A stretch of DNA of 38,957 bases from a virus: IMG/VR virus record IMGVR_UViG_3300037129_000078, positions 1 through 38,957 of that record, one strand, 5' to 3'. A program made the position numbers and the translations under genes. Each line of letters opens with the position of its first letter. Positions within the stretch are counted from its first letter, which is position 1. Positions 1 to 38,957 of this stretch are shown one piece after another. The notes beneath the pieces are model-generated. The model was not told where the DNA came from. It searched no databases and was given only the letters and a program-made list of their open reading frames with translations.

Positions 1-127
1 TGCTGTAACTCTTGGTGCAACAACTACAGTAACAACTACTGTAGATCATAATTATGTTATCGGTCAGTTGGTTAGATTGCTAATTCCACCAAGTTTTGGA
101 TGCCGGCAATTAAATGAGAGATCGGGG
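1..127. repeat. Terminal direct repeat, left copy
   Basis: The first 127 bases are identical to the last 127 bases (38831-38957). Joining the ends restores one uninterrupted reading frame, so the contig is circular or circularly permuted. A length of 127 is a common maximum assembler k-mer, so this is more likely an assembly overlap than a physical terminal repeat. Confidence 0.95.
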
Positions 128-331
128 ATTTTACTTTCTATCCCAGCTCCTAACCAGATGGTTCTCGATATTTACTCTGCTGGAGGGGATGCCTATATAG
201 CATCTTCAGCACCAACGCAGGCACAAACTGTATCCGTTGGTGATTATAACAGTGGAGTTACAAATGCAAACGGAAGAACGCCAACAGGTACTTTCATACC
301 TGGGAGCTTTATAAACATATCACCGGAGTAA
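2..331 (+). CDS. FCCH-like virion protein, 3' part (5' end at 38733)
   Basis: This is the 3' portion of the gene whose start lies at 38733; the window begins inside it, with the frame starting at base 2. The full product is 142 residues. The visible part is beta-rich, with many Thr, Val and Ser residues, and ends GSFINISPE. The next gene follows after 3 bases, with its ribosome site GGAG inside this gene's last codons, so the two are translationally linked. A TTG at 68 could be mistaken for a start, but the frame is open upstream and the true ATG is across the junction. Confidence 0.75.
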   Translation, partial: AVTLGATTTVTTTVDHNYVIGQLVRLLIPPSFGCRQLNERSGILLSIPAPNQMVLDIYSAGGDAYIASSAPTQAQTVSVGDYNSGVTNANGRTPTGTFIPGSFINISPE

Positions 332-334
332 GAA

Positions 335-913
335 ATGACTGACGTAAAAAAGAAGCCAAGCATTGCAGAACAAGAACTAAATAAATTAGATCAGCAATTC
401 CAAGAATTTGATCAGAACGTGAAGGAATTGACTTTAGATCGTATGAATGCAGCTCCTAAAAGAGAAGAAGAACAACAGACTAAACTATCTCAAAAAGATA
501 TTGAAAAATCAAAAGATGTTTATTTGAAGCCAGATCGAAGCATTCCTGTTAGAGATAAATTTAATGAAGATTATAGAAAGCAATATGAGTTCGATAAGGA
601 ATATGTCCATTTTGTAGCAGAAAACAAAGAAATTATTGGTGAGATGATTGAAATATGGACGCGTCCTTATGGTGGGATGCCAGCAGAGTTTTGGAAAGTA
701 CCAACGAATAAACCGGTATGGGGACCAAGATACTTAGCTGAACAGATTAAAAGTAAATGTTATCACCGAATGGTCATGCAGCAAAATACTGTTGGTGCAG
801 ATCATGCCGGTCAATATTACGGAACGATGGCAGCCGATACAACGATTCAGCGATTAGATGCCCATCCCGTATCGTCTAAGAAATCCTTATTTATGGGAGC
901 TAGTGGATTCTAA
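335..913 (+). CDS. Hypothetical head-completion-region protein
   Basis: 192 residues, not recognised as a named family. ATG 335 follows a GGAG ribosome site at about 326-329. The first 70 residues are highly charged, rich in Glu, Lys and Gln, and probably helical (the segment LDQQFQEFDQNVKELT suggests a coiled coil). The second half is more globular, with aromatic and Gly-rich stretches (TRPYGGMPAEFWKVPTNKPVWGP). It ends with TAATG overlapping the next gene's start at 913. Position between the FCCH-like proteins and the adaptor-like protein suggests a structural or head-completion role, which is inference from gene order only. Confidence 0.6.
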   Translation: MTDVKKKPSIAEQELNKLDQQFQEFDQNVKELTLDRMNAAPKREEEQQTKLSQKDIEKSKDVYLKPDRSIPVRDKFNEDYRKQYEFDKEYVHFVAENKEIIGEMIEIWTRPYGGMPAEFWKVPTNKPVWGPRYLAEQIKSKCYHRMVMQQNTVGADHAGQYYGTMAADTTIQRLDAHPVSSKKSLFMGASGF

Positions 914-2112
914 TGAATCTAGTACAGGATATTATTACATATGTTCGACGGATTATCAAAAGTCCGTCGAATGCAGTCATAACAGATGATCTTATCATCG
1001 ACTATATAAACCGTTTTTGGATTATGGATGTCGATGCAAGAATGCAACTGTTTGATTTAAAGACAAAATATCAATTTCAGACATCGCCAGGCGTGGATCA
1101 ATACAATATGCCGTTATATGATGTGCAATTTGAACCCGGTGGTCAAGTTATTGGATCATTTCCTGTTTATCAAGGTTTTTTATCACCAGCTTACATAGGA
1201 GGTATCCCAGTCACACTGCAAACACAGAAAAATCCTCTTTTTTACAACTGGCCAAATGTAATTCAGAATTTACAAGCTGTGGCAGTAGGAAATGGGGGTT
1301 CCAATTATACTTTCAATATCTTCAATGTATCAAATTCCATTCCAATAAATCCCCCAGTAAATGGGCTTTTGAGAGGACATGTAGATATCACGGGTATTAT
1401 TGCAACAGGTAATAACATAGATCCTCCATTAGCAAGTACAATAACAGCTCCTGCATCAATTGCATCTGTTCCAACAACTAGCGTATTTCCTGGAATATTT
1501 ATAACATCTACCGACGCAACGGGGGCAAATGTTGTTGTGACAGATAGTGGACAATTCTTAACGGGAAATGTTAATTACGGTCTTCTTATGGTGCCAGGTA
1601 AAGCTCCTCTTGGAAATACAGCCGTTAATGGTGGTTATAGCACCACTTTAAATACGGTCAATTATTTCACTGGAGATGTAAATGTCACTTTTGATGTTGC
1701 CATACCAGCAGGCGTTAACATTAATGTTCAATGCTATCTATTTCAGTCTGGATTGCCAAGAGTTATCCTTTTTTATAACAACACACTAACTTTAAGAAGT
1801 CCTCCTGATAAGCAATATCTTGTTGAATTAGATGCTTACCTATCTCCAGCCGCCTTTCTAAATTCTGAAGCAGCCATTCCTTTTGGATATATGGCTGAAT
1901 ATACAGCTAGGGGAGCTGCTAGAAAGATTCTTTCAGATACGGGGGATATCGAGCAATTTCAGTTTTATGAGCCTCTATTTATCGAACAAGAACAACTTGT
2001 TTGGAAGAGGAGTCAGCGTCAATTTACAAATAACCGCACAGAAACAATCTACAGTCAAGGCTTAAATATGGGTCAATCTGGTTTTAACAGCCTTGGAGGA
2101 AGTACTTTCTAA
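913..2112 (+). CDS. Putative head-to-tail adaptor protein
   Basis: 399 residues. The N-terminus (LVQDIITYVRRIIKSP, then DDLIIDYINRFW) and C-terminus (about residues 320-370: YMAEYTARGAARKILSD with a GD and a YEPL segment) resemble a family of podovirus adaptor-like proteins in which a helical bundle formed by both ends encloses a beta-rich insertion. The middle (about 100-290) is Thr/Asn/Val-rich and looks like an inserted beta domain. It overlaps both neighbours by one base (TAATG), so it belongs to a tightly coupled operon ahead of a short fibre and the tail-nozzle candidate. Adaptor function is inferred from order and architecture; structure prediction against P22 gp4 or T7 gp11 would test it. 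Confidence 0.55.
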   Translation: MNLVQDIITYVRRIIKSPSNAVITDDLIIDYINRFWIMDVDARMQLFDLKTKYQFQTSPGVDQYNMPLYDVQFEPGGQVIGSFPVYQGFLSPAYIGGIPVTLQTQKNPLFYNWPNVIQNLQAVAVGNGGSNYTFNIFNVSNSIPINPPVNGLLRGHVDITGIIATGNNIDPPLASTITAPASIASVPTTSVFPGIFITSTDATGANVVVTDSGQFLTGNVNYGLLMVPGKAPLGNTAVNGGYSTTLNTVNYFTGDVNVTFDVAIPAGVNINVQCYLFQSGLPRVILFYNNTLTLRSPPDKQYLVELDAYLSPAAFLNSEAAIPFGYMAEYTARGAARKILSDTGDIEQFQFYEPLFIEQEQLVWKRSQRQFTNNRTETIYSQGLNMGQSGFNSLGGSTF

Positions 2113-2693
2113 TGATTACTTATAACGTAAATATACCCGATGCGCCAAATAATCCCTCTAACGATCAGCCATTGATGAAAACAAATACAAATGCGATTGA
2201 CACTATTTTAGGCGTAAATCATGTAAGTTTTAAATTAAATAATGGTGGAAAACATACTTTTGTACAATGGGTTCAACAAGAATCTGATCCTGCAACCATT
2301 GCTAATGAAATTGCAAGATATACAAAAAATGTATCTGGAAATGCTCGAGAGCATATTAGATTGCCATCAAATGGAACAGTAATTCAGGTATCGGGACCAG
2401 CTCCCACTATTGCTAGTAATGGATGTACTTTTTTACCTGGAGGATTAGCAATACAATGGGGTAGTGCAACTTTTGTAGGAACAGCCACAATCAATTTTCC
2501 TCAAACATTTAATGCACCGCCATATTCAGTTCAATTAACACAATTTAATAATGTGGATACGACTACAAGAGATTTTCCTCAAGTTGTTTCTACCGCCAAT
2601 GGAAGTTTTGTGGCACAAATGATTAGAACCAATGGAGGATTAGAAACGGCTTCCACAACAATATATTGGCTAGCAATCGGACAATTAGTTTAG
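2112..2693 (+). CDS. Short tail-fibre protein with gp53-like C-terminal domain
   Basis: 193 residues. The N-terminal 55 residues (NIPDAPNNPSNDQPLMKTNT, then a VNHVSF...GGKHTFV segment) look like the anchor found at the start of many phage fibres. The C-terminal ~85 residues (GGLAIQWGSATF, TINFPQTFNAPPYSVQLT, ending IYWLAIGQLV) match the pattern of the gp53-like tail-fibre C-terminal fold: a tryptophan after a glycine turn, a FP..F..PPY motif and a terminal YWLAIG strand. It starts on the stop of the adaptor-like gene. The likely role is an accessory fibre or receptor contact at the tail vertex. Confidence 0.65.
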   Translation: MITYNVNIPDAPNNPSNDQPLMKTNTNAIDTILGVNHVSFKLNNGGKHTFVQWVQQESDPATIANEIARYTKNVSGNAREHIRLPSNGTVIQVSGPAPTIASNGCTFLPGGLAIQWGSATFVGTATINFPQTFNAPPYSVQLTQFNNVDTTTRDFPQVVSTANGSFVAQMIRTNGGLETASTTIYWLAIGQLV

Positions 2694-2701
2694 GTTTAAA
2701 A

Positions 2702-5494
2702 ATGGGCGAAAAGATTATTGTTGGACCGATGTCAAAGGGATTAAGAAACGATGTCGTTCCGTTTGCTATTGACAACGATTCTTTTCCAGTTTTAATTAAT
2801 GCTTATCAATGGAGGGGGCGTGTTAAAAGAAAACGAGGTACATCATTTCTTGGTAGGCTTACACGATTTTTCAATTCAACGAGTAGTTCTTATTCTAGCA
2901 CTACTACAATAACTTTAAACGGAAGTGGAGTAGGCAATATTCTTACAGGATTTTCATTACAGGCTAATGGTAATGTTGTTCCTGGAAGTATAACTATAAC
3001 AGCTCCCGGACCTACAATTTATACAGATAATGGTGATGGCACTCTATCTCCCAGTGGTACTATTAATTATGCAACAGGAGTCATTACAATATTATCGGAG
3101 GCAGGAAATGCTGTTAGTGCATCTTTTCTTTACTATCCTGATTTACCTGTTCTTGGGCTTCGCGATCTCATTCTTTTGGTAAATCAATTTCCTGGAACTT
3201 TAGCATTCGACACCACATATTCTTACAATATTTCCAAAACCTATCCATACAATATTTACGACGTTAGTTTTTATAAAAACTTTCCAGCAGATCCTACAAA
3301 TCTTCCTGGATATGTTCCAAAAACGAATTGGACACCTACGACATGGAATGGACAGGATTATCAGCAATTTTGGACAGTAAATTATCAAGGTGCTTTGTGG
3401 GCCACTAATGGTATCAATATCCCTTTCAATATAAGTAATATTGGAATGCAGTATAATACAATCACTGCAATTGGTGGTATAGTTGCAGGACCTCCTGCCT
3501 TTGCAACAATTACTACAGGAACCAATCACGGTTTAGTTATAGGGGATTTTGTATTCATTAATGAGGTTGTAGGGGTGACAGGAATCAATTTCCAAACAGG
3601 TTATGTAACTGCTGTTCCTGCTGTAAATCAAATTACTGTTGAATTTCCTAACGCTACAATAGCTGGAGCTTGGGTATCAGGAGGGATTGTTCAGTATTTA
3701 ACAAACCGTTCAGATAAAACAAAAGATTGTCTTAGATGGTATGATGGAGATCCTACTAACGGAAATGCAACGACACCATCATTTGTTAATGGAAAAGGAT
3801 GGGTCAATTTTGCTCCTCCCTTATCACAAGGAACTTTTTCAATAGCAGATCTTCCCGAAGCAAAATACTATCTAGTAGGTGCTAGAATCATTCTTCCATT
3901 TAAAGATAGGTTGCTTTTCATAGGACCTGTCGTTCAAACATCATCACCAGGTAGTCAAATCTATCTGCAAGATACTGTCATATATAGTCAGAATGGTACT
4001 CCTTATTATACCTCTTCATTCACTGCAACTCCTCCAGGTACAAATTATCCTTTACCCCCTGTTATAACACCTCCTGGATATGCTCCAATATTAGTTCCTG
4101 TAAATCAAACTGCAACTCCATCTGCTTATTTTGAAGACATAACAGGATTTGGTGGATTCATAACAGCAGGTTATGACAAGCCCATCACAACTGCATCAGT
4201 CAATCAAGACGTATTGATTATGGGATTTGATAATAATCAACAAGCACGATTTGCATATACAGGTAATGACCTTGTACCTTTTAACTTCTACATAATAAAT
4301 GCTGAACTTGGCTCTTCTAGTACATTCTCAGCAATTACAATGGATAAAGGGGTTATCACTCGAGGTAGTCGAGGGATTGTCATTACAACGCAAGAAGAAG
4401 CTCGTAGGATTGATTTAGATATCCCTGACGAAGTCTTTCAAATGCGTCTTGAAAATAACGGGACAGAAAGAATAACAGCACAACGTGACTATATTAATGA
4501 ATGGATTTATATAACTTATCCAAGCAACAGTGTAACGTACAAATTCCCTAATCAGACTCTACAATATAACTATAGAGACAATTCATGGGCAATATTCAAA
4601 GAAGCATACACCACATACGGCTCATTTAGACGTCAAACAGGATTTACATGGGCAACTGTAGGTACAGTATATCCAACATGGGCATCATGGAATACACCAT
4701 GGAATTCTGGCTCTTCCAATCTATTACAACCAGAAGTTATAGCAGGTAATCAACAAGGATTTATTTGTTTTAGAGATGACGGTACAAACGAAGCAAAATC
4801 TCTTTATATCCAAAACATATCAGGAAGCACTGTAACATCTCCAGATCATTGTTTAAACGAAGGGGATTATATAACTATTACGGGTGCTTTAGGAACTGTT
4901 GGTGCAGAAGTAAATAACAATATATTTTCCGTATCAGTGCCAACTACAAATACATTTGTTTTGAATCCAGGTATTACAGGTGGAACATATTTAGGTAATG
5001 GTTTCATACAAAGAATGTATGTACCTTTTATTCAATCCAAGCAGTTTCCTGTATCGTGGTCAATGGCAAGAAAAACGCGTATTGGAACTCAACAATATTT
5101 ATTGAGCACAACATCAAATTCACAGATTACATTGCTTATATATCTAAGCCAAGATGCTTCAGACCCATACAACGATGGTCCTATTATACCTGCATCAAAC
5201 TCTGTAAATAACTCATTGATATACAGCACTGTTCTCTACACATGTCCTGAAAGCACAAATCTAGGACTAACCCCTGCTAATATTAACTTAAATATGGTCA
5301 CAGCACCTCAACAGGCTCAAATATGGCATCGTATAAATACTTCTTTAATAGGAGATACAGTGCAAGTTGGTTTTACACTTTCAGATGAACAGATGAGAAC
5401 GGTCAATGATAATGGAGATCCTATAAGTCAGTTTTCAGAGATTGAACTGCATTCATTCATTTTAGACGTAAATCCAAGTCAGGTGCTATCGTGA
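2702..5494 (+). CDS. Putative tail nozzle/stabilisation protein (P22 gp10-like role)
   Basis: 930 residues from ATG 2702. A TTG at 2666 would lengthen it but would overlap the preceding gene by 28 bases, so I prefer the ATG (MGEKIIVGPMSKGLRND). The N-terminus has the signature VPFAIDNDSFPVLINAYQWR then GRVKRKRGTSFLGRL, a pattern of tail stabilisation or nozzle proteins where a beta-propeller body follows. Two internal segments look FCCH-like: about residues 260-330 (ITTGTNHGLVIGDFVFINEV) and 700-760 (SPDHCLNEGDYITITGAL). It is about twice the length of P22 gp10 (472) and longer than T7 gp12 (794). The last bases overlap the next gene (GTGA). It is the largest virion protein here. Confidence 0.6.
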   Translation: MGEKIIVGPMSKGLRNDVVPFAIDNDSFPVLINAYQWRGRVKRKRGTSFLGRLTRFFNSTSSSYSSTTTITLNGSGVGNILTGFSLQANGNVVPGSITITAPGPTIYTDNGDGTLSPSGTINYATGVITILSEAGNAVSASFLYYPDLPVLGLRDLILLVNQFPGTLAFDTTYSYNISKTYPYNIYDVSFYKNFPADPTNLPGYVPKTNWTPTTWNGQDYQQFWTVNYQGALWATNGINIPFNISNIGMQYNTITAIGGIVAGPPAFATITTGTNHGLVIGDFVFINEVVGVTGINFQTGYVTAVPAVNQITVEFPNATIAGAWVSGGIVQYLTNRSDKTKDCLRWYDGDPTNGNATTPSFVNGKGWVNFAPPLSQGTFSIADLPEAKYYLVGARIILPFKDRLLFIGPVVQTSSPGSQIYLQDTVIYSQNGTPYYTSSFTATPPGTNYPLPPVITPPGYAPILVPVNQTATPSAYFEDITGFGGFITAGYDKPITTASVNQDVLIMGFDNNQQARFAYTGNDLVPFNFYIINAELGSSSTFSAITMDKGVITRGSRGIVITTQEEARRIDLDIPDEVFQMRLENNGTERITAQRDYINEWIYITYPSNSVTYKFPNQTLQYNYRDNSWAIFKEAYTTYGSFRRQTGFTWATVGTVYPTWASWNTPWNSGSSNLLQPEVIAGNQQGFICFRDDGTNEAKSLYIQNISGSTVTSPDHCLNEGDYITITGALGTVGAEVNNNIFSVSVPTTNTFVLNPGITGGTYLGNGFIQRMYVPFIQSKQFPVSWSMARKTRIGTQQYLLSTTSNSQITLLIYLSQDASDPYNDGPIIPASNSVNNSLIYSTVLYTCPESTNLGLTPANINLNMVTAPQQAQIWHRINTSLIGDTVQVGFTLSDEQMRTVNDNGDPISQFSEIELHSFILDVNPSQVLS

Positions 5495-5952
5495 ATAATT
5501 TAGTAAACCAGGTAGCTTATCTTAGATCAGCAAGGAGTTTTCCTGAAGACCTTACACAACTTACAGTTGAAATTAACAAAGCCTACCTTGATATTGCTAA
5601 TGCAGTTAACAGTCGTACTATCGGTATTTTTTCAACTAATCGTCCTGCTATTACTGGTGAATCATGGTTTTTGATTAATAAAAGACAACAGACTTTAAGA
5701 CAAGTTTATGAAATATCTTCTTATGCAACCTTTAATCATAACATAGATTTTAAAAATGTTTTTAGTTTTACTGTAATTAGAGCAATAGGATTTGATGGTG
5801 TTTCTAATTATTTTCCTATTCCTTTTGTTAATGCAGGAACAGCAACGGTGGGAATATACGTGACACCTACACAAGTTATATTTATACCAGGAGTTGGTGC
5901 ACCAGCATTAACACGAGGTATTGTAATTTTAGAATGGTTGTCTTCGGTTTAA
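5491..5952 (+). CDS. Conserved phage structural protein, unknown role
   Basis: 153 residues, starting with GTG 5491, which overlaps the previous stop as GTGA. No ATG near the 5' end fits. The sequence has a helical N-terminal third (LTQLTVEINKAYLDIANAVN) followed by SRTIGIFSTNRPAITGESWF, then a beta-rich end (GIYVTPTQVIFIPGVGAP and ILEWLSSV). I recall this arrangement in many environmental podovirus contigs, where it stays unnamed. Translational coupling to the nozzle candidate suggests the two proteins are made in step and may sit together at the tail tip. Function not known to me. Confidence 0.6.
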   Translation: MNNLVNQVAYLRSARSFPEDLTQLTVEINKAYLDIANAVNSRTIGIFSTNRPAITGESWFLINKRQQTLRQVYEISSYATFNHNIDFKNVFSFTVIRAIGFDGVSNYFPIPFVNAGTATVGIYVTPTQVIFIPGVGAPALTRGIVILEWLSSV

Positions 5953-5992
5953 ATAAATTATTTGTTATGGTGAAGAAAAAAATAGGTTTTCT

Positions 5993-6571
5993 ATGAATAC
6001 ATCATTGGGTGGCTATCAAGGAATGAGGGGACCAACAGGCGGATTGGCTGGAGGTGGTAACCGAATTCCAAAAGGATATTCACAAGGCACATTACAACAG
6101 TTTACTCCTGAACAAATGCAATTGTTTCAAAGCCTATTTTCTCAGGTATCACCCGAAAGTTATACCGGAAGATTAGCAGGTGGAGATCAATCTTTATTTG
6201 GACAGATAGAAGCACCTGCATTACGTCAATTTAATGAATTACAAGGCGGACTAGCTTCACGTTTTAGCGGTATGGGATCAGGTGCTAGAAGGTCAAGTGG
6301 TTTTCAGAATGCATCATCTGCTGCAGCATCTAATTTTGCACAAGATTTACAATCTAGAAGACAATCATTACAACAGCAAGCTATTCAAGATCTAATGGGT
6401 ATGAGTAATAATTTATTGAATCAAAGACCTTACGAGCAATTTCTAACCCAAAAACCTAAATCATTTTGGCATCAATTATTAGGAAGCGCAAGTGGAGGAG
6501 TTGGTCAAGGCGTTGGAATGGCCGGATCAATGTATGGTATGGGAAAACTTGGTTTATTAGGGGGAGTTTAA
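5993..6571 (+). CDS. Putative small ejection/internal virion protein
   Basis: 192 residues, Gly/Ser/Gln-rich. It has a Gly-rich start (SLGGYQGMRGPTGGLAGGGN), a helical Gln-rich middle (SNFAQDLQSRRQSLQQQAIQ) with an Arg-Phe-Ser-Gly-Met-Gly-Ser-Gly stretch, and a Gly/Met-rich hydrophobic C-terminus (about 160-192) that could contact membrane. It leads a three-gene set (192, 369 and 606 residues) whose order and sizes resemble the P22 ejection genes 7, 20 and 16. The likeness is in architecture only; I see no diagnostic motif. A 40-base gap precedes it without a clear promoter. Confidence 0.5.
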   Translation: MNTSLGGYQGMRGPTGGLAGGGNRIPKGYSQGTLQQFTPEQMQLFQSLFSQVSPESYTGRLAGGDQSLFGQIEAPALRQFNELQGGLASRFSGMGSGARRSSGFQNASSAAASNFAQDLQSRRQSLQQQAIQDLMGMSNNLLNQRPYEQFLTQKPKSFWHQLLGSASGGVGQGVGMAGSMYGMGKLGLLGGV

Positions 6572-6575
6572 TTAT

Positions 6576-7685
6576 ATGGTACAAATTTTACCAGCACCAG
6601 AAACATTTGGCTCTACAATAGGAAAAGGTTTAGGTGAAGGATTTAGCCAAGGGGTTTCTCAAGCTTCTAATTTTGCTATGGAAATGGCAAAAGAAAATCA
6701 AAAGATGGCGAGACGTCAGAAATTAATCAATAAGATTGAAGGCGTAGGTCCAACTCCTTCATCAACTTCTCCCGCATATAATGATGAGTTTAAAAATATC
6801 ATTTCACAAGCAGAAGAACAATTAGGATTTCAACTTACTCCTGAACAAATTAATTCTGTCTCTAATAAATTAAAAGGTGATGGATCTCAGCAACAACCCC
6901 AGCAAAATATGGGATTAGGTTCTCAACCACAAATGAATCGACCAGAAGAAGATCCTTTTGTAAAGGCAAAGAAATATGCAGCTATTGGAGAACATGATTT
7001 AGCCACTATATCAGGAAAAGAAGCAGAAAGTAAGATTAAATCAGCACAAAAATCAAGAGAAGCTGAAGAAAGGAAAGCAACACAAAAAAGAACTGAGGAT
7101 CTAGGATTTCATAAAGAATCAAAAGAATATGATGATAAATTATTGGACCAATCAAGAAAAGCCGATAATCAAATGGAAGCTCTTTCAAATATTGAAAAAT
7201 CTATAAAGTCAGGAAATATAAAACCTACTTCTGCTGTAAATATTCTTAGAGGAACAGGTGCTATTGGTGATAAAATTGCAAACGCTCTTTTAAATAACGA
7301 TCAAGCCACTGTTTTATCATCTATTCCTTATCTAATTGAAGGATGGAAAGACATTTTTGGAGTCCGTTTGTCTGATGCTGATTTAAAAATTATTCAAGAT
7401 AAACTACCTGATATAGGAAAATCACCAGAAGCTAATATGGCAATGGTAAAAATCATGCGCAAGTATTCCGAAATGTCTAAATTACGATATCAAATTGGAA
7501 AAGAAATTAAAGAAAAAAATAACGGTTTAAGACCTTTAGGATTTGCAGATCAAATTGAAACACAATTTCAAAATATGATGAAACCTGTAAAAGTTACAAA
7601 TCCAAAAACAGGTAATGTAATTGAAATTCCTGCTTATAAAGTAAGTGATGCTGTAAAATCAGGAGCTGTTTTATCAGATGAATAA
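6576..7685 (+). CDS. Putative ejection/internal virion protein
   Basis: 369 residues. It begins with a Gly-rich segment (TIGKGLGEGFSQGVSQASNF), followed by long charged helical stretches rich in Lys, Glu and Gln, with a Gln/Pro tract near residues 105-120. Residues about 150-190 (KIKSAQKSREAEERKATQKR) are a strong coiled-coil candidate. A GGGGGAG ribosome site lies inside the end of the previous gene. The stop overlaps the ATG at 7678, so it is coupled to the 606-residue protein. Low complexity and gene order suggest a DNA-ejection or internal core protein; no enzymatic motif is visible. Confidence 0.5.
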   Translation: MVQILPAPETFGSTIGKGLGEGFSQGVSQASNFAMEMAKENQKMARRQKLINKIEGVGPTPSSTSPAYNDEFKNIISQAEEQLGFQLTPEQINSVSNKLKGDGSQQQPQQNMGLGSQPQMNRPEEDPFVKAKKYAAIGEHDLATISGKEAESKIKSAQKSREAEERKATQKRTEDLGFHKESKEYDDKLLDQSRKADNQMEALSNIEKSIKSGNIKPTSAVNILRGTGAIGDKIANALLNNDQATVLSSIPYLIEGWKDIFGVRLSDADLKIIQDKLPDIGKSPEANMAMVKIMRKYSEMSKLRYQIGKEIKEKNNGLRPLGFADQIETQFQNMMKPVKVTNPKTGNVIEIPAYKVSDAVKSGAVLSDE

Positions 7686-9498
7686 CTTTGATTTTTCCAT
7701 CTATGATTATGGTGATATTTCACCAACATCTTCAGAAAAAAAAATATCTAAAAAAAAAGAAGAATCTCCTATTTCGTTTGATTTTGATATTTATGAATCG
7801 GAACCGGAATCTATTCCTCAAACGAAACAAGAAGAATCAAATTTCTCATTTAGAACCGCTTATCAACCAATTTCAGGAATTTTAAATACCACTGTTCCAG
7901 GAATTATAGGAAATGTTTGGCAGTTGCTAGCTACTGGAGAAGTTCTAGATCCTGAAGAATTAGATCATTTAGAAATGGTTGCTAAGCGCGAAGGTTTTCC
8001 TTTTGATAGAGAAGAATATCTTCAGAAGGCGGGGGAAGTTTTAAGAACTATACCTAGTGTAAGTAATATTGAAAGTGCTATTGAAGAAAGAACTGGTGCT
8101 CCTTTAGAACCTAAAACACGTTTTCAAAAAGGATTAAAATTCTTTACAGAAGCTACTCGATTATCTCCTAAACCTGGAACATTTAGAGGAATGGAAACGG
8201 GACTTCCAAGGCCTGTTTTAGGTGCTGGAGTTGAAGCCACAAAAGAATTAGCACAAGAACTTGGAGTTCCTGAACCATTAGCAGAATTAGCTTCTTTTGG
8301 AATTTTAAAAAGACCACCAGAAGGTGCTCCGTCACTAACATTAGGAAAAGAAAAACCTTCAGGCCTTACTTCACGTCAATTTGAAAATATAAAAGAACCA
8401 CGAGAAGTTTCTTCGGGTAAAATACAGCAAATTAATAAAAAATTAGAATCAGATTTTAGAGAAATATCTGAGGATATTATTTCAAAAAGCCCTATTGGTG
8501 AAACTGCTGAAAATCTCGCTAAAGATATTACTTTTAAGCAGCAAAGTCGAGAACTTTTGAATCAAGCACAACAAATTGCAGACTCACTCCCTGGAACTAT
8601 ACCATCTATAGCAGTGAAAAAGGAAATAGCTAATATAGCATCCAAAAACTTAAAAGGATTTAAAGCCAGTGAATATGACAAATCATATTCTCGATTTATG
8701 AAAGAGGCTATTGACGATATTTTCACTAAAGAATTTAGACCAGGCCAAATGATTGAACAATATAGAAAGAATAATTCCGAACTCTCAGAATATTTTGAGC
8801 CAGGAGCTTCTAAAGCTTTAAATAGAGCAAAAAGAGATGCTTTATTAGATCAAAATCGTGCAATTGCTAATGCAATGGAAAAAGTATTTCCAGAATCAGA
8901 ATTGAATGAAGTATTTAAATCAGGCAATGAACGCTGGTCTAAAATAATGGACGCCGAAGCAGTTGATGAATTTATCAATGAAATATTTAAGGAAAAAATA
9001 GATTACAAAAAAATACATGACTTTTTTGATAAAGAAAATTATGGAAGAATTTTTAAACGTAGTTTAGGTGAAGAAGGATATGAAAATTTTCAACAACTGC
9101 TAAAAGATACATTGGAATCTGAAGTTCCATATAAAATGCTTAAAGTGGCCAAAGAAAAAGGTTTTGATGATCTTGTTGAAACGGGGAGTGCATATGTCAT
9201 ACACCCAAATGTAGGTTATGCAAAAGCTAGTTATGATCTTTCCAAAAAAGGATATAAGTTTTTGATAAATGCTCTTTTAGATAAACCCCAAATTGGATTT
9301 ACCTGGAAAAAAGGTATAGATAATCTTAAAAAAGGCAACTTTGCAGAAGCTGAGAGGGATTTCGGTAAACTTGATCTCGAAGTAGAAAAATCAAAAAATA
9401 TGAAAGAAAATCCAAGTATTGAACCTAAAAAAAAAGCATTAAAAAAATTCTCAAAAAATAAAAAATCAATCAGCAACAAACAATCCAATAAAAATTAA
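7678..9498 (+). CDS. Putative large ejection protein
   Basis: 606 residues, almost the size of P22 gp16 (609), although I cannot claim homology. The first 70 residues are acidic and low in complexity (SFDFDIYESEPESIPQTKQE). Residues ~75-250 contain Pro/Gly-rich hydrophobic stretches (PISGILNTTVPGIIGNVWQL), and the rest is long charged helices ending in a very Lys-rich tail. No muramidase, transglycosylase or protease motif is evident. It is the last rightward gene before a leftward two-gene island. The convergent end (9498-9552) has no obvious terminator hairpin. Confidence 0.5.
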   Translation: MNNFDFSIYDYGDISPTSSEKKISKKKEESPISFDFDIYESEPESIPQTKQEESNFSFRTAYQPISGILNTTVPGIIGNVWQLLATGEVLDPEELDHLEMVAKREGFPFDREEYLQKAGEVLRTIPSVSNIESAIEERTGAPLEPKTRFQKGLKFFTEATRLSPKPGTFRGMETGLPRPVLGAGVEATKELAQELGVPEPLAELASFGILKRPPEGAPSLTLGKEKPSGLTSRQFENIKEPREVSSGKIQQINKKLESDFREISEDIISKSPIGETAENLAKDITFKQQSRELLNQAQQIADSLPGTIPSIAVKKEIANIASKNLKGFKASEYDKSYSRFMKEAIDDIFTKEFRPGQMIEQYRKNNSELSEYFEPGASKALNRAKRDALLDQNRAIANAMEKVFPESELNEVFKSGNERWSKIMDAEAVDEFINEIFKEKIDYKKIHDFFDKENYGRIFKRSLGEEGYENFQQLLKDTLESEVPYKMLKVAKEKGFDDLVETGSAYVIHPNVGYAKASYDLSKKGYKFLINALLDKPQIGFTWKKGIDNLKKGNFAEAERDFGKLDLEVEKSKNMKENPSIEPKKKALKKFSKNKKSISNKQSNKN

Positions 9499-9551
9499 TG
9501 CCCAAAATCCAATTTTACAAACTAGAAACGCGATTAAAAGTTCCATTACTA

Positions 9552-9764
9552 TTATTTTCCTTTGTTCCTTTCTTCAATAACACATAAACGATCATGAAAA
9601 TCTTTTATTTCGTGTTGAATTGCTTTTATAATTTGATTTACTTCTTTACGATGATCTTCTAATTTTTTATCAAGATGTAAAAAATCAGATCTAGCTTGTC
9701 TTGTTGCCCAAAGAAATAATGCTAAATTGCCGCCTAATATAGTCATAACTTGTGACCAATCCAT
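9552..9764 (-). CDS. Small membrane-anchored coiled-coil protein (paralogue of 34089-34268)
   Basis: 70 residues from the ATG at 9764 (MDWSQVMTILGGNLALFLWA). This start is chosen because AAGGAG stands 7 bases upstream, whereas a longer start 15 codons upstream would lie within the leader and promoter. Residues ~5-21 form a transmembrane helix; the rest is a charged amphipathic helix (LDKKLEDHRKEVNQIIKAIQ) ending KDFHDRLCVIEERN. The 59-residue product at 34089-34268 shares MxWxQVxTI, the transmembrane region, KDFHxRLCxIEERNK and the 5' leader. A sigma70 promoter lies at 9787-9814. It is transcribed against the late genes, like a moron. Holin-like, exclusion or membrane-tethering roles are all possible and none is shown. 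Confidence 0.75.
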   Translation of the reverse strand: MDWSQVMTILGGNLALFLWATRQARSDFLHLDKKLEDHRKEVNQIIKAIQHEIKDFHDRLCVIEERNKGK

Positions 9765-9786
9765 ATTTTTCTCCTTTTTACCAACT

Positions 9787-9814
9787 ATTATATCAGAAGA
9801 TATATTCAAGTCAA
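9787..9814 (-). promoter_or_regulatory. Sigma70-like promoter for the small membrane protein gene
   Basis: On the minus strand, TTGACT (9814-9809) and TATAAT (9792-9787) are separated by 16 bases, 22 bases upstream of the ATG. The bases after the -10 (AGTTGG then AAAAAGGA) match those of the paralogous gene at 34.27 kb. Confidence 0.7.
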
Positions 9815-9834
9815 GACATATGAATTAATTTACA

Positions 9835-10080
9835 CTATAACGTGGGCGGTGTTTTCTTATTAATAAGCTTTTCTATCATATCTTCGAGGTCAAATAGGGC
9901 AATACGATGGATTTCAGCCTTTGCTATTCGATAGCTAGACTTCTTTCCGTAGCCTACTTTAAAGGCGCTGATACGCCCACTTTTGATAGCACGTCTAACA
10001 GTATTATCATGAATTCTGAGCAAAACAGCGAATTCTTTTATCGTTAAAAACTCTTTTTGATTGTCACCGATAGTGTCCAT
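9835..10080 (-). CDS. Excisionase-family helix-turn-helix DNA-binding protein
   Basis: 81 residues. Residues 10-55 (FLTIKEFAVLLRIHDNTVRR, AIKSGRISAFKVG, YRIAKAEI) follow the HTH_17/excisionase winged-helix pattern: a helix-turn-helix, a basic AIKSGRI turn and a wing. The ATG at 10080 has GAGG five bases upstream. It is divergent from the large fibre gene at 10201. An imperfect inverted repeat (10092-10129) lies in the intergenic region just ahead of it and could be its own operator. No complete integrase is present, so a role as a transcription regulator is as likely as true excisionase activity. Confidence 0.75.
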   Translation of the reverse strand: MDTIGDNQKEFLTIKEFAVLLRIHDNTVRRAIKSGRISAFKVGYGKKSSYRIAKAEIHRIALFDLEDMIEKLINKKTPPTL

Positions 10081-10091
10081 CTTAACCTCAT

Positions 10092-10129
10092 TTGATCAAT
10101 ATATATCTAATATGGTTAATATTGATTAA
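10092..10129. promoter_or_regulatory. Candidate operator, inverted repeat
   Basis: TTGATCAATAT at 10092-10102 and ATATTGATTAA at 10119-10129 are inverted copies with one mismatch in 11, separated by 16 bases. They lie in the divergent gap between the excisionase-like gene and the fibre gene. The DNA-binding protein next door is the obvious candidate ligand; this is inference. Confidence 0.45.
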
Positions 10130-10165
10130 GTTAAAAATTTAATTTGACTATCTAATTTTTATTTG

Positions 10166-10197
10166 CTAACTCTTGTCTTTAATACAACAGGAGTTAG
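10166..10197 (+). promoter_or_regulatory. Hairpin covering the ribosome site of the large fibre gene
   Basis: CTAACTCTTGT (10166-10176) pairs with ACAGGAGTTAG (10187-10197): 11 base pairs with one G-T wobble and a 10-base loop. The Shine-Dalgarno AGGAG (10189-10193) lies within the 3' arm, three bases before ATG 10201. The folded leader would hide the ribosome site. Confidence 0.65.
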
Positions 10198-10200
10198 TTT

Positions 10201-12342
10201 ATGCCTCTAGCATATGGAATTGGTGGTTTGATCTCTGTACCTCAAGGAGCAGTAACAGGTAATGGAGTACCGCCTGTTAGTTTTAAAGGTGGGTTAGGGC
10301 AACAATATTTTGATACATCAACTTCTCCTCCTACAGAATATATTTTTAATGGTCTAACTTGGGAATCAGGAGGTAATGCATATGCTACAACTTCTACACC
10401 AGGTATTGTCCAACTATCTTCAAATGTCACAACTGATTCAGCATCAACCACATTGGTTCCTACCGCTAATGCAGTTTTTACTTACGGACAAACACTTGTA
10501 TTAGCTGGAGCAAATATTGCTCAAACTGGTGTAACGGGTATCACAAATTTAGCAACAGATGCACAGGCTGTAGCTGGTACGGCTACTGTTCCTGGGGTAA
10601 CTGCTCTTGCTATTCAACCTTCGAACTTAGCCGCTGTTTTCGCAGCTCCTCCAGCAACAGGGGGAACAACTCCTGCGGCAGGGTCATTTACTACGTTAGC
10701 AGCTAGTGGTCTTGCTTCATTATCTGGAAGCGCGACAATAACTACAGGTGCAACAGCGCTTAATTTAGCTTCAGATGCTTCAACAGGTGCTGTGAATATA
10801 GGTACAGGAGCAGGAGCTAGAACGATCACTATAGGTAATGTTACTGGAGCGACAGCAGTAAATGTAAATACAGGAACAGGAAGCTTTACTGTAACATCAA
10901 CAGGAGCTGGAGATATTGTTCTTAATTCTTCAGATACAGTTTTAATTGATTCAGCAGGAGTATTAGAACTTAACTCATCCGCTGGAGTAATTGGAATAGG
11001 TAATGATGCTGTAGCACAAAACATAAATATCGGTACTGGTGCTGCTGCTCGAGTAATAACATTAGGTAACTCAACAGGCGCTACTCAAATTGCTCTTAAT
11101 GGTGGAACAGGTGGTGTTCAAGTTGGTGCTAACGCGGTTGCTCAAACAGTCACTATTGGTAACCAAACAGGAGCTTCTGTCGTTATTATTGATTCTGGTA
11201 CTGGTGCGATCAATATTGGTACAGCGATAGCTAAGACGATAACCATTGGTAATGCCACAGGAGCGACGGCTGTAAATATTACGGCTGGAAGTGGTGGTTC
11301 AACTTACACGACAACAAATTCTACATTGTCTCTTCAGTCTGGAACAGGTGCTTTAAACCTAAATACAGCAGCAGCCGCAAGTACTATCACAATAGGTAAC
11401 TCTACTGGTGCTACTGCGATTTCTCTAAACGTCGGAACAGGTGCTTTAAACCTAGGTACTAATGCAGTTGCACACATTGTAACAATCGGTAACGTAACTG
11501 GTGCTACTGCCGTAAATATCAACGTAGGTACTGGAAATTTTGCATTAGAAGGTGCGACAACATCAACTTATGCTATATCAGGTACAGGGGTAAATACTGG
11601 TACTATCACGATTGGTGGAGGAACAGGCGCTCAAACATTAAATGTAATGAGCTCAACAGGTGGTAAAACTGTAAATATAGCAAATGGAGCTGGAGCCAAC
11701 TTAGTAACGATCGGATCTGTTACAGGTGCTTCAAGCATTTCACTTCTAGTCGGAACTGGTAACTTTAGTTTAAATGGTGCAGCAACTAGCACATACACAT
11801 TTGCACCATCTACAACATCCGGAACCATTAATTTTGGCGGAACTGGTGCAAACACTGGTACTGCTACAGTTTTTGGAGGCACAGGAGCTCAGACAATCAA
11901 TATAGCAAACTCTACAGGTGGTAAGACTGTAGCGATTGCCACAGGAGCTGGAGCTAACGCAGTTACTGTTGGTTCAACAAACTCAACAAGTACTTTAACT
12001 CTTAACTCTGGTACTGGAAATATCAACGCTACTGGTGGAAATCTTAAGATTGCGACGACAGGAAAAGGTTTACAAATTAAAGCTGGTGCTGCTACAGATA
12101 TGGCGGGAAGTGCAGTACTAGTTTTAGGTACTGTAACTGTCGCGAATACAAACATAGCAACAGGCGATTTGATATTCCTTTCAAGGATTTCATCTAATGG
12201 AAATACTGCAATAGGAGAATTAAGTTATACAATTAGTAATGGTGCAAGTTTTACCATTAATAGTTTAACTCCTGCAACACCTTCATCTGTATTAACATCA
12301 GATGTTTCAAGTGTAGCCTATTTCATTGTAAGACCTGTCTAA
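10201..12342 (+). CDS. Large repetitive tail-fibre protein
   Basis: 713 residues, dominated by Gly, Thr, Ala, Asn and Val. The N-terminal ~90 residues (MPLAYGIGGLISVPQGAVTG, QQYFDTSTSPPTEYIFNGLT, TPGIVQLSS) look like a fibre head-binding or collar module. Residues ~195-610 consist of many degenerate repeats with the core TITIGNxTGATAVNINxGTG, expected to form a regular beta-rich shaft. The last ~100 residues (about 610-713) lose the repeat and may be a tip or trimerisation domain. There are no transmembrane segments or enzymatic motifs. It has its own leader with a ribosome-site hairpin and starts the rightward fibre cluster to 15915. Length is likely to vary between relatives through repeat gain and loss. 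Confidence 0.8.
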   Translation: MPLAYGIGGLISVPQGAVTGNGVPPVSFKGGLGQQYFDTSTSPPTEYIFNGLTWESGGNAYATTSTPGIVQLSSNVTTDSASTTLVPTANAVFTYGQTLVLAGANIAQTGVTGITNLATDAQAVAGTATVPGVTALAIQPSNLAAVFAAPPATGGTTPAAGSFTTLAASGLASLSGSATITTGATALNLASDASTGAVNIGTGAGARTITIGNVTGATAVNVNTGTGSFTVTSTGAGDIVLNSSDTVLIDSAGVLELNSSAGVIGIGNDAVAQNINIGTGAAARVITLGNSTGATQIALNGGTGGVQVGANAVAQTVTIGNQTGASVVIIDSGTGAINIGTAIAKTITIGNATGATAVNITAGSGGSTYTTTNSTLSLQSGTGALNLNTAAAASTITIGNSTGATAISLNVGTGALNLGTNAVAHIVTIGNVTGATAVNINVGTGNFALEGATTSTYAISGTGVNTGTITIGGGTGAQTLNVMSSTGGKTVNIANGAGANLVTIGSVTGASSISLLVGTGNFSLNGAATSTYTFAPSTTSGTINFGGTGANTGTATVFGGTGAQTINIANSTGGKTVAIATGAGANAVTVGSTNSTSTLTLNSGTGNINATGGNLKIATTGKGLQIKAGAATDMAGSAVLVLGTVTVANTNIATGDLIFLSRISSNGNTAIGELSYTISNGASFTINSLTPATPSSVLTSDVSSVAYFIVRPV
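10790..12040 (+). repeat. Degenerate tandem repeats in the fibre shaft
   Basis: About a dozen degenerate units encode variants of GTGAxAxTITIGNxTGATAV, usually joined by NINxGTG. At the DNA level, ACTGGTGCTAC- and GGAACAGG-like words recur with synonymous changes. The units are translated in one frame and vary in spacing, so they are protein repeats, not CRISPR or iterons. Confidence 0.75.
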
Positions 12343-12361
12343 CAGATAATAGGAAATCGAA

Positions 12362-12577
12362 ATGATAAAAAATCTCAGTAGATTAGAGTCAATTATAGAT
12401 GGAAAAGTGGGGCATTTTACATGTGATGTAGATACCCCACTACATTCAGTTAAAGAAATGTTATTTCAATTTCAGAAATACATTGGACAAATAGAAGATG
12501 CGGTTAAAGCATCTCAAGAGAAAGAAAAATCTTCGAATGAAGAACCTAAAATAGAAGAAGAAGTTCCAAAGGAATAA
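12362..12577 (+). CDS. Small acidic hypothetical protein
   Basis: 71 residues. The first ~45 residues are mixed helix (SRLESIIDGKVGHFTCDVDT, VKEMLFQFQKYIGQIEDAVK); the last 25 are strongly charged and acidic (KEKSSNEEPKIEEEVPKE). No family recognised. It lies 20 bases after the big fibre gene and two bases before the next gene, so it is part of the fibre operon. Its position after a fibre would suit a small fibre chaperone or connector, but there is no motif to support either. Confidence 0.55.
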   Translation: MIKNLSRLESIIDGKVGHFTCDVDTPLHSVKEMLFQFQKYIGQIEDAVKASQEKEKSSNEEPKIEEEVPKE

Positions 12578-12579
12578 AT

Positions 12580-12912
12580 ATGGCTTACACCCAAAGATTA
12601 GCTTGGGAAACATTGAGAGTGATTGACTCTGCTACTTTAACAGGATCTTATCAAGCTCTTGGAACTCCTTTAGCCAATCCTTCATACATCTGCAAGTGTG
12701 TGAATAATTCTACATCTCTTGTGACAATTTCCATAGATGGAATTAATGACATTGATGTAGCTCCAGCAAGTTCTTTTTGGCTTTATGATGAAGGGAAAGC
12801 GGGCACTATTGCGTCCGCTCCTTCTCTACCTCAGGGAACTCAAATATATGTTAAGGGTTCGGCTGGCACGGGGAGTATTTATCTTGTTTCTCAATATATA
12901 ATTCAATCATAG
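12580..12912 (+). CDS. Small beta-rich tail/fibre-cluster protein
   Basis: 110 residues with an AAGGA ribosome site well placed before ATG 12580. The sequence is beta-strand-like throughout (TLRVIDSATLTGSYQALGTP, SLVTISIDGINDIDVAPASS, GSIYLVSQYI) with no transmembrane or signal segment. It resembles compact single-domain virion proteins found near fibre genes, but I cannot place it in a named family. It is co-directional and closely spaced with the flanking fibre genes. Confidence 0.55.
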   Translation: MAYTQRLAWETLRVIDSATLTGSYQALGTPLANPSYICKCVNNSTSLVTISIDGINDIDVAPASSFWLYDEGKAGTIASAPSLPQGTQIYVKGSAGTGSIYLVSQYIIQS

Positions 12913-12919
12913 GTGGAAT

Positions 12920-13480
12920 GTGAGCCAAGCAGGAATTATCAGTACTTCAGGTGGTCCTCCTCCTCCAACGGTAGCAACAAGTTATGTAACTCAAAATGGA
13001 ACAGCGGTACCAGCAGCTAATATTCTTATTGTCAATGCTTTTGACTCAACTGAAAACAATGACAATGGAATAATCACTAAAGGTGGTGTTGTAGGGACAG
13101 GAACAGCCAATGAAGTAGATGTTATTATAACAAACAGAGTTACTGGATCAATCACTACGATTGATGCTGCGCAAACGGCAATGCTTGCTTTTACATTTCC
13201 AACTCTTGGAGTCTATACTTTCGATGTAAATATAGCCTGTTTCAACACTACAGATGTTTTAGGGTCTGGATTCTCAATATTCTTCGGTGTTAGAAGTACT
13301 GGAGCTGCGGCTACATTGTTAAATCTTGAAGATAAGATTATCAATCCTGAAGTTGGTAATACTGCTTGTGATGTATCAGTTGGAACTCTTGGTAATTCTG
13401 TTATCATATTTGCTTCAGGAATAGCAGGTAAAACGATTAATTGGAATGCTGTTGGTACTTATGTATTCGTGGGGGCATAA
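12920..13480 (+). CDS. Tail-fibre protein with C1q/TNF-like C-terminal half (tentative)
   Basis: 186 residues starting at GTG 12920; AGGTGG lies directly upstream and the nearby ATG (12918) meets an immediate stop. The N-terminus has a Pro-rich linker (STSGGPPPPTVATSYVTQNG) and the fibre motif TAVPAANILIVNAF, which recurs as TATPALNILNVLGG in the gene at 14614. The C-terminal ~110 residues alternate hydrophobic strands (LAFTFPTLGVYTFDVNIACF ... VIIFASGIAGKTINWNAVGT), like C1q/TNF-type jelly-roll tips of trimeric fibres. The stop is directly followed by the ATG of the next fibre gene. A receptor-binding or fibre-tip role is inferred. Confidence 0.6.
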   Translation: MSQAGIISTSGGPPPPTVATSYVTQNGTAVPAANILIVNAFDSTENNDNGIITKGGVVGTGTANEVDVIITNRVTGSITTIDAAQTAMLAFTFPTLGVYTFDVNIACFNTTDVLGSGFSIFFGVRSTGAAATLLNLEDKIINPEVGNTACDVSVGTLGNSVIIFASGIAGKTINWNAVGTYVFVGA

Positions 13481-14614
13481 ATGGCTGGTTTTAACAATGA
13501 AGTTGTCTACGGATCCAATGTGGATTTTTCTGGTGCCGCTCATGCTTCTCCAACTATTACAACTAATGGTCAACTTCTTATCGGATCCACAACATTAAAT
13601 GTTGGTGGAACTCATATCAACGTAGGCACATTAACATCTCCGGATGGTAGCGTTACAATTGGTTATTCTTCTCCTAATATTACTTTAAAATCCTCGGGTG
13701 GTATATCCGGTCCTGGATCAAGTACTGTAGGAGATATCGTACTTTGGAATAATACAACAGGCTCTCTTGTTTCAGATGCTGGTTTCGGATTTCCTTTAGG
13801 TCCAACTCATGGAGGGACTGGGCAAACTTCTTATACTACTGGAGATATTCTTTACGCTTCCGCATCAAATATTCTAAGCAAATTATCTTTACCTACAATT
13901 CCTGGAGTAGATCTCCATTATAACGGAACAAATGTTACATACTTTAATCCATTACAAGAAGCAAGAATGTATGAAGATTTTTATGGAACAGGAGTAAATA
14001 TAGGAACTTATGCGTGGAGAACGGGATCAACGGGCGGAGCAGGGGCTGCAGTAAGTCCCAATCCAGGAGTAGATAGCGCACATCCTGGTACGGTACAATT
14101 AATAACAGGGACAAGTGCTGCAGGAACAGCTTACATTCAAATGGGTAGTAATGGTACTGGAAATCCCTTAATAGTGGGAGGCGGTGCCATAACATTTATT
14201 TGGGTTATAAAATTAAGTAATCTTTCTGATGGAACTAATACATATCAAGTCAATATCGGCTTAACAGATAGAACTAATGCTTCAGCGCCTTTTTATGGAA
14301 TTTATTTTTTTTATAATGATACTGGAGCTCTTCCAAATTGGTACAGAGTTACAAATAACGCAGGAAGTATAACTCAAACAGATACTACAGTAGCTGCAAA
14401 TACAAACTGGACAACATTACGTGTAGACATTAACGCTGCTGCTACTTCTATAACATATTATATAAATGGTGTAAATGTTGGATCAAATGTGGCAAACATT
14501 CCTACAAATAGTCTGTCACCTTATTTAAATATAATTCAGAGTGCAGGTGCATCTTCAAGAAGCTTAACATCTGATTTATTTTATTTTTATCAAAACCTAA
14601 CGGCGGCAAGATAA
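13481..14614 (+). CDS. Receptor-binding fibre protein A with lectin-like C-terminus
   Basis: 377 residues. Residues 1-67 (MAGFNNEVVYGSNVDFSGAA ... GYSSPNITL) are closely matched in the next gene and probably form the shared attachment module. Residues ~100-140 carry a common fibre motif (HGGTGQTSYTTGDILYASAS). From about residue 165 the sequence looks like a concanavalin-A/LamG-type jelly roll: EDFYGTG, FIWVIKLSNLSDGTNTYQVN, NWTTLRVDINAAATSITYYI, then NGVNVG and a final DLFYFYQNLTAAR. Such domains bind glycans. It ends TAATG, overlapping the paralogue at 14614. Confidence 0.75.
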   Translation: MAGFNNEVVYGSNVDFSGAAHASPTITTNGQLLIGSTTLNVGGTHINVGTLTSPDGSVTIGYSSPNITLKSSGGISGPGSSTVGDIVLWNNTTGSLVSDAGFGFPLGPTHGGTGQTSYTTGDILYASASNILSKLSLPTIPGVDLHYNGTNVTYFNPLQEARMYEDFYGTGVNIGTYAWRTGSTGGAGAAVSPNPGVDSAHPGTVQLITGTSAAGTAYIQMGSNGTGNPLIVGGGAITFIWVIKLSNLSDGTNTYQVNIGLTDRTNASAPFYGIYFFYNDTGALPNWYRVTNNAGSITQTDTTVAANTNWTTLRVDINAAATSITYYINGVNVGSNVANIPTNSLSPYLNIIQSAGASSRSLTSDLFYFYQNLTAAR

Positions 14615-15915
14615 TGGCTGGATTTAACAACGAAGTTGTATATGGATCAAATGTAGACTTCTCAGGAGCTATACATGCTGCTCCCACCATTCTAACAAAT
14701 GGTCAGCTTATTATTGGAACTACAGCTTTAAATGTTGGTGGAACTCATATCAATATTGGTCAGCTGACATCACCTAATTCAACAATAACAATTGGATATT
14801 CTTCTCCTAATATTACTTTATCAGCAGCTGCAACTATTGCAACAACATATCAGGCAGATTCGGGTACAGCTACTCCAGCATTAAATATATTAAATGTTTT
14901 AGGCGGTCCTGGAATAGTAACATCAGGTTCAGGAAATACAATAACAATCAACTCATTTTCATATCAAAATTTAGGTATATCTTATAATGCTGGAACAGGT
15001 GTTTTTACAGTTTTAGGAGGTAATGGAAGTGCATTAAGCGCATCAAATCCTGGTTTCGTATTTCTACAATCAAAAACTGCAGGATTAATAAAAAAATATA
15101 CGATAACGGCAAATCAATCTTTTATCGATGATAATGGCGCATCTCAAATTATTGGAAATTTATTTGGATTAACAGCAGGAATTGCACAAGCTTTTACTGT
15201 CCCATTCTTTATATATGCTGTAGCTGATGATACAGAAACTACTATAGCTTTCATGATATCTAGATATCCTAATAGTCCTATCTCTCCAGTTGCTGCTAAA
15301 ATTGGTAAATCTGGGTCAGCAGTAGCAGATAATCAAGGCAGCTTTTTTAGTTTAGCCAATATCACAGTCGCAGATTACGAATCAAATCCTTGTTTGAGCA
15401 TTGGATCATTTAGAATGACAATGTCAACGTTGAATGATTGGACTGTTACAACTTTAACAAATCAAGACGGTATTGGACAATTTCAAGATGGTCAAGAATT
15501 TTTTGTTTCTTTAAATCAATTTGGTGCTGCTTCAGGATCACATTTTTACGCAAATGGTGGAACCGCACCTCAGTTTACGAATAATGCTCAAGGATATTAT
15601 ATTTCACTTGATAACTTTGTAAAAGTATTTGGTGTTTGGAGCGTTGTTACTGTTAACGGAGCAGGAGGAGTAGCACTTTTACAGGCAATTCCATATCTTG
15701 TAGATGGATCATGTGTAGGATGCGGAAATATTTTAGATAATGCTGGAAATGTATTTGTCACTAGTCCAAATATTTTAGCACCACCACCTACAAATAAAAT
15801 TCAATTTTACGCTGTAACAAATGGTGCTGCCGGTGGTTACACAAATGGAAATGTAAGTGGTGCAGGATTTGGATTAAATTCTTTTATAACAGGTTTTATT
15901 TCATTTGTTTCTTAA
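14614..15915 (+). CDS. Receptor-binding fibre protein B (paralogue with a different C-terminus)
   Basis: 433 residues. The first ~67 residues repeat those of fibre A with few substitutions but many synonymous base changes, so the copies are not recent. Residues ~72-110 hold a second fibre motif (YQADSGTATPALNILNVLGG). From ~125 to the end the protein is unrelated to fibre A: a beta-rich domain with ADDTETTIAFMISRYPNSP, FVSLNQFGAASGSHFYANGG and a Cys pair in GSCVGCGN. It overlaps fibre A by one base and ends convergently, overlapping the leftward gene at 15896 by 20 bases. Different tips on one anchor suggest two alternative or co-assembled receptor specificities. Confidence 0.75.
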   Translation: MAGFNNEVVYGSNVDFSGAIHAAPTILTNGQLIIGTTALNVGGTHINIGQLTSPNSTITIGYSSPNITLSAAATIATTYQADSGTATPALNILNVLGGPGIVTSGSGNTITINSFSYQNLGISYNAGTGVFTVLGGNGSALSASNPGFVFLQSKTAGLIKKYTITANQSFIDDNGASQIIGNLFGLTAGIAQAFTVPFFIYAVADDTETTIAFMISRYPNSPISPVAAKIGKSGSAVADNQGSFFSLANITVADYESNPCLSIGSFRMTMSTLNDWTVTTLTNQDGIGQFQDGQEFFVSLNQFGAASGSHFYANGGTAPQFTNNAQGYYISLDNFVKVFGVWSVVTVNGAGGVALLQAIPYLVDGSCVGCGNILDNAGNVFVTSPNILAPPPTNKIQFYAVTNGAAGGYTNGNVSGAGFGLNSFITGFISFVS

Positions 15916-16111
15916 ATTCTATTGTCTTGCAAGCGCAATTGTCATAGTGTTCTTTTTCAGTCACTTCATAAAAATGATCACCTAAAAAGATTAAAATTTT
16001 TCCATCTCTAAAGACAGCACATTTTCCTTCGTAGATTATTTCATTATCAGAATATATCTGTGAGCAAAAAAATAGACTGAATCCCACAAGAACAAATAAA
16101 TATTTATTCAT
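15896..16111 (-). CDS. Small secreted or periplasmic protein
   Basis: 71 residues. The N-terminus (MNKYLFVLVGFSLFFCSQIY) is a signal peptide: one Lys, an 11-residue hydrophobic core and a plausible cut around SQIYS-D. The FFC sequence is not a good lipobox. The mature part is small and charged, with a Cys-x-Cys near the end (DNCACKTIEF). ATG 16111 follows AGGAG. It is the last gene of the leftward 19.2-15.9 kb block, starts one base after the upstream stop and overlaps the fibre B gene tail-to-tail. Function unknown. Confidence 0.6.
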   Translation of the reverse strand: MNKYLFVLVGFSLFFCSQIYSDNEIIYEGKCAVFRDGKILIFLGDHFYEVTEKEHYDNCACKTIEFKKQMK

Positions 16112-16321
16112 TTAAACTCCTACATCATCATCAAGTGGGTCATAATCGGTCACATTATATTTATTCGGTTTCAACGCTGTAATAAATGTAATTTCTTCAT
16201 TTACCACTGTTTCTTCATATTCTTTAGACATTGATATCAGAAGAAATGAACAGAAAAAACTACATAAGGTGAAGAAAAACACATAGGGAGTGATATTTTT
16301 TGGTGGTCTTTCATTTTTCAT
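16112..16321 (-). CDS. Single-pass membrane protein
   Basis: 69 residues from ATG 16321 (MKNERPPKNITPYVFFFTLC). This start is favoured over one ten codons upstream because AAGGAAC lies eight bases before it. Residues ~11-31 are strongly hydrophobic (PYVFFFTLCSFFCSFLLISM) with positive charges before, suggesting a membrane anchor with the C-terminal ~38 acidic residues on the far side (VTDYDPLDDD). No family recognised. It is closely packed with its neighbours in the leftward block of envelope-directed genes. Confidence 0.6.
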   Translation of the reverse strand: MKNERPPKNITPYVFFFTLCSFFCSFLLISMSKEYEETVVNEEITFITALKPNKYNVTDYDPLDDDVGV

Positions 16322-16335
16322 ATATTTGTTCCTTG

Positions 16336-16698
16336 TTATCTTGACGGCCAATATCCTGGCTCTTTTTTAGGTTTATCATCTGTATATCTTACCGAAGGAT
16401 TTAATTTATGGCATTTTGAGCAGAAATCATTTGACATTTCATTTTCTCGACCACATATACAAACCCATGACACTCCATTGAATCCTGCTTCTGGAGGTTG
16501 GAAGTTCATTTCGATTCTAATGTGATCTCTACAAGTGGGACAATCAAATTCAATTGATCCAGCATTACAATAACCTGTTCCGAAGAATATCATGATAAAA
16601 ATCATAATAAAAACTTTAAAATTAGGAAATTCTCTAGTTTTTTTATTTCTTTCATTTTCAATCTGAATCACTTCGTTTTCTAACCATGAGTTTTTCAT
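16336..16698 (-). CDS. Membrane-anchored protein with RanBP2-like zinc finger
   Basis: 120 residues. A charged N-terminal 27 residues is followed by a hydrophobic helix (about 28-45, VFIMIFIMIFFGTG) ending in CNAG, so it is either a signal anchor or a signal peptide after a long n-region. Two Cys motifs follow: CPTC at 53-56, and W78-x-C80-x-C82-x3-N86-x6-C93-x2-C96. The second fits the RanBP2 zinc-finger spacing W-x-C-x(2-4)-C-x3-N-x6-C-x2-C, apart from one residue fewer between the first cysteines. Together they could also form one zinc ribbon. AAGGA precedes ATG 16698. Substrate and role unknown. Confidence 0.6.
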   Translation of the reverse strand: MKNSWLENEVIQIENERNKKTREFPNFKVFIMIFIMIFFGTGYCNAGSIEFDCPTCRDHIRIEMNFQPPEAGFNGVSWVCICGRENEMSNDFCSKCHKLNPSVRYTDDKPKKEPGYWPSR

Positions 16699-16877
16699 GT
16701 TGATTCCTTTTGTACATTTATTTTTTCAGGATATAATTTTAATGCTTCTTCTTTAGAAATGAATTTACATGGAGTGCCTATTTGTCCAGTTTTTTCATTG
16801 AAATATATATTAGAAAAATCAAACATATCAATAGGCCATATTTTACATTTAATATCATCGATGTTTTCTTTATCCAT
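16695..16877 (-). CDS. Small hypothetical protein
   Basis: 60 residues with no transmembrane segment. The sequence (DDIKCKIWPIDMFDFSNIYF, GTPCKFISKEEALKLYPEKI) has two cysteines and mixed character; the SKEEALKLYPE segment looks like a helix. It overlaps the zinc-finger gene start by four bases (ATGA type), which supports it as a real operon member. No strong Shine-Dalgarno precedes ATG 16877. No family recognised. Confidence 0.5.
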   Translation of the reverse strand: MDKENIDDIKCKIWPIDMFDFSNIYFNEKTGQIGTPCKFISKEEALKLYPEKINVQKEST

Positions 16878-16911
16878 AGTCTGATAATGTTGGTTATGTT
16901 ATTTTAGTTTT

Positions 16912-17262
16912 TTAACTAATGTTCATTAATTTTTTATTTTCTTTGCAATGTTCCATTGCTTGAATCAAAATTAAACCATGTTCAAGGTCATATGAATGAA
17001 TAATATCTTTAGGTTGCCACATATCTAAAACTTTTTTTAATTTTTTAGATATTTTTCCGCATTGAGAATGAGTAAAATGACCACTAGAATCACTGTGAGT
17101 TAAAAAAATAATCCAATCTTTATCCAATTTTCCATACAATCCACCTTTCGATTCAACTTTTAATCCTAATGATTCTGCAATTCTAATTCTGAAGCGATTA
17201 AATCCAGTATAAGACCATCTGGCTTTGCAATCATAATCTTTAATATGAAACGCTATTCCCAT
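16912..17262 (-). CDS. Hypothetical cytoplasmic protein
   Basis: 116 residues from ATG 17262 (MGIAFHIKDYDCKARWSYTG), chosen because AAAGGA stands five bases upstream; an ATG six codons further up lacks this. The segment ARWSYTGFNRFRIRIAESLG is reminiscent of small uncharacterised bacterial proteins with a W.Y.GF.RFR pattern. Later segments carry His/Ser-rich text (THSDSSGHFTHSQCGKI) and helices. There is no signal or membrane segment, unlike most of its neighbours. Function not recognised. Confidence 0.6.
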   Translation of the reverse strand: MGIAFHIKDYDCKARWSYTGFNRFRIRIAESLGLKVESKGGLYGKLDKDWIIFLTHSDSSGHFTHSQCGKISKKLKKVLDMWQPKDIIHSYDLEHGLILIQAMEHCKENKKLMNIS

Positions 17263-17263
17263 A

Positions 17264-17350
17264 TCATTCCTTTCTTCCATCTAAATATCCGTTATGAAAT
17301 CCAAGCATATAAATAATCAAAAATGACACTCCAAGTAAAAACCAATACAT
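17264..17350 (-). CDS. Possible 28-residue membrane microprotein
   Basis: A 28-codon frame starts at ATG 17350 (MYWFLLGVSFLIIYMLGFHN) and ends GYLDGRKE. Residues 2-18 make a complete transmembrane helix. Its start lies at the end of the DUF551 gene and its last codons carry the AAAGGA ribosome site of the next gene, so the three are nested like a coupled operon. The gap would otherwise be empty. Its small size keeps confidence modest. Confidence 0.45.
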   Translation of the reverse strand: MYWFLLGVSFLIIYMLGFHNGYLDGRKE

Positions 17351-17351
17351 G

Positions 17352-17558
17352 TCATTCTTTCGGTGGTTCAGGTAATGGCATCCATTTAGTTACATAATGT
17401 AGCATGATTTGTTCCTCCGAATCATAGAAATTACCATCAAAACCTAGATAAACAGCTTTATCTGGTCTTTCAAATGATCCAAAAAAAGGATTCTCTATGA
17501 ACACTTTTATTTCCTGCATATGATTTGGTAACCTATCCTTAACGCTGATCCATTCCAT
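17352..17558 (-). CDS. DUF551 family protein
   Basis: 68 residues from ATG 17558 (MEWISVKDRLPNHMQEIKVF). The start is set by AAAAGGA six bases upstream; the ATG two codons earlier sits directly on that site. The beginning (EWISVKDRLP) and end (YVTKWMPLPEPP) are the hallmarks of DUF551, a small family common in phages and prophages, sometimes fused to other early phage proteins. No biochemical role is established for it as far as I know. It follows the structured non-coding stretch 17565-17726 and shares the leftward direction. Confidence 0.8.
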   Translation of the reverse strand: MEWISVKDRLPNHMQEIKVFIENPFFGSFERPDKAVYLGFDGNFYDSEEQIMLHYVTKWMPLPEPPKE

Positions 17559-17564
17559 ATTCAT

Positions 17565-17726
17565 TCCTTTTAAAGTGCCTGCTTTTTGAGCGACAAGGTT
17601 GCAGGCGACCTAATGACACACATCTTTATAGATCGGATTTAAATCCGTTCTATCCCTTTGGTTTCATCAAACGAAGGAGGCCGTTAACGGAGAGGCCATA
17701 CACGTTCCGCGCTTGGAAATCTTTAT
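17565..17726 (-). other. Structured non-coding stretch, candidate RNA element
   Basis: 162 bases between two leftward genes have no plausible frame but several inverted repeats: GCCTGC/GCAGGC (17577-17582 with 17601-17606); a long hairpin, TAGA then CGGATTT/AAATCCG then TCTA (17629-17652); CCTTTG/CGAAGG (17555+100 to 17677, that is 17655-17660 with 17672-17677); the palindrome CCGTTAACGG (17681-17690); and TTCC/GGAA (17705-17718). It is less AT-rich than its surroundings. If transcribed with the flanking genes it would be the 5' leader of the DUF551 gene. It does not fold as a tRNA, and I see no hammerhead core. Confidence 0.45.
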
Positions 17727-18686
17727 CTATCTTTGCCAATCCATAGGACATCCTGTTAATGCGGCATAGTCAACAATCCATGTTTCAAATGGTTTTACGC
17801 AATCTCTATAAAATTCACCATTAGCACAACAGTTGTCGCATGTTTGCTTGCATCCTTTTATAAAATACTTTGCTGCAAGTTTGCATGGTACTACAGGAAT
17901 AAATTCAGCAGCTAATTCAGCCGTTTCAGCAACTCGACTGCACCAATATTTACAGTCTGATATATCTTGTCTTTGACTAGAGACACCAGCTGGAACATAT
18001 GCTTGTAAATTTGGAAATTTTATCTTTTGTTCATTTTCTTTTTCTTCTCGTTCTCTTCTTTGAACAGCGCAACTTTTTACTTTTATGATATACAGATTTT
18101 GATAAAAGTGAATATCATCTTCTGATTTGCACCCTCCGTAATTTAGATAGTAATGTTTTATCATATGACGTGCACATGGACTATCTAAAATTATTCTTAT
18201 AATTACATAATCATCAAATATATCTACTTTCATTTGTAAAGGGGATGAATCTAAATAATTATTTGTAATTTCAATAACTTTATCAGTTTCACCCAAATGA
18301 TGATAATAGTGAGATTTTAAAAATTCACATCTCATACGCTCTAATTCTGTAATATTTGGTGAGGCAAGAACTATGTCAATTTTTTCAAGAACTCTATCAA
18401 ATCTTTTCAGTTCACCATCAAGCTCAATTTTATCTAAAAGAACATATGGATATTTTGAAATTTCATCATCTGACATCAATTCAAGTGCTTTTGCTAATTG
18501 AATGCTTGCTGCTGGTTTTTTGTCTTTTCTAATTAATTCAACACCATTCTGCCATAAAGCTATCCAGCTATCTTCATCTATTGAAATTTGATTTGCTTCT
18601 TTAGATTTACCATCGCATTCCCCGCATGCCACTAAATTTAGAGAAATGGCCATCATAAAGAGAAAAATATATTTAAAATGTTTCAT
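17727..18686 (-). CDS. Predicted lipoprotein with TPR-like helices and Cys-rich C-terminus
   Basis: 319 residues from ATG 18686 (MKHFKYIFLFMMAISLNLVA then C21). The lipobox LVA-C is a textbook match, so the mature protein should be lipid-anchored at C21. A start 30 codons upstream would bury the signal peptide and is rejected. Residues ~50-160 read as helical pairs typical of TPR-like repeats (ASIQLAKALELMSDDEISKY, RFDRVLEKIDIVLA, KVIEITNNYL). The last ~90 residues are rich in Cys (CKYWCSRVAE, CKQTCDNCCANG, ALTGCPMDWQ), probably disulphide-bonded outside the cytoplasm. A 14-bp inverted repeat spans its start. It looks like a lysogeny- or surface-type accessory gene rather than virion machinery; function unknown. 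Confidence 0.7.
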   Translation of the reverse strand: MKHFKYIFLFMMAISLNLVACGECDGKSKEANQISIDEDSWIALWQNGVELIRKDKKPAASIQLAKALELMSDDEISKYPYVLLDKIELDGELKRFDRVLEKIDIVLASPNITELERMRCEFLKSHYYHHLGETDKVIEITNNYLDSSPLQMKVDIFDDYVIIRIILDSPCARHMIKHYYLNYGGCKSEDDIHFYQNLYIIKVKSCAVQRREREEKENEQKIKFPNLQAYVPAGVSSQRQDISDCKYWCSRVAETAELAAEFIPVVPCKLAAKYFIKGCKQTCDNCCANGEFYRDCVKPFETWIVDYAALTGCPMDWQR

Positions 18687-18756
18687 ATAGGACCCTAATT
18701 TTTTGAGTGTTACGTCTTTAAAATTTGAATAAGACTTTGGCACTATATGAAACATT
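18677..18756. repeat. 14-bp perfect inverted repeat around the lipoprotein start
   Basis: AATGTTTCATATAG (18677-18690) and CTATATGAAACATT (18743-18756) are perfect inverted copies separated by 52 bases. The first arm contains the lipoprotein start codon (18684-18686, minus strand). In RNA this is a 14-bp stem that would hide the start; in DNA it could be a regulator site or the borders of a small invertible segment. Confidence 0.7.
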
Positions 18757-18791
18757 CGAATTTTTTCCAATTTCAATTTTCAATTTTTCAT

Positions 18792-19181
18792 CTAAATATA
18801 TTTATCACCTAGATATAACACGATTCTGTCGCCCATTCCATAGATGTTTTCTAATCCTACAAGATATTTTCCAGCTGCAATCTTTTTATCAATTTTATGA
18901 TGGGTAAAAAAAGATCTCATGCTATAGGTCGACATGCGCTTATTTGTTTTAACAATCTCACGACTCCCCTCTTCACTTTCATTATCTGTAAAATCAAAAA
19001 CAATAGCATTTTTAGTCTTAGAAAAATACATCACAATAAATTTTTTATCACATAAGTCTTTATATGCTTTTATAAAACTTCTATTGAAAATCAGATATGT
19101 ATTTTTACTTATAGTGATCGTAGGAAAATTATCCTTTTTCGTACCTTTTTCTGTAAATCTTTCTAAATCATTCCATTGCAT
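18792..19181 (-). CDS. Conserved hypothetical protein
   Basis: 129 residues. ATG 19181 is preceded by AAAGGAC. The text (WNDLERFTEKGTKKDNFPTI, TISKNTYLIFNRSFIKAYKD, FIVMYFSKTKNAIVFDFTDN) suggests an alpha/beta fold, with a closing IYGMGDRIVLYLGDKY strand pair. I recall similar small uncharacterised proteins in bacterial chromosomes, which would fit an acquired accessory gene, but I cannot name the family. It leads the leftward block and shares a divergent promoter region with the rightward gene at 19266. Confidence 0.6.
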   Translation of the reverse strand: MQWNDLERFTEKGTKKDNFPTITISKNTYLIFNRSFIKAYKDLCDKKFIVMYFSKTKNAIVFDFTDNESEEGSREIVKTNKRMSTYSMRSFFTHHKIDKKIAAGKYLVGLENIYGMGDRIVLYLGDKYI

Positions 19182-19205
19182 AATATTTTTTGTCCTTTGT
19201 TAAGC

Positions 19206-19234
19206 TTGATTAAATTTTTTGCGGCGAGTATACT
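19206..19234 (+). promoter_or_regulatory. Sigma70-like promoter with palindromic -10
   Basis: TTGATT (19206-19211) and TATACT (19229-19234) with a 17-base spacer drive the coiled-coil gene at 19266. The -10 sits in the palindrome GAGTATACTC (19226-19235), so TATACT also reads leftward; with TTCTCA 17 bases away it could serve the gene at 18792-19181. Confidence 0.65.
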
Positions 19235-19265
19235 CTTACGTAAAATTCATGAGAAGGGAAATTTT

Positions 19266-19472
19266 ATGGCAGAACAATTGTTGCTATTTCAAGAAAAGAC
19301 GGAAGAAAAGCTGTTACGTGAGATAGAAAATCTCAAACAACAGAATGAAAAAAACAGAAAAAGCCTCCATGCAAAACATGGCAGATTAGAAAAAATGTAC
19401 ATGGAATTATCACATAGATTTCAACATATGGAAGCTGCTATCTGTACAGGAAAAAGCAGCAATCTATTTTAA
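19266..19472 (+). CDS. Small coiled-coil protein
   Basis: 68 residues from ATG 19266 (MAEQLLLFQEKTEEKLLREI). AAGGG lies upstream; a longer frame to 19176 would run through the promoter and is rejected. Nearly the whole protein is a charged helix (ENLKQQNEKNRKSLHAKHGR, LEKMYMELSHRFQHMEAAIC), a strong coiled-coil candidate. No DNA-binding motif is visible. It is a single-gene rightward unit with its own strong promoter, as is typical of early regulators or host-takeover proteins, though this is inference. Confidence 0.6.
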   Translation: MAEQLLLFQEKTEEKLLREIENLKQQNEKNRKSLHAKHGRLEKMYMELSHRFQHMEAAICTGKSSNLF

Positions 19473-19477
19473 TAAAA

Positions 19478-19654
19478 TTATTCAAGTTCCATGTAAATCT
19501 TGAAATGAGATAAAGAAAGATTGATACCATCGATCAATCCTTTTCGATATGATAGTTGCTCTTTGGAAATTTTATCCAAGTTCACAGTTTCTAAAGCTTT
19601 TTTACTCTGTTCTAAAAAACTAATTAAAGTTTTTCTTATAGTATTATCGTCCAT
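19478..19654 (-). CDS. Small helical hypothetical protein
   Basis: 58 residues, ATG 19654, stop at 19478-19480. The text (MDDNTIRKTLISFLEQSKKA, LETVNLDKISKEQLSYRKGL, then IDGINLSLSHFKIYMELE) reads as a well-formed helical protein with balanced charge. It is convergent with the coiled-coil gene and divergent from the 60-residue gene at 19717. The ribosome site is weak (AAGTAAAA). It fills an otherwise empty 240-base gap. Confidence 0.5.
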   Translation of the reverse strand: MDDNTIRKTLISFLEQSKKALETVNLDKISKEQLSYRKGLIDGINLSLSHFKIYMELE

Positions 19655-19660
19655 TTTTAC

Positions 19661-19689
19661 TTGCTAGAATTTATGATGAGGTTTATGAT
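19661..19689 (+). promoter_or_regulatory. Sigma70-like promoter
   Basis: TTGCTA (19661-19666) and TATGAT (19684-19689) with a 17-base spacer, 27 bases before ATG 19717. Confidence 0.55.
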
Positions 19690-19716
19690 TTTTCGAAATA
19701 ACAGAAGGCATTAAGT

Positions 19717-19899
19717 ATGAGTAAGTATTGCATTGTATGTCAAGACACCAAAGAAGCGTGTGAATGTAAAGAAGAAATTGTCGACTGGATTACTGAACAT
19801 GAAAAACGTATAGATAATCTAGAAAGAAAATTTGCTGCATGTGGAATATCTAGAGACATAGTAGATACTTATCTTAATAAAGCATGGCAAGAAGCATAA
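19717..19899 (+). CDS. Small Cys-containing hypothetical protein
   Basis: 60 residues. The N-terminus has a compact cysteine cluster (CIVCQDTKEACECKEE: C-x2-C, then C-x-C), a plausible zinc knuckle. A helix follows (IVDWITEHEKRIDNLERKFA), then an ISRDIVDTYLNKAW end. It has its own promoter and a terminator directly after it, so it is a monocistronic unit. No family recognised; a small DNA- or protein-binding regulator is the simplest guess. Confidence 0.6.
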   Translation: MSKYCIVCQDTKEACECKEEIVDWITEHEKRIDNLERKFAACGISRDIVDTYLNKAWQEA

Positions 19900-19900
19900 A

Positions 19901-19918
19901 AAGGGGATCACTCCCCTT
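19901..19918. terminator. Bidirectional intrinsic terminator
   Basis: AAGGGGA (19901-19907) and TCCCCTT (19912-19918) form a 7-bp stem with loop TCAC. Rightward it is followed by CTTCTTT; leftward by TTTTT. It lies between two convergent genes ending at 19899 and 19921. Confidence 0.8.
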
Positions 19919-19920
19919 CT

Positions 19921-20772
19921 TTAATCCGTACCGATTCTCCAGTATTTAGTCGATTCTTTTCTATAGTTATCAAGATTAACACTTTGCAATTCAGGTATTT
20001 GTGAATAATCTATATTGCCTTTTCTAACACATGGGAATATCTTAAGTCCACCACCTTTTGTGCTTTTGTCGTGACACATAGATATAAGCATGCTTCTCAT
20101 ATCTTTCTCTTGCCTCTCAAGCTCCTTGAGTTTTTCATTAACTAATTTCCACTCTGATGAAACCTGTAGAAAAGCATGTGATGAATTTTCTACAAAATCT
20201 CGTTCCATTAATGCAGGAGGCACAACATTTTCGATGTTATCGTAAAACTCTTGCTCTTGCTTTACCATTTTTTTTATGTATTTATCATCTCTATATACCT
20301 TAAGAACAACGCCTTTTTCTCCATCAAAAGAATAATAATAGACCATCTCTAGTTGGCATACTTCTATCTGATGTTGAAGTTGAGGAAAGTACTTATCTGG
20401 TATCATTCCATCCAATGCTTTTGCGTGATCTACAGCGCCTGGGCATTTAATTTCGACAGCATTAGTATTAGAAGAATCCATGCCATCAAAACTTGCCATC
20501 ATGAATTTAATTGTCGGATGCAGCACAACCTTCGGATGTACTTCAATGCCAGTATCTAGCATAAACATCATTCGTGCCGTACTTTCTAAATCATTGCCCC
20601 TCTTCATAGCGCTATTTTTGACTTGTTCATGGGTTAGATCAAGTTTCTCTAGCCATAACCCATATGGTGTCTTCCATGGTGATACTCCCATGATAATTGG
20701 TGCATCGCTTGCGCCTAATTTATCTTTTCTAAACTCTAACCATTCACTTGTGTTTTGTTTTGGCACGTTCAT
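19921..20772 (-). CDS. YqaJ/lambda-type exonuclease
   Basis: 283 residues. The protein has the motifs of the YqaJ/lambda exonuclease branch of PD-(D/E)XK nucleases: an N-terminal RKDKLGASDAPIIMGVSPW segment (residues 15-33), E63 in GNDLESTAR, D96 in ASFDG, and E107-x-K109 in VEIKCP, followed by a Gln-rich QLQHQIEVCQ helix. Such enzymes degrade one DNA strand 5' to 3' and feed single-strand annealing recombination. The gene lies in a leftward operon with a predicted ssDNA-binding protein, as in phage recombination modules. A C-terminal ~80-residue extension (KLKELERQEKDMRSMLISMC) is probably coiled coil. Confidence 0.9.
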   Translation of the reverse strand: MNVPKQNTSEWLEFRKDKLGASDAPIIMGVSPWKTPYGLWLEKLDLTHEQVKNSAMKRGNDLESTARMMFMLDTGIEVHPKVVLHPTIKFMMASFDGMDSSNTNAVEIKCPGAVDHAKALDGMIPDKYFPQLQHQIEVCQLEMVYYYSFDGEKGVVLKVYRDDKYIKKMVKQEQEFYDNIENVVPPALMERDFVENSSHAFLQVSSEWKLVNEKLKELERQEKDMRSMLISMCHDKSTKGGGLKIFPCVRKGNIDYSQIPELQSVNLDNYRKESTKYWRIGTD

Positions 20773-20929
20773 AGTCTATCCTTTTTTCTAAGTGCTTTAT
20801 ATGCTCTCTCTCATGTATTAGCTTGTAACATAGTATATCTATTATTAAAGCGGAGGATTCCTCCCCCGCCATTTCTATCCATTCACCATGCTTATCATTA
20901 ATCTCTATTAAAATATCTCTAGGAGTCAT
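20744..20929 (-). CDS. Small hypothetical protein in the recombination operon
   Basis: 61 residues from ATG 20929 (MTPRDILIEINDKHGEWIEM). The start is set by GAGG about seven bases upstream, inside the end of the preceding gene. Mostly helical, with a charged C-terminal half (LIHEREHIKHLEKRIDYERA) that looks like a coiled coil. It overlaps both neighbours (11 bases upstream, 29 bases into the exonuclease gene), so it is firmly embedded in the operon. No family recognised. Confidence 0.6.
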   Translation of the reverse strand: MTPRDILIEINDKHGEWIEMAGEESSALIIDILCYKLIHEREHIKHLEKRIDYERAKTKHK

Positions 20930-21701
20930 TAGCAGCCTCATCCATCAAAAGAAAGTTCTCTTGTGTCTTTTGGTACTCCTCTTTCTTTTTGATAGCAGCA
21001 AACTTAATTTTCTCAAAAAGCTGAGGTGACAACTCTTCCAGTTTATTAATAGGAGTCGGTAGTTTTTTCAATCCTGATAAGATAGATTCTCTATACTTAG
21101 GATCGCATTCATGTAGCAATACTTCAAGCTCTAGTGCCTTATCTTTAGAGATAGTAATTGGCTCTTCTTTAGTCTTAAAATCTGCTTCAGTCCCCAACTT
21201 CGTAAATGTTTTCCATTCACGTGAAAAAGGATCTTCATTGAAGAAAATTGCTTCTAAATTGCAGGGGCGATCTTTGAAGCATTTGAGAATATATTCTTCT
21301 ACTGGCTTATGAGGTACAGGATTGACAGAATATTCAGTGTCTACGCCCTCGCCTGTCTTCATAACTTTAATATCATAGCCATATGGTGCTCCCCAATCTT
21401 TGTCCTTACAGAGAGCTTCTATGTTCTTACGTATTGTCGCCTGTGTAACGTGCATAATCTGGATTTCTTCCACATTGTAATTGAATACAATAAACGCCCA
21501 GAAATGCTTTATTGGCTTCTTAGGATCAAAAGATCTGTCTGGCTTCTCATTCATCTTATATCTTACAGGTTTCTTATCATGCCAATCTTCCCATCCGATA
21601 ATAGGCTGAGATAAAATACGTACGCGGTTCTCCCCTTCTTGTAACTTAAGGTAGTAGTTTGATGTTTTTGGTGCTGTGTAATCTTCTGGTAAAAAATTCA
21701 T
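20919..21701 (-). CDS. Predicted single-stranded DNA-binding protein
   Basis: 260 residues. The N-terminus (SNYYLKLQEGENRVRILSQP followed by IIGWEDW) and the segment IKHFWAFIVFNYNVEEIQIM resemble a phage family annotated as ssDNA-binding or gp32-like, in which an OB-fold core begins with xFLKLxxGENxIRIL. It also has DWGAPYGYDIKVMKTGEGVD and a PHKPVEE segment typical of that group, and an acidic end (ENFLLMDEAANDS), as SSBs often have for protein contacts. It sits one gene from the YqaJ-type exonuclease, which supports a role in coating single strands for recombination and replication. Confidence 0.7.
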   Translation of the reverse strand: MNFLPEDYTAPKTSNYYLKLQEGENRVRILSQPIIGWEDWHDKKPVRYKMNEKPDRSFDPKKPIKHFWAFIVFNYNVEEIQIMHVTQATIRKNIEALCKDKDWGAPYGYDIKVMKTGEGVDTEYSVNPVPHKPVEEYILKCFKDRPCNLEAIFFNEDPFSREWKTFTKLGTEADFKTKEEPITISKDKALELEVLLHECDPKYRESILSGLKKLPTPINKLEELSPQLFEKIKFAAIKKKEEYQKTQENFLLMDEAANDS

Positions 21702-22012
21702 AATCTTGGCTCTCTTTTTAAATGTTGTTTGTTAAATTCTATCCAATTGGATAAGTATTTTGTTTGTTTGTTTTTTCTTTCTATTGTTAGATCACCTTTG
21801 CCCATATCTACATTGAGAAGATGGCAAAGCTCATCCAAATTATATTCAAGATCAACGGTTTCTAATGGTTGATTGCTGTAAAGAATCTTCACGATGTTAT
21901 CTAAAAAATCAGCAGCTCTCTCAAGCTTCTCATTTCTTTCTTCGCATTCGAAGCAGACATTGTCGTGATATTCGTATTCTTCATCTAATTTTTCAAAAGG
22001 AAACGAGTACAT
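21698..22012 (-). CDS. Hypothetical protein, first gene of the leftward operon
   Basis: 104 residues; stop and next start overlap by four bases. The N-terminal third is acidic with CFECEE (possible metal ligands). The middle is helical (LERAADFLDNIVKILYSNQP) and the C-terminal half contains a basic segment (TIERKNKQTKYLSNWIEFNK). No family recognised. As the first gene after the leftward operator-promoter region it is probably expressed early; a regulatory or nuclease-accessory role is possible but unsupported. Confidence 0.6.
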   Translation of the reverse strand: MYSFPFEKLDEEYEYHDNVCFECEERNEKLERAADFLDNIVKILYSNQPLETVDLEYNLDELCHLLNVDMGKGDLTIERKNKQTKYLSNWIEFNKQHLKREPRL

Positions 22013-22094
22013 GGTTGGCTCTCCATTTTTTTATCTTAAGTCCCTCCTAGCGACTTAAGAAATTTGTTATATCTAGCAAATTGTGTTTTTACAA

Positions 22095-22196
22095 TGTGTT
22101 TGTTACCCATACATCTTTGTGTATTTGTACCCAATATAAAACATGTACACATATAACACAAGAAAATGTTTACAAATAAATTATGTGTACTCATAT
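22095..22196. promoter_or_regulatory. Divergent control region: leftward promoter and repeated operator-like sites
   Basis: A leftward promoter reads TTGTGT (22161-22156), 17 bases, TATATT (22138-22133). Its spacer contains ATGTACACAT (22143-22152), which is repeated inverted as ATGTGTAC at 22183-22190. Two direct repeats of TGTGTxTTTGTxACCCA type lie at 22095-22110 and 22118-22134. The arrangement resembles an immunity-type operator region between the recombination operon and the Cro/CI-like gene. A 60-codon leftward frame across it is not credible. Confidence 0.6.
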
Positions 22197-22249
22197 CTGT
22201 GTTTTTGATATCATGCATCGTAAAATTAATTTTATAAAAAGGAAGAACA

Positions 22250-22537
22250 ATGGAACTGAGGGATTACCTTCATTTTAAGAGAATCACCACCACTGAATTC
22301 GCTAAGATTGTTGGTACCAGAAAACAATACATATCACGCATATCTAATGGATATCGAAAACCCGGGGAAGCACTCGCCAGAAAGATTTCAGAAGCAACGA
22401 ATGGAGAAGTATCTTTCGAAGAACTTATGTCTATTCAACCTAAAGAAGTCCCTTTTCTCAAACGCCAGAAAGAATTTATAGAGAAATTAAAAGCACAAGT
22501 CGTAGAGCTCACTACACACAAAAACGTCAAGTCTTGA
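22250..22537 (+). CDS. Cro/CI-like helix-turn-helix regulator
   Basis: 95 residues. Residues 1-60 form an HTH domain of the Cro/CI-YdaS type: MELRDYLHFKRITTTEFAKI (helices 1-2) followed by VGTRKQYISRISNGYRKPGE (recognition helix) and ALARKISEATNGEVSFEELM. It lacks a peptidase or oligomerisation domain, so it is Cro-sized rather than CI-sized. AAGGAAG precedes ATG 22250. It is divergent from the recombination operon across the operator-like repeats at 22095-22196, which it probably binds. The C-terminal 30 residues are a charged helix. Confidence 0.8.
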   Translation: MELRDYLHFKRITTTEFAKIVGTRKQYISRISNGYRKPGEALARKISEATNGEVSFEELMSIQPKEVPFLKRQKEFIEKLKAQVVELTTHKNVKS

Positions 22538-22733
22538 CGAATTGTCTTGGAAAATTTTCAGACTCGGATTAATTTAAGAGGATATTTAAAAAGGAAGGAA
22601 GGGTAGAGAGCCATCTCATCCCTTCCAATAATGTAACCGAATAATAATACTTCACCTTCGAAAGTACGTATTATCATTCAAAACCATCTACTGCGGAAAG
22701 AGTTCTAAGAAGAACTTTTCATAAGAGACACGC
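22538..22733 (+). other. Non-coding leader with several hairpins
   Basis: 196 bases without a credible gene. GGAAGGG/CCCTTCC with an inner GAGA/TCTC stem (about 22599-22627) forms an extended hairpin. AATAC/GTATT (about 22648-22674) and AGTTCT/AGAACT (22701-22706 with 22711-22716, loop AAGA, then TTTC) follow. The last resembles a weak terminator or attenuator just ahead of ATG 22734. Confidence 0.45.
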
Positions 22734-22967
22734 ATGAATAATACCCCCCCCGACCAATTACCCTCAACAGAAAAATCAATCACTCCTCAAAAAATCAAGG
22801 CTCGTGATTATTCTTTATTTGATAAAACAAAAAAAATGCCTTCTTCCGAATCGTCAGAAGAAGGCACAAAAAAGGATGACACAAACGAAAACTTACAAAG
22901 GATAACAACAGAAAAATTCCCCTCAAAGGAATCTCAAAAACCATTTAGAAAACAGAGTATGACCTAA
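22734..22967 (+). CDS. Small low-complexity hypothetical protein (doubtful)
   Basis: 77 residues, hydrophilic and probably disordered, rich in Ser, Glu, Lys, Thr and Pro (KKMPSSESSEEGTKKDDTNE). No good ribosome site precedes ATG 22734. A long inverted repeat with an A-run inside it makes a strong terminator on the other strand, so part of the sequence may be kept for that reason rather than for coding. The reading frame is open and in the right direction, between the regulator and the replication initiator, so I keep it with low confidence. Confidence 0.4.
   Translation: MNNTPPDQLPSTEKSITPQKIKARDYSLFDKTKKMPSSESSEEGTKKDDTNENLQRITTEKFPSKESQKPFRKQSMT
22829..22866 (-). terminator. Strong leftward intrinsic terminator inside a rightward frame
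   Basis: TGCCTTCTTC (22837-22846) and GAAGAAGGCA (22857-22866) are a perfect 10-bp stem with a 10-base loop. On the minus strand it is followed by eight T (22836-22829). It would stop leftward transcription before it enters the control region. Confidence 0.75.
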
Positions 22968-22994
22968 ACCATTTAAAAAATAGGATTTGACAAT

Positions 22995-24014
22995 ATGCAT
23001 AATATAAAAACATTTACAATAAAGTCAAACGAAGAAAAGACAATTCTTTTTCAAAGATCACCTCATGACAGGGAACATCCCTTTGTCATGATTAACAAAT
23101 TTATGTTTAGAGACAAAAATCTAACGATTGAGACTAAAGGATTTCTTGGATACTTACTTACACTTCCAGATACATGGAAAATAAATCAAAAACATTTATG
23201 TGAAACATTAGGTTTTGGCAAAGAAAAATTTTATAGAATGCTGAATGAATTAATTAAATTTGGATACTGCGAAAAAGTAAAAGTAAAAGATGAAAGTGGC
23301 AGATACATGTCTTTGCAATACTCATTTTCAGAAGAACCTAGATTCAAAAAAGAAGTACCACGTCCTGAAAAACCGGATACGGAAAAACAGGAGCTGGGAA
23401 AACAGGAGCTGGGAAAACATGAGACATATAGAATACATAATATAGAGAGTAAAGAAGAGAACTCTATAGCGCCTATCGGCGGAGAGAGATCTTCTTCGAA
23501 GGCTGACTTAATTCCTCCTGAAGCTTTGGAAATTGCTCAAGCCCTCTTAAACAAAATCCTTCTCATGAACCCAAAGCATAAGTTGCCAAAGCTTGATGTC
23601 TGGGCCAAGACTATCGACCTCATGATGCGAATCGACAAACGCACCAAGGAAGAAATCCTGGAGATCCTTGACTGGATCTTCAATGACCCATTCTGGAAGA
23701 CAGCTGTCCTCTCACCCGACAAGCTTCGAAAGCATTACGACACAATCCTCCTAAAGAAAATCAATGCCAAACCCAAAGACCTAGAGGAAAACCTTAAGAA
23801 AAAAGCTATCGACAAAGCCAATTTCAATGCTGCATGGGCAAAAAAACTTTACAAAGATCTCGAATCTCGATATCCAGAATTAAATAATTTTTTACAGGTA
23901 GCCTCTAACTGCGTATATCTCAAGCAGCAAGGAAAGTTCTCACCGCTTGGTTACGCAGAAAACGGATTTCAAGACCAATTAACCAGCTTCTTGAGAAAGA
24001 ACGGGATAAAATAA
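22995..24014 (+). CDS. Phage replication initiator-like protein with internal iterons
   Basis: 339 residues. Residues ~30-115 look like a winged-helix replication protein domain (FVMINKFMFRDKNLTIETKG, FLGYLLTLPDTWKINQKHLC, then a recognition helix GFGKEKFYRMLNELIKFGYC). Residues 124-143 are four five-residue repeats (EKPDT, EKQEL, GKQEL, GKHET) encoded by 15-bp DNA repeats followed by an AT-rich tract, as in lambda O. The C-terminal part (about 170-339) is helical and may recruit the host helicase. By eye, its bases 23510-23800 are richer in C and G than the rest, hinting at a separately acquired domain. No primase or helicase motifs are present. Confidence 0.75.
   Translation: MHNIKTFTIKSNEEKTILFQRSPHDREHPFVMINKFMFRDKNLTIETKGFLGYLLTLPDTWKINQKHLCETLGFGKEKFYRMLNELIKFGYCEKVKVKDESGRYMSLQYSFSEEPRFKKEVPRPEKPDTEKQELGKQELGKHETYRIHNIESKEENSIAPIGGERSSSKADLIPPEALEIAQALLNKILLMNPKHKLPKLDVWAKTIDLMMRIDKRTKEEILEILDWIFNDPFWKTAVLSPDKLRKHYDTILLKKINAKPKDLEENLKKKAIDKANFNAAWAKKLYKDLESRYPELNNFLQVASNCVYLKQQGKFSPLGYAENGFQDQLTSFLRKNGIK
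23366..23460 (+). other. Candidate replication origin: four 15-bp iterons and an AT-rich tract
   Basis: Four tandem 15-base units lie at 23366-23380, 23381-23395, 23396-23410 and 23411-23425. The middle two read GGAAAAACAGGAGCT and GGGAAAACAGGAGCT; the outer ones diverge. An AT-rich stretch with ATATAGAATACATAATATAG follows directly (23426-23460). Position inside the initiator gene and the layout match the lambda origin. Initiator binding is inference. Confidence 0.6.
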
Positions 24015-24018
24015 ATTT

Positions 24019-24198
24019 ATGGCTGAAGACATCTGCGATAAGTGTTTAGAACCCACGCTATATAGCACCAAATGGGACTCTTTTTACTGTCGTAAATGTA
24101 ACTGCTGGAAAAACGAAAAATGTAGTGACCCTAACTGCCATTATGAATGTCATAAAAGGCCAGATAAACCAATTAGAATTAAGACGATAAGAGTATGA
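24019..24198 (+). CDS. Small zinc-ribbon protein
   Basis: 59 residues with eight cysteines in 40 residues: CDKC (6-9), CRKCNC and CSDPNC, then HYEC. This pattern suggests one or two zinc-binding knuckles. The C-terminus is basic (KRPDKPIRIKTIRV). It lies four bases after the replication initiator and overlaps the alpha-CTD-like gene (ATGA). A replication or transcription accessory role is plausible; the family is not recognised. Confidence 0.65.
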   Translation: MAEDICDKCLEPTLYSTKWDSFYCRKCNCWKNEKCSDPNCHYECHKRPDKPIRIKTIRV

Positions 24199-24431
24199 AA
24201 TTAGATTGGAATGATTTAAAAATCCCCTATGGCATAAAGAATTCTCTTGTAGGAGCTTATTATACAGTCGAAAATCTTCTGGATCATTCTCCTAATGAGA
24301 TTTTAAAACTTAGAAATATTGGAAAAATTAAATTGTCAAAGTTAGTAAAAGAATTAAAAAATCATAAACTTTATTTGAAGATAAACAAACCCCCAAAAAT
24401 AAAGTATCGACGAATGAAGAGAATAAAATGA
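24195..24431 (+). CDS. RNA polymerase alpha-CTD-like protein
   Basis: 78 residues. The segment from about 8 to 60 follows the bacterial alpha C-terminal domain pattern: IPYGIKNSLVGAYYTVENLL aligns with the alpha helix 1 region and TVEELL turn, and DHSPNEILKLRNIGKIKLSK aligns with the EELLKIRNLGKKSL helix-hairpin-helix. The invariant Asn (K-N-S-L) and the N-x-G-K turn are present; the position of E. coli Arg265 is not Arg. A basic tail (KPPKIKYRRMKRIK) follows. In host polymerase this domain binds UP-element DNA and activators; a free copy could redirect or block such contacts. It overlaps both neighbours by four bases. Confidence 0.65.
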   Translation: MKLDWNDLKIPYGIKNSLVGAYYTVENLLDHSPNEILKLRNIGKIKLSKLVKELKNHKLYLKINKPPKIKYRRMKRIK

Positions 24432-25150
24432 AGTTTATCATCTACGGAAACCCAATACCTAAGAAACGTGCCCGTCATGCAAGACGCGGTAACTTCGTAG
24501 TCACCTATGATGAGCAAGACGAAGTTAAAAAAAATGTCACCAGACAATTTGAAATGATGTTTCAACAGAAGATTAATAGCGAAATTAAAGAAATCGTAAT
24601 AGAGGCATCTAAATTGGCTCAGGCTGTAAATTTTAGCTTAGACGTGTCATTCTACCTGCCAGTTCCAGTTAGCGAGTCCTATACGTCTAGAAATGCGAAA
24701 TTATGGGGTTTAGAACCACATAATAAGAAACCTGATCTTTCTAACATGCTAAAATTCTACGAAGATGCCGCAAACAACGTCCTCTTCCCCGACGATTCCA
24801 TGATCACTATCTGCACCATGACAAAAAAATATTCAAAAAATCCTCGCACGGAAATAGAAATTATGCCAAATAAAGAATTGAATCTATCTGATGATGCCAA
24901 AAGCGTTCTTAAGATATTTAGCCCAGATGACCTACAGGAGTTTATTGAAGATGCTAAAAAAATTACGTGCATGGATCTCCAAGGTATGGAAGAAGCTTCT
25001 ACAGATATTAAATCAGAATGGCTTCACTCCGCCACCAGCATTTTAACCAAGTTCTCACAGAAATATGCAGATAAAATTAAAAAAATATCTAAGTATAATG
25101 TTGAACAAAAAACAAACTTATGTCAAAAAAAAACCCATCTACTTTTTTAA
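24428..25150 (+). CDS. RusA-like Holliday junction resolvase with C-terminal extension
   Basis: 240 residues. Residues 1-135 fit the RusA family: the opening strand IIYGNPIPKKRAR, the metal-site motif KPDLSNMLKFYEDAA (101-115, with D103 and D113) and VLFPDDSMITICTMTKKY (118-135, with D122-D123). RusA enzymes cut four-way junctions, here likely those made by the exonuclease/ssDNA-binding recombination system or by packaging concatemers. RusA proteins are usually about 120-140 residues, so the ~100-residue helical C-terminal extension (SPDDLQEFIEDAKKITCMDL and beyond) is unusual. It overlaps the alpha-CTD-like gene start-to-stop. Confidence 0.85.
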   Translation: MKFIIYGNPIPKKRARHARRGNFVVTYDEQDEVKKNVTRQFEMMFQQKINSEIKEIVIEASKLAQAVNFSLDVSFYLPVPVSESYTSRNAKLWGLEPHNKKPDLSNMLKFYEDAANNVLFPDDSMITICTMTKKYSKNPRTEIEIMPNKELNLSDDAKSVLKIFSPDDLQEFIEDAKKITCMDLQGMEEASTDIKSEWLHSATSILTKFSQKYADKIKKISKYNVEQKTNLCQKKTHLLF

Positions 25151-25157
25151 GAGGATT

Positions 25158-25310
25158 ATGAAAAATCTAATTTTTACACTTCTCATTCTCACTTCCTGCT
25201 CATCATTTTCCTCTTTTTCTTTATCTGTCACAGAAGATGAAGGCAAAAAGCCAGAAGCAACACTCTCATTTACAGTTGAACCAGAAAAAATACCTATCCT
25301 CGAGGAATAA
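25158..25310 (+). CDS. Very small predicted lipoprotein
   Basis: 50 residues from ATG 25158 ([13 protein letters not shown] then C14). The LTS-C lipobox and short signal predict lipid attachment at C14. The mature 37 residues are Ser-rich then acidic ([20 protein letters not shown]). An AGAGG site precedes the ATG; a frame starting at 25065 would run antisense-like through the RusA end and is rejected. Small phage lipoproteins can be outer spanin subunits, but the Pro-rich composition of Rz1 is missing and no inner spanin is adjacent, so this is only a possibility. Confidence 0.55.
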
Positions 25311-25311
25311 A

Positions 25312-25449
25312 ATGCCACTCAAATCCGGTAAATCAAAAAAAGTCATTTCATCTAACATTAAGACTGAAATGCATGCAGGTAAACCACAAAAACAAGCAAT
25401 AGCCATAGCTTTCTCAAAAGCTGGTAAGTCAAAGAAGAAAGGAAAATAA
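25312..25449 (+). CDS. Small basic conserved protein (DUF6496-like)
   Basis: 45 residues, ATG 25312 after GAGGAA. The whole protein is the conserved pattern [20 protein letters not shown] then [20 protein letters not shown], which I recall as a small family (DUF6496) common in phages and some bacteria. It is very basic and probably binds nucleic acid, though no function has been established to my knowledge. It is tightly packed between the lipoprotein and the Lys-rich gene. Confidence 0.7.
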
Positions 25450-25450
25450 C

Positions 25451-25669
25451 ATGCACAAAGCAATCAAAAAACTTGAAAAAACTCCCAAAAAAGCTGTTAA
25501 GCATCTTAAAGAAGATATGCATGAAGCTAGAGAGTCAATTAAAGATGATAAAAAACTTATCAAAACAGAAAAAAAACAATCCACCAATATCAAATCTCTC
25601 TTAAAGAAAGATGTGAAAATGGACAAAAAGATGGACAAATGTGAAATGAAGATGAAAAAGAAAAAATAA
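25451..25669 (+). CDS. Lysine-rich helical protein
   Basis: 72 residues, more than a third of them Lys. The sequence (HKAIKKLEKTPKKAVKHLKE, DMHEARESIKDDKKLIKTEK) predicts one long charged helix. It has no motif and starts one base after the stop of the basic protein at 25312-25449, so the two are probably translated together. DNA compaction or histone-like binding is possible from charge alone; unproven. Confidence 0.6.
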   Translation: MHKAIKKLEKTPKKAVKHLKEDMHEARESIKDDKKLIKTEKKQSTNIKSLLKKDVKMDKKMDKCEMKMKKKK

Positions 25670-25762
25670 ACCCAATTGCTAAAGACTAAATCATTCTATT
25701 TTACACGAGGTTTCGAGAGCTAATAATATAAATAATGGAAAGTAAATTTTCACCAGGTAATC

Positions 25763-25948
25763 ATGGCAATATCATATCAACCTAATGACAAAGATTATAA
25801 GACGTGTTCAAAATGCTCCAATGATATTCCTGTCGGTGATCATTACTTTCACGATGATTATTACATATGTTGCATTAACTGCTACATGGAATGTACTAAA
25901 GAATCTAGAGAAAACCTTCTTAAAGAAATGAAGGAAAAAATAACGTGA
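25763..25948 (+). CDS. Small zinc-finger-like protein
   Basis: 61 residues with CSKC (15-18) and CCINC (36-40) plus a nearby CTKE and several His residues (DHYFHDDYY), a four-Cys zinc ribbon in a very small protein. AGG is correctly placed before ATG 25763. It overlaps the next gene (GTGA at 25945). A weak promoter (TTTACA, 18 bases, TAATAT) may precede it at 25700-25729. No family recognised. Confidence 0.6.
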   Translation: MAISYQPNDKDYKTCSKCSNDIPVGDHYFHDDYYICCINCYMECTKESRENLLKEMKEKIT

Positions 25949-26280
25949 AATGTAAGCACTGCGGTAAAGCACATGATAGTTCTCAACATCGAAAATCTTT
26001 TGAATCATTGGATAAACTTTCTGATGCAGGATTTCCAACACACAGCAAGAAATACAAAGAAGCTCATCAAAAAGCCAACAAACAAGAAAAAGAAAAGTTT
26101 GGTAAAAAAGCCTTTGAAGCACTTGAAAAAATAGATAACAAACTCAGTAAACATGAACTTGCAGGCAAAAATACAAAGAGCGGAAAGATAGAGGTATCAA
26201 AGAAAGTACCACCTAAATTTCGCACCGAAGTGGCTTTTCATGAAAAAGTGGAAAACAAAGCGCTAAGGAAGAAGAAATGA
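25945..26280 (+). CDS. Small basic protein with N-terminal Cys/His motif
   Basis: 111 residues starting with GTG 25945 on the previous stop. The N-terminus MKCKHCGKAHDSSQHRKSFE looks like a C-x2-C zinc knuckle (C-x2-C ... H ... H); the rest is Lys-rich helix (KYKEAHQKANKQEKEKFGKK) with a basic end. It overlaps the ParB-like gene by four bases. Nucleic-acid binding is plausible from composition. Unknown function. Confidence 0.6.
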   Translation: MKCKHCGKAHDSSQHRKSFESLDKLSDAGFPTHSKKYKEAHQKANKQEKEKFGKKAFEALEKIDNKLSKHELAGKNTKSGKIEVSKKVPPKFRTEVAFHEKVENKALRKKK

Positions 26281-26750
26281 ACGATCAGCAATCATCATAC
26301 ATAGAATATATCAACCTATCCGATCTTACCCTACTCGAAACAAATCCTCGTACCATTTCAAGAACACAGATGGATAAGCTATGTGAGTCACTCAAAGCAG
26401 ACCCTGATTTTCTTCTTAAAAGGCCTGTTCTCGTCAATCATAAGACTGACACCTATCAAATGATTGTCTATGCAGGTAATCAACGTGTACGCGCTGCAAA
26501 GCAATTAGGGTGGAAAGAAATCCCCTGCTCTGTTGACAGAGATTTACCACAACATATACAAGACACAAGAGCGATTAAAGATAATAAAGAATTTGGTGAC
26601 TGGGACTATGATATCCTTGCTGATCTATACTCTCCTAATACTTTGCTTGATTGTGGTTTCCTGGAAAAGGAGCTAGGCCTTGAAACAGAACAAAAGAAAC
26701 CTAAAAAGAAAAAACCTAAAATTTGCCCTAATTGTAACCATGAGTTTTGA
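26277..26750 (+). CDS. ParB-like N-terminal-domain protein
   Basis: 157 residues. The protein is almost only a ParB/sulfiredoxin-type domain: YINLSDLTLLETNPRTISRT (10-30), VYAGNQRVRAAKQLGWKEIP (64-83, the GxxRxxA nucleotide site) and VDRDLPQHIQDTRAIKDNKE. It lacks the ParB HTH and dimer domains, so plasmid-style partition is unlikely. The C-terminus is a Lys-rich linker plus CPNC. Such single-domain proteins are common next to phage terminase genes, as here (three bases before the small terminase), and may act on DNA during packaging or modification. Chromosomal ParB domains hydrolyse CTP; that is not shown here. Confidence 0.8.
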   Translation: MNDQQSSYIEYINLSDLTLLETNPRTISRTQMDKLCESLKADPDFLLKRPVLVNHKTDTYQMIVYAGNQRVRAAKQLGWKEIPCSVDRDLPQHIQDTRAIKDNKEFGDWDYDILADLYSPNTLLDCGFLEKELGLETEQKKPKKKKPKICPNCNHEF

Positions 26751-26752
26751 TT

Positions 26753-27157
26753 ATGTCACGACCAGAAAAAGAAATAGATTGGGTTTTGGTAGACAAGCTA
26801 TTAATTGCTGGGTGTACCGGGACTGAAATATGCTCACATTTTGATATGCATCATGATACATTTTATCGTCGTGTTGAACAAAAGTATGGCACATCTTTCA
26901 CCTACTATCAGCAAGAAAAGAGACAAAGAGGCGATTCTTTACTACGCGCTAAGCAATATGAAAAAGCAATTCAAGGCGATAACACTATGCTTGTATGGCT
27001 TGGTAAAAATCGTATGAAGCAGAAAGAAACTCCTGATGAAAATAATATTGCAGAGAATATCAAACAGCAATATGAAATGTTAATGTCTCAGATTAAGTCA
27101 CTTCAGGGTGATCGTAAGATCGAAGAGATAAGTAATAAAGCAGAAGATAAGTCATAA
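26753..27157 (+). CDS. Terminase small subunit (putative)
   Basis: 134 residues from ATG 26753 (MSRPEKEIDWVLVDKLLIAG); a TTG two codons upstream is less likely. Residues ~10-50 form an HTH (VDKLLIAGCTGTEICSHFDM followed by HHDTFYRRVEQKYG), and the segment NTMLVWLGKNRMKQKE near residue 80 is characteristic of small terminases. The C-terminal ~40 residues are a coiled coil (IKQQYEMLMSQIKSLQ). Small terminases recognise the packaging site and hold the large subunit. The large subunit lies 820 bases downstream, separated by three leftward genes, an unusual split. The 3' end overlaps the leftward gene at 27103 by 55 bases. Confidence 0.75.
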   Translation: MSRPEKEIDWVLVDKLLIAGCTGTEICSHFDMHHDTFYRRVEQKYGTSFTYYQQEKRQRGDSLLRAKQYEKAIQGDNTMLVWLGKNRMKQKETPDENNIAENIKQQYEMLMSQIKSLQGDRKIEEISNKAEDKS

Positions 27158-27483
27158 TGAGTAACAGGCGTTGTCATTGCCTGAGGAGGTAAGTTTGTAT
27201 AGTTCTCCACCATCATATCAAGCATATTTAGCAATTCTTCTTTTGACGGTTGCGCTCGTTGTTCTTTATTTGCTACAACATGGTCCTGAGTATTCTTCGT
27301 AGTCATAATGATTTCACTACCATTTTCATCAACACGAAGGAAGTTATCAAAGTCATTGGCGAAGCACAGCAACTTACTTCCGCCATCAACTCCAATCTCT
27401 CCGCATTTGCAATAGACGAGATCGGTTGAATGAAAACTTTCGATGACATCGTGACATAGCTTACATTTTGCACGATTTTTCAT
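27103..27483 (-). CDS. Zinc-ribbon protein (DUF7695-like)
   Basis: 126 residues. The first 60 residues (MKNRAKCKLCHDVIESFHST, then LVYCKCGEIGVDGGSKLLCF) form a C-x2-C / C-x-C zinc ribbon; the pattern matches what I recall as DUF7695. A NDFDNFLRVDENG strand pair follows, then a helical C-terminal region. The gene points against the terminase genes and overlaps the small terminase tail by 55 bases. Function unknown. Confidence 0.7.
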   Translation of the reverse strand: MKNRAKCKLCHDVIESFHSTDLVYCKCGEIGVDGGSKLLCFANDFDNFLRVDENGSEIIMTTKNTQDHVVANKEQRAQPSKEELLNMLDMMVENYTNLPPQAMTTPVTHYDLSSALLLISSILRSP

Positions 27484-27489
27484 TTAATA

Positions 27490-27717
27490 TTACCTGGTTT
27501 TCCAAAAATCAACATCATAATTATTATTAAAAAAATTATTTATAATAATTGAAGTTATAACTGTCGTTTTTTCAAGTTTCATTATCTTAATGCAATACTG
27601 ACATGTTTTTCCGCTACGAATTTTAATTTTTCCAATTTTTTGATGTATTTCCAATTCATGACACCTGCATAACAATTTCTCATTACTATTTGAAAAAGGA
27701 ATGAGATTTCTGATCAT
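27490..27717 (-). CDS. Small Cys-containing hypothetical protein
   Basis: 75 residues. A CRCHE segment and a TCQYCIK segment supply four cysteines, spaced like a zinc site (LLCRCHELEIHQKIGKIKIR ... GKTCQYC). It overlaps the stop of the upstream membrane-protein gene (ATGA at 27714-27717) and ends six bases before the zinc-ribbon gene. The Asn-rich C-terminus (IIINNFFNNNYD) is low complexity. Coupled position supports it as real; no family recognised. Confidence 0.5.
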   Translation of the reverse strand: MIRNLIPFSNSNEKLLCRCHELEIHQKIGKIKIRSGKTCQYCIKIMKLEKTTVITSIIINNFFNNNYDVDFWKTR

Positions 27718-27944
27718 TTCTTAGAATCCTTAAGAAGATCATAGAATTTCTTGTTGGTTTCTTCTTGCATTTTCATAAAAGTTTCATATAGCTGATCAAT
27801 GCGTGAAGCGTGACCATCTAGTCGATTGCTTAAACCATCAACGCGAGTCCCGAGACTTTTAATGTCATTATCAAGTTTGTTGATCATGAACACCATAAGA
27901 GTTCCTAACACACCAATGATTGTAAAAACTTCCTGCCAATTCAT
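27714..27944 (-). CDS. Small membrane-anchored coiled-coil protein
   Basis: 76 residues. MNWQEVFTIIGVLGTLMVFM provides an N-terminal transmembrane helix, followed by a heptad-like helix (NDIKSLGTRVDGLSNRLDGH, ASRIDQLYETFMKMQEETNK). The layout matches the proteins at 9552-9764 and 34089-34268 (M-x-W start, membrane helix, charged helix), but detailed similarity is limited to the first 15 residues. AAAGGA precedes ATG 27944. It is divergent from the large terminase. Possible holin-like or envelope-attached role, not shown. Confidence 0.65.
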   Translation of the reverse strand: MNWQEVFTIIGVLGTLMVFMINKLDNDIKSLGTRVDGLSNRLDGHASRIDQLYETFMKMQEETNKKFYDLLKDSKK

Positions 27945-27977
27945 ATATTTTCCTTTAATTTAAATATTTTTTATTTT

Positions 27978-29279
27978 ATGTCATCTATTATGCAAAATCC
28001 CCTCGCTCAAAAGCAACTAGAATTTATCATTAATTCCACACGACATTGGAATCTCGCGCATGGTTCTGTGCGCTCTGGGAAAACTGTTGGGACACTATTT
28101 CGATTTATGCAGGCTTGCGAGGAGTGTCCTGACAGCCAGATTTTCATGGTAGGCCATAGCTCTGACACAATATATCAAAACGCTGTCCGCTTGTTGTTGG
28201 AGAGTCCCCAACTTGCTGTCTTTCGTCCTTTTTGTACCTGGTATGCGGGTAAGCGTCAACTCAAGTTTAAAGATAAGACAATACAAACGCTTGGCGCTAA
28301 AGATGAAGGGGCAATAGGACAGTTTCAAGGAAAAACTATGTCACTTGTCTATTGCGATGAAATGACATTATATCCAGAATCAATCATCGATATGATAGAC
28401 ACGCGACTATCAAATCCTTATAGCATGGGTTTTGCTAGTATGAACCCATCACACCCAAATCATAAACTAAAAAAATGGATTGACAAGGCAGAAAATGGAG
28501 ACCCAAATTATTACTCCCTGCACTTTACGTTGGACGATAACCCATATGTTGACGCGGCATATAAACAGCGTATTCGTGATAGCCTTTCGGGTTTATTTTA
28601 TAAGAGAAACTACCTTGGGCACTGGTGCCTCGCCGAAGGTGCCATCTTCGACTTCTTTAACAAGAAGATTCACGTTACTGACAGGCCACCAAATGCAGAA
28701 TACTATATTGCGGCGATTGACTATGGCTCAGTTAACCCGTTTGCATGTTTGCTCATTGGCGTTAACACGGGGAGATTTACACAGACAGGTAGGAAGTGGT
28801 GGGTAGATAAAGAATATTACTGGAACCCAAAAGCAATGCAGCGTCAGAAAGTTAACTCTGAGTTTGCTGATGATGTATACAATTTTCTTGAACCATATGC
28901 AGTCAAGCATATATACATTGACCCCTCTGCTGAGGCCTTTCAATTGGAGCTACGTAGACGCGGATTAAATGCTGAGCATGCAAATAATGACGTAGAGAAT
29001 GGCATACAGATGATGACAAGCGAGATGGCGAAGGGAAACCTTGTAATATGCGCTGAATGCGTCAATACTATACGAGAGATAGAAACCTATGTATGGGATA
29101 ATAAAGCGGCTGAAAGAGGCTATGATGAGCCAATTAAGAAAGATGATCACGCGGTTGATGCTCTACGTTATGCGATAGCAACACACAAGATACCAGACTT
29201 TAGAGCAGTCATACCAACTCATGATCCAGATGATTATTTAAGGACAAGATTTCAACCTACGCCTACAAGGAGATTTTGA
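27978..29279 (+). CDS. terL: Terminase large subunit
   Basis: 433 residues, the packaging motor. ATPase: Walker A GSVRSGKT (29-36), Walker B SLVYCDE (122-128) with catalytic Glu128, coupling motif FASMNP (152-157). Nuclease (RNase H-like): D248 in AAIDYGSVNP, D315 in IYIDPSAEA and D394 in HAVDALRYA. It cuts concatemers and pumps DNA through the portal. Neither the ATG at 27978 nor the one at 27990 has a recognisable Shine-Dalgarno; a TTGTAA-18-TATATT promoter may lie at 27920-27949, giving a short leader. The stop overlaps the GroES-like start (TGATG). Confidence 0.97.
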   Translation: MSSIMQNPLAQKQLEFIINSTRHWNLAHGSVRSGKTVGTLFRFMQACEECPDSQIFMVGHSSDTIYQNAVRLLLESPQLAVFRPFCTWYAGKRQLKFKDKTIQTLGAKDEGAIGQFQGKTMSLVYCDEMTLYPESIIDMIDTRLSNPYSMGFASMNPSHPNHKLKKWIDKAENGDPNYYSLHFTLDDNPYVDAAYKQRIRDSLSGLFYKRNYLGHWCLAEGAIFDFFNKKIHVTDRPPNAEYYIAAIDYGSVNPFACLLIGVNTGRFTQTGRKWWVDKEYYWNPKAMQRQKVNSEFADDVYNFLEPYAVKHIYIDPSAEAFQLELRRRGLNAEHANNDVENGIQMMTSEMAKGNLVICAECVNTIREIETYVWDNKAAERGYDEPIKKDDHAVDALRYAIATHKIPDFRAVIPTHDPDDYLRTRFQPTPTRRF

Positions 29280-29533
29280 TGAAATTAATTAAACCTGCGC
29301 ACAATTTCATTGTCTTGACTTTAGTTAAAGAGAAAGAGGAAATCATTCCCGGTAAATTGATTGTACCGACAAGTAATAACGGTACAAAGATATATGAAAT
29401 ACTTGAAATTAATGGTAAAGCATATAAGAAAGGCGCACATGTCTTGATTAAAGGCTATTCCAATCCAGTGGAGATCGAAGGACAGATATATTATATTGTA
29501 AATGTAGATGATATTTTAGCGGAGATTGTTTAA
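29279..29533 (+). CDS. GroES-like co-chaperonin
   Basis: 84 residues from ATG 29279, with AAGGAG at 29268-29273. The sequence follows GroES through its length: MKLIKPAHNFIVLTLVKEKE (first strand), a shortened mobile-loop region before GKLIVPTS (GroES GGIVLTGS), YEILEING (GEVLAVG), KKGAHVLI (KVGDIVIF), and the C-terminal VDDILAEIV (SDILAIVE). Host GroEL-GroES folds many capsid proteins, and T4 gp31 replaces GroES for this. The location between terminase and portal, ahead of the capsid gene, fits the same role. No GroEL gene is present. The stop overlaps the next ATG (TAATG). Confidence 0.7.
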   Translation: MKLIKPAHNFIVLTLVKEKEEIIPGKLIVPTSNNGTKIYEILEINGKAYKKGAHVLIKGYSNPVEIEGQIYYIVNVDDILAEIV

Positions 29534-29703
29534 TGGAAAATGAAAATTTAATCGAAATGGATTTAACTGATGTCATTCGTATTTTGGAAAAATCTACGCT
29601 TCAAGCTAACGAAGGAAAATATATCATAAAATTGATCTTATTTCTTGCTAAAAGAATAAAATGCTTAGAAGATAACCAGAATAACTCTGACATCTTGCCT
29701 TAA
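29533..29703 (+). CDS. Small hypothetical protein
   Basis: 56 residues, starting on the stop of the GroES-like gene. The text (MENENLIEMDLTDVIRILEK, STLQANEGKYIIKLILFLAK, RIKCLEDNQNNSDILP) is an amphipathic two-helix protein with no membrane segment long enough to be clear. Its stop lies within the portal promoter. Coupling to the co-chaperonin suggests joint expression; function unknown. Confidence 0.55.
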   Translation: MENENLIEMDLTDVIRILEKSTLQANEGKYIIKLILFLAKRIKCLEDNQNNSDILP

Positions 29704-29723
29704 TTAAATTTTTAATTTATAAG
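29695..29723 (+). promoter_or_regulatory. Sigma70-like promoter for the portal gene
   Basis: TTGCCT (29695-29700) and TATAAG (29718-29723), spacer 17 bases. Transcription would begin about 30 bases before the portal ribosome site. Confidence 0.6.
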
Positions 29724-29731
29724 AAGCTTTT

Positions 29732-29755
29732 AAACATATTTCCTATGTTTGGAGG
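29732..29755 (+). promoter_or_regulatory. Leader hairpin and ribosome site of the portal gene
   Basis: AAACATA (29732-29738) and TATGTTT (29744-29750) form a perfect 7-bp stem with a 5-base loop, followed immediately by GGAGG (29751-29755). The TTG at 29749 lies in the hairpin and upstream of GGAGG, so it cannot be the codon that GGAGG serves. Confidence 0.6.
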
Positions 29756-31911
29756 CTCTTATTTCTTTTTATTACCCCCCGTGGAACGCTGCATTAGAGC
29801 CCAATCAGGGCAACGTGCGACAATGGTTGGATAATCTCTACACGAAATTTCAACCAATCGAACAGTCGCGTTGGAATCAAGCGAACATAGACACCCTATT
29901 TTACGCTGGCAATCAGTCTTTTATCAATCGTAATCTATCTTTTACGGCTGGAATAACAGCGCAGCAATACTATTTTAACTTGGTGCAACAACCAGTTAAC
30001 ATGGTGACAGGTTATCAACGCCAGCATCGTAAATCGATAGTCTATCAAGCAGCCGATGGAGCTGATCCTCAGACGACAGATCAATATACAAGGCTTATCA
30101 CGAATGTATGCCAGAAAGAGGGTATACATGAGGCTTATTCTAAGTCATGTGAGTTAGCTGCTATTGCTGGAATGAATCTTCTTCAGCCTTATTTAGATTA
30201 CACTGGCGATGATCCTGCTCAAGGACAATTAAAATTAAAAGTATGGGAATATAATTCATTTCTTGTTGACCCGTACTTTAGACAGCCTGACATGAGTGAT
30301 GCCCAATTTGTTTGGTGTCAGGAATATATATCAAAGAAAGAGGCTGAGAGCCGTTTTCCTGATAGAGTAAATATGATTACTCCAATGTCAGGCACTCCTC
30401 AGCGATACGGTAATTTCTATTTCCTTCCTGAAAACTACAACATGGCACGCAATGATTTAATGGTGTTGTCTTATGTGTGGTATAAGTGGAAGAAAAATAA
30501 AAAACGTCTTTATAGCAGATCTAGAAACCAATTTTTTGATTTTGGTAAAGAAGCTAATCTAGAGGAAATTCTATATAGTATTGATGACATGGAAGAGGTG
30601 ACGGTTGATTCACCATGTTGGAAGTTAGCTGTAGTGTTAAACGATCAACTTATGTTTCAAGGGGATAACCCACTATGGGATGGACCAGAGTGTCCTTTTA
30701 TTCCTAACTTCTGGAACTATGATCCACATATGAACCAAGCGGAGCTTAGATCACGTTCACTCATATTCCCCATGAGATCTCCTCAGTTTCTATTCAACCA
30801 TAAAGTCATCAATAATAATGACATTGCTGCTGCCACCATTAACGCAGGTTGGAAGCGCAAAGTCGGAGCCGTTGCTAATGAAGATAACTTGAAGAAGGCA
30901 GGCCAGGGATGGGATGTTATAATCAATCCAGGGTATGAGATGACAGATGTAGAGAAAATCATTCCTAGCGCTGTTCCTGAGTCTGATTTAGCACTTGCAG
31001 AACAGATGTCAAGCCTTGTATTTAAGACCTCGGGAATAGATTTAGAGAACTGGGCTGGTCAACAAGATAAGCAAGTTTCTACGTTAACATTACTCACAAA
31101 GCAAGCGGCCAACTTACTGCCATTCCAAAAGTACTTTGACCAATGGGATTATGCTCTTAAGCTAGTTGGTGAAAGGCTTTTACAATATGCCTTATATAAT
31201 TGGAATGAACAAAAAGTTGCTTTATTAATAGGTGAGGATCCAAGTCCTCATTTTTATTCTAGAGTATTTGCTAAGTATCAAACGATTGTTGAAGAAGGGC
31301 TTTTAACACCTACTCAGAAGAATTTACAAGCCCAGCAAATGTTAGATATTAACACAACATTTGGTAGAGAAGTATTACCTGCTTCCATGATTATCAAAGA
31401 CATGAATATTCAAGGTAAGGCTGAGATTCTACAGTTCTTAAAGCAACAAGAAGAACAAGCTAGTCAGTTACAACAAGAGCAAACGGCCGTACAGCATGCT
31501 TTTGAAGATGCTAAACTAAAAGAATTATACAGTAAAGCCATCGGCAATCTAGCAACTGCTCGCGAAAGACATGGAAGATCAGAATCTAATCTTGGGTTAT
31601 ATGAAGAGAGATTAAGTATGATAGAAAGAAATAGAGCGATGACACTAAAAGAAAAACAAGCTGCCCTCACATCATTATTAGAAAATATTCAAAGATATGG
31701 AGAAATTGAAACTGAATATTCAAAAAATAAATTAGACATCGAAAGCAGAGATATAATGAATGAAGAGGAAATGGAGAAAAGGGACGCAGAAAGAAGAACT
31801 AAAGCTAATGAATTTATGGAACAGATATTAGGACAAGCGATGAGTCAAAATCAGCTAGCAAATGCTGAAAATAATCAGCAGCAAGAACAACCACAACAGC
31901 AGTATATGTAA
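29749..31911 (+). CDS. Portal protein
   Basis: 720 residues if started at TTG 29749, close to P22 gp1 (725). The only strong ribosome site, GGAGG at 29751-29755, points instead to ATT 29761 (ISFYYPPW..., 716 residues); no in-frame ATG occurs for about 80 codons. Features: an N-terminal wing (YTKFQPIEQSRWNQANIDTL), NLVQQPVNMVTGYQRQHRKS at ~75-100, a central stem-type region, and a C-terminal coiled coil and Gln-rich tail (about 560-720, LKQQEEQASQLQQEQTAVQH) that may form a P22-like barrel. As the dodecameric portal it would join the terminase during packaging and the tail afterwards. Gene order terminase-portal-scaffold-capsid supports the call. Confidence 0.88.
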   Translation: MEALISFYYPPWNAALEPNQGNVRQWLDNLYTKFQPIEQSRWNQANIDTLFYAGNQSFINRNLSFTAGITAQQYYFNLVQQPVNMVTGYQRQHRKSIVYQAADGADPQTTDQYTRLITNVCQKEGIHEAYSKSCELAAIAGMNLLQPYLDYTGDDPAQGQLKLKVWEYNSFLVDPYFRQPDMSDAQFVWCQEYISKKEAESRFPDRVNMITPMSGTPQRYGNFYFLPENYNMARNDLMVLSYVWYKWKKNKKRLYSRSRNQFFDFGKEANLEEILYSIDDMEEVTVDSPCWKLAVVLNDQLMFQGDNPLWDGPECPFIPNFWNYDPHMNQAELRSRSLIFPMRSPQFLFNHKVINNNDIAAATINAGWKRKVGAVANEDNLKKAGQGWDVIINPGYEMTDVEKIIPSAVPESDLALAEQMSSLVFKTSGIDLENWAGQQDKQVSTLTLLTKQAANLLPFQKYFDQWDYALKLVGERLLQYALYNWNEQKVALLIGEDPSPHFYSRVFAKYQTIVEEGLLTPTQKNLQAQQMLDINTTFGREVLPASMIIKDMNIQGKAEILQFLKQQEEQASQLQQEQTAVQHAFEDAKLKELYSKAIGNLATARERHGRSESNLGLYEERLSMIERNRAMTLKEKQAALTSLLENIQRYGEIETEYSKNKLDIESRDIMNEEEMEKRDAERRTKANEFMEQILGQAMSQNQLANAENNQQQEQPQQQYM

Positions 31912-31918
31912 ACAATTC

Positions 31919-31947
31919 TTGAAATTATATGGTTATGTTGTTATTAA
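31919..31947 (+). promoter_or_regulatory. Candidate sigma70-like promoter
   Basis: TTGAAA (31919-31924) and TATTAA (31942-31947) with a 17-base spacer in the gap after the portal gene, about 50 bases before ATG 31998. Confidence 0.45.
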
Positions 31948-31997
31948 AAAAGATTAATCAACAAAGACTTTGAAAGGTCTAAATTAAGAGGTTTTAT

Positions 31998-32255
31998 ATG
32001 GCAATGGCAGACAGTCAGAAAAAAGGAAGAGCAATGTCAGGTGGGCAGAAGATAGATGATCATTCATCATGGGCAGGAAGCTCTTCAAAAGAATCCCCAC
32101 TTCCTATGAATGCTAAGATGAAACAATATAGTTCAGCAGAGGGCGCTGGCTCTGAGATGGATTATGAAGATACGACAGAGAAAGTCAAAGCTCAGCAAGT
32201 AGAGGGCGTTAGACAGATTAAAAATCGTCCAATGAAGCCTTTATATAGAAACTAA
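31998..32255 (+). CDS. Conserved small phage protein after the portal
   Basis: 85 residues, hydrophilic. Segments such as GRAMSGGQKIDDHSSWAGSS and SAEGAGSEMDYEDTTEKVKA are familiar from unnamed proteins found downstream of portal genes in environmental podoviruses. No enzymatic or membrane features. GAGG is correctly placed before ATG 31998. A candidate promoter precedes it and a terminator follows, so it may be made at its own level. Structural role inferred only. Confidence 0.6.
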   Translation: MAMADSQKKGRAMSGGQKIDDHSSWAGSSSKESPLPMNAKMKQYSSAEGAGSEMDYEDTTEKVKAQQVEGVRQIKNRPMKPLYRN

Positions 32256-32280
32256 TTTACCTATATCAGAGTCATGCCTG

Positions 32281-32321
32281 ATAGGGTCGGGGCACGTGTA
32301 AAAAGCGTTGCCCTATTTTTT
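32281..32321 (+). terminator. Candidate intrinsic terminator
   Basis: GGGCACG (32290-32296) pairs with CG and TGCCC (32306-32313) around one bulged T, with an outer ATAGGG/CCCTAT extension (32281-32286 with 32311-32316), then a run of T (32316-32321). It lies between the genes ending at 32255 and starting at 32336. Confidence 0.6.
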
Positions 32322-32335
32322 AATAACGAGGAATT

Positions 32336-32638
32336 ATGGCAAAAAATACAGCAGCAGAAAAGAATCGAAGTACGCTAAAAACTAGTAAATCTAATTTTTC
32401 TGATCCTGCTCGTATTAAAGAGCAGAATCCTCAAGATAAGCCAAAAGATGGCTTTAAATCTCCATGGGATTTTAGATGTCCACAATATGACCAAAGATCT
32501 AGTAATTTTGTTAATGCTGGTACACATTATGGTGTAGGGATTAACCAACCTGTTGGTCATGCTGGCAATCCAGTACAAAGAGTGTCAGTTTTACCATTTG
32601 GCAAAGTATCTACAATGCAAGTTGATGATGTCGGATAA
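32336..32638 (+). CDS. Conserved small head-region protein
   Basis: 100 residues; GAGG before ATG 32336. Lys/Ser/Asn-rich N-terminus, then FKSPWDFRCPQYDQRSSNFV and THYGVGINQPVGHAGNPVQR. The last segment shares the pattern Y/H-Y-G-x-G-phi-x-N/Q-P-phi-G with the next gene (DYYGQGVKNPIGRLREN). It ends TAATG on the next start. Virion or assembly role inferred from order. Confidence 0.6.
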   Translation: MAKNTAAEKNRSTLKTSKSNFSDPARIKEQNPQDKPKDGFKSPWDFRCPQYDQRSSNFVNAGTHYGVGINQPVGHAGNPVQRVSVLPFGKVSTMQVDDVG

Positions 32639-32808
32639 TGCTAAAAAACACAAAACGTCTTAAAACCGCCCATACCCCTCGATCACAACTTGGAATGGGC
32701 GATTATTATGGTCAAGGAGTTAAAAACCCTATTGGCCGTCTTAGAGAAAATATGATTACTAACACGAAATCAGGTCGCTCGAATAAACCTCCAAGGAAGT
32801 TGGCTTAG
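32638..32808 (+). CDS. Conserved small head-region protein with YGxGxxNPxG motif
   Basis: 56 residues starting on the preceding stop. MLKNTKRLKTAHTPRSQLGM is basic; the core GDYYGQGVKNPIGRLRENMI matches a motif (G.GV.NP.G..R) that recurs in tiny proteins beside podovirus portal and capsid genes. It overlaps the leftward gene at 32759 tail-to-tail by 50 bases. Probably a virion or assembly component; unknown. Confidence 0.6.
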   Translation: MLKNTKRLKTAHTPRSQLGMGDYYGQGVKNPIGRLRENMITNTKSGRSNKPPRKLA

Positions 32809-33283
32809 AATACAATTTATCTAAAGCAGATTTTCTTTTAGCATCGACACTCAATTCTCTATATATTGCATCAATTTGATCATCGTTTAAATCATCATCT
32901 TCTTTAGCTTCTAAAACTGCTCTATTATTCTCAAATTGTTCTATTGACCATGAAGTTGTGTCATGTTCTGTGACATTTCCTTTTTTATATTGATTCCATA
33001 ATTCGCGTGCTGGAAGCATCCAACATATACGAATGTTATCAGATCCGGGATAAGCTTTAAATAGCATGGAATTTGTTTGTGTTTTTGGACGTGTTAACCT
33101 TGGTTGCCAGATTAATCTTTTGGTATATCCGTCTTCATCTGTTCTAGCATGTGCAAATATATAAAAAGGATGATTGCCAAAAGGCCTTTGATTGATTAGG
33201 TCCTGACAACACTCCCCAATATCAAAAGATTTATTGGTAAATTCTTGATACCGATCATGTGCTTCTAAAATATTAACTTTCAT
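32759..33283 (-). CDS. Conserved phage protein of unknown function
   Basis: 174 residues, leftward within the head operon. The N-terminal 75 residues (MKVNILEAHDRYQEFTNKSF, CCQDLINQRPFGNHPFYIFA) and RLIWQPRLTRPKTQTNSMLF, then KAYPGSDNIRICWMLPAREL are the conserved core I recall from phage genomes; the pattern suggests a compact enzyme-like or binding fold without a motif I can name. The C-terminal part is acidic helix (NRAVLEAKEDDDLNDDQIDA). Its start is next to the rightward scaffold promoter, so the two genes are divergent. Confidence 0.65.
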   Translation of the reverse strand: MKVNILEAHDRYQEFTNKSFDIGECCQDLINQRPFGNHPFYIFAHARTDEDGYTKRLIWQPRLTRPKTQTNSMLFKAYPGSDNIRICWMLPARELWNQYKKGNVTEHDTTSWSIEQFENNRAVLEAKEDDDLNDDQIDAIYRELSVDAKRKSALDKLYSKPTSLEVYSSDLISC

Positions 33284-33286
33284 CTG

Positions 33287-33315
33287 TTGCCATATATTTA
33301 AAATTTTAGTTTAAT
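33287..33315 (+). promoter_or_regulatory. Sigma70-like promoter for the scaffold-like gene
   Basis: TTGCCA (33287-33292) and TTTAAT (33310-33315) with a 17-base spacer. The leader then carries the element at 33331-33350, shared with the capsid leader. Confidence 0.55.
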
Positions 33316-33330
33316 CCGATTAACTCCAAC

Positions 33331-33350
33331 CGCCACCCTGCGTTATGGGT
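33331..33350 (+). promoter_or_regulatory. Leader element, copy 1 (scaffold-like gene)
   Basis: CGCCACCCTGCGTTATGGGT; the core CCTGCGTTATGGG (33337-33349) is repeated exactly at 36434-36446 in the capsid leader. Both copies lie 10-30 bases after the predicted transcription start. Confidence 0.55.
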
Positions 33351-33369
33351 AAAGGAAGTTTTTTAATAT

Positions 33370-34026
33370 ATGACAGAATCTCAAGTGCAAAGTCAATCAC
33401 AAGAACAAAAAACAAATGATAAAGAACTTAATTTTCGTGCACTGGAAACGAAGTATGAGAGACAATTAGCACAAGAAAGAGCTGCTAGAGAAGAACTTGA
33501 AAAGCAACTACAGGCAAGAAACCAAGCACCTGTTAGCGAAGATGAAGAAGATGATTCTGAACCTTATGTAGACAATAAAAGATTAAATAAGAAATTAAAT
33601 AAATTCGGACTTAACACACAAGGTGAGATACAGAAAGCTATGCAGATGGCTAAAGAATCTGCTAAAGAAGAAATTAAGAGAGAAATGTGGCTCGAGAATA
33701 ACCCCGATTTCTATGACGTTTTAGGTCATGCGGATAAATTTGCACAAAAGGCACCGAAATTAGCAGAGACTATACTTAGAATGCCAGAAGGGTTTGAAAG
33801 ACAGAAGTTGGTATATCAGAATATCAAAGAACTTGGAATCGACAGACCAGAACAGAAACAGCCCTCTATTCAAGAAAAGATTGATGCCAATAGAAAGAGC
33901 CCGTATTACCAACCAACAGGCGTTGGATCAGCTCCCTATGCGTCTAATGGGGATTTTAGTGCAGCAGGTCAGAAACAAGCTTATGCGAAGTTACAAGAGT
34001 TGAAAAATAGACTCCGTTTAGGTTAA
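33370..34026 (+). CDS. Putative scaffolding protein
   Basis: 218 residues, highly charged and helical, as scaffolds are. Residues ~20-50 are coiled coil (ALETKYERQLAQERAAREEL), residues 57-67 an acidic patch (SEDEEDDSEPY), and residues ~100-115 hold WLENNPDFYDVLGHADKF, a pattern seen in phage scaffold-like proteins. The C-terminus is basic helix (AYAKLQELKNRLRLG), which in P22 scaffold is the coat-binding end. AAAGGAAG precedes ATG 33370. A strong terminator follows, and the major capsid gene comes 2.5 kb later with its own promoter. Confidence 0.7.
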   Translation: MTESQVQSQSQEQKTNDKELNFRALETKYERQLAQERAAREELEKQLQARNQAPVSEDEEDDSEPYVDNKRLNKKLNKFGLNTQGEIQKAMQMAKESAKEEIKREMWLENNPDFYDVLGHADKFAQKAPKLAETILRMPEGFERQKLVYQNIKELGIDRPEQKQPSIQEKIDANRKSPYYQPTGVGSAPYASNGDFSAAGQKQAYAKLQELKNRLRLG

Positions 34027-34062
34027 AAGAAAATTATCTCGTACTTCTCCTTCATACGAGTG

Positions 34063-34090
34063 CCGCGGACTATAGATCCGCGGTTTTTTT
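34063..34090 (+). terminator. Strong intrinsic terminator
   Basis: CCGCGGA (34063-34069) and TCCGCGG (34077-34083) form a 7-bp stem followed by seven T (34084-34090). It ends the scaffold transcript and touches the stop codon of the leftward gene at 34089. Confidence 0.85.
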
Positions 34091-34268
34091 ATTTCACTTT
34101 ATTCCTTTCTTCAATCGTACACAGACGTCCATGAAAATCTTTCATTTCATTTTTCATTTCTTCTATAAGTTTAGTAACATACAGAAAATCTGCTCGCCTT
34201 TCTCGCATACACCATAAAATCATGGCAAAATTAGCTGCTATAATCGTTAAAACTTGAGCCCATTCCAT
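34089..34268 (-). CDS. Small membrane-anchored coiled-coil protein (paralogue of 9552-9764)
   Basis: 59 residues, ATG 34268, stop 34089-34091. MEWAQVLTIIAANFAMILWC is a transmembrane N-terminus; the rest is charged helix (FLYVTKLIEEMKNEMKDFHG) ending RLCTIEERNKVK. It is about half identical to the 70-residue protein at 9552, lacking 11 residues of the helix, and shares the promoter-proximal sequence. AAGGAAG precedes the ATG, and TTGTCA-17-TATAAT lies 22 bases upstream. It has its own promoter and opposes the late genes, which suits a moron-type gene. Confidence 0.75.
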   Translation of the reverse strand: MEWAQVLTIIAANFAMILWCMRERRADFLYVTKLIEEMKNEMKDFHGRLCTIEERNKVK

Positions 34269-34289
34269 AATTCTTCCTTTTTTCCAACT

Positions 34290-34318
34290 ATTATATGTCT
34301 AATCTGTAATGCTGACAA
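34290..34318 (-). promoter_or_regulatory. Sigma70 promoter overlapping the tRNA-Thr 3' end
   Basis: Minus strand TTGTCA (34318-34313), 17-base spacer, TATAAT (34295-34290). The -35 lies within the tRNA-Thr acceptor stem. This is the best -10 in the window; downstream bases match those at 9.78 kb. Confidence 0.75.
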
Positions 34319-34382
34319 TAGGAATTGAACCCATAACCGTCCGATTACAAGTCGGGTGCTCTACCAATTGAGCTATGTCAGC
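34310..34382 (-). tRNA. tRNA-Thr (anticodon UGU)
   Basis: A full cloverleaf: acceptor GCTGACA/TGTCAGC, D-stem GCTC/GAGC, anticodon loop CTTGTAA (anticodon TGT, reads ACA), T-arm ATGGG-TTCAATT-CCTAT. The 27-43 pair is a mismatch. No CCA is encoded. It follows tRNA-Asn by four bases. Confidence 0.9.
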
Positions 34383-34386
34383 TTAT

Positions 34387-34458
34387 CTCCGAGTAACGGA
34401 TTCGAACCGCTGACCAAGAAATTAACAGTTTCCTGCTCTACCTCTGAGCTAACTCGGA
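34387..34458 (-). tRNA. tRNA-Asn (anticodon GUU)
   Basis: Cloverleaf with acceptor TCCGAGT/ACTCGGA, D-stem GCTC/GAGC, anticodon loop CTGTTAA (anticodon GTT), T-arm AGCGG-TTCGAAT-CCGTT and discriminator G, usual for Asn. Its first 21 nt are also the last six codons and stop of the integrase-like gene. Confidence 0.93.
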
Positions 34459-34995
34459 ATATTGTAATTCATTTATATATGTTTGCATAACCTTTAAAGG
34501 ATGATTTTCAAAATTTAATCCTTTTTTTAAAGCATACGAAATAGAAGAAGATGCATAAGCAAATATTTTTCTTAAGGTACTAGTAGACATTTTTCTTTTA
34601 GAATTTTCTGTTTTTGCTCCTCTAAATACATCGCAAGTGCACAATTTTTTCGCTGCATTTACCCAATCTTCAAAGGAAATTTCATGAAGAAATTTATTTT
34701 TCCCAAATATTTCACATAACCTATTTTTTGACATATTCATATCAGAGATAGCTTTTCTATTACATTCTGGGATAGTACTTATTTTCATTTCAAAAACTTG
34801 TTGTAATGTAATTCTATCAGACAGAGGAACCTCAAAATTCTTCATGTTATCAATAAGTCTTTCTTTATACCAAATATACATTTTAGCGTCTTCTTCATCA
34901 AAAAACGTTTTACATACATCGATATCTTTTCTTCTGATGTTAACACTATAAGTAATTTCGCCTGTTCTAGAGATTCTTTTTCTAATGTTTGCCAT
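34438..34995 (-). CDS. Tyrosine-recombinase-like protein lacking the catalytic domain
   Basis: 185 residues. Residues 1-55 match the arm-type DNA-binding domain of phage integrases (MANIRKRISRTGEITYSVNI, then KTFFDEEDAKMYIWYKERL), and residues ~58-172 match the SAM-like core-binding domain, ending in the typical STSTLRKIFAYASSSISYAL followed by KKGLNFENHPLKV. The catalytic domain (R-K-H-R-H-Y) that should follow is missing. Instead the frame runs into tRNA-Asn: its last codons (SELAQR, then TAG) are tRNA nucleotides 1-21. It overlaps the helicase gene by 14 bases, so the two form an operon. It could be a DNA-binding regulator or a degenerate integrase fused to the tRNA. Confidence 0.7.
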   Translation of the reverse strand: MANIRKRISRTGEITYSVNIRRKDIDVCKTFFDEEDAKMYIWYKERLIDNMKNFEVPLSDRITLQQVFEMKISTIPECNRKAISDMNMSKNRLCEIFGKNKFLHEISFEDWVNAAKKLCTCDVFRGAKTENSKRKMSTSTLRKIFAYASSSISYALKKGLNFENHPLKVMQTYINELQYSELAQR

Positions 34996-36319
34996 TTTGA
35001 TATTCCAATTTTAATTTATGATGCCAAATCAAAAAACTAGCTTCGTCAATAGTTATAGGATGTTGAAAATAAATATTATTATCTTGTAAATAATCAATCA
35101 TACAGGGTAAGGCTTCAAAATCTTGAATTCTAATAGTGTCAAAAAAATTAACTTTTTCTATTACAAATTCAGAAATTTTAATGATTTCTTTACTTATATG
35201 ATTACGAATATCTCTGATTGATGAAAAAGATTGCATTTCAGGATAATCTTCATCCACTAATAAACTATTAAAACCAGATAGATTTTTATGATTGTCTACA
35301 ATATCAATGATTTTACAGTTTTTTTTACCAGGAAATTTTCTTAATCCTCTTCCAATCATTTGACTAAAAAGAGCCTTACTTTTAGTAGGTCGAGCTAAAA
35401 TAACTCCATCTATAGATGGTTCATCAAAACCTTCTGTTAAAAGTTGGCAATTGCAAATCACTGAAACTTCATCATTTCGAAAAGATGATAGTAAGGATTC
35501 TCTTTCAATTTGTGTTTTTTTACCATCAATATGAATAGAACATATTCCGTTATCATTTAATAGTTTGTTTATTTTTTTACTATGATCAACATTTACACAA
35601 AAAATTATAGATTTTCGATCTTTCATGTCATTTTTAATGATATCTTTTATCATATTATTTCTATCATCTGTGTTTATCTTAGAATAAAGATTTTTTAGAC
35701 TAAAATCTCCGTTATGGTCATCAACATCAGAAATATCTATATTAGTTTTAACAGAATATCCTTCGATATCTGAAAGATGTCCTTGTTCTATCAAGGTTTC
35801 AATATTTAGTTTAAATGAGCATTTAACTAAAATTTCATCTAATAATTTTCCATCAATTCGATCAGGTGTCGCTGTAACACCTAAAATTAACATGTCTCTT
35901 TCATGAAAGATATCACTTCTTTTTCTTATAAATCGCTTATATGATTCAGATTGAGTGTGATGAGCTTCATCAATAATTGTGAGATCGAATTTTTGATGTA
36001 TAAGAGACTCTAAATAATCTCCACGAATGCTATTAATAATGCATATGTGAACTTTGTTCGGAAATTCATCAAATCGATCTCCTTTACGAGAAATTTCGAA
36101 GGGTTCATAAAATTTTAAAGCTGTTTCATATACTTGATTTAACAATTGTTTAGATGGAACGATGATTAAAATCCTATTATGATATTTTTTTGCATAATAA
36201 AAAAAAGTAACCGTTTTTCCAGAACCTGTAGGCATTTCAATATATTGGCGAAAATATCCTTTAAAAGTTTGATGGATTTTTTCTACTGCTTCAAGCTGAT
36301 AAGGTCTAAGTGCAATCAT
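34982..36319 (-). CDS. SF2 DEAH-box helicase
   Basis: 445 residues with all core SF2 motifs: Q-like LRPYQLEAV (4-12), motif I MPTGSGKT (29-36), II DEAH (117-120), III GVTATP (147-152), V TEGFDEP (295-301), VI QMIGRGLR (320-327). The order and spacing resemble RadD/YejH-like and UvsW-like helicases; there is no nuclease, RecQ zinc or HNH domain. The C-terminal ~90 residues are unassigned. A branch-migration or recombination role alongside the exonuclease and RusA is plausible; a defence or anti-defence role is the alternative. It is the first gene of a leftward, visibly AT-richer cassette between scaffold and capsid genes. Confidence 0.88.
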   Translation of the reverse strand: MIALRPYQLEAVEKIHQTFKGYFRQYIEMPTGSGKTVTFFYYAKKYHNRILIIVPSKQLLNQVYETALKFYEPFEISRKGDRFDEFPNKVHICIINSIRGDYLESLIHQKFDLTIIDEAHHTQSESYKRFIRKRSDIFHERDMLILGVTATPDRIDGKLLDEILVKCSFKLNIETLIEQGHLSDIEGYSVKTNIDISDVDDHNGDFSLKNLYSKINTDDRNNMIKDIIKNDMKDRKSIIFCVNVDHSKKINKLLNDNGICSIHIDGKKTQIERESLLSSFRNDEVSVICNCQLLTEGFDEPSIDGVILARPTKSKALFSQMIGRGLRKFPGKKNCKIIDIVDNHKNLSGFNSLLVDEDYPEMQSFSSIRDIRNHISKEIIKISEFVIEKVNFFDTIRIQDFEALPCMIDYLQDNNIYFQHPITIDEASFLIWHHKLKLEYQNGKH

Positions 36320-36389
36320 AATCCTCTAATGACATTCAATTTGGAATATCATAATCGGATTCATTATATTCATCAAATGAAATTTCAGT

Positions 36390-36417
36390 TTGACAAATTA
36401 AACTTTTATTTTATATA
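36390..36417 (+). promoter_or_regulatory. Consensus promoter for the major capsid gene
   Basis: TTGACA (36390-36395, perfect -35) with TATATA (36412-36417, spacer 16) or TATACA (36414-36419, spacer 18). It gives a ~135-base leader before ATG 36560. Confidence 0.7.
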
Positions 36418-36419
36418 CA

Positions 36420-36559
36420 GAGGTTTCGCCAGTCCTGCGTTATGGGCACATAGCGTAATGGGTGATCGCAATCCCAACCAGATATGATCGAGAACTGACG
36501 TAATTAGGCTCGTCTACCGATCGTCATGTCATATTAACATACAATCCAAGGTGATTGCT
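36420..36559 (+). promoter_or_regulatory. Structured capsid leader with leader element, copy 2
   Basis: The leader contains CGCCAGTCCTGCGTTATGGGC (36427-36447), whose core repeats that at 33337-33349, followed by a partial echo (GCGTAATGGG, 36453-36462). GACG/CGTC and GATCG/CGATC arms lie further on. Ribosome site AAGGTG is at 36548-36553; the GTG within it is not the start. Confidence 0.5.
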
Positions 36560-37540
36560 ATGTCGATTACGACTACTGGAAATTTGGGACCTATGATCCT
36601 CCAGAGTTTAGCTCCTGCTATGCTCTATGTCCCAACTCCAACGATGAATTACATTACTGTATGCGACAAAGTGTCGATGCCGCCAAATGGTGGTACTACA
36701 TGTCGTTTTATGAGGCCACGTGCCTTAACACCCCCAACCGTTCAGTTGGGCAACTCCGGTATTGATCCTCCAGCCCAAGTGCCACAAAGAGACATCATTG
36801 ATGCTCAAATGGCATTCTTTGGTACTGGCTGTATCATTAACGAACAAGTTATTTTGCAAGACCAAGAAGGCGTACTCGCTTGGGTATCTGAGCGTCTAGC
36901 TGTTGCGATGAGACAAGCTGAAGATTTGATCTTACGTGACTATATCGTTTCTGCTGCATCTACTATCAATGCTGGTGGTGGATCTAATGGTTTCAATCCT
37001 ACTAACTTAGGTATATCCGATTTTAGTTTGGTTGCTACTACATTAGATACTAACAATGCTTACAAATTTATGTCAGGCATTGAAGGTATGGACAGATTCG
37101 GTACAGGTCCTGTACGTTCAGCCTATTTTATGTTGAGCTCTACAGAGTTGCAATCAGACTTTGATGCTTTAGTTGGATCTGGATTCCTATCACAATGGAA
37201 CTACCCAACAAATGCATCAGCTCTACCTAGTGAATATGGATCTGTTTACAACATCCGTATCTTAACTAGCTCGGAAGCACCTGTTGCACGTAATGCTGCT
37301 ATTAACAACGTTGGTACTACCAATGATGTTTATTACAATACTGTATTGGGTAAGCAAGCTCTAACTCATATCAATCAGGATGGATTCTCCATGAACCTGA
37401 TTTATAGAGATCCCTACTATTCTGGAATGCTTGCACAGAACGCTACTTTGGCAGTTAAGTTTGCCCAAGCACAAGCGATTACGCAAGATACAGCGATTAG
37501 AAACCTATTAAGCACACGCTTAAGCAACTTGGGAGTATAA
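36560..37540 (+). CDS. Major capsid protein, N4-gp56-like family
   Basis: 326 residues from ATG 36560 (MSITTTGNLGPMILQSLAPA); a GTG three codons earlier is part of the ribosome site. Residues ~35-130 follow the N4-gp56 type HK97-fold capsid pattern: TTCRFMRPRALTPPTVQLGN (N-arm and E-loop region), QMAFFGTGCIINEQVILQDQ, and LAVAMRQAEDLILRDYIVSA (spine helix), then TINAGGG. Later strands include GPVRSAYFMLSSTELQSDFD and IRILTSSEAPVARNA. It has its own consensus promoter and long leader, consistent with the most abundant virion protein, and comes after a scaffold-like gene. The GroES-like protein may help it fold. Confidence 0.88.
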   Translation: MSITTTGNLGPMILQSLAPAMLYVPTPTMNYITVCDKVSMPPNGGTTCRFMRPRALTPPTVQLGNSGIDPPAQVPQRDIIDAQMAFFGTGCIINEQVILQDQEGVLAWVSERLAVAMRQAEDLILRDYIVSAASTINAGGGSNGFNPTNLGISDFSLVATTLDTNNAYKFMSGIEGMDRFGTGPVRSAYFMLSSTELQSDFDALVGSGFLSQWNYPTNASALPSEYGSVYNIRILTSSEAPVARNAAINNVGTTNDVYYNTVLGKQALTHINQDGFSMNLIYRDPYYSGMLAQNATLAVKFAQAQAITQDTAIRNLLSTRLSNLGV

Positions 37541-37542
37541 TT

Positions 37543-38682
37543 ATGGCTGAATATTCTAGATTAGCACGCGGTAAATTTACATCTACAGGTGGTGCGCAAA
37601 TCGTTAATTTGCCATTCCAACCAGATAGAGTAAGACTGATTAACTATACGTTAGCCAATACTGCCGCTACATCACAAAACGTCGTAGCTGCTGAATGGGA
37701 TGCGTACATGGGTCAAGGTTTTGCAGTACAACAAGGTTATAATGCAACACCTGCATTGATTTATGATACAGTTATAGCCAATGGTATTAGTACATTTGCA
37801 GCAGGTCAACTGCTACAATTTGGACTTACCTTATCTATTAGCGGTATCACAAAAGCCAGTCCAGCAGTTGTAACAACAACCGCAGCACATGGTCTAACAA
37901 GTGGTGATGTCGTCGTATTTCAAGGATTGTTTCAGTCATCAACAACAGGGATGCCACAAATAGCTGGTCTTCCTTTTACTGTGACTGTAACAGGTGCTAC
38001 AACCTTTACAATTCCATGGAATACAAACCAAAGTAATTACACTGCACTATCTGGTTCTCCATCCGGAGCTACAGTTAAGAAAGTATTATATCCTTATCTG
38101 TATTTCCCTGGACAAACATTTATTAGTGCAATTACTACTGGATCAACCACCACGATTGATACAACAAGTGCTCACAACTTCCGTGTTGGGCAAGAAGTAG
38201 CATTTCGTATTCCTTCATCTCCAACTCAAAATTGGGGAACAGTGCAACTTAATTCATTACCTAACACATTAACCCCAGGCTCTCCAGTCTATGGTTATGT
38301 GATTGCTGTAACGGATTATAACACTGTTGTTGTGAATATTGATTCTACAGCTTACACAGCATTTAATAGCAACCCAACTGTAGCGAGTGTCCCTGGACTC
38401 TCGTACCCACAGATTGTTGCTGTTGGAGATGTGAATACAGGTGGAGAAATTATTAGCGCAAATTCTGTTTTATATCCTCCTCCAATAACTGAACCAATTG
38501 GTAATACACAAGTTGGAACAATTAATGGACCTGCTATTAGAGGCGCTTTTGCTAATAATACAAGCCAAGGATTTATTGTAGGTATTGGTGCTGGTACAGT
38601 TCTTACTACTTCAGTGTTAGTCGGAGCTGCAGGTAATTTAATTATCTGGGAAGCATTCTTGCATGATTATTCAAACCCATGA
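37543..38682 (+). CDS. Putative capsid decoration/head-fibre protein with FCCH-like domain
   Basis: 379 residues beginning two bases after the capsid stop. The N-terminal ~100 residues (RGKFTSTGGAQIVNLPFQPD, RVRLINYTLANTAATSQNVV) form a beta domain often seen directly after podovirus capsid genes. Residues ~103-160 (SGITKASPAVVTTTAAHGLT, SGDVVVFQGLF, FTVTVTGATTFTIP) are a clear FCCH-like repeat, and a second lies at ~190-250 (TTIDTTSAHNFRVGQEVAFR). Such modules are thought to be surface decorations. A strong terminator follows, so expression of later genes may be set apart from capsid-level expression. Confidence 0.65.
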   Translation: MAEYSRLARGKFTSTGGAQIVNLPFQPDRVRLINYTLANTAATSQNVVAAEWDAYMGQGFAVQQGYNATPALIYDTVIANGISTFAAGQLLQFGLTLSISGITKASPAVVTTTAAHGLTSGDVVVFQGLFQSSTTGMPQIAGLPFTVTVTGATTFTIPWNTNQSNYTALSGSPSGATVKKVLYPYLYFPGQTFISAITTGSTTTIDTTSAHNFRVGQEVAFRIPSSPTQNWGTVQLNSLPNTLTPGSPVYGYVIAVTDYNTVVVNIDSTAYTAFNSNPTVASVPGLSYPQIVAVGDVNTGGEIISANSVLYPPPITEPIGNTQVGTINGPAIRGAFANNTSQGFIVGIGAGTVLTTSVLVGAAGNLIIWEAFLHDYSNP

Positions 38683-38694
38683 TTGGTTTGATAT

Positions 38695-38720
38695 AGGAGG
38701 GGGCAACCCCTCCTTATTTT
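38695..38720 (+). terminator. Intrinsic terminator with GNRA tetraloop
   Basis: AGGAGGGG (38695-38702) and CCCCTCCT (38707-38714) make a perfect 8-bp stem closed by GCAA (GNRA class), followed by TATTTT. It lies between the decoration-like gene and ATG 38733. Confidence 0.8.
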
Positions 38721-38732
38721 AATGGAGTCATT

Positions 38733-38957
38733 ATGCCATCAGTGGGAACAGTAATATCATTTCCCGTCCCTTTATATGCGAATTTGCCGATTGAATCACA
38801 ATTCTATCTGCCAAGTCGTTTTGTGATATCTGCTGTAACTCTTGGTGCAACAACTACAGTAACAACTACTGTAGATCATAATTATGTTATCGGTCAGTTG
38901 GTTAGATTGCTAATTCCACCAAGTTTTGGATGCCGGCAATTAAATGAGAGATCGGGG
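38733..38957 (+). CDS. FCCH-like virion protein, 5' part (gene continues at base 2)
   Basis: The gene starts at ATG 38733 after a GGAG ribosome site at 38724-38727 and runs off the window end. Across the circular junction it continues to the stop at 329-331, giving 142 residues. It opens with MPSVGTVISFPVPLYANLP. The central part (start ...FVISAVTLGATTTV, then a VDHNYVIGQLVRLLIP stretch) looks like the small beta domain often annotated as the ubiquitin-E1 FCCH domain in phage virion proteins; the gene upstream at 37543 carries a similar segment. A terminator at 38695-38720 separates the two. It lies between the capsid and head-completion genes, so a decoration or head-tail role is inferred. 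Confidence 0.75.
   Translation, partial: MPSVGTVISFPVPLYANLPIESQFYLPSRFVISAVTLGATTTVTTTVDHNYVIGQLVRLLIPPSFGCRQLNERSG
38831..38957. repeat. Terminal direct repeat, right copy
   Basis: Exact copy of bases 1-127. Both copies lie inside the coding sequence of the same 142-residue protein. A packaged terminal repeat of this size is possible, since T7-like phages carry them, but nothing else in the sequence argues for one here. Confidence 0.95.

Follow-up and report, generated by a model that had tools for sequence, protein, structure and literature searches.

A stand-alone N-terminal half of a phage integrase encoded behind a RadD-like helicase, with a possible role in targeting it

Analysis of a complete circular phage genome of 38,957 nucleotides (the window; its bases 1-127 are identical to 38831-38957) and of its relatives recovered a two-gene cassette, in which a RadD-like SF2 helicase is followed by a stand-alone protein corresponding to the N-terminal half of a tyrosine-recombinase integrase (the half-integrase). 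Judged as a whole, anatomy and pairing together with the targeting mechanism, the explanation in which this protein targets or loads the helicase is moderately probable. Taken separately, the anatomy of the half-integrase locus and its pairing with the helicase are held with high confidence, while the mechanism, in which the half-integrase would recognize DNA and bring or load the helicase there, is put forward tentatively. The pair is conserved and apparently undescribed so far, with keyword matching in open-licence papers recovering no description of it. The features on which the analysis centers are as follows:

34027..36550, no strand: insertion hotspot from the 218-aa gene to the major capsid gene, spanning 2524 bp in the window and some 150-3400 bp in relatives
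34310..34382, minus strand: tRNA-Thr(TGT), the next gene downstream (ARAGORN; Rfam 71.8 bits)
34387..34458, minus strand: tRNA-Asn(GTT) (Rfam RF00005 66.8 bits; ARAGORN 34386-34459)
34438..34995, minus strand: half-integrase ORF, 185 aa, second gene of the cassette, ATG start and TAG stop
34441..34827, minus strand: core-binding (SAM-like) domain and final helix, residues 57-185, defined by VIA-align matches
34828..34995, minus strand: arm-binding-type domain, residues 1-56, a three-stranded sheet and helix, aligned to full integrases at their N-terminal end
34982..36319, minus strand: RadD-like SF2 helicase, 445 aa, first gene of the cassette (Pfam ResIII 4.8e-27, Helicase_C 2.1e-16)

Relatives were recovered via the phage portal gene and via the helicase gene; single-sequence searches found no relative of the half-integrase in viral contigs or named phages, and no portal relative among named phages or plasmids. 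The half-integrase family assembled in this way comprises 22 loci, namely the window and 21 non-redundant relatives in other viral contigs, and the existence of these conserved homologues indicates that the 185-aa ORF is a real gene. As a separate observation, the terminase has a relative (38% identical, E 4e-80) in the Chlamydiae MAG K1000_chlam_2 (L169 / L204), which is a weak hint of either a chlamydial host or a phage contig binned with this MAG.

The sequence-only reading of this stretch had held that the ORF bears the arm-binding and core-binding domains of a phage tyrosine recombinase and then stops, and profile and structural comparisons bear this out for the core-binding domain, with an arm-type domain being probable. 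Pfam provided no match for the half-integrase of the window, and in PHROGs its residues 5-168 matched phrog_1, an integrase family 611 positions long, over positions 113-254 (E=3.2e-4); 11 of the 22 members recovered this family, with a best E of 1.3e-11. The core-binding family PF13102 was matched in three of the 22 (best E 1e-4). A profile-profile comparison with hhalign of the family against three full-length integrases (from Acinetobacter phage TRS1, Pseudomonas phage PAJU2 and Rothia phage Spartoi) gave a probability of 97.6 and an E of 3.3e-12, with the alignment beginning at residue 1 of the full integrases and stopping at residue 168 of the window protein, ahead of the catalytic domain. 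The place where similarity ends is thus the core-binding boundary, in agreement with the earlier description. An AlphaFold2 model built from the 22-row alignment had a mean pLDDT of 94.5, and displays the succession E3-8, E14-22, E25-31 and H34-54 in residues 1-56. Foldseek by itself found no PDB match for the half-integrase at E<=0.001, and the fold assignment is based on a second look with VIA-align and on viral models. In the VIA-align comparisons the core-binding domains of integrases can be superposed on residues 58-185, among them 3lys (Z 12.1, 103 residues, 2.5 A), Tn1549 Int (Z 11.6) and the lambda Int core-binding domain 2oxo (Z 9.8). The full lambda Int chain 1z1b aligns over residues 1-180 with Z 11.0, but at an rmsd of 11.9, and residues 1-56 alone give Z values of about 5 to several unrelated beta-alpha folds and are not distinctive by fold. 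As judged from these profiles and the predicted structure, the half-integrase is an integrase-derived protein with a core-binding domain and a probable arm-type domain, and without a catalytic domain. Separately, an 84-aa ORF containing only the arm-type part was noticed directly before the terminase in a relative that lacks the helicase (L027:5885-6139, plus strand), and may be a remnant or an even more reduced version.

The absence of the catalytic domain, also claimed earlier, holds for the entire genome: beyond the TAG the frame reads into a tRNA gene, and no match to PF00589 was found at E<=10 anywhere in the complete window. Given that the genome is complete and circular, the missing domain does not simply lie beyond an edge. 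The same search detected no PF00589 domain in 47 portal relatives or in 27 records chosen through the helicase and its partner (74 in total, some of them fragments), and was positive in 14 of 14 control genomes. These results bear on the idea of a split integrase, in which another protein, such as a host Xer recombinase, would contribute the catalytic half in trans to complete an active recombinase. The arm-type and core-binding domains are indeed intact and confidently folded in the predicted model, but with the catalytic half absent from the phage and the relatives searched, and with the linkage to a helicase left unexplained by such a scheme, it is very improbable. Genes of this type are easily labelled 'integrase' and read as evidence of a temperate lifestyle; as a complete phage and 47 relatives lack a recombinase catalytic domain, that deduction would be wrong here.

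The 3' end of the ORF overlaps the tRNA-Asn gene in precisely the manner first described: positions 34458-34438 (TCC GAG TTA GCT CAG AGG TAG) are nucleotides 1-21 of the tRNA and at the same time the final six codons of the ORF plus its stop, in frame from tRNA position 1. From this junction it had been proposed that a resident integrase lost its catalytic domain by deletion, its remaining frame becoming joined to the tRNA gene that served as the attachment site, and both the termination of the ORF within tRNA-Asn and the loss of integrase similarity at the core-binding boundary would fit such an event. However, the other 21 members of the family are naturally of the same kind, with the 22 lengths spanning 172-198 aa, aligned end to end and ending at the same domain boundary, and 20 of the 21 have no tRNA at this place; naturally short homologues devoid of a terminal tRNA are what the sequence-only reading had itself named as speaking against its proposal. 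Among the 22 loci, the 800 nt downstream contain a tRNA only in the window and in L091 (IMGVR_UViG_3300050821_019977, 38,839 bp), with just 609 nt available in L095. L091 is the nearest relative of the window, with the helicase 59% and the partner 51% identical, and has the same order of helicase, half-integrase (182 aa versus 185 aa in the window) and tRNA-Asn, yet its ORF ends in a TAA stop 8 nt ahead of the tRNA. Nor is a catalytic domain present in any relative, whether after this boundary and ahead of a tRNA or elsewhere in its record, with an integrase being absent from all 47 and 27 records searched. A deletion origin is hence hardly credible, having been ruled out by the natural short homologues.

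The best reading of the available sequences is that the overlap with tRNA-Asn is incidental, probably a small shift of the stop codon beside an existing tRNA at an insertion hotspot, as suggested by the stop in L091 preceding a tRNA-Asn in the same order. The original stop of the ORF would have been lost or shifted, such that the frame now runs to the TAG of the tRNA D-loop with a tail altered by a few residues. The exact frame is by itself weak evidence of anything more, because an ORF entering this tRNA-Asn meets a stop within it in two of the three frames, here at the D-loop TAG, which is a near-universally conserved feature of tRNA genes. The tRNA-Asn beneath the tail of the ORF is intact and complete according to both ARAGORN and Rfam. 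Since the window and L091 copies are clearly alike upon alignment, the tRNA-Asn may have travelled together with the cassette. The overlap has a potential consequence for expression: RNase P cuts tRNA precursors at tRNA position 1, and if it does so here the half-integrase mRNA loses its stop codon. Going by the coordinates and established tRNA processing, any given transcript would then serve either as mRNA or as tRNA precursor, not both.

The gene context links the half-integrase to the helicase. The stop of the helicase and the start of the half-integrase overlap by 14 nt in the window (34982-34995), and an operonic overlap of 8-152 nt is seen in 19 of the 22 loci, the remainder having gaps of 1-2 nt (two loci) or 51 nt (one locus). 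Distances among the partners correlate with those among the helicases (Mantel r=0.80, with none of 9999 permutations reaching as high a value), indicating co-divergence. Across 43 whole records the helicase occurs in 8 and a full half-integrase in the same 8, with neither in the other 35 (among which is L027, the record with the 84-aa arm-only ORF), a figure inflated by the fact that five of the 8 were chosen by the helicase search; within the portal clade alone both genes are found in 3 of 38 records and one alone in none. Of 40 loci whose helicase gives a full-length profile match to that of the window, 25 carry the partner and 15 are without one, as against 2 of 67 loci with the partner for the remaining helicases. 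The nearest helicases recovered from bacterial genomes, Chlamydiae included, have different neighbor genes. The helicase itself possesses an SF2 core with RadD motifs, its residues 2-351 matching RadD (6jde) with E=6.9e-47. This similarity ends at residue 347-351, leaving the last ~95 residues unmatched, and the protein scores 161 bits against the RadD equivalog, for which the cut-off is 720, so that it falls outside full-length RadD.

The cassette is mobile with respect to its surroundings. In the window it reads leftward in the interval bounded by a structural 218-aa gene and the gene for the major capsid protein. The half-integrase of L018 occupies this site too, in the same orientation and without a tRNA; the cassette lies between the terminase and portal genes in L025, and elsewhere in L017 and L091. 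The interval from the 218-aa gene to the capsid gene also gathers tRNAs, as in L063, where alignment shows a tRNA-Thr nearly identical to that of the window right after the same 218-aa gene, and such a hotspot accounts for how tRNAs and cassette came to abut. The sporadic presence of the cassette (3 of 38 portal-clade records) implies that any role it has is non-essential, rather than that of an essential part of replication. An accessory gene would be expected to show just this sporadic, position-variable distribution in an insertion hotspot, and this raises the prospect of interference or defense, with the half-integrase binding the core sites of rival elements or host Xer sites and blocking or destroying them together with the helicase. 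PADLOC, however, matched the helicase only through its generic core and gave no match to the partner; we regard this explanation as improbable.

Several other observations were made on these genomes. The major capsid gene is uninterrupted in the window (36551-37540), and in many relatives it is broken by out-of-frame insertions (L014:12580-13400, L019:13340-13582, L010:15894-17044 and L023), several of which have common edge sequences; a group I intron is present in one (L014:13024-13282, Rfam, 85.1 bits), and the insertion in L019 matches no Rfam family. Three short leftward genes of the window (9552-9809, 34089-34270 and 27714-27944, all minus strand) show a similar N-terminal pattern, and the regions of the first two, 77% identical over 90 nt, look like paralogues, possibly holin-like. 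A gene at 9835-10080 (minus strand) is HTH_17/excisionase-like (Pfam 3e-11, phrog_2907 8e-8), in a genome that has no integrase. Two adjacent genes open with copies of a 208-nt repeat (13480-13687 and 14613-14820, 77% identical), resembling duplicated genes for tail- or receptor-type proteins.

Related proteins of 210-379 aa, encoded next to more distant RadD-like helicases of other viral contigs, suggest what the short form might do. Two of these (L115 and L119) have a Cro/CI-type HTH after the core-binding part (HTH_3, under the Pfam curated cut-off), and two others (L145 and L131) have C-terminal ends that appear similar by eye. Residues 14-148 of L115 match Pseudomonas phage integrases (E 5e-8), with the similarity ending before the HTH part; in these distant partners an HTH_3-like domain sits where an integrase would have its catalytic domain. 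Such an arrangement speaks for DNA binding by the short form as well, and the earlier suggestion that it was retained as a DNA-binding protein is plausible. It is conceivable that these proteins represent a wider class with an HTH in place of the catalytic domain, and that the pair is a two-protein phage system, with an integrase deprived of its catalytic half serving as the sequence-recognizing subunit of a RadD-like helicase, a generalization we offer with reserve.

The same HTH domains are compatible with the main rival explanation, that of a recombinase-derived transcription regulator, a repressor or activator of phage genes or of its own operon, with the helicase merely co-transcribed. 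A precedent exists in MrpR, a DNA-binding, catalytically dead repressor of the tyrosine-recombinase fold (PMC10516654), whose structure (8a0a) is among the core-binding matches of the half-integrase (Z 7.0, 96 aligned). Against this stand the strict coupling to the helicase in both occurrence and divergence, the location of the gene downstream of the helicase rather than divergent from it, and the failure to find a repeated operator in the window, and we view a purely regulatory role as unlikely, if less so than the other alternatives. Likewise, there is no obvious origin-like repeat array in the window, and no conserved DNA motif was found near the cassette. An inverted motif, TTGATATTCCAA, at 34997 and 36341 was considered as a binding site and rejected, since its count is near expectation (15 sites at up to 2 mismatches versus 11.3 expected) and it is not shared by relatives.

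In the preferred reading, the half-integrase would be a DNA-recognition subunit that brings the helicase or translocase to specific sites or junctions in the phage's own (or a rival's) DNA, and the C-terminal ~95 residues of the helicase, absent from RadD, could form the docking part. RadD is a RecA-dependent accessory that accelerates RecA strand exchange (PMC8887467); given this activity and the presence of a lambda-exonuclease-family gene in the phage, the setting would most likely be recombination-linked DNA processing, similar to the joint action of RadD and RecA.

Comparison with known systems helps to delimit what is distinctive about the pair. In tRNA-dependent lysogeny and the use of tRNA attachment sites (PMC10865867), a phage tRNA gene is likewise found near an integrase-like gene, but this lifestyle needs an active integrase, whereas the present phage is without one and its tRNA-Asn is complete. 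Tyrosine-recombinase integrases such as those of lambda, Tn1549, PAJU2 and TRS1 share the core-binding domain with the half-integrase, and probably also the arm-type N-terminal domain, by profile and structure; the latter differs in having no catalytic domain, in standing alone and in being helicase-adjacent in all 22 loci. With RadD (YejH), an SF2 DNA repair helicase (PMC8887467), the resemblance is in the helicase core of the partner gene. The distinct C-terminal residues and the sub-threshold equivalog score set the phage helicase apart from it. To our knowledge, RadD has no integrase-like partner. MrpR/YopR of the Bacillus prophage SPbeta (PMC10516654) is similar in being a recombinase-derived, catalytically dead phage DNA-binding protein, binding by the half-integrase being predicted. 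MrpR retains the whole tyrosine-recombinase fold (320 residues in the PDB chain), in contrast to the arm-type and core-binding parts alone of the half-integrase, and the match begins at residue 2 of MrpR, with no arm domain aligned. We also know of no helicase partner of MrpR. If the pairing is functional, the DNA-binding half of a recombinase would have been reused as the guide of a helicase, a proposition testable with two small genes.
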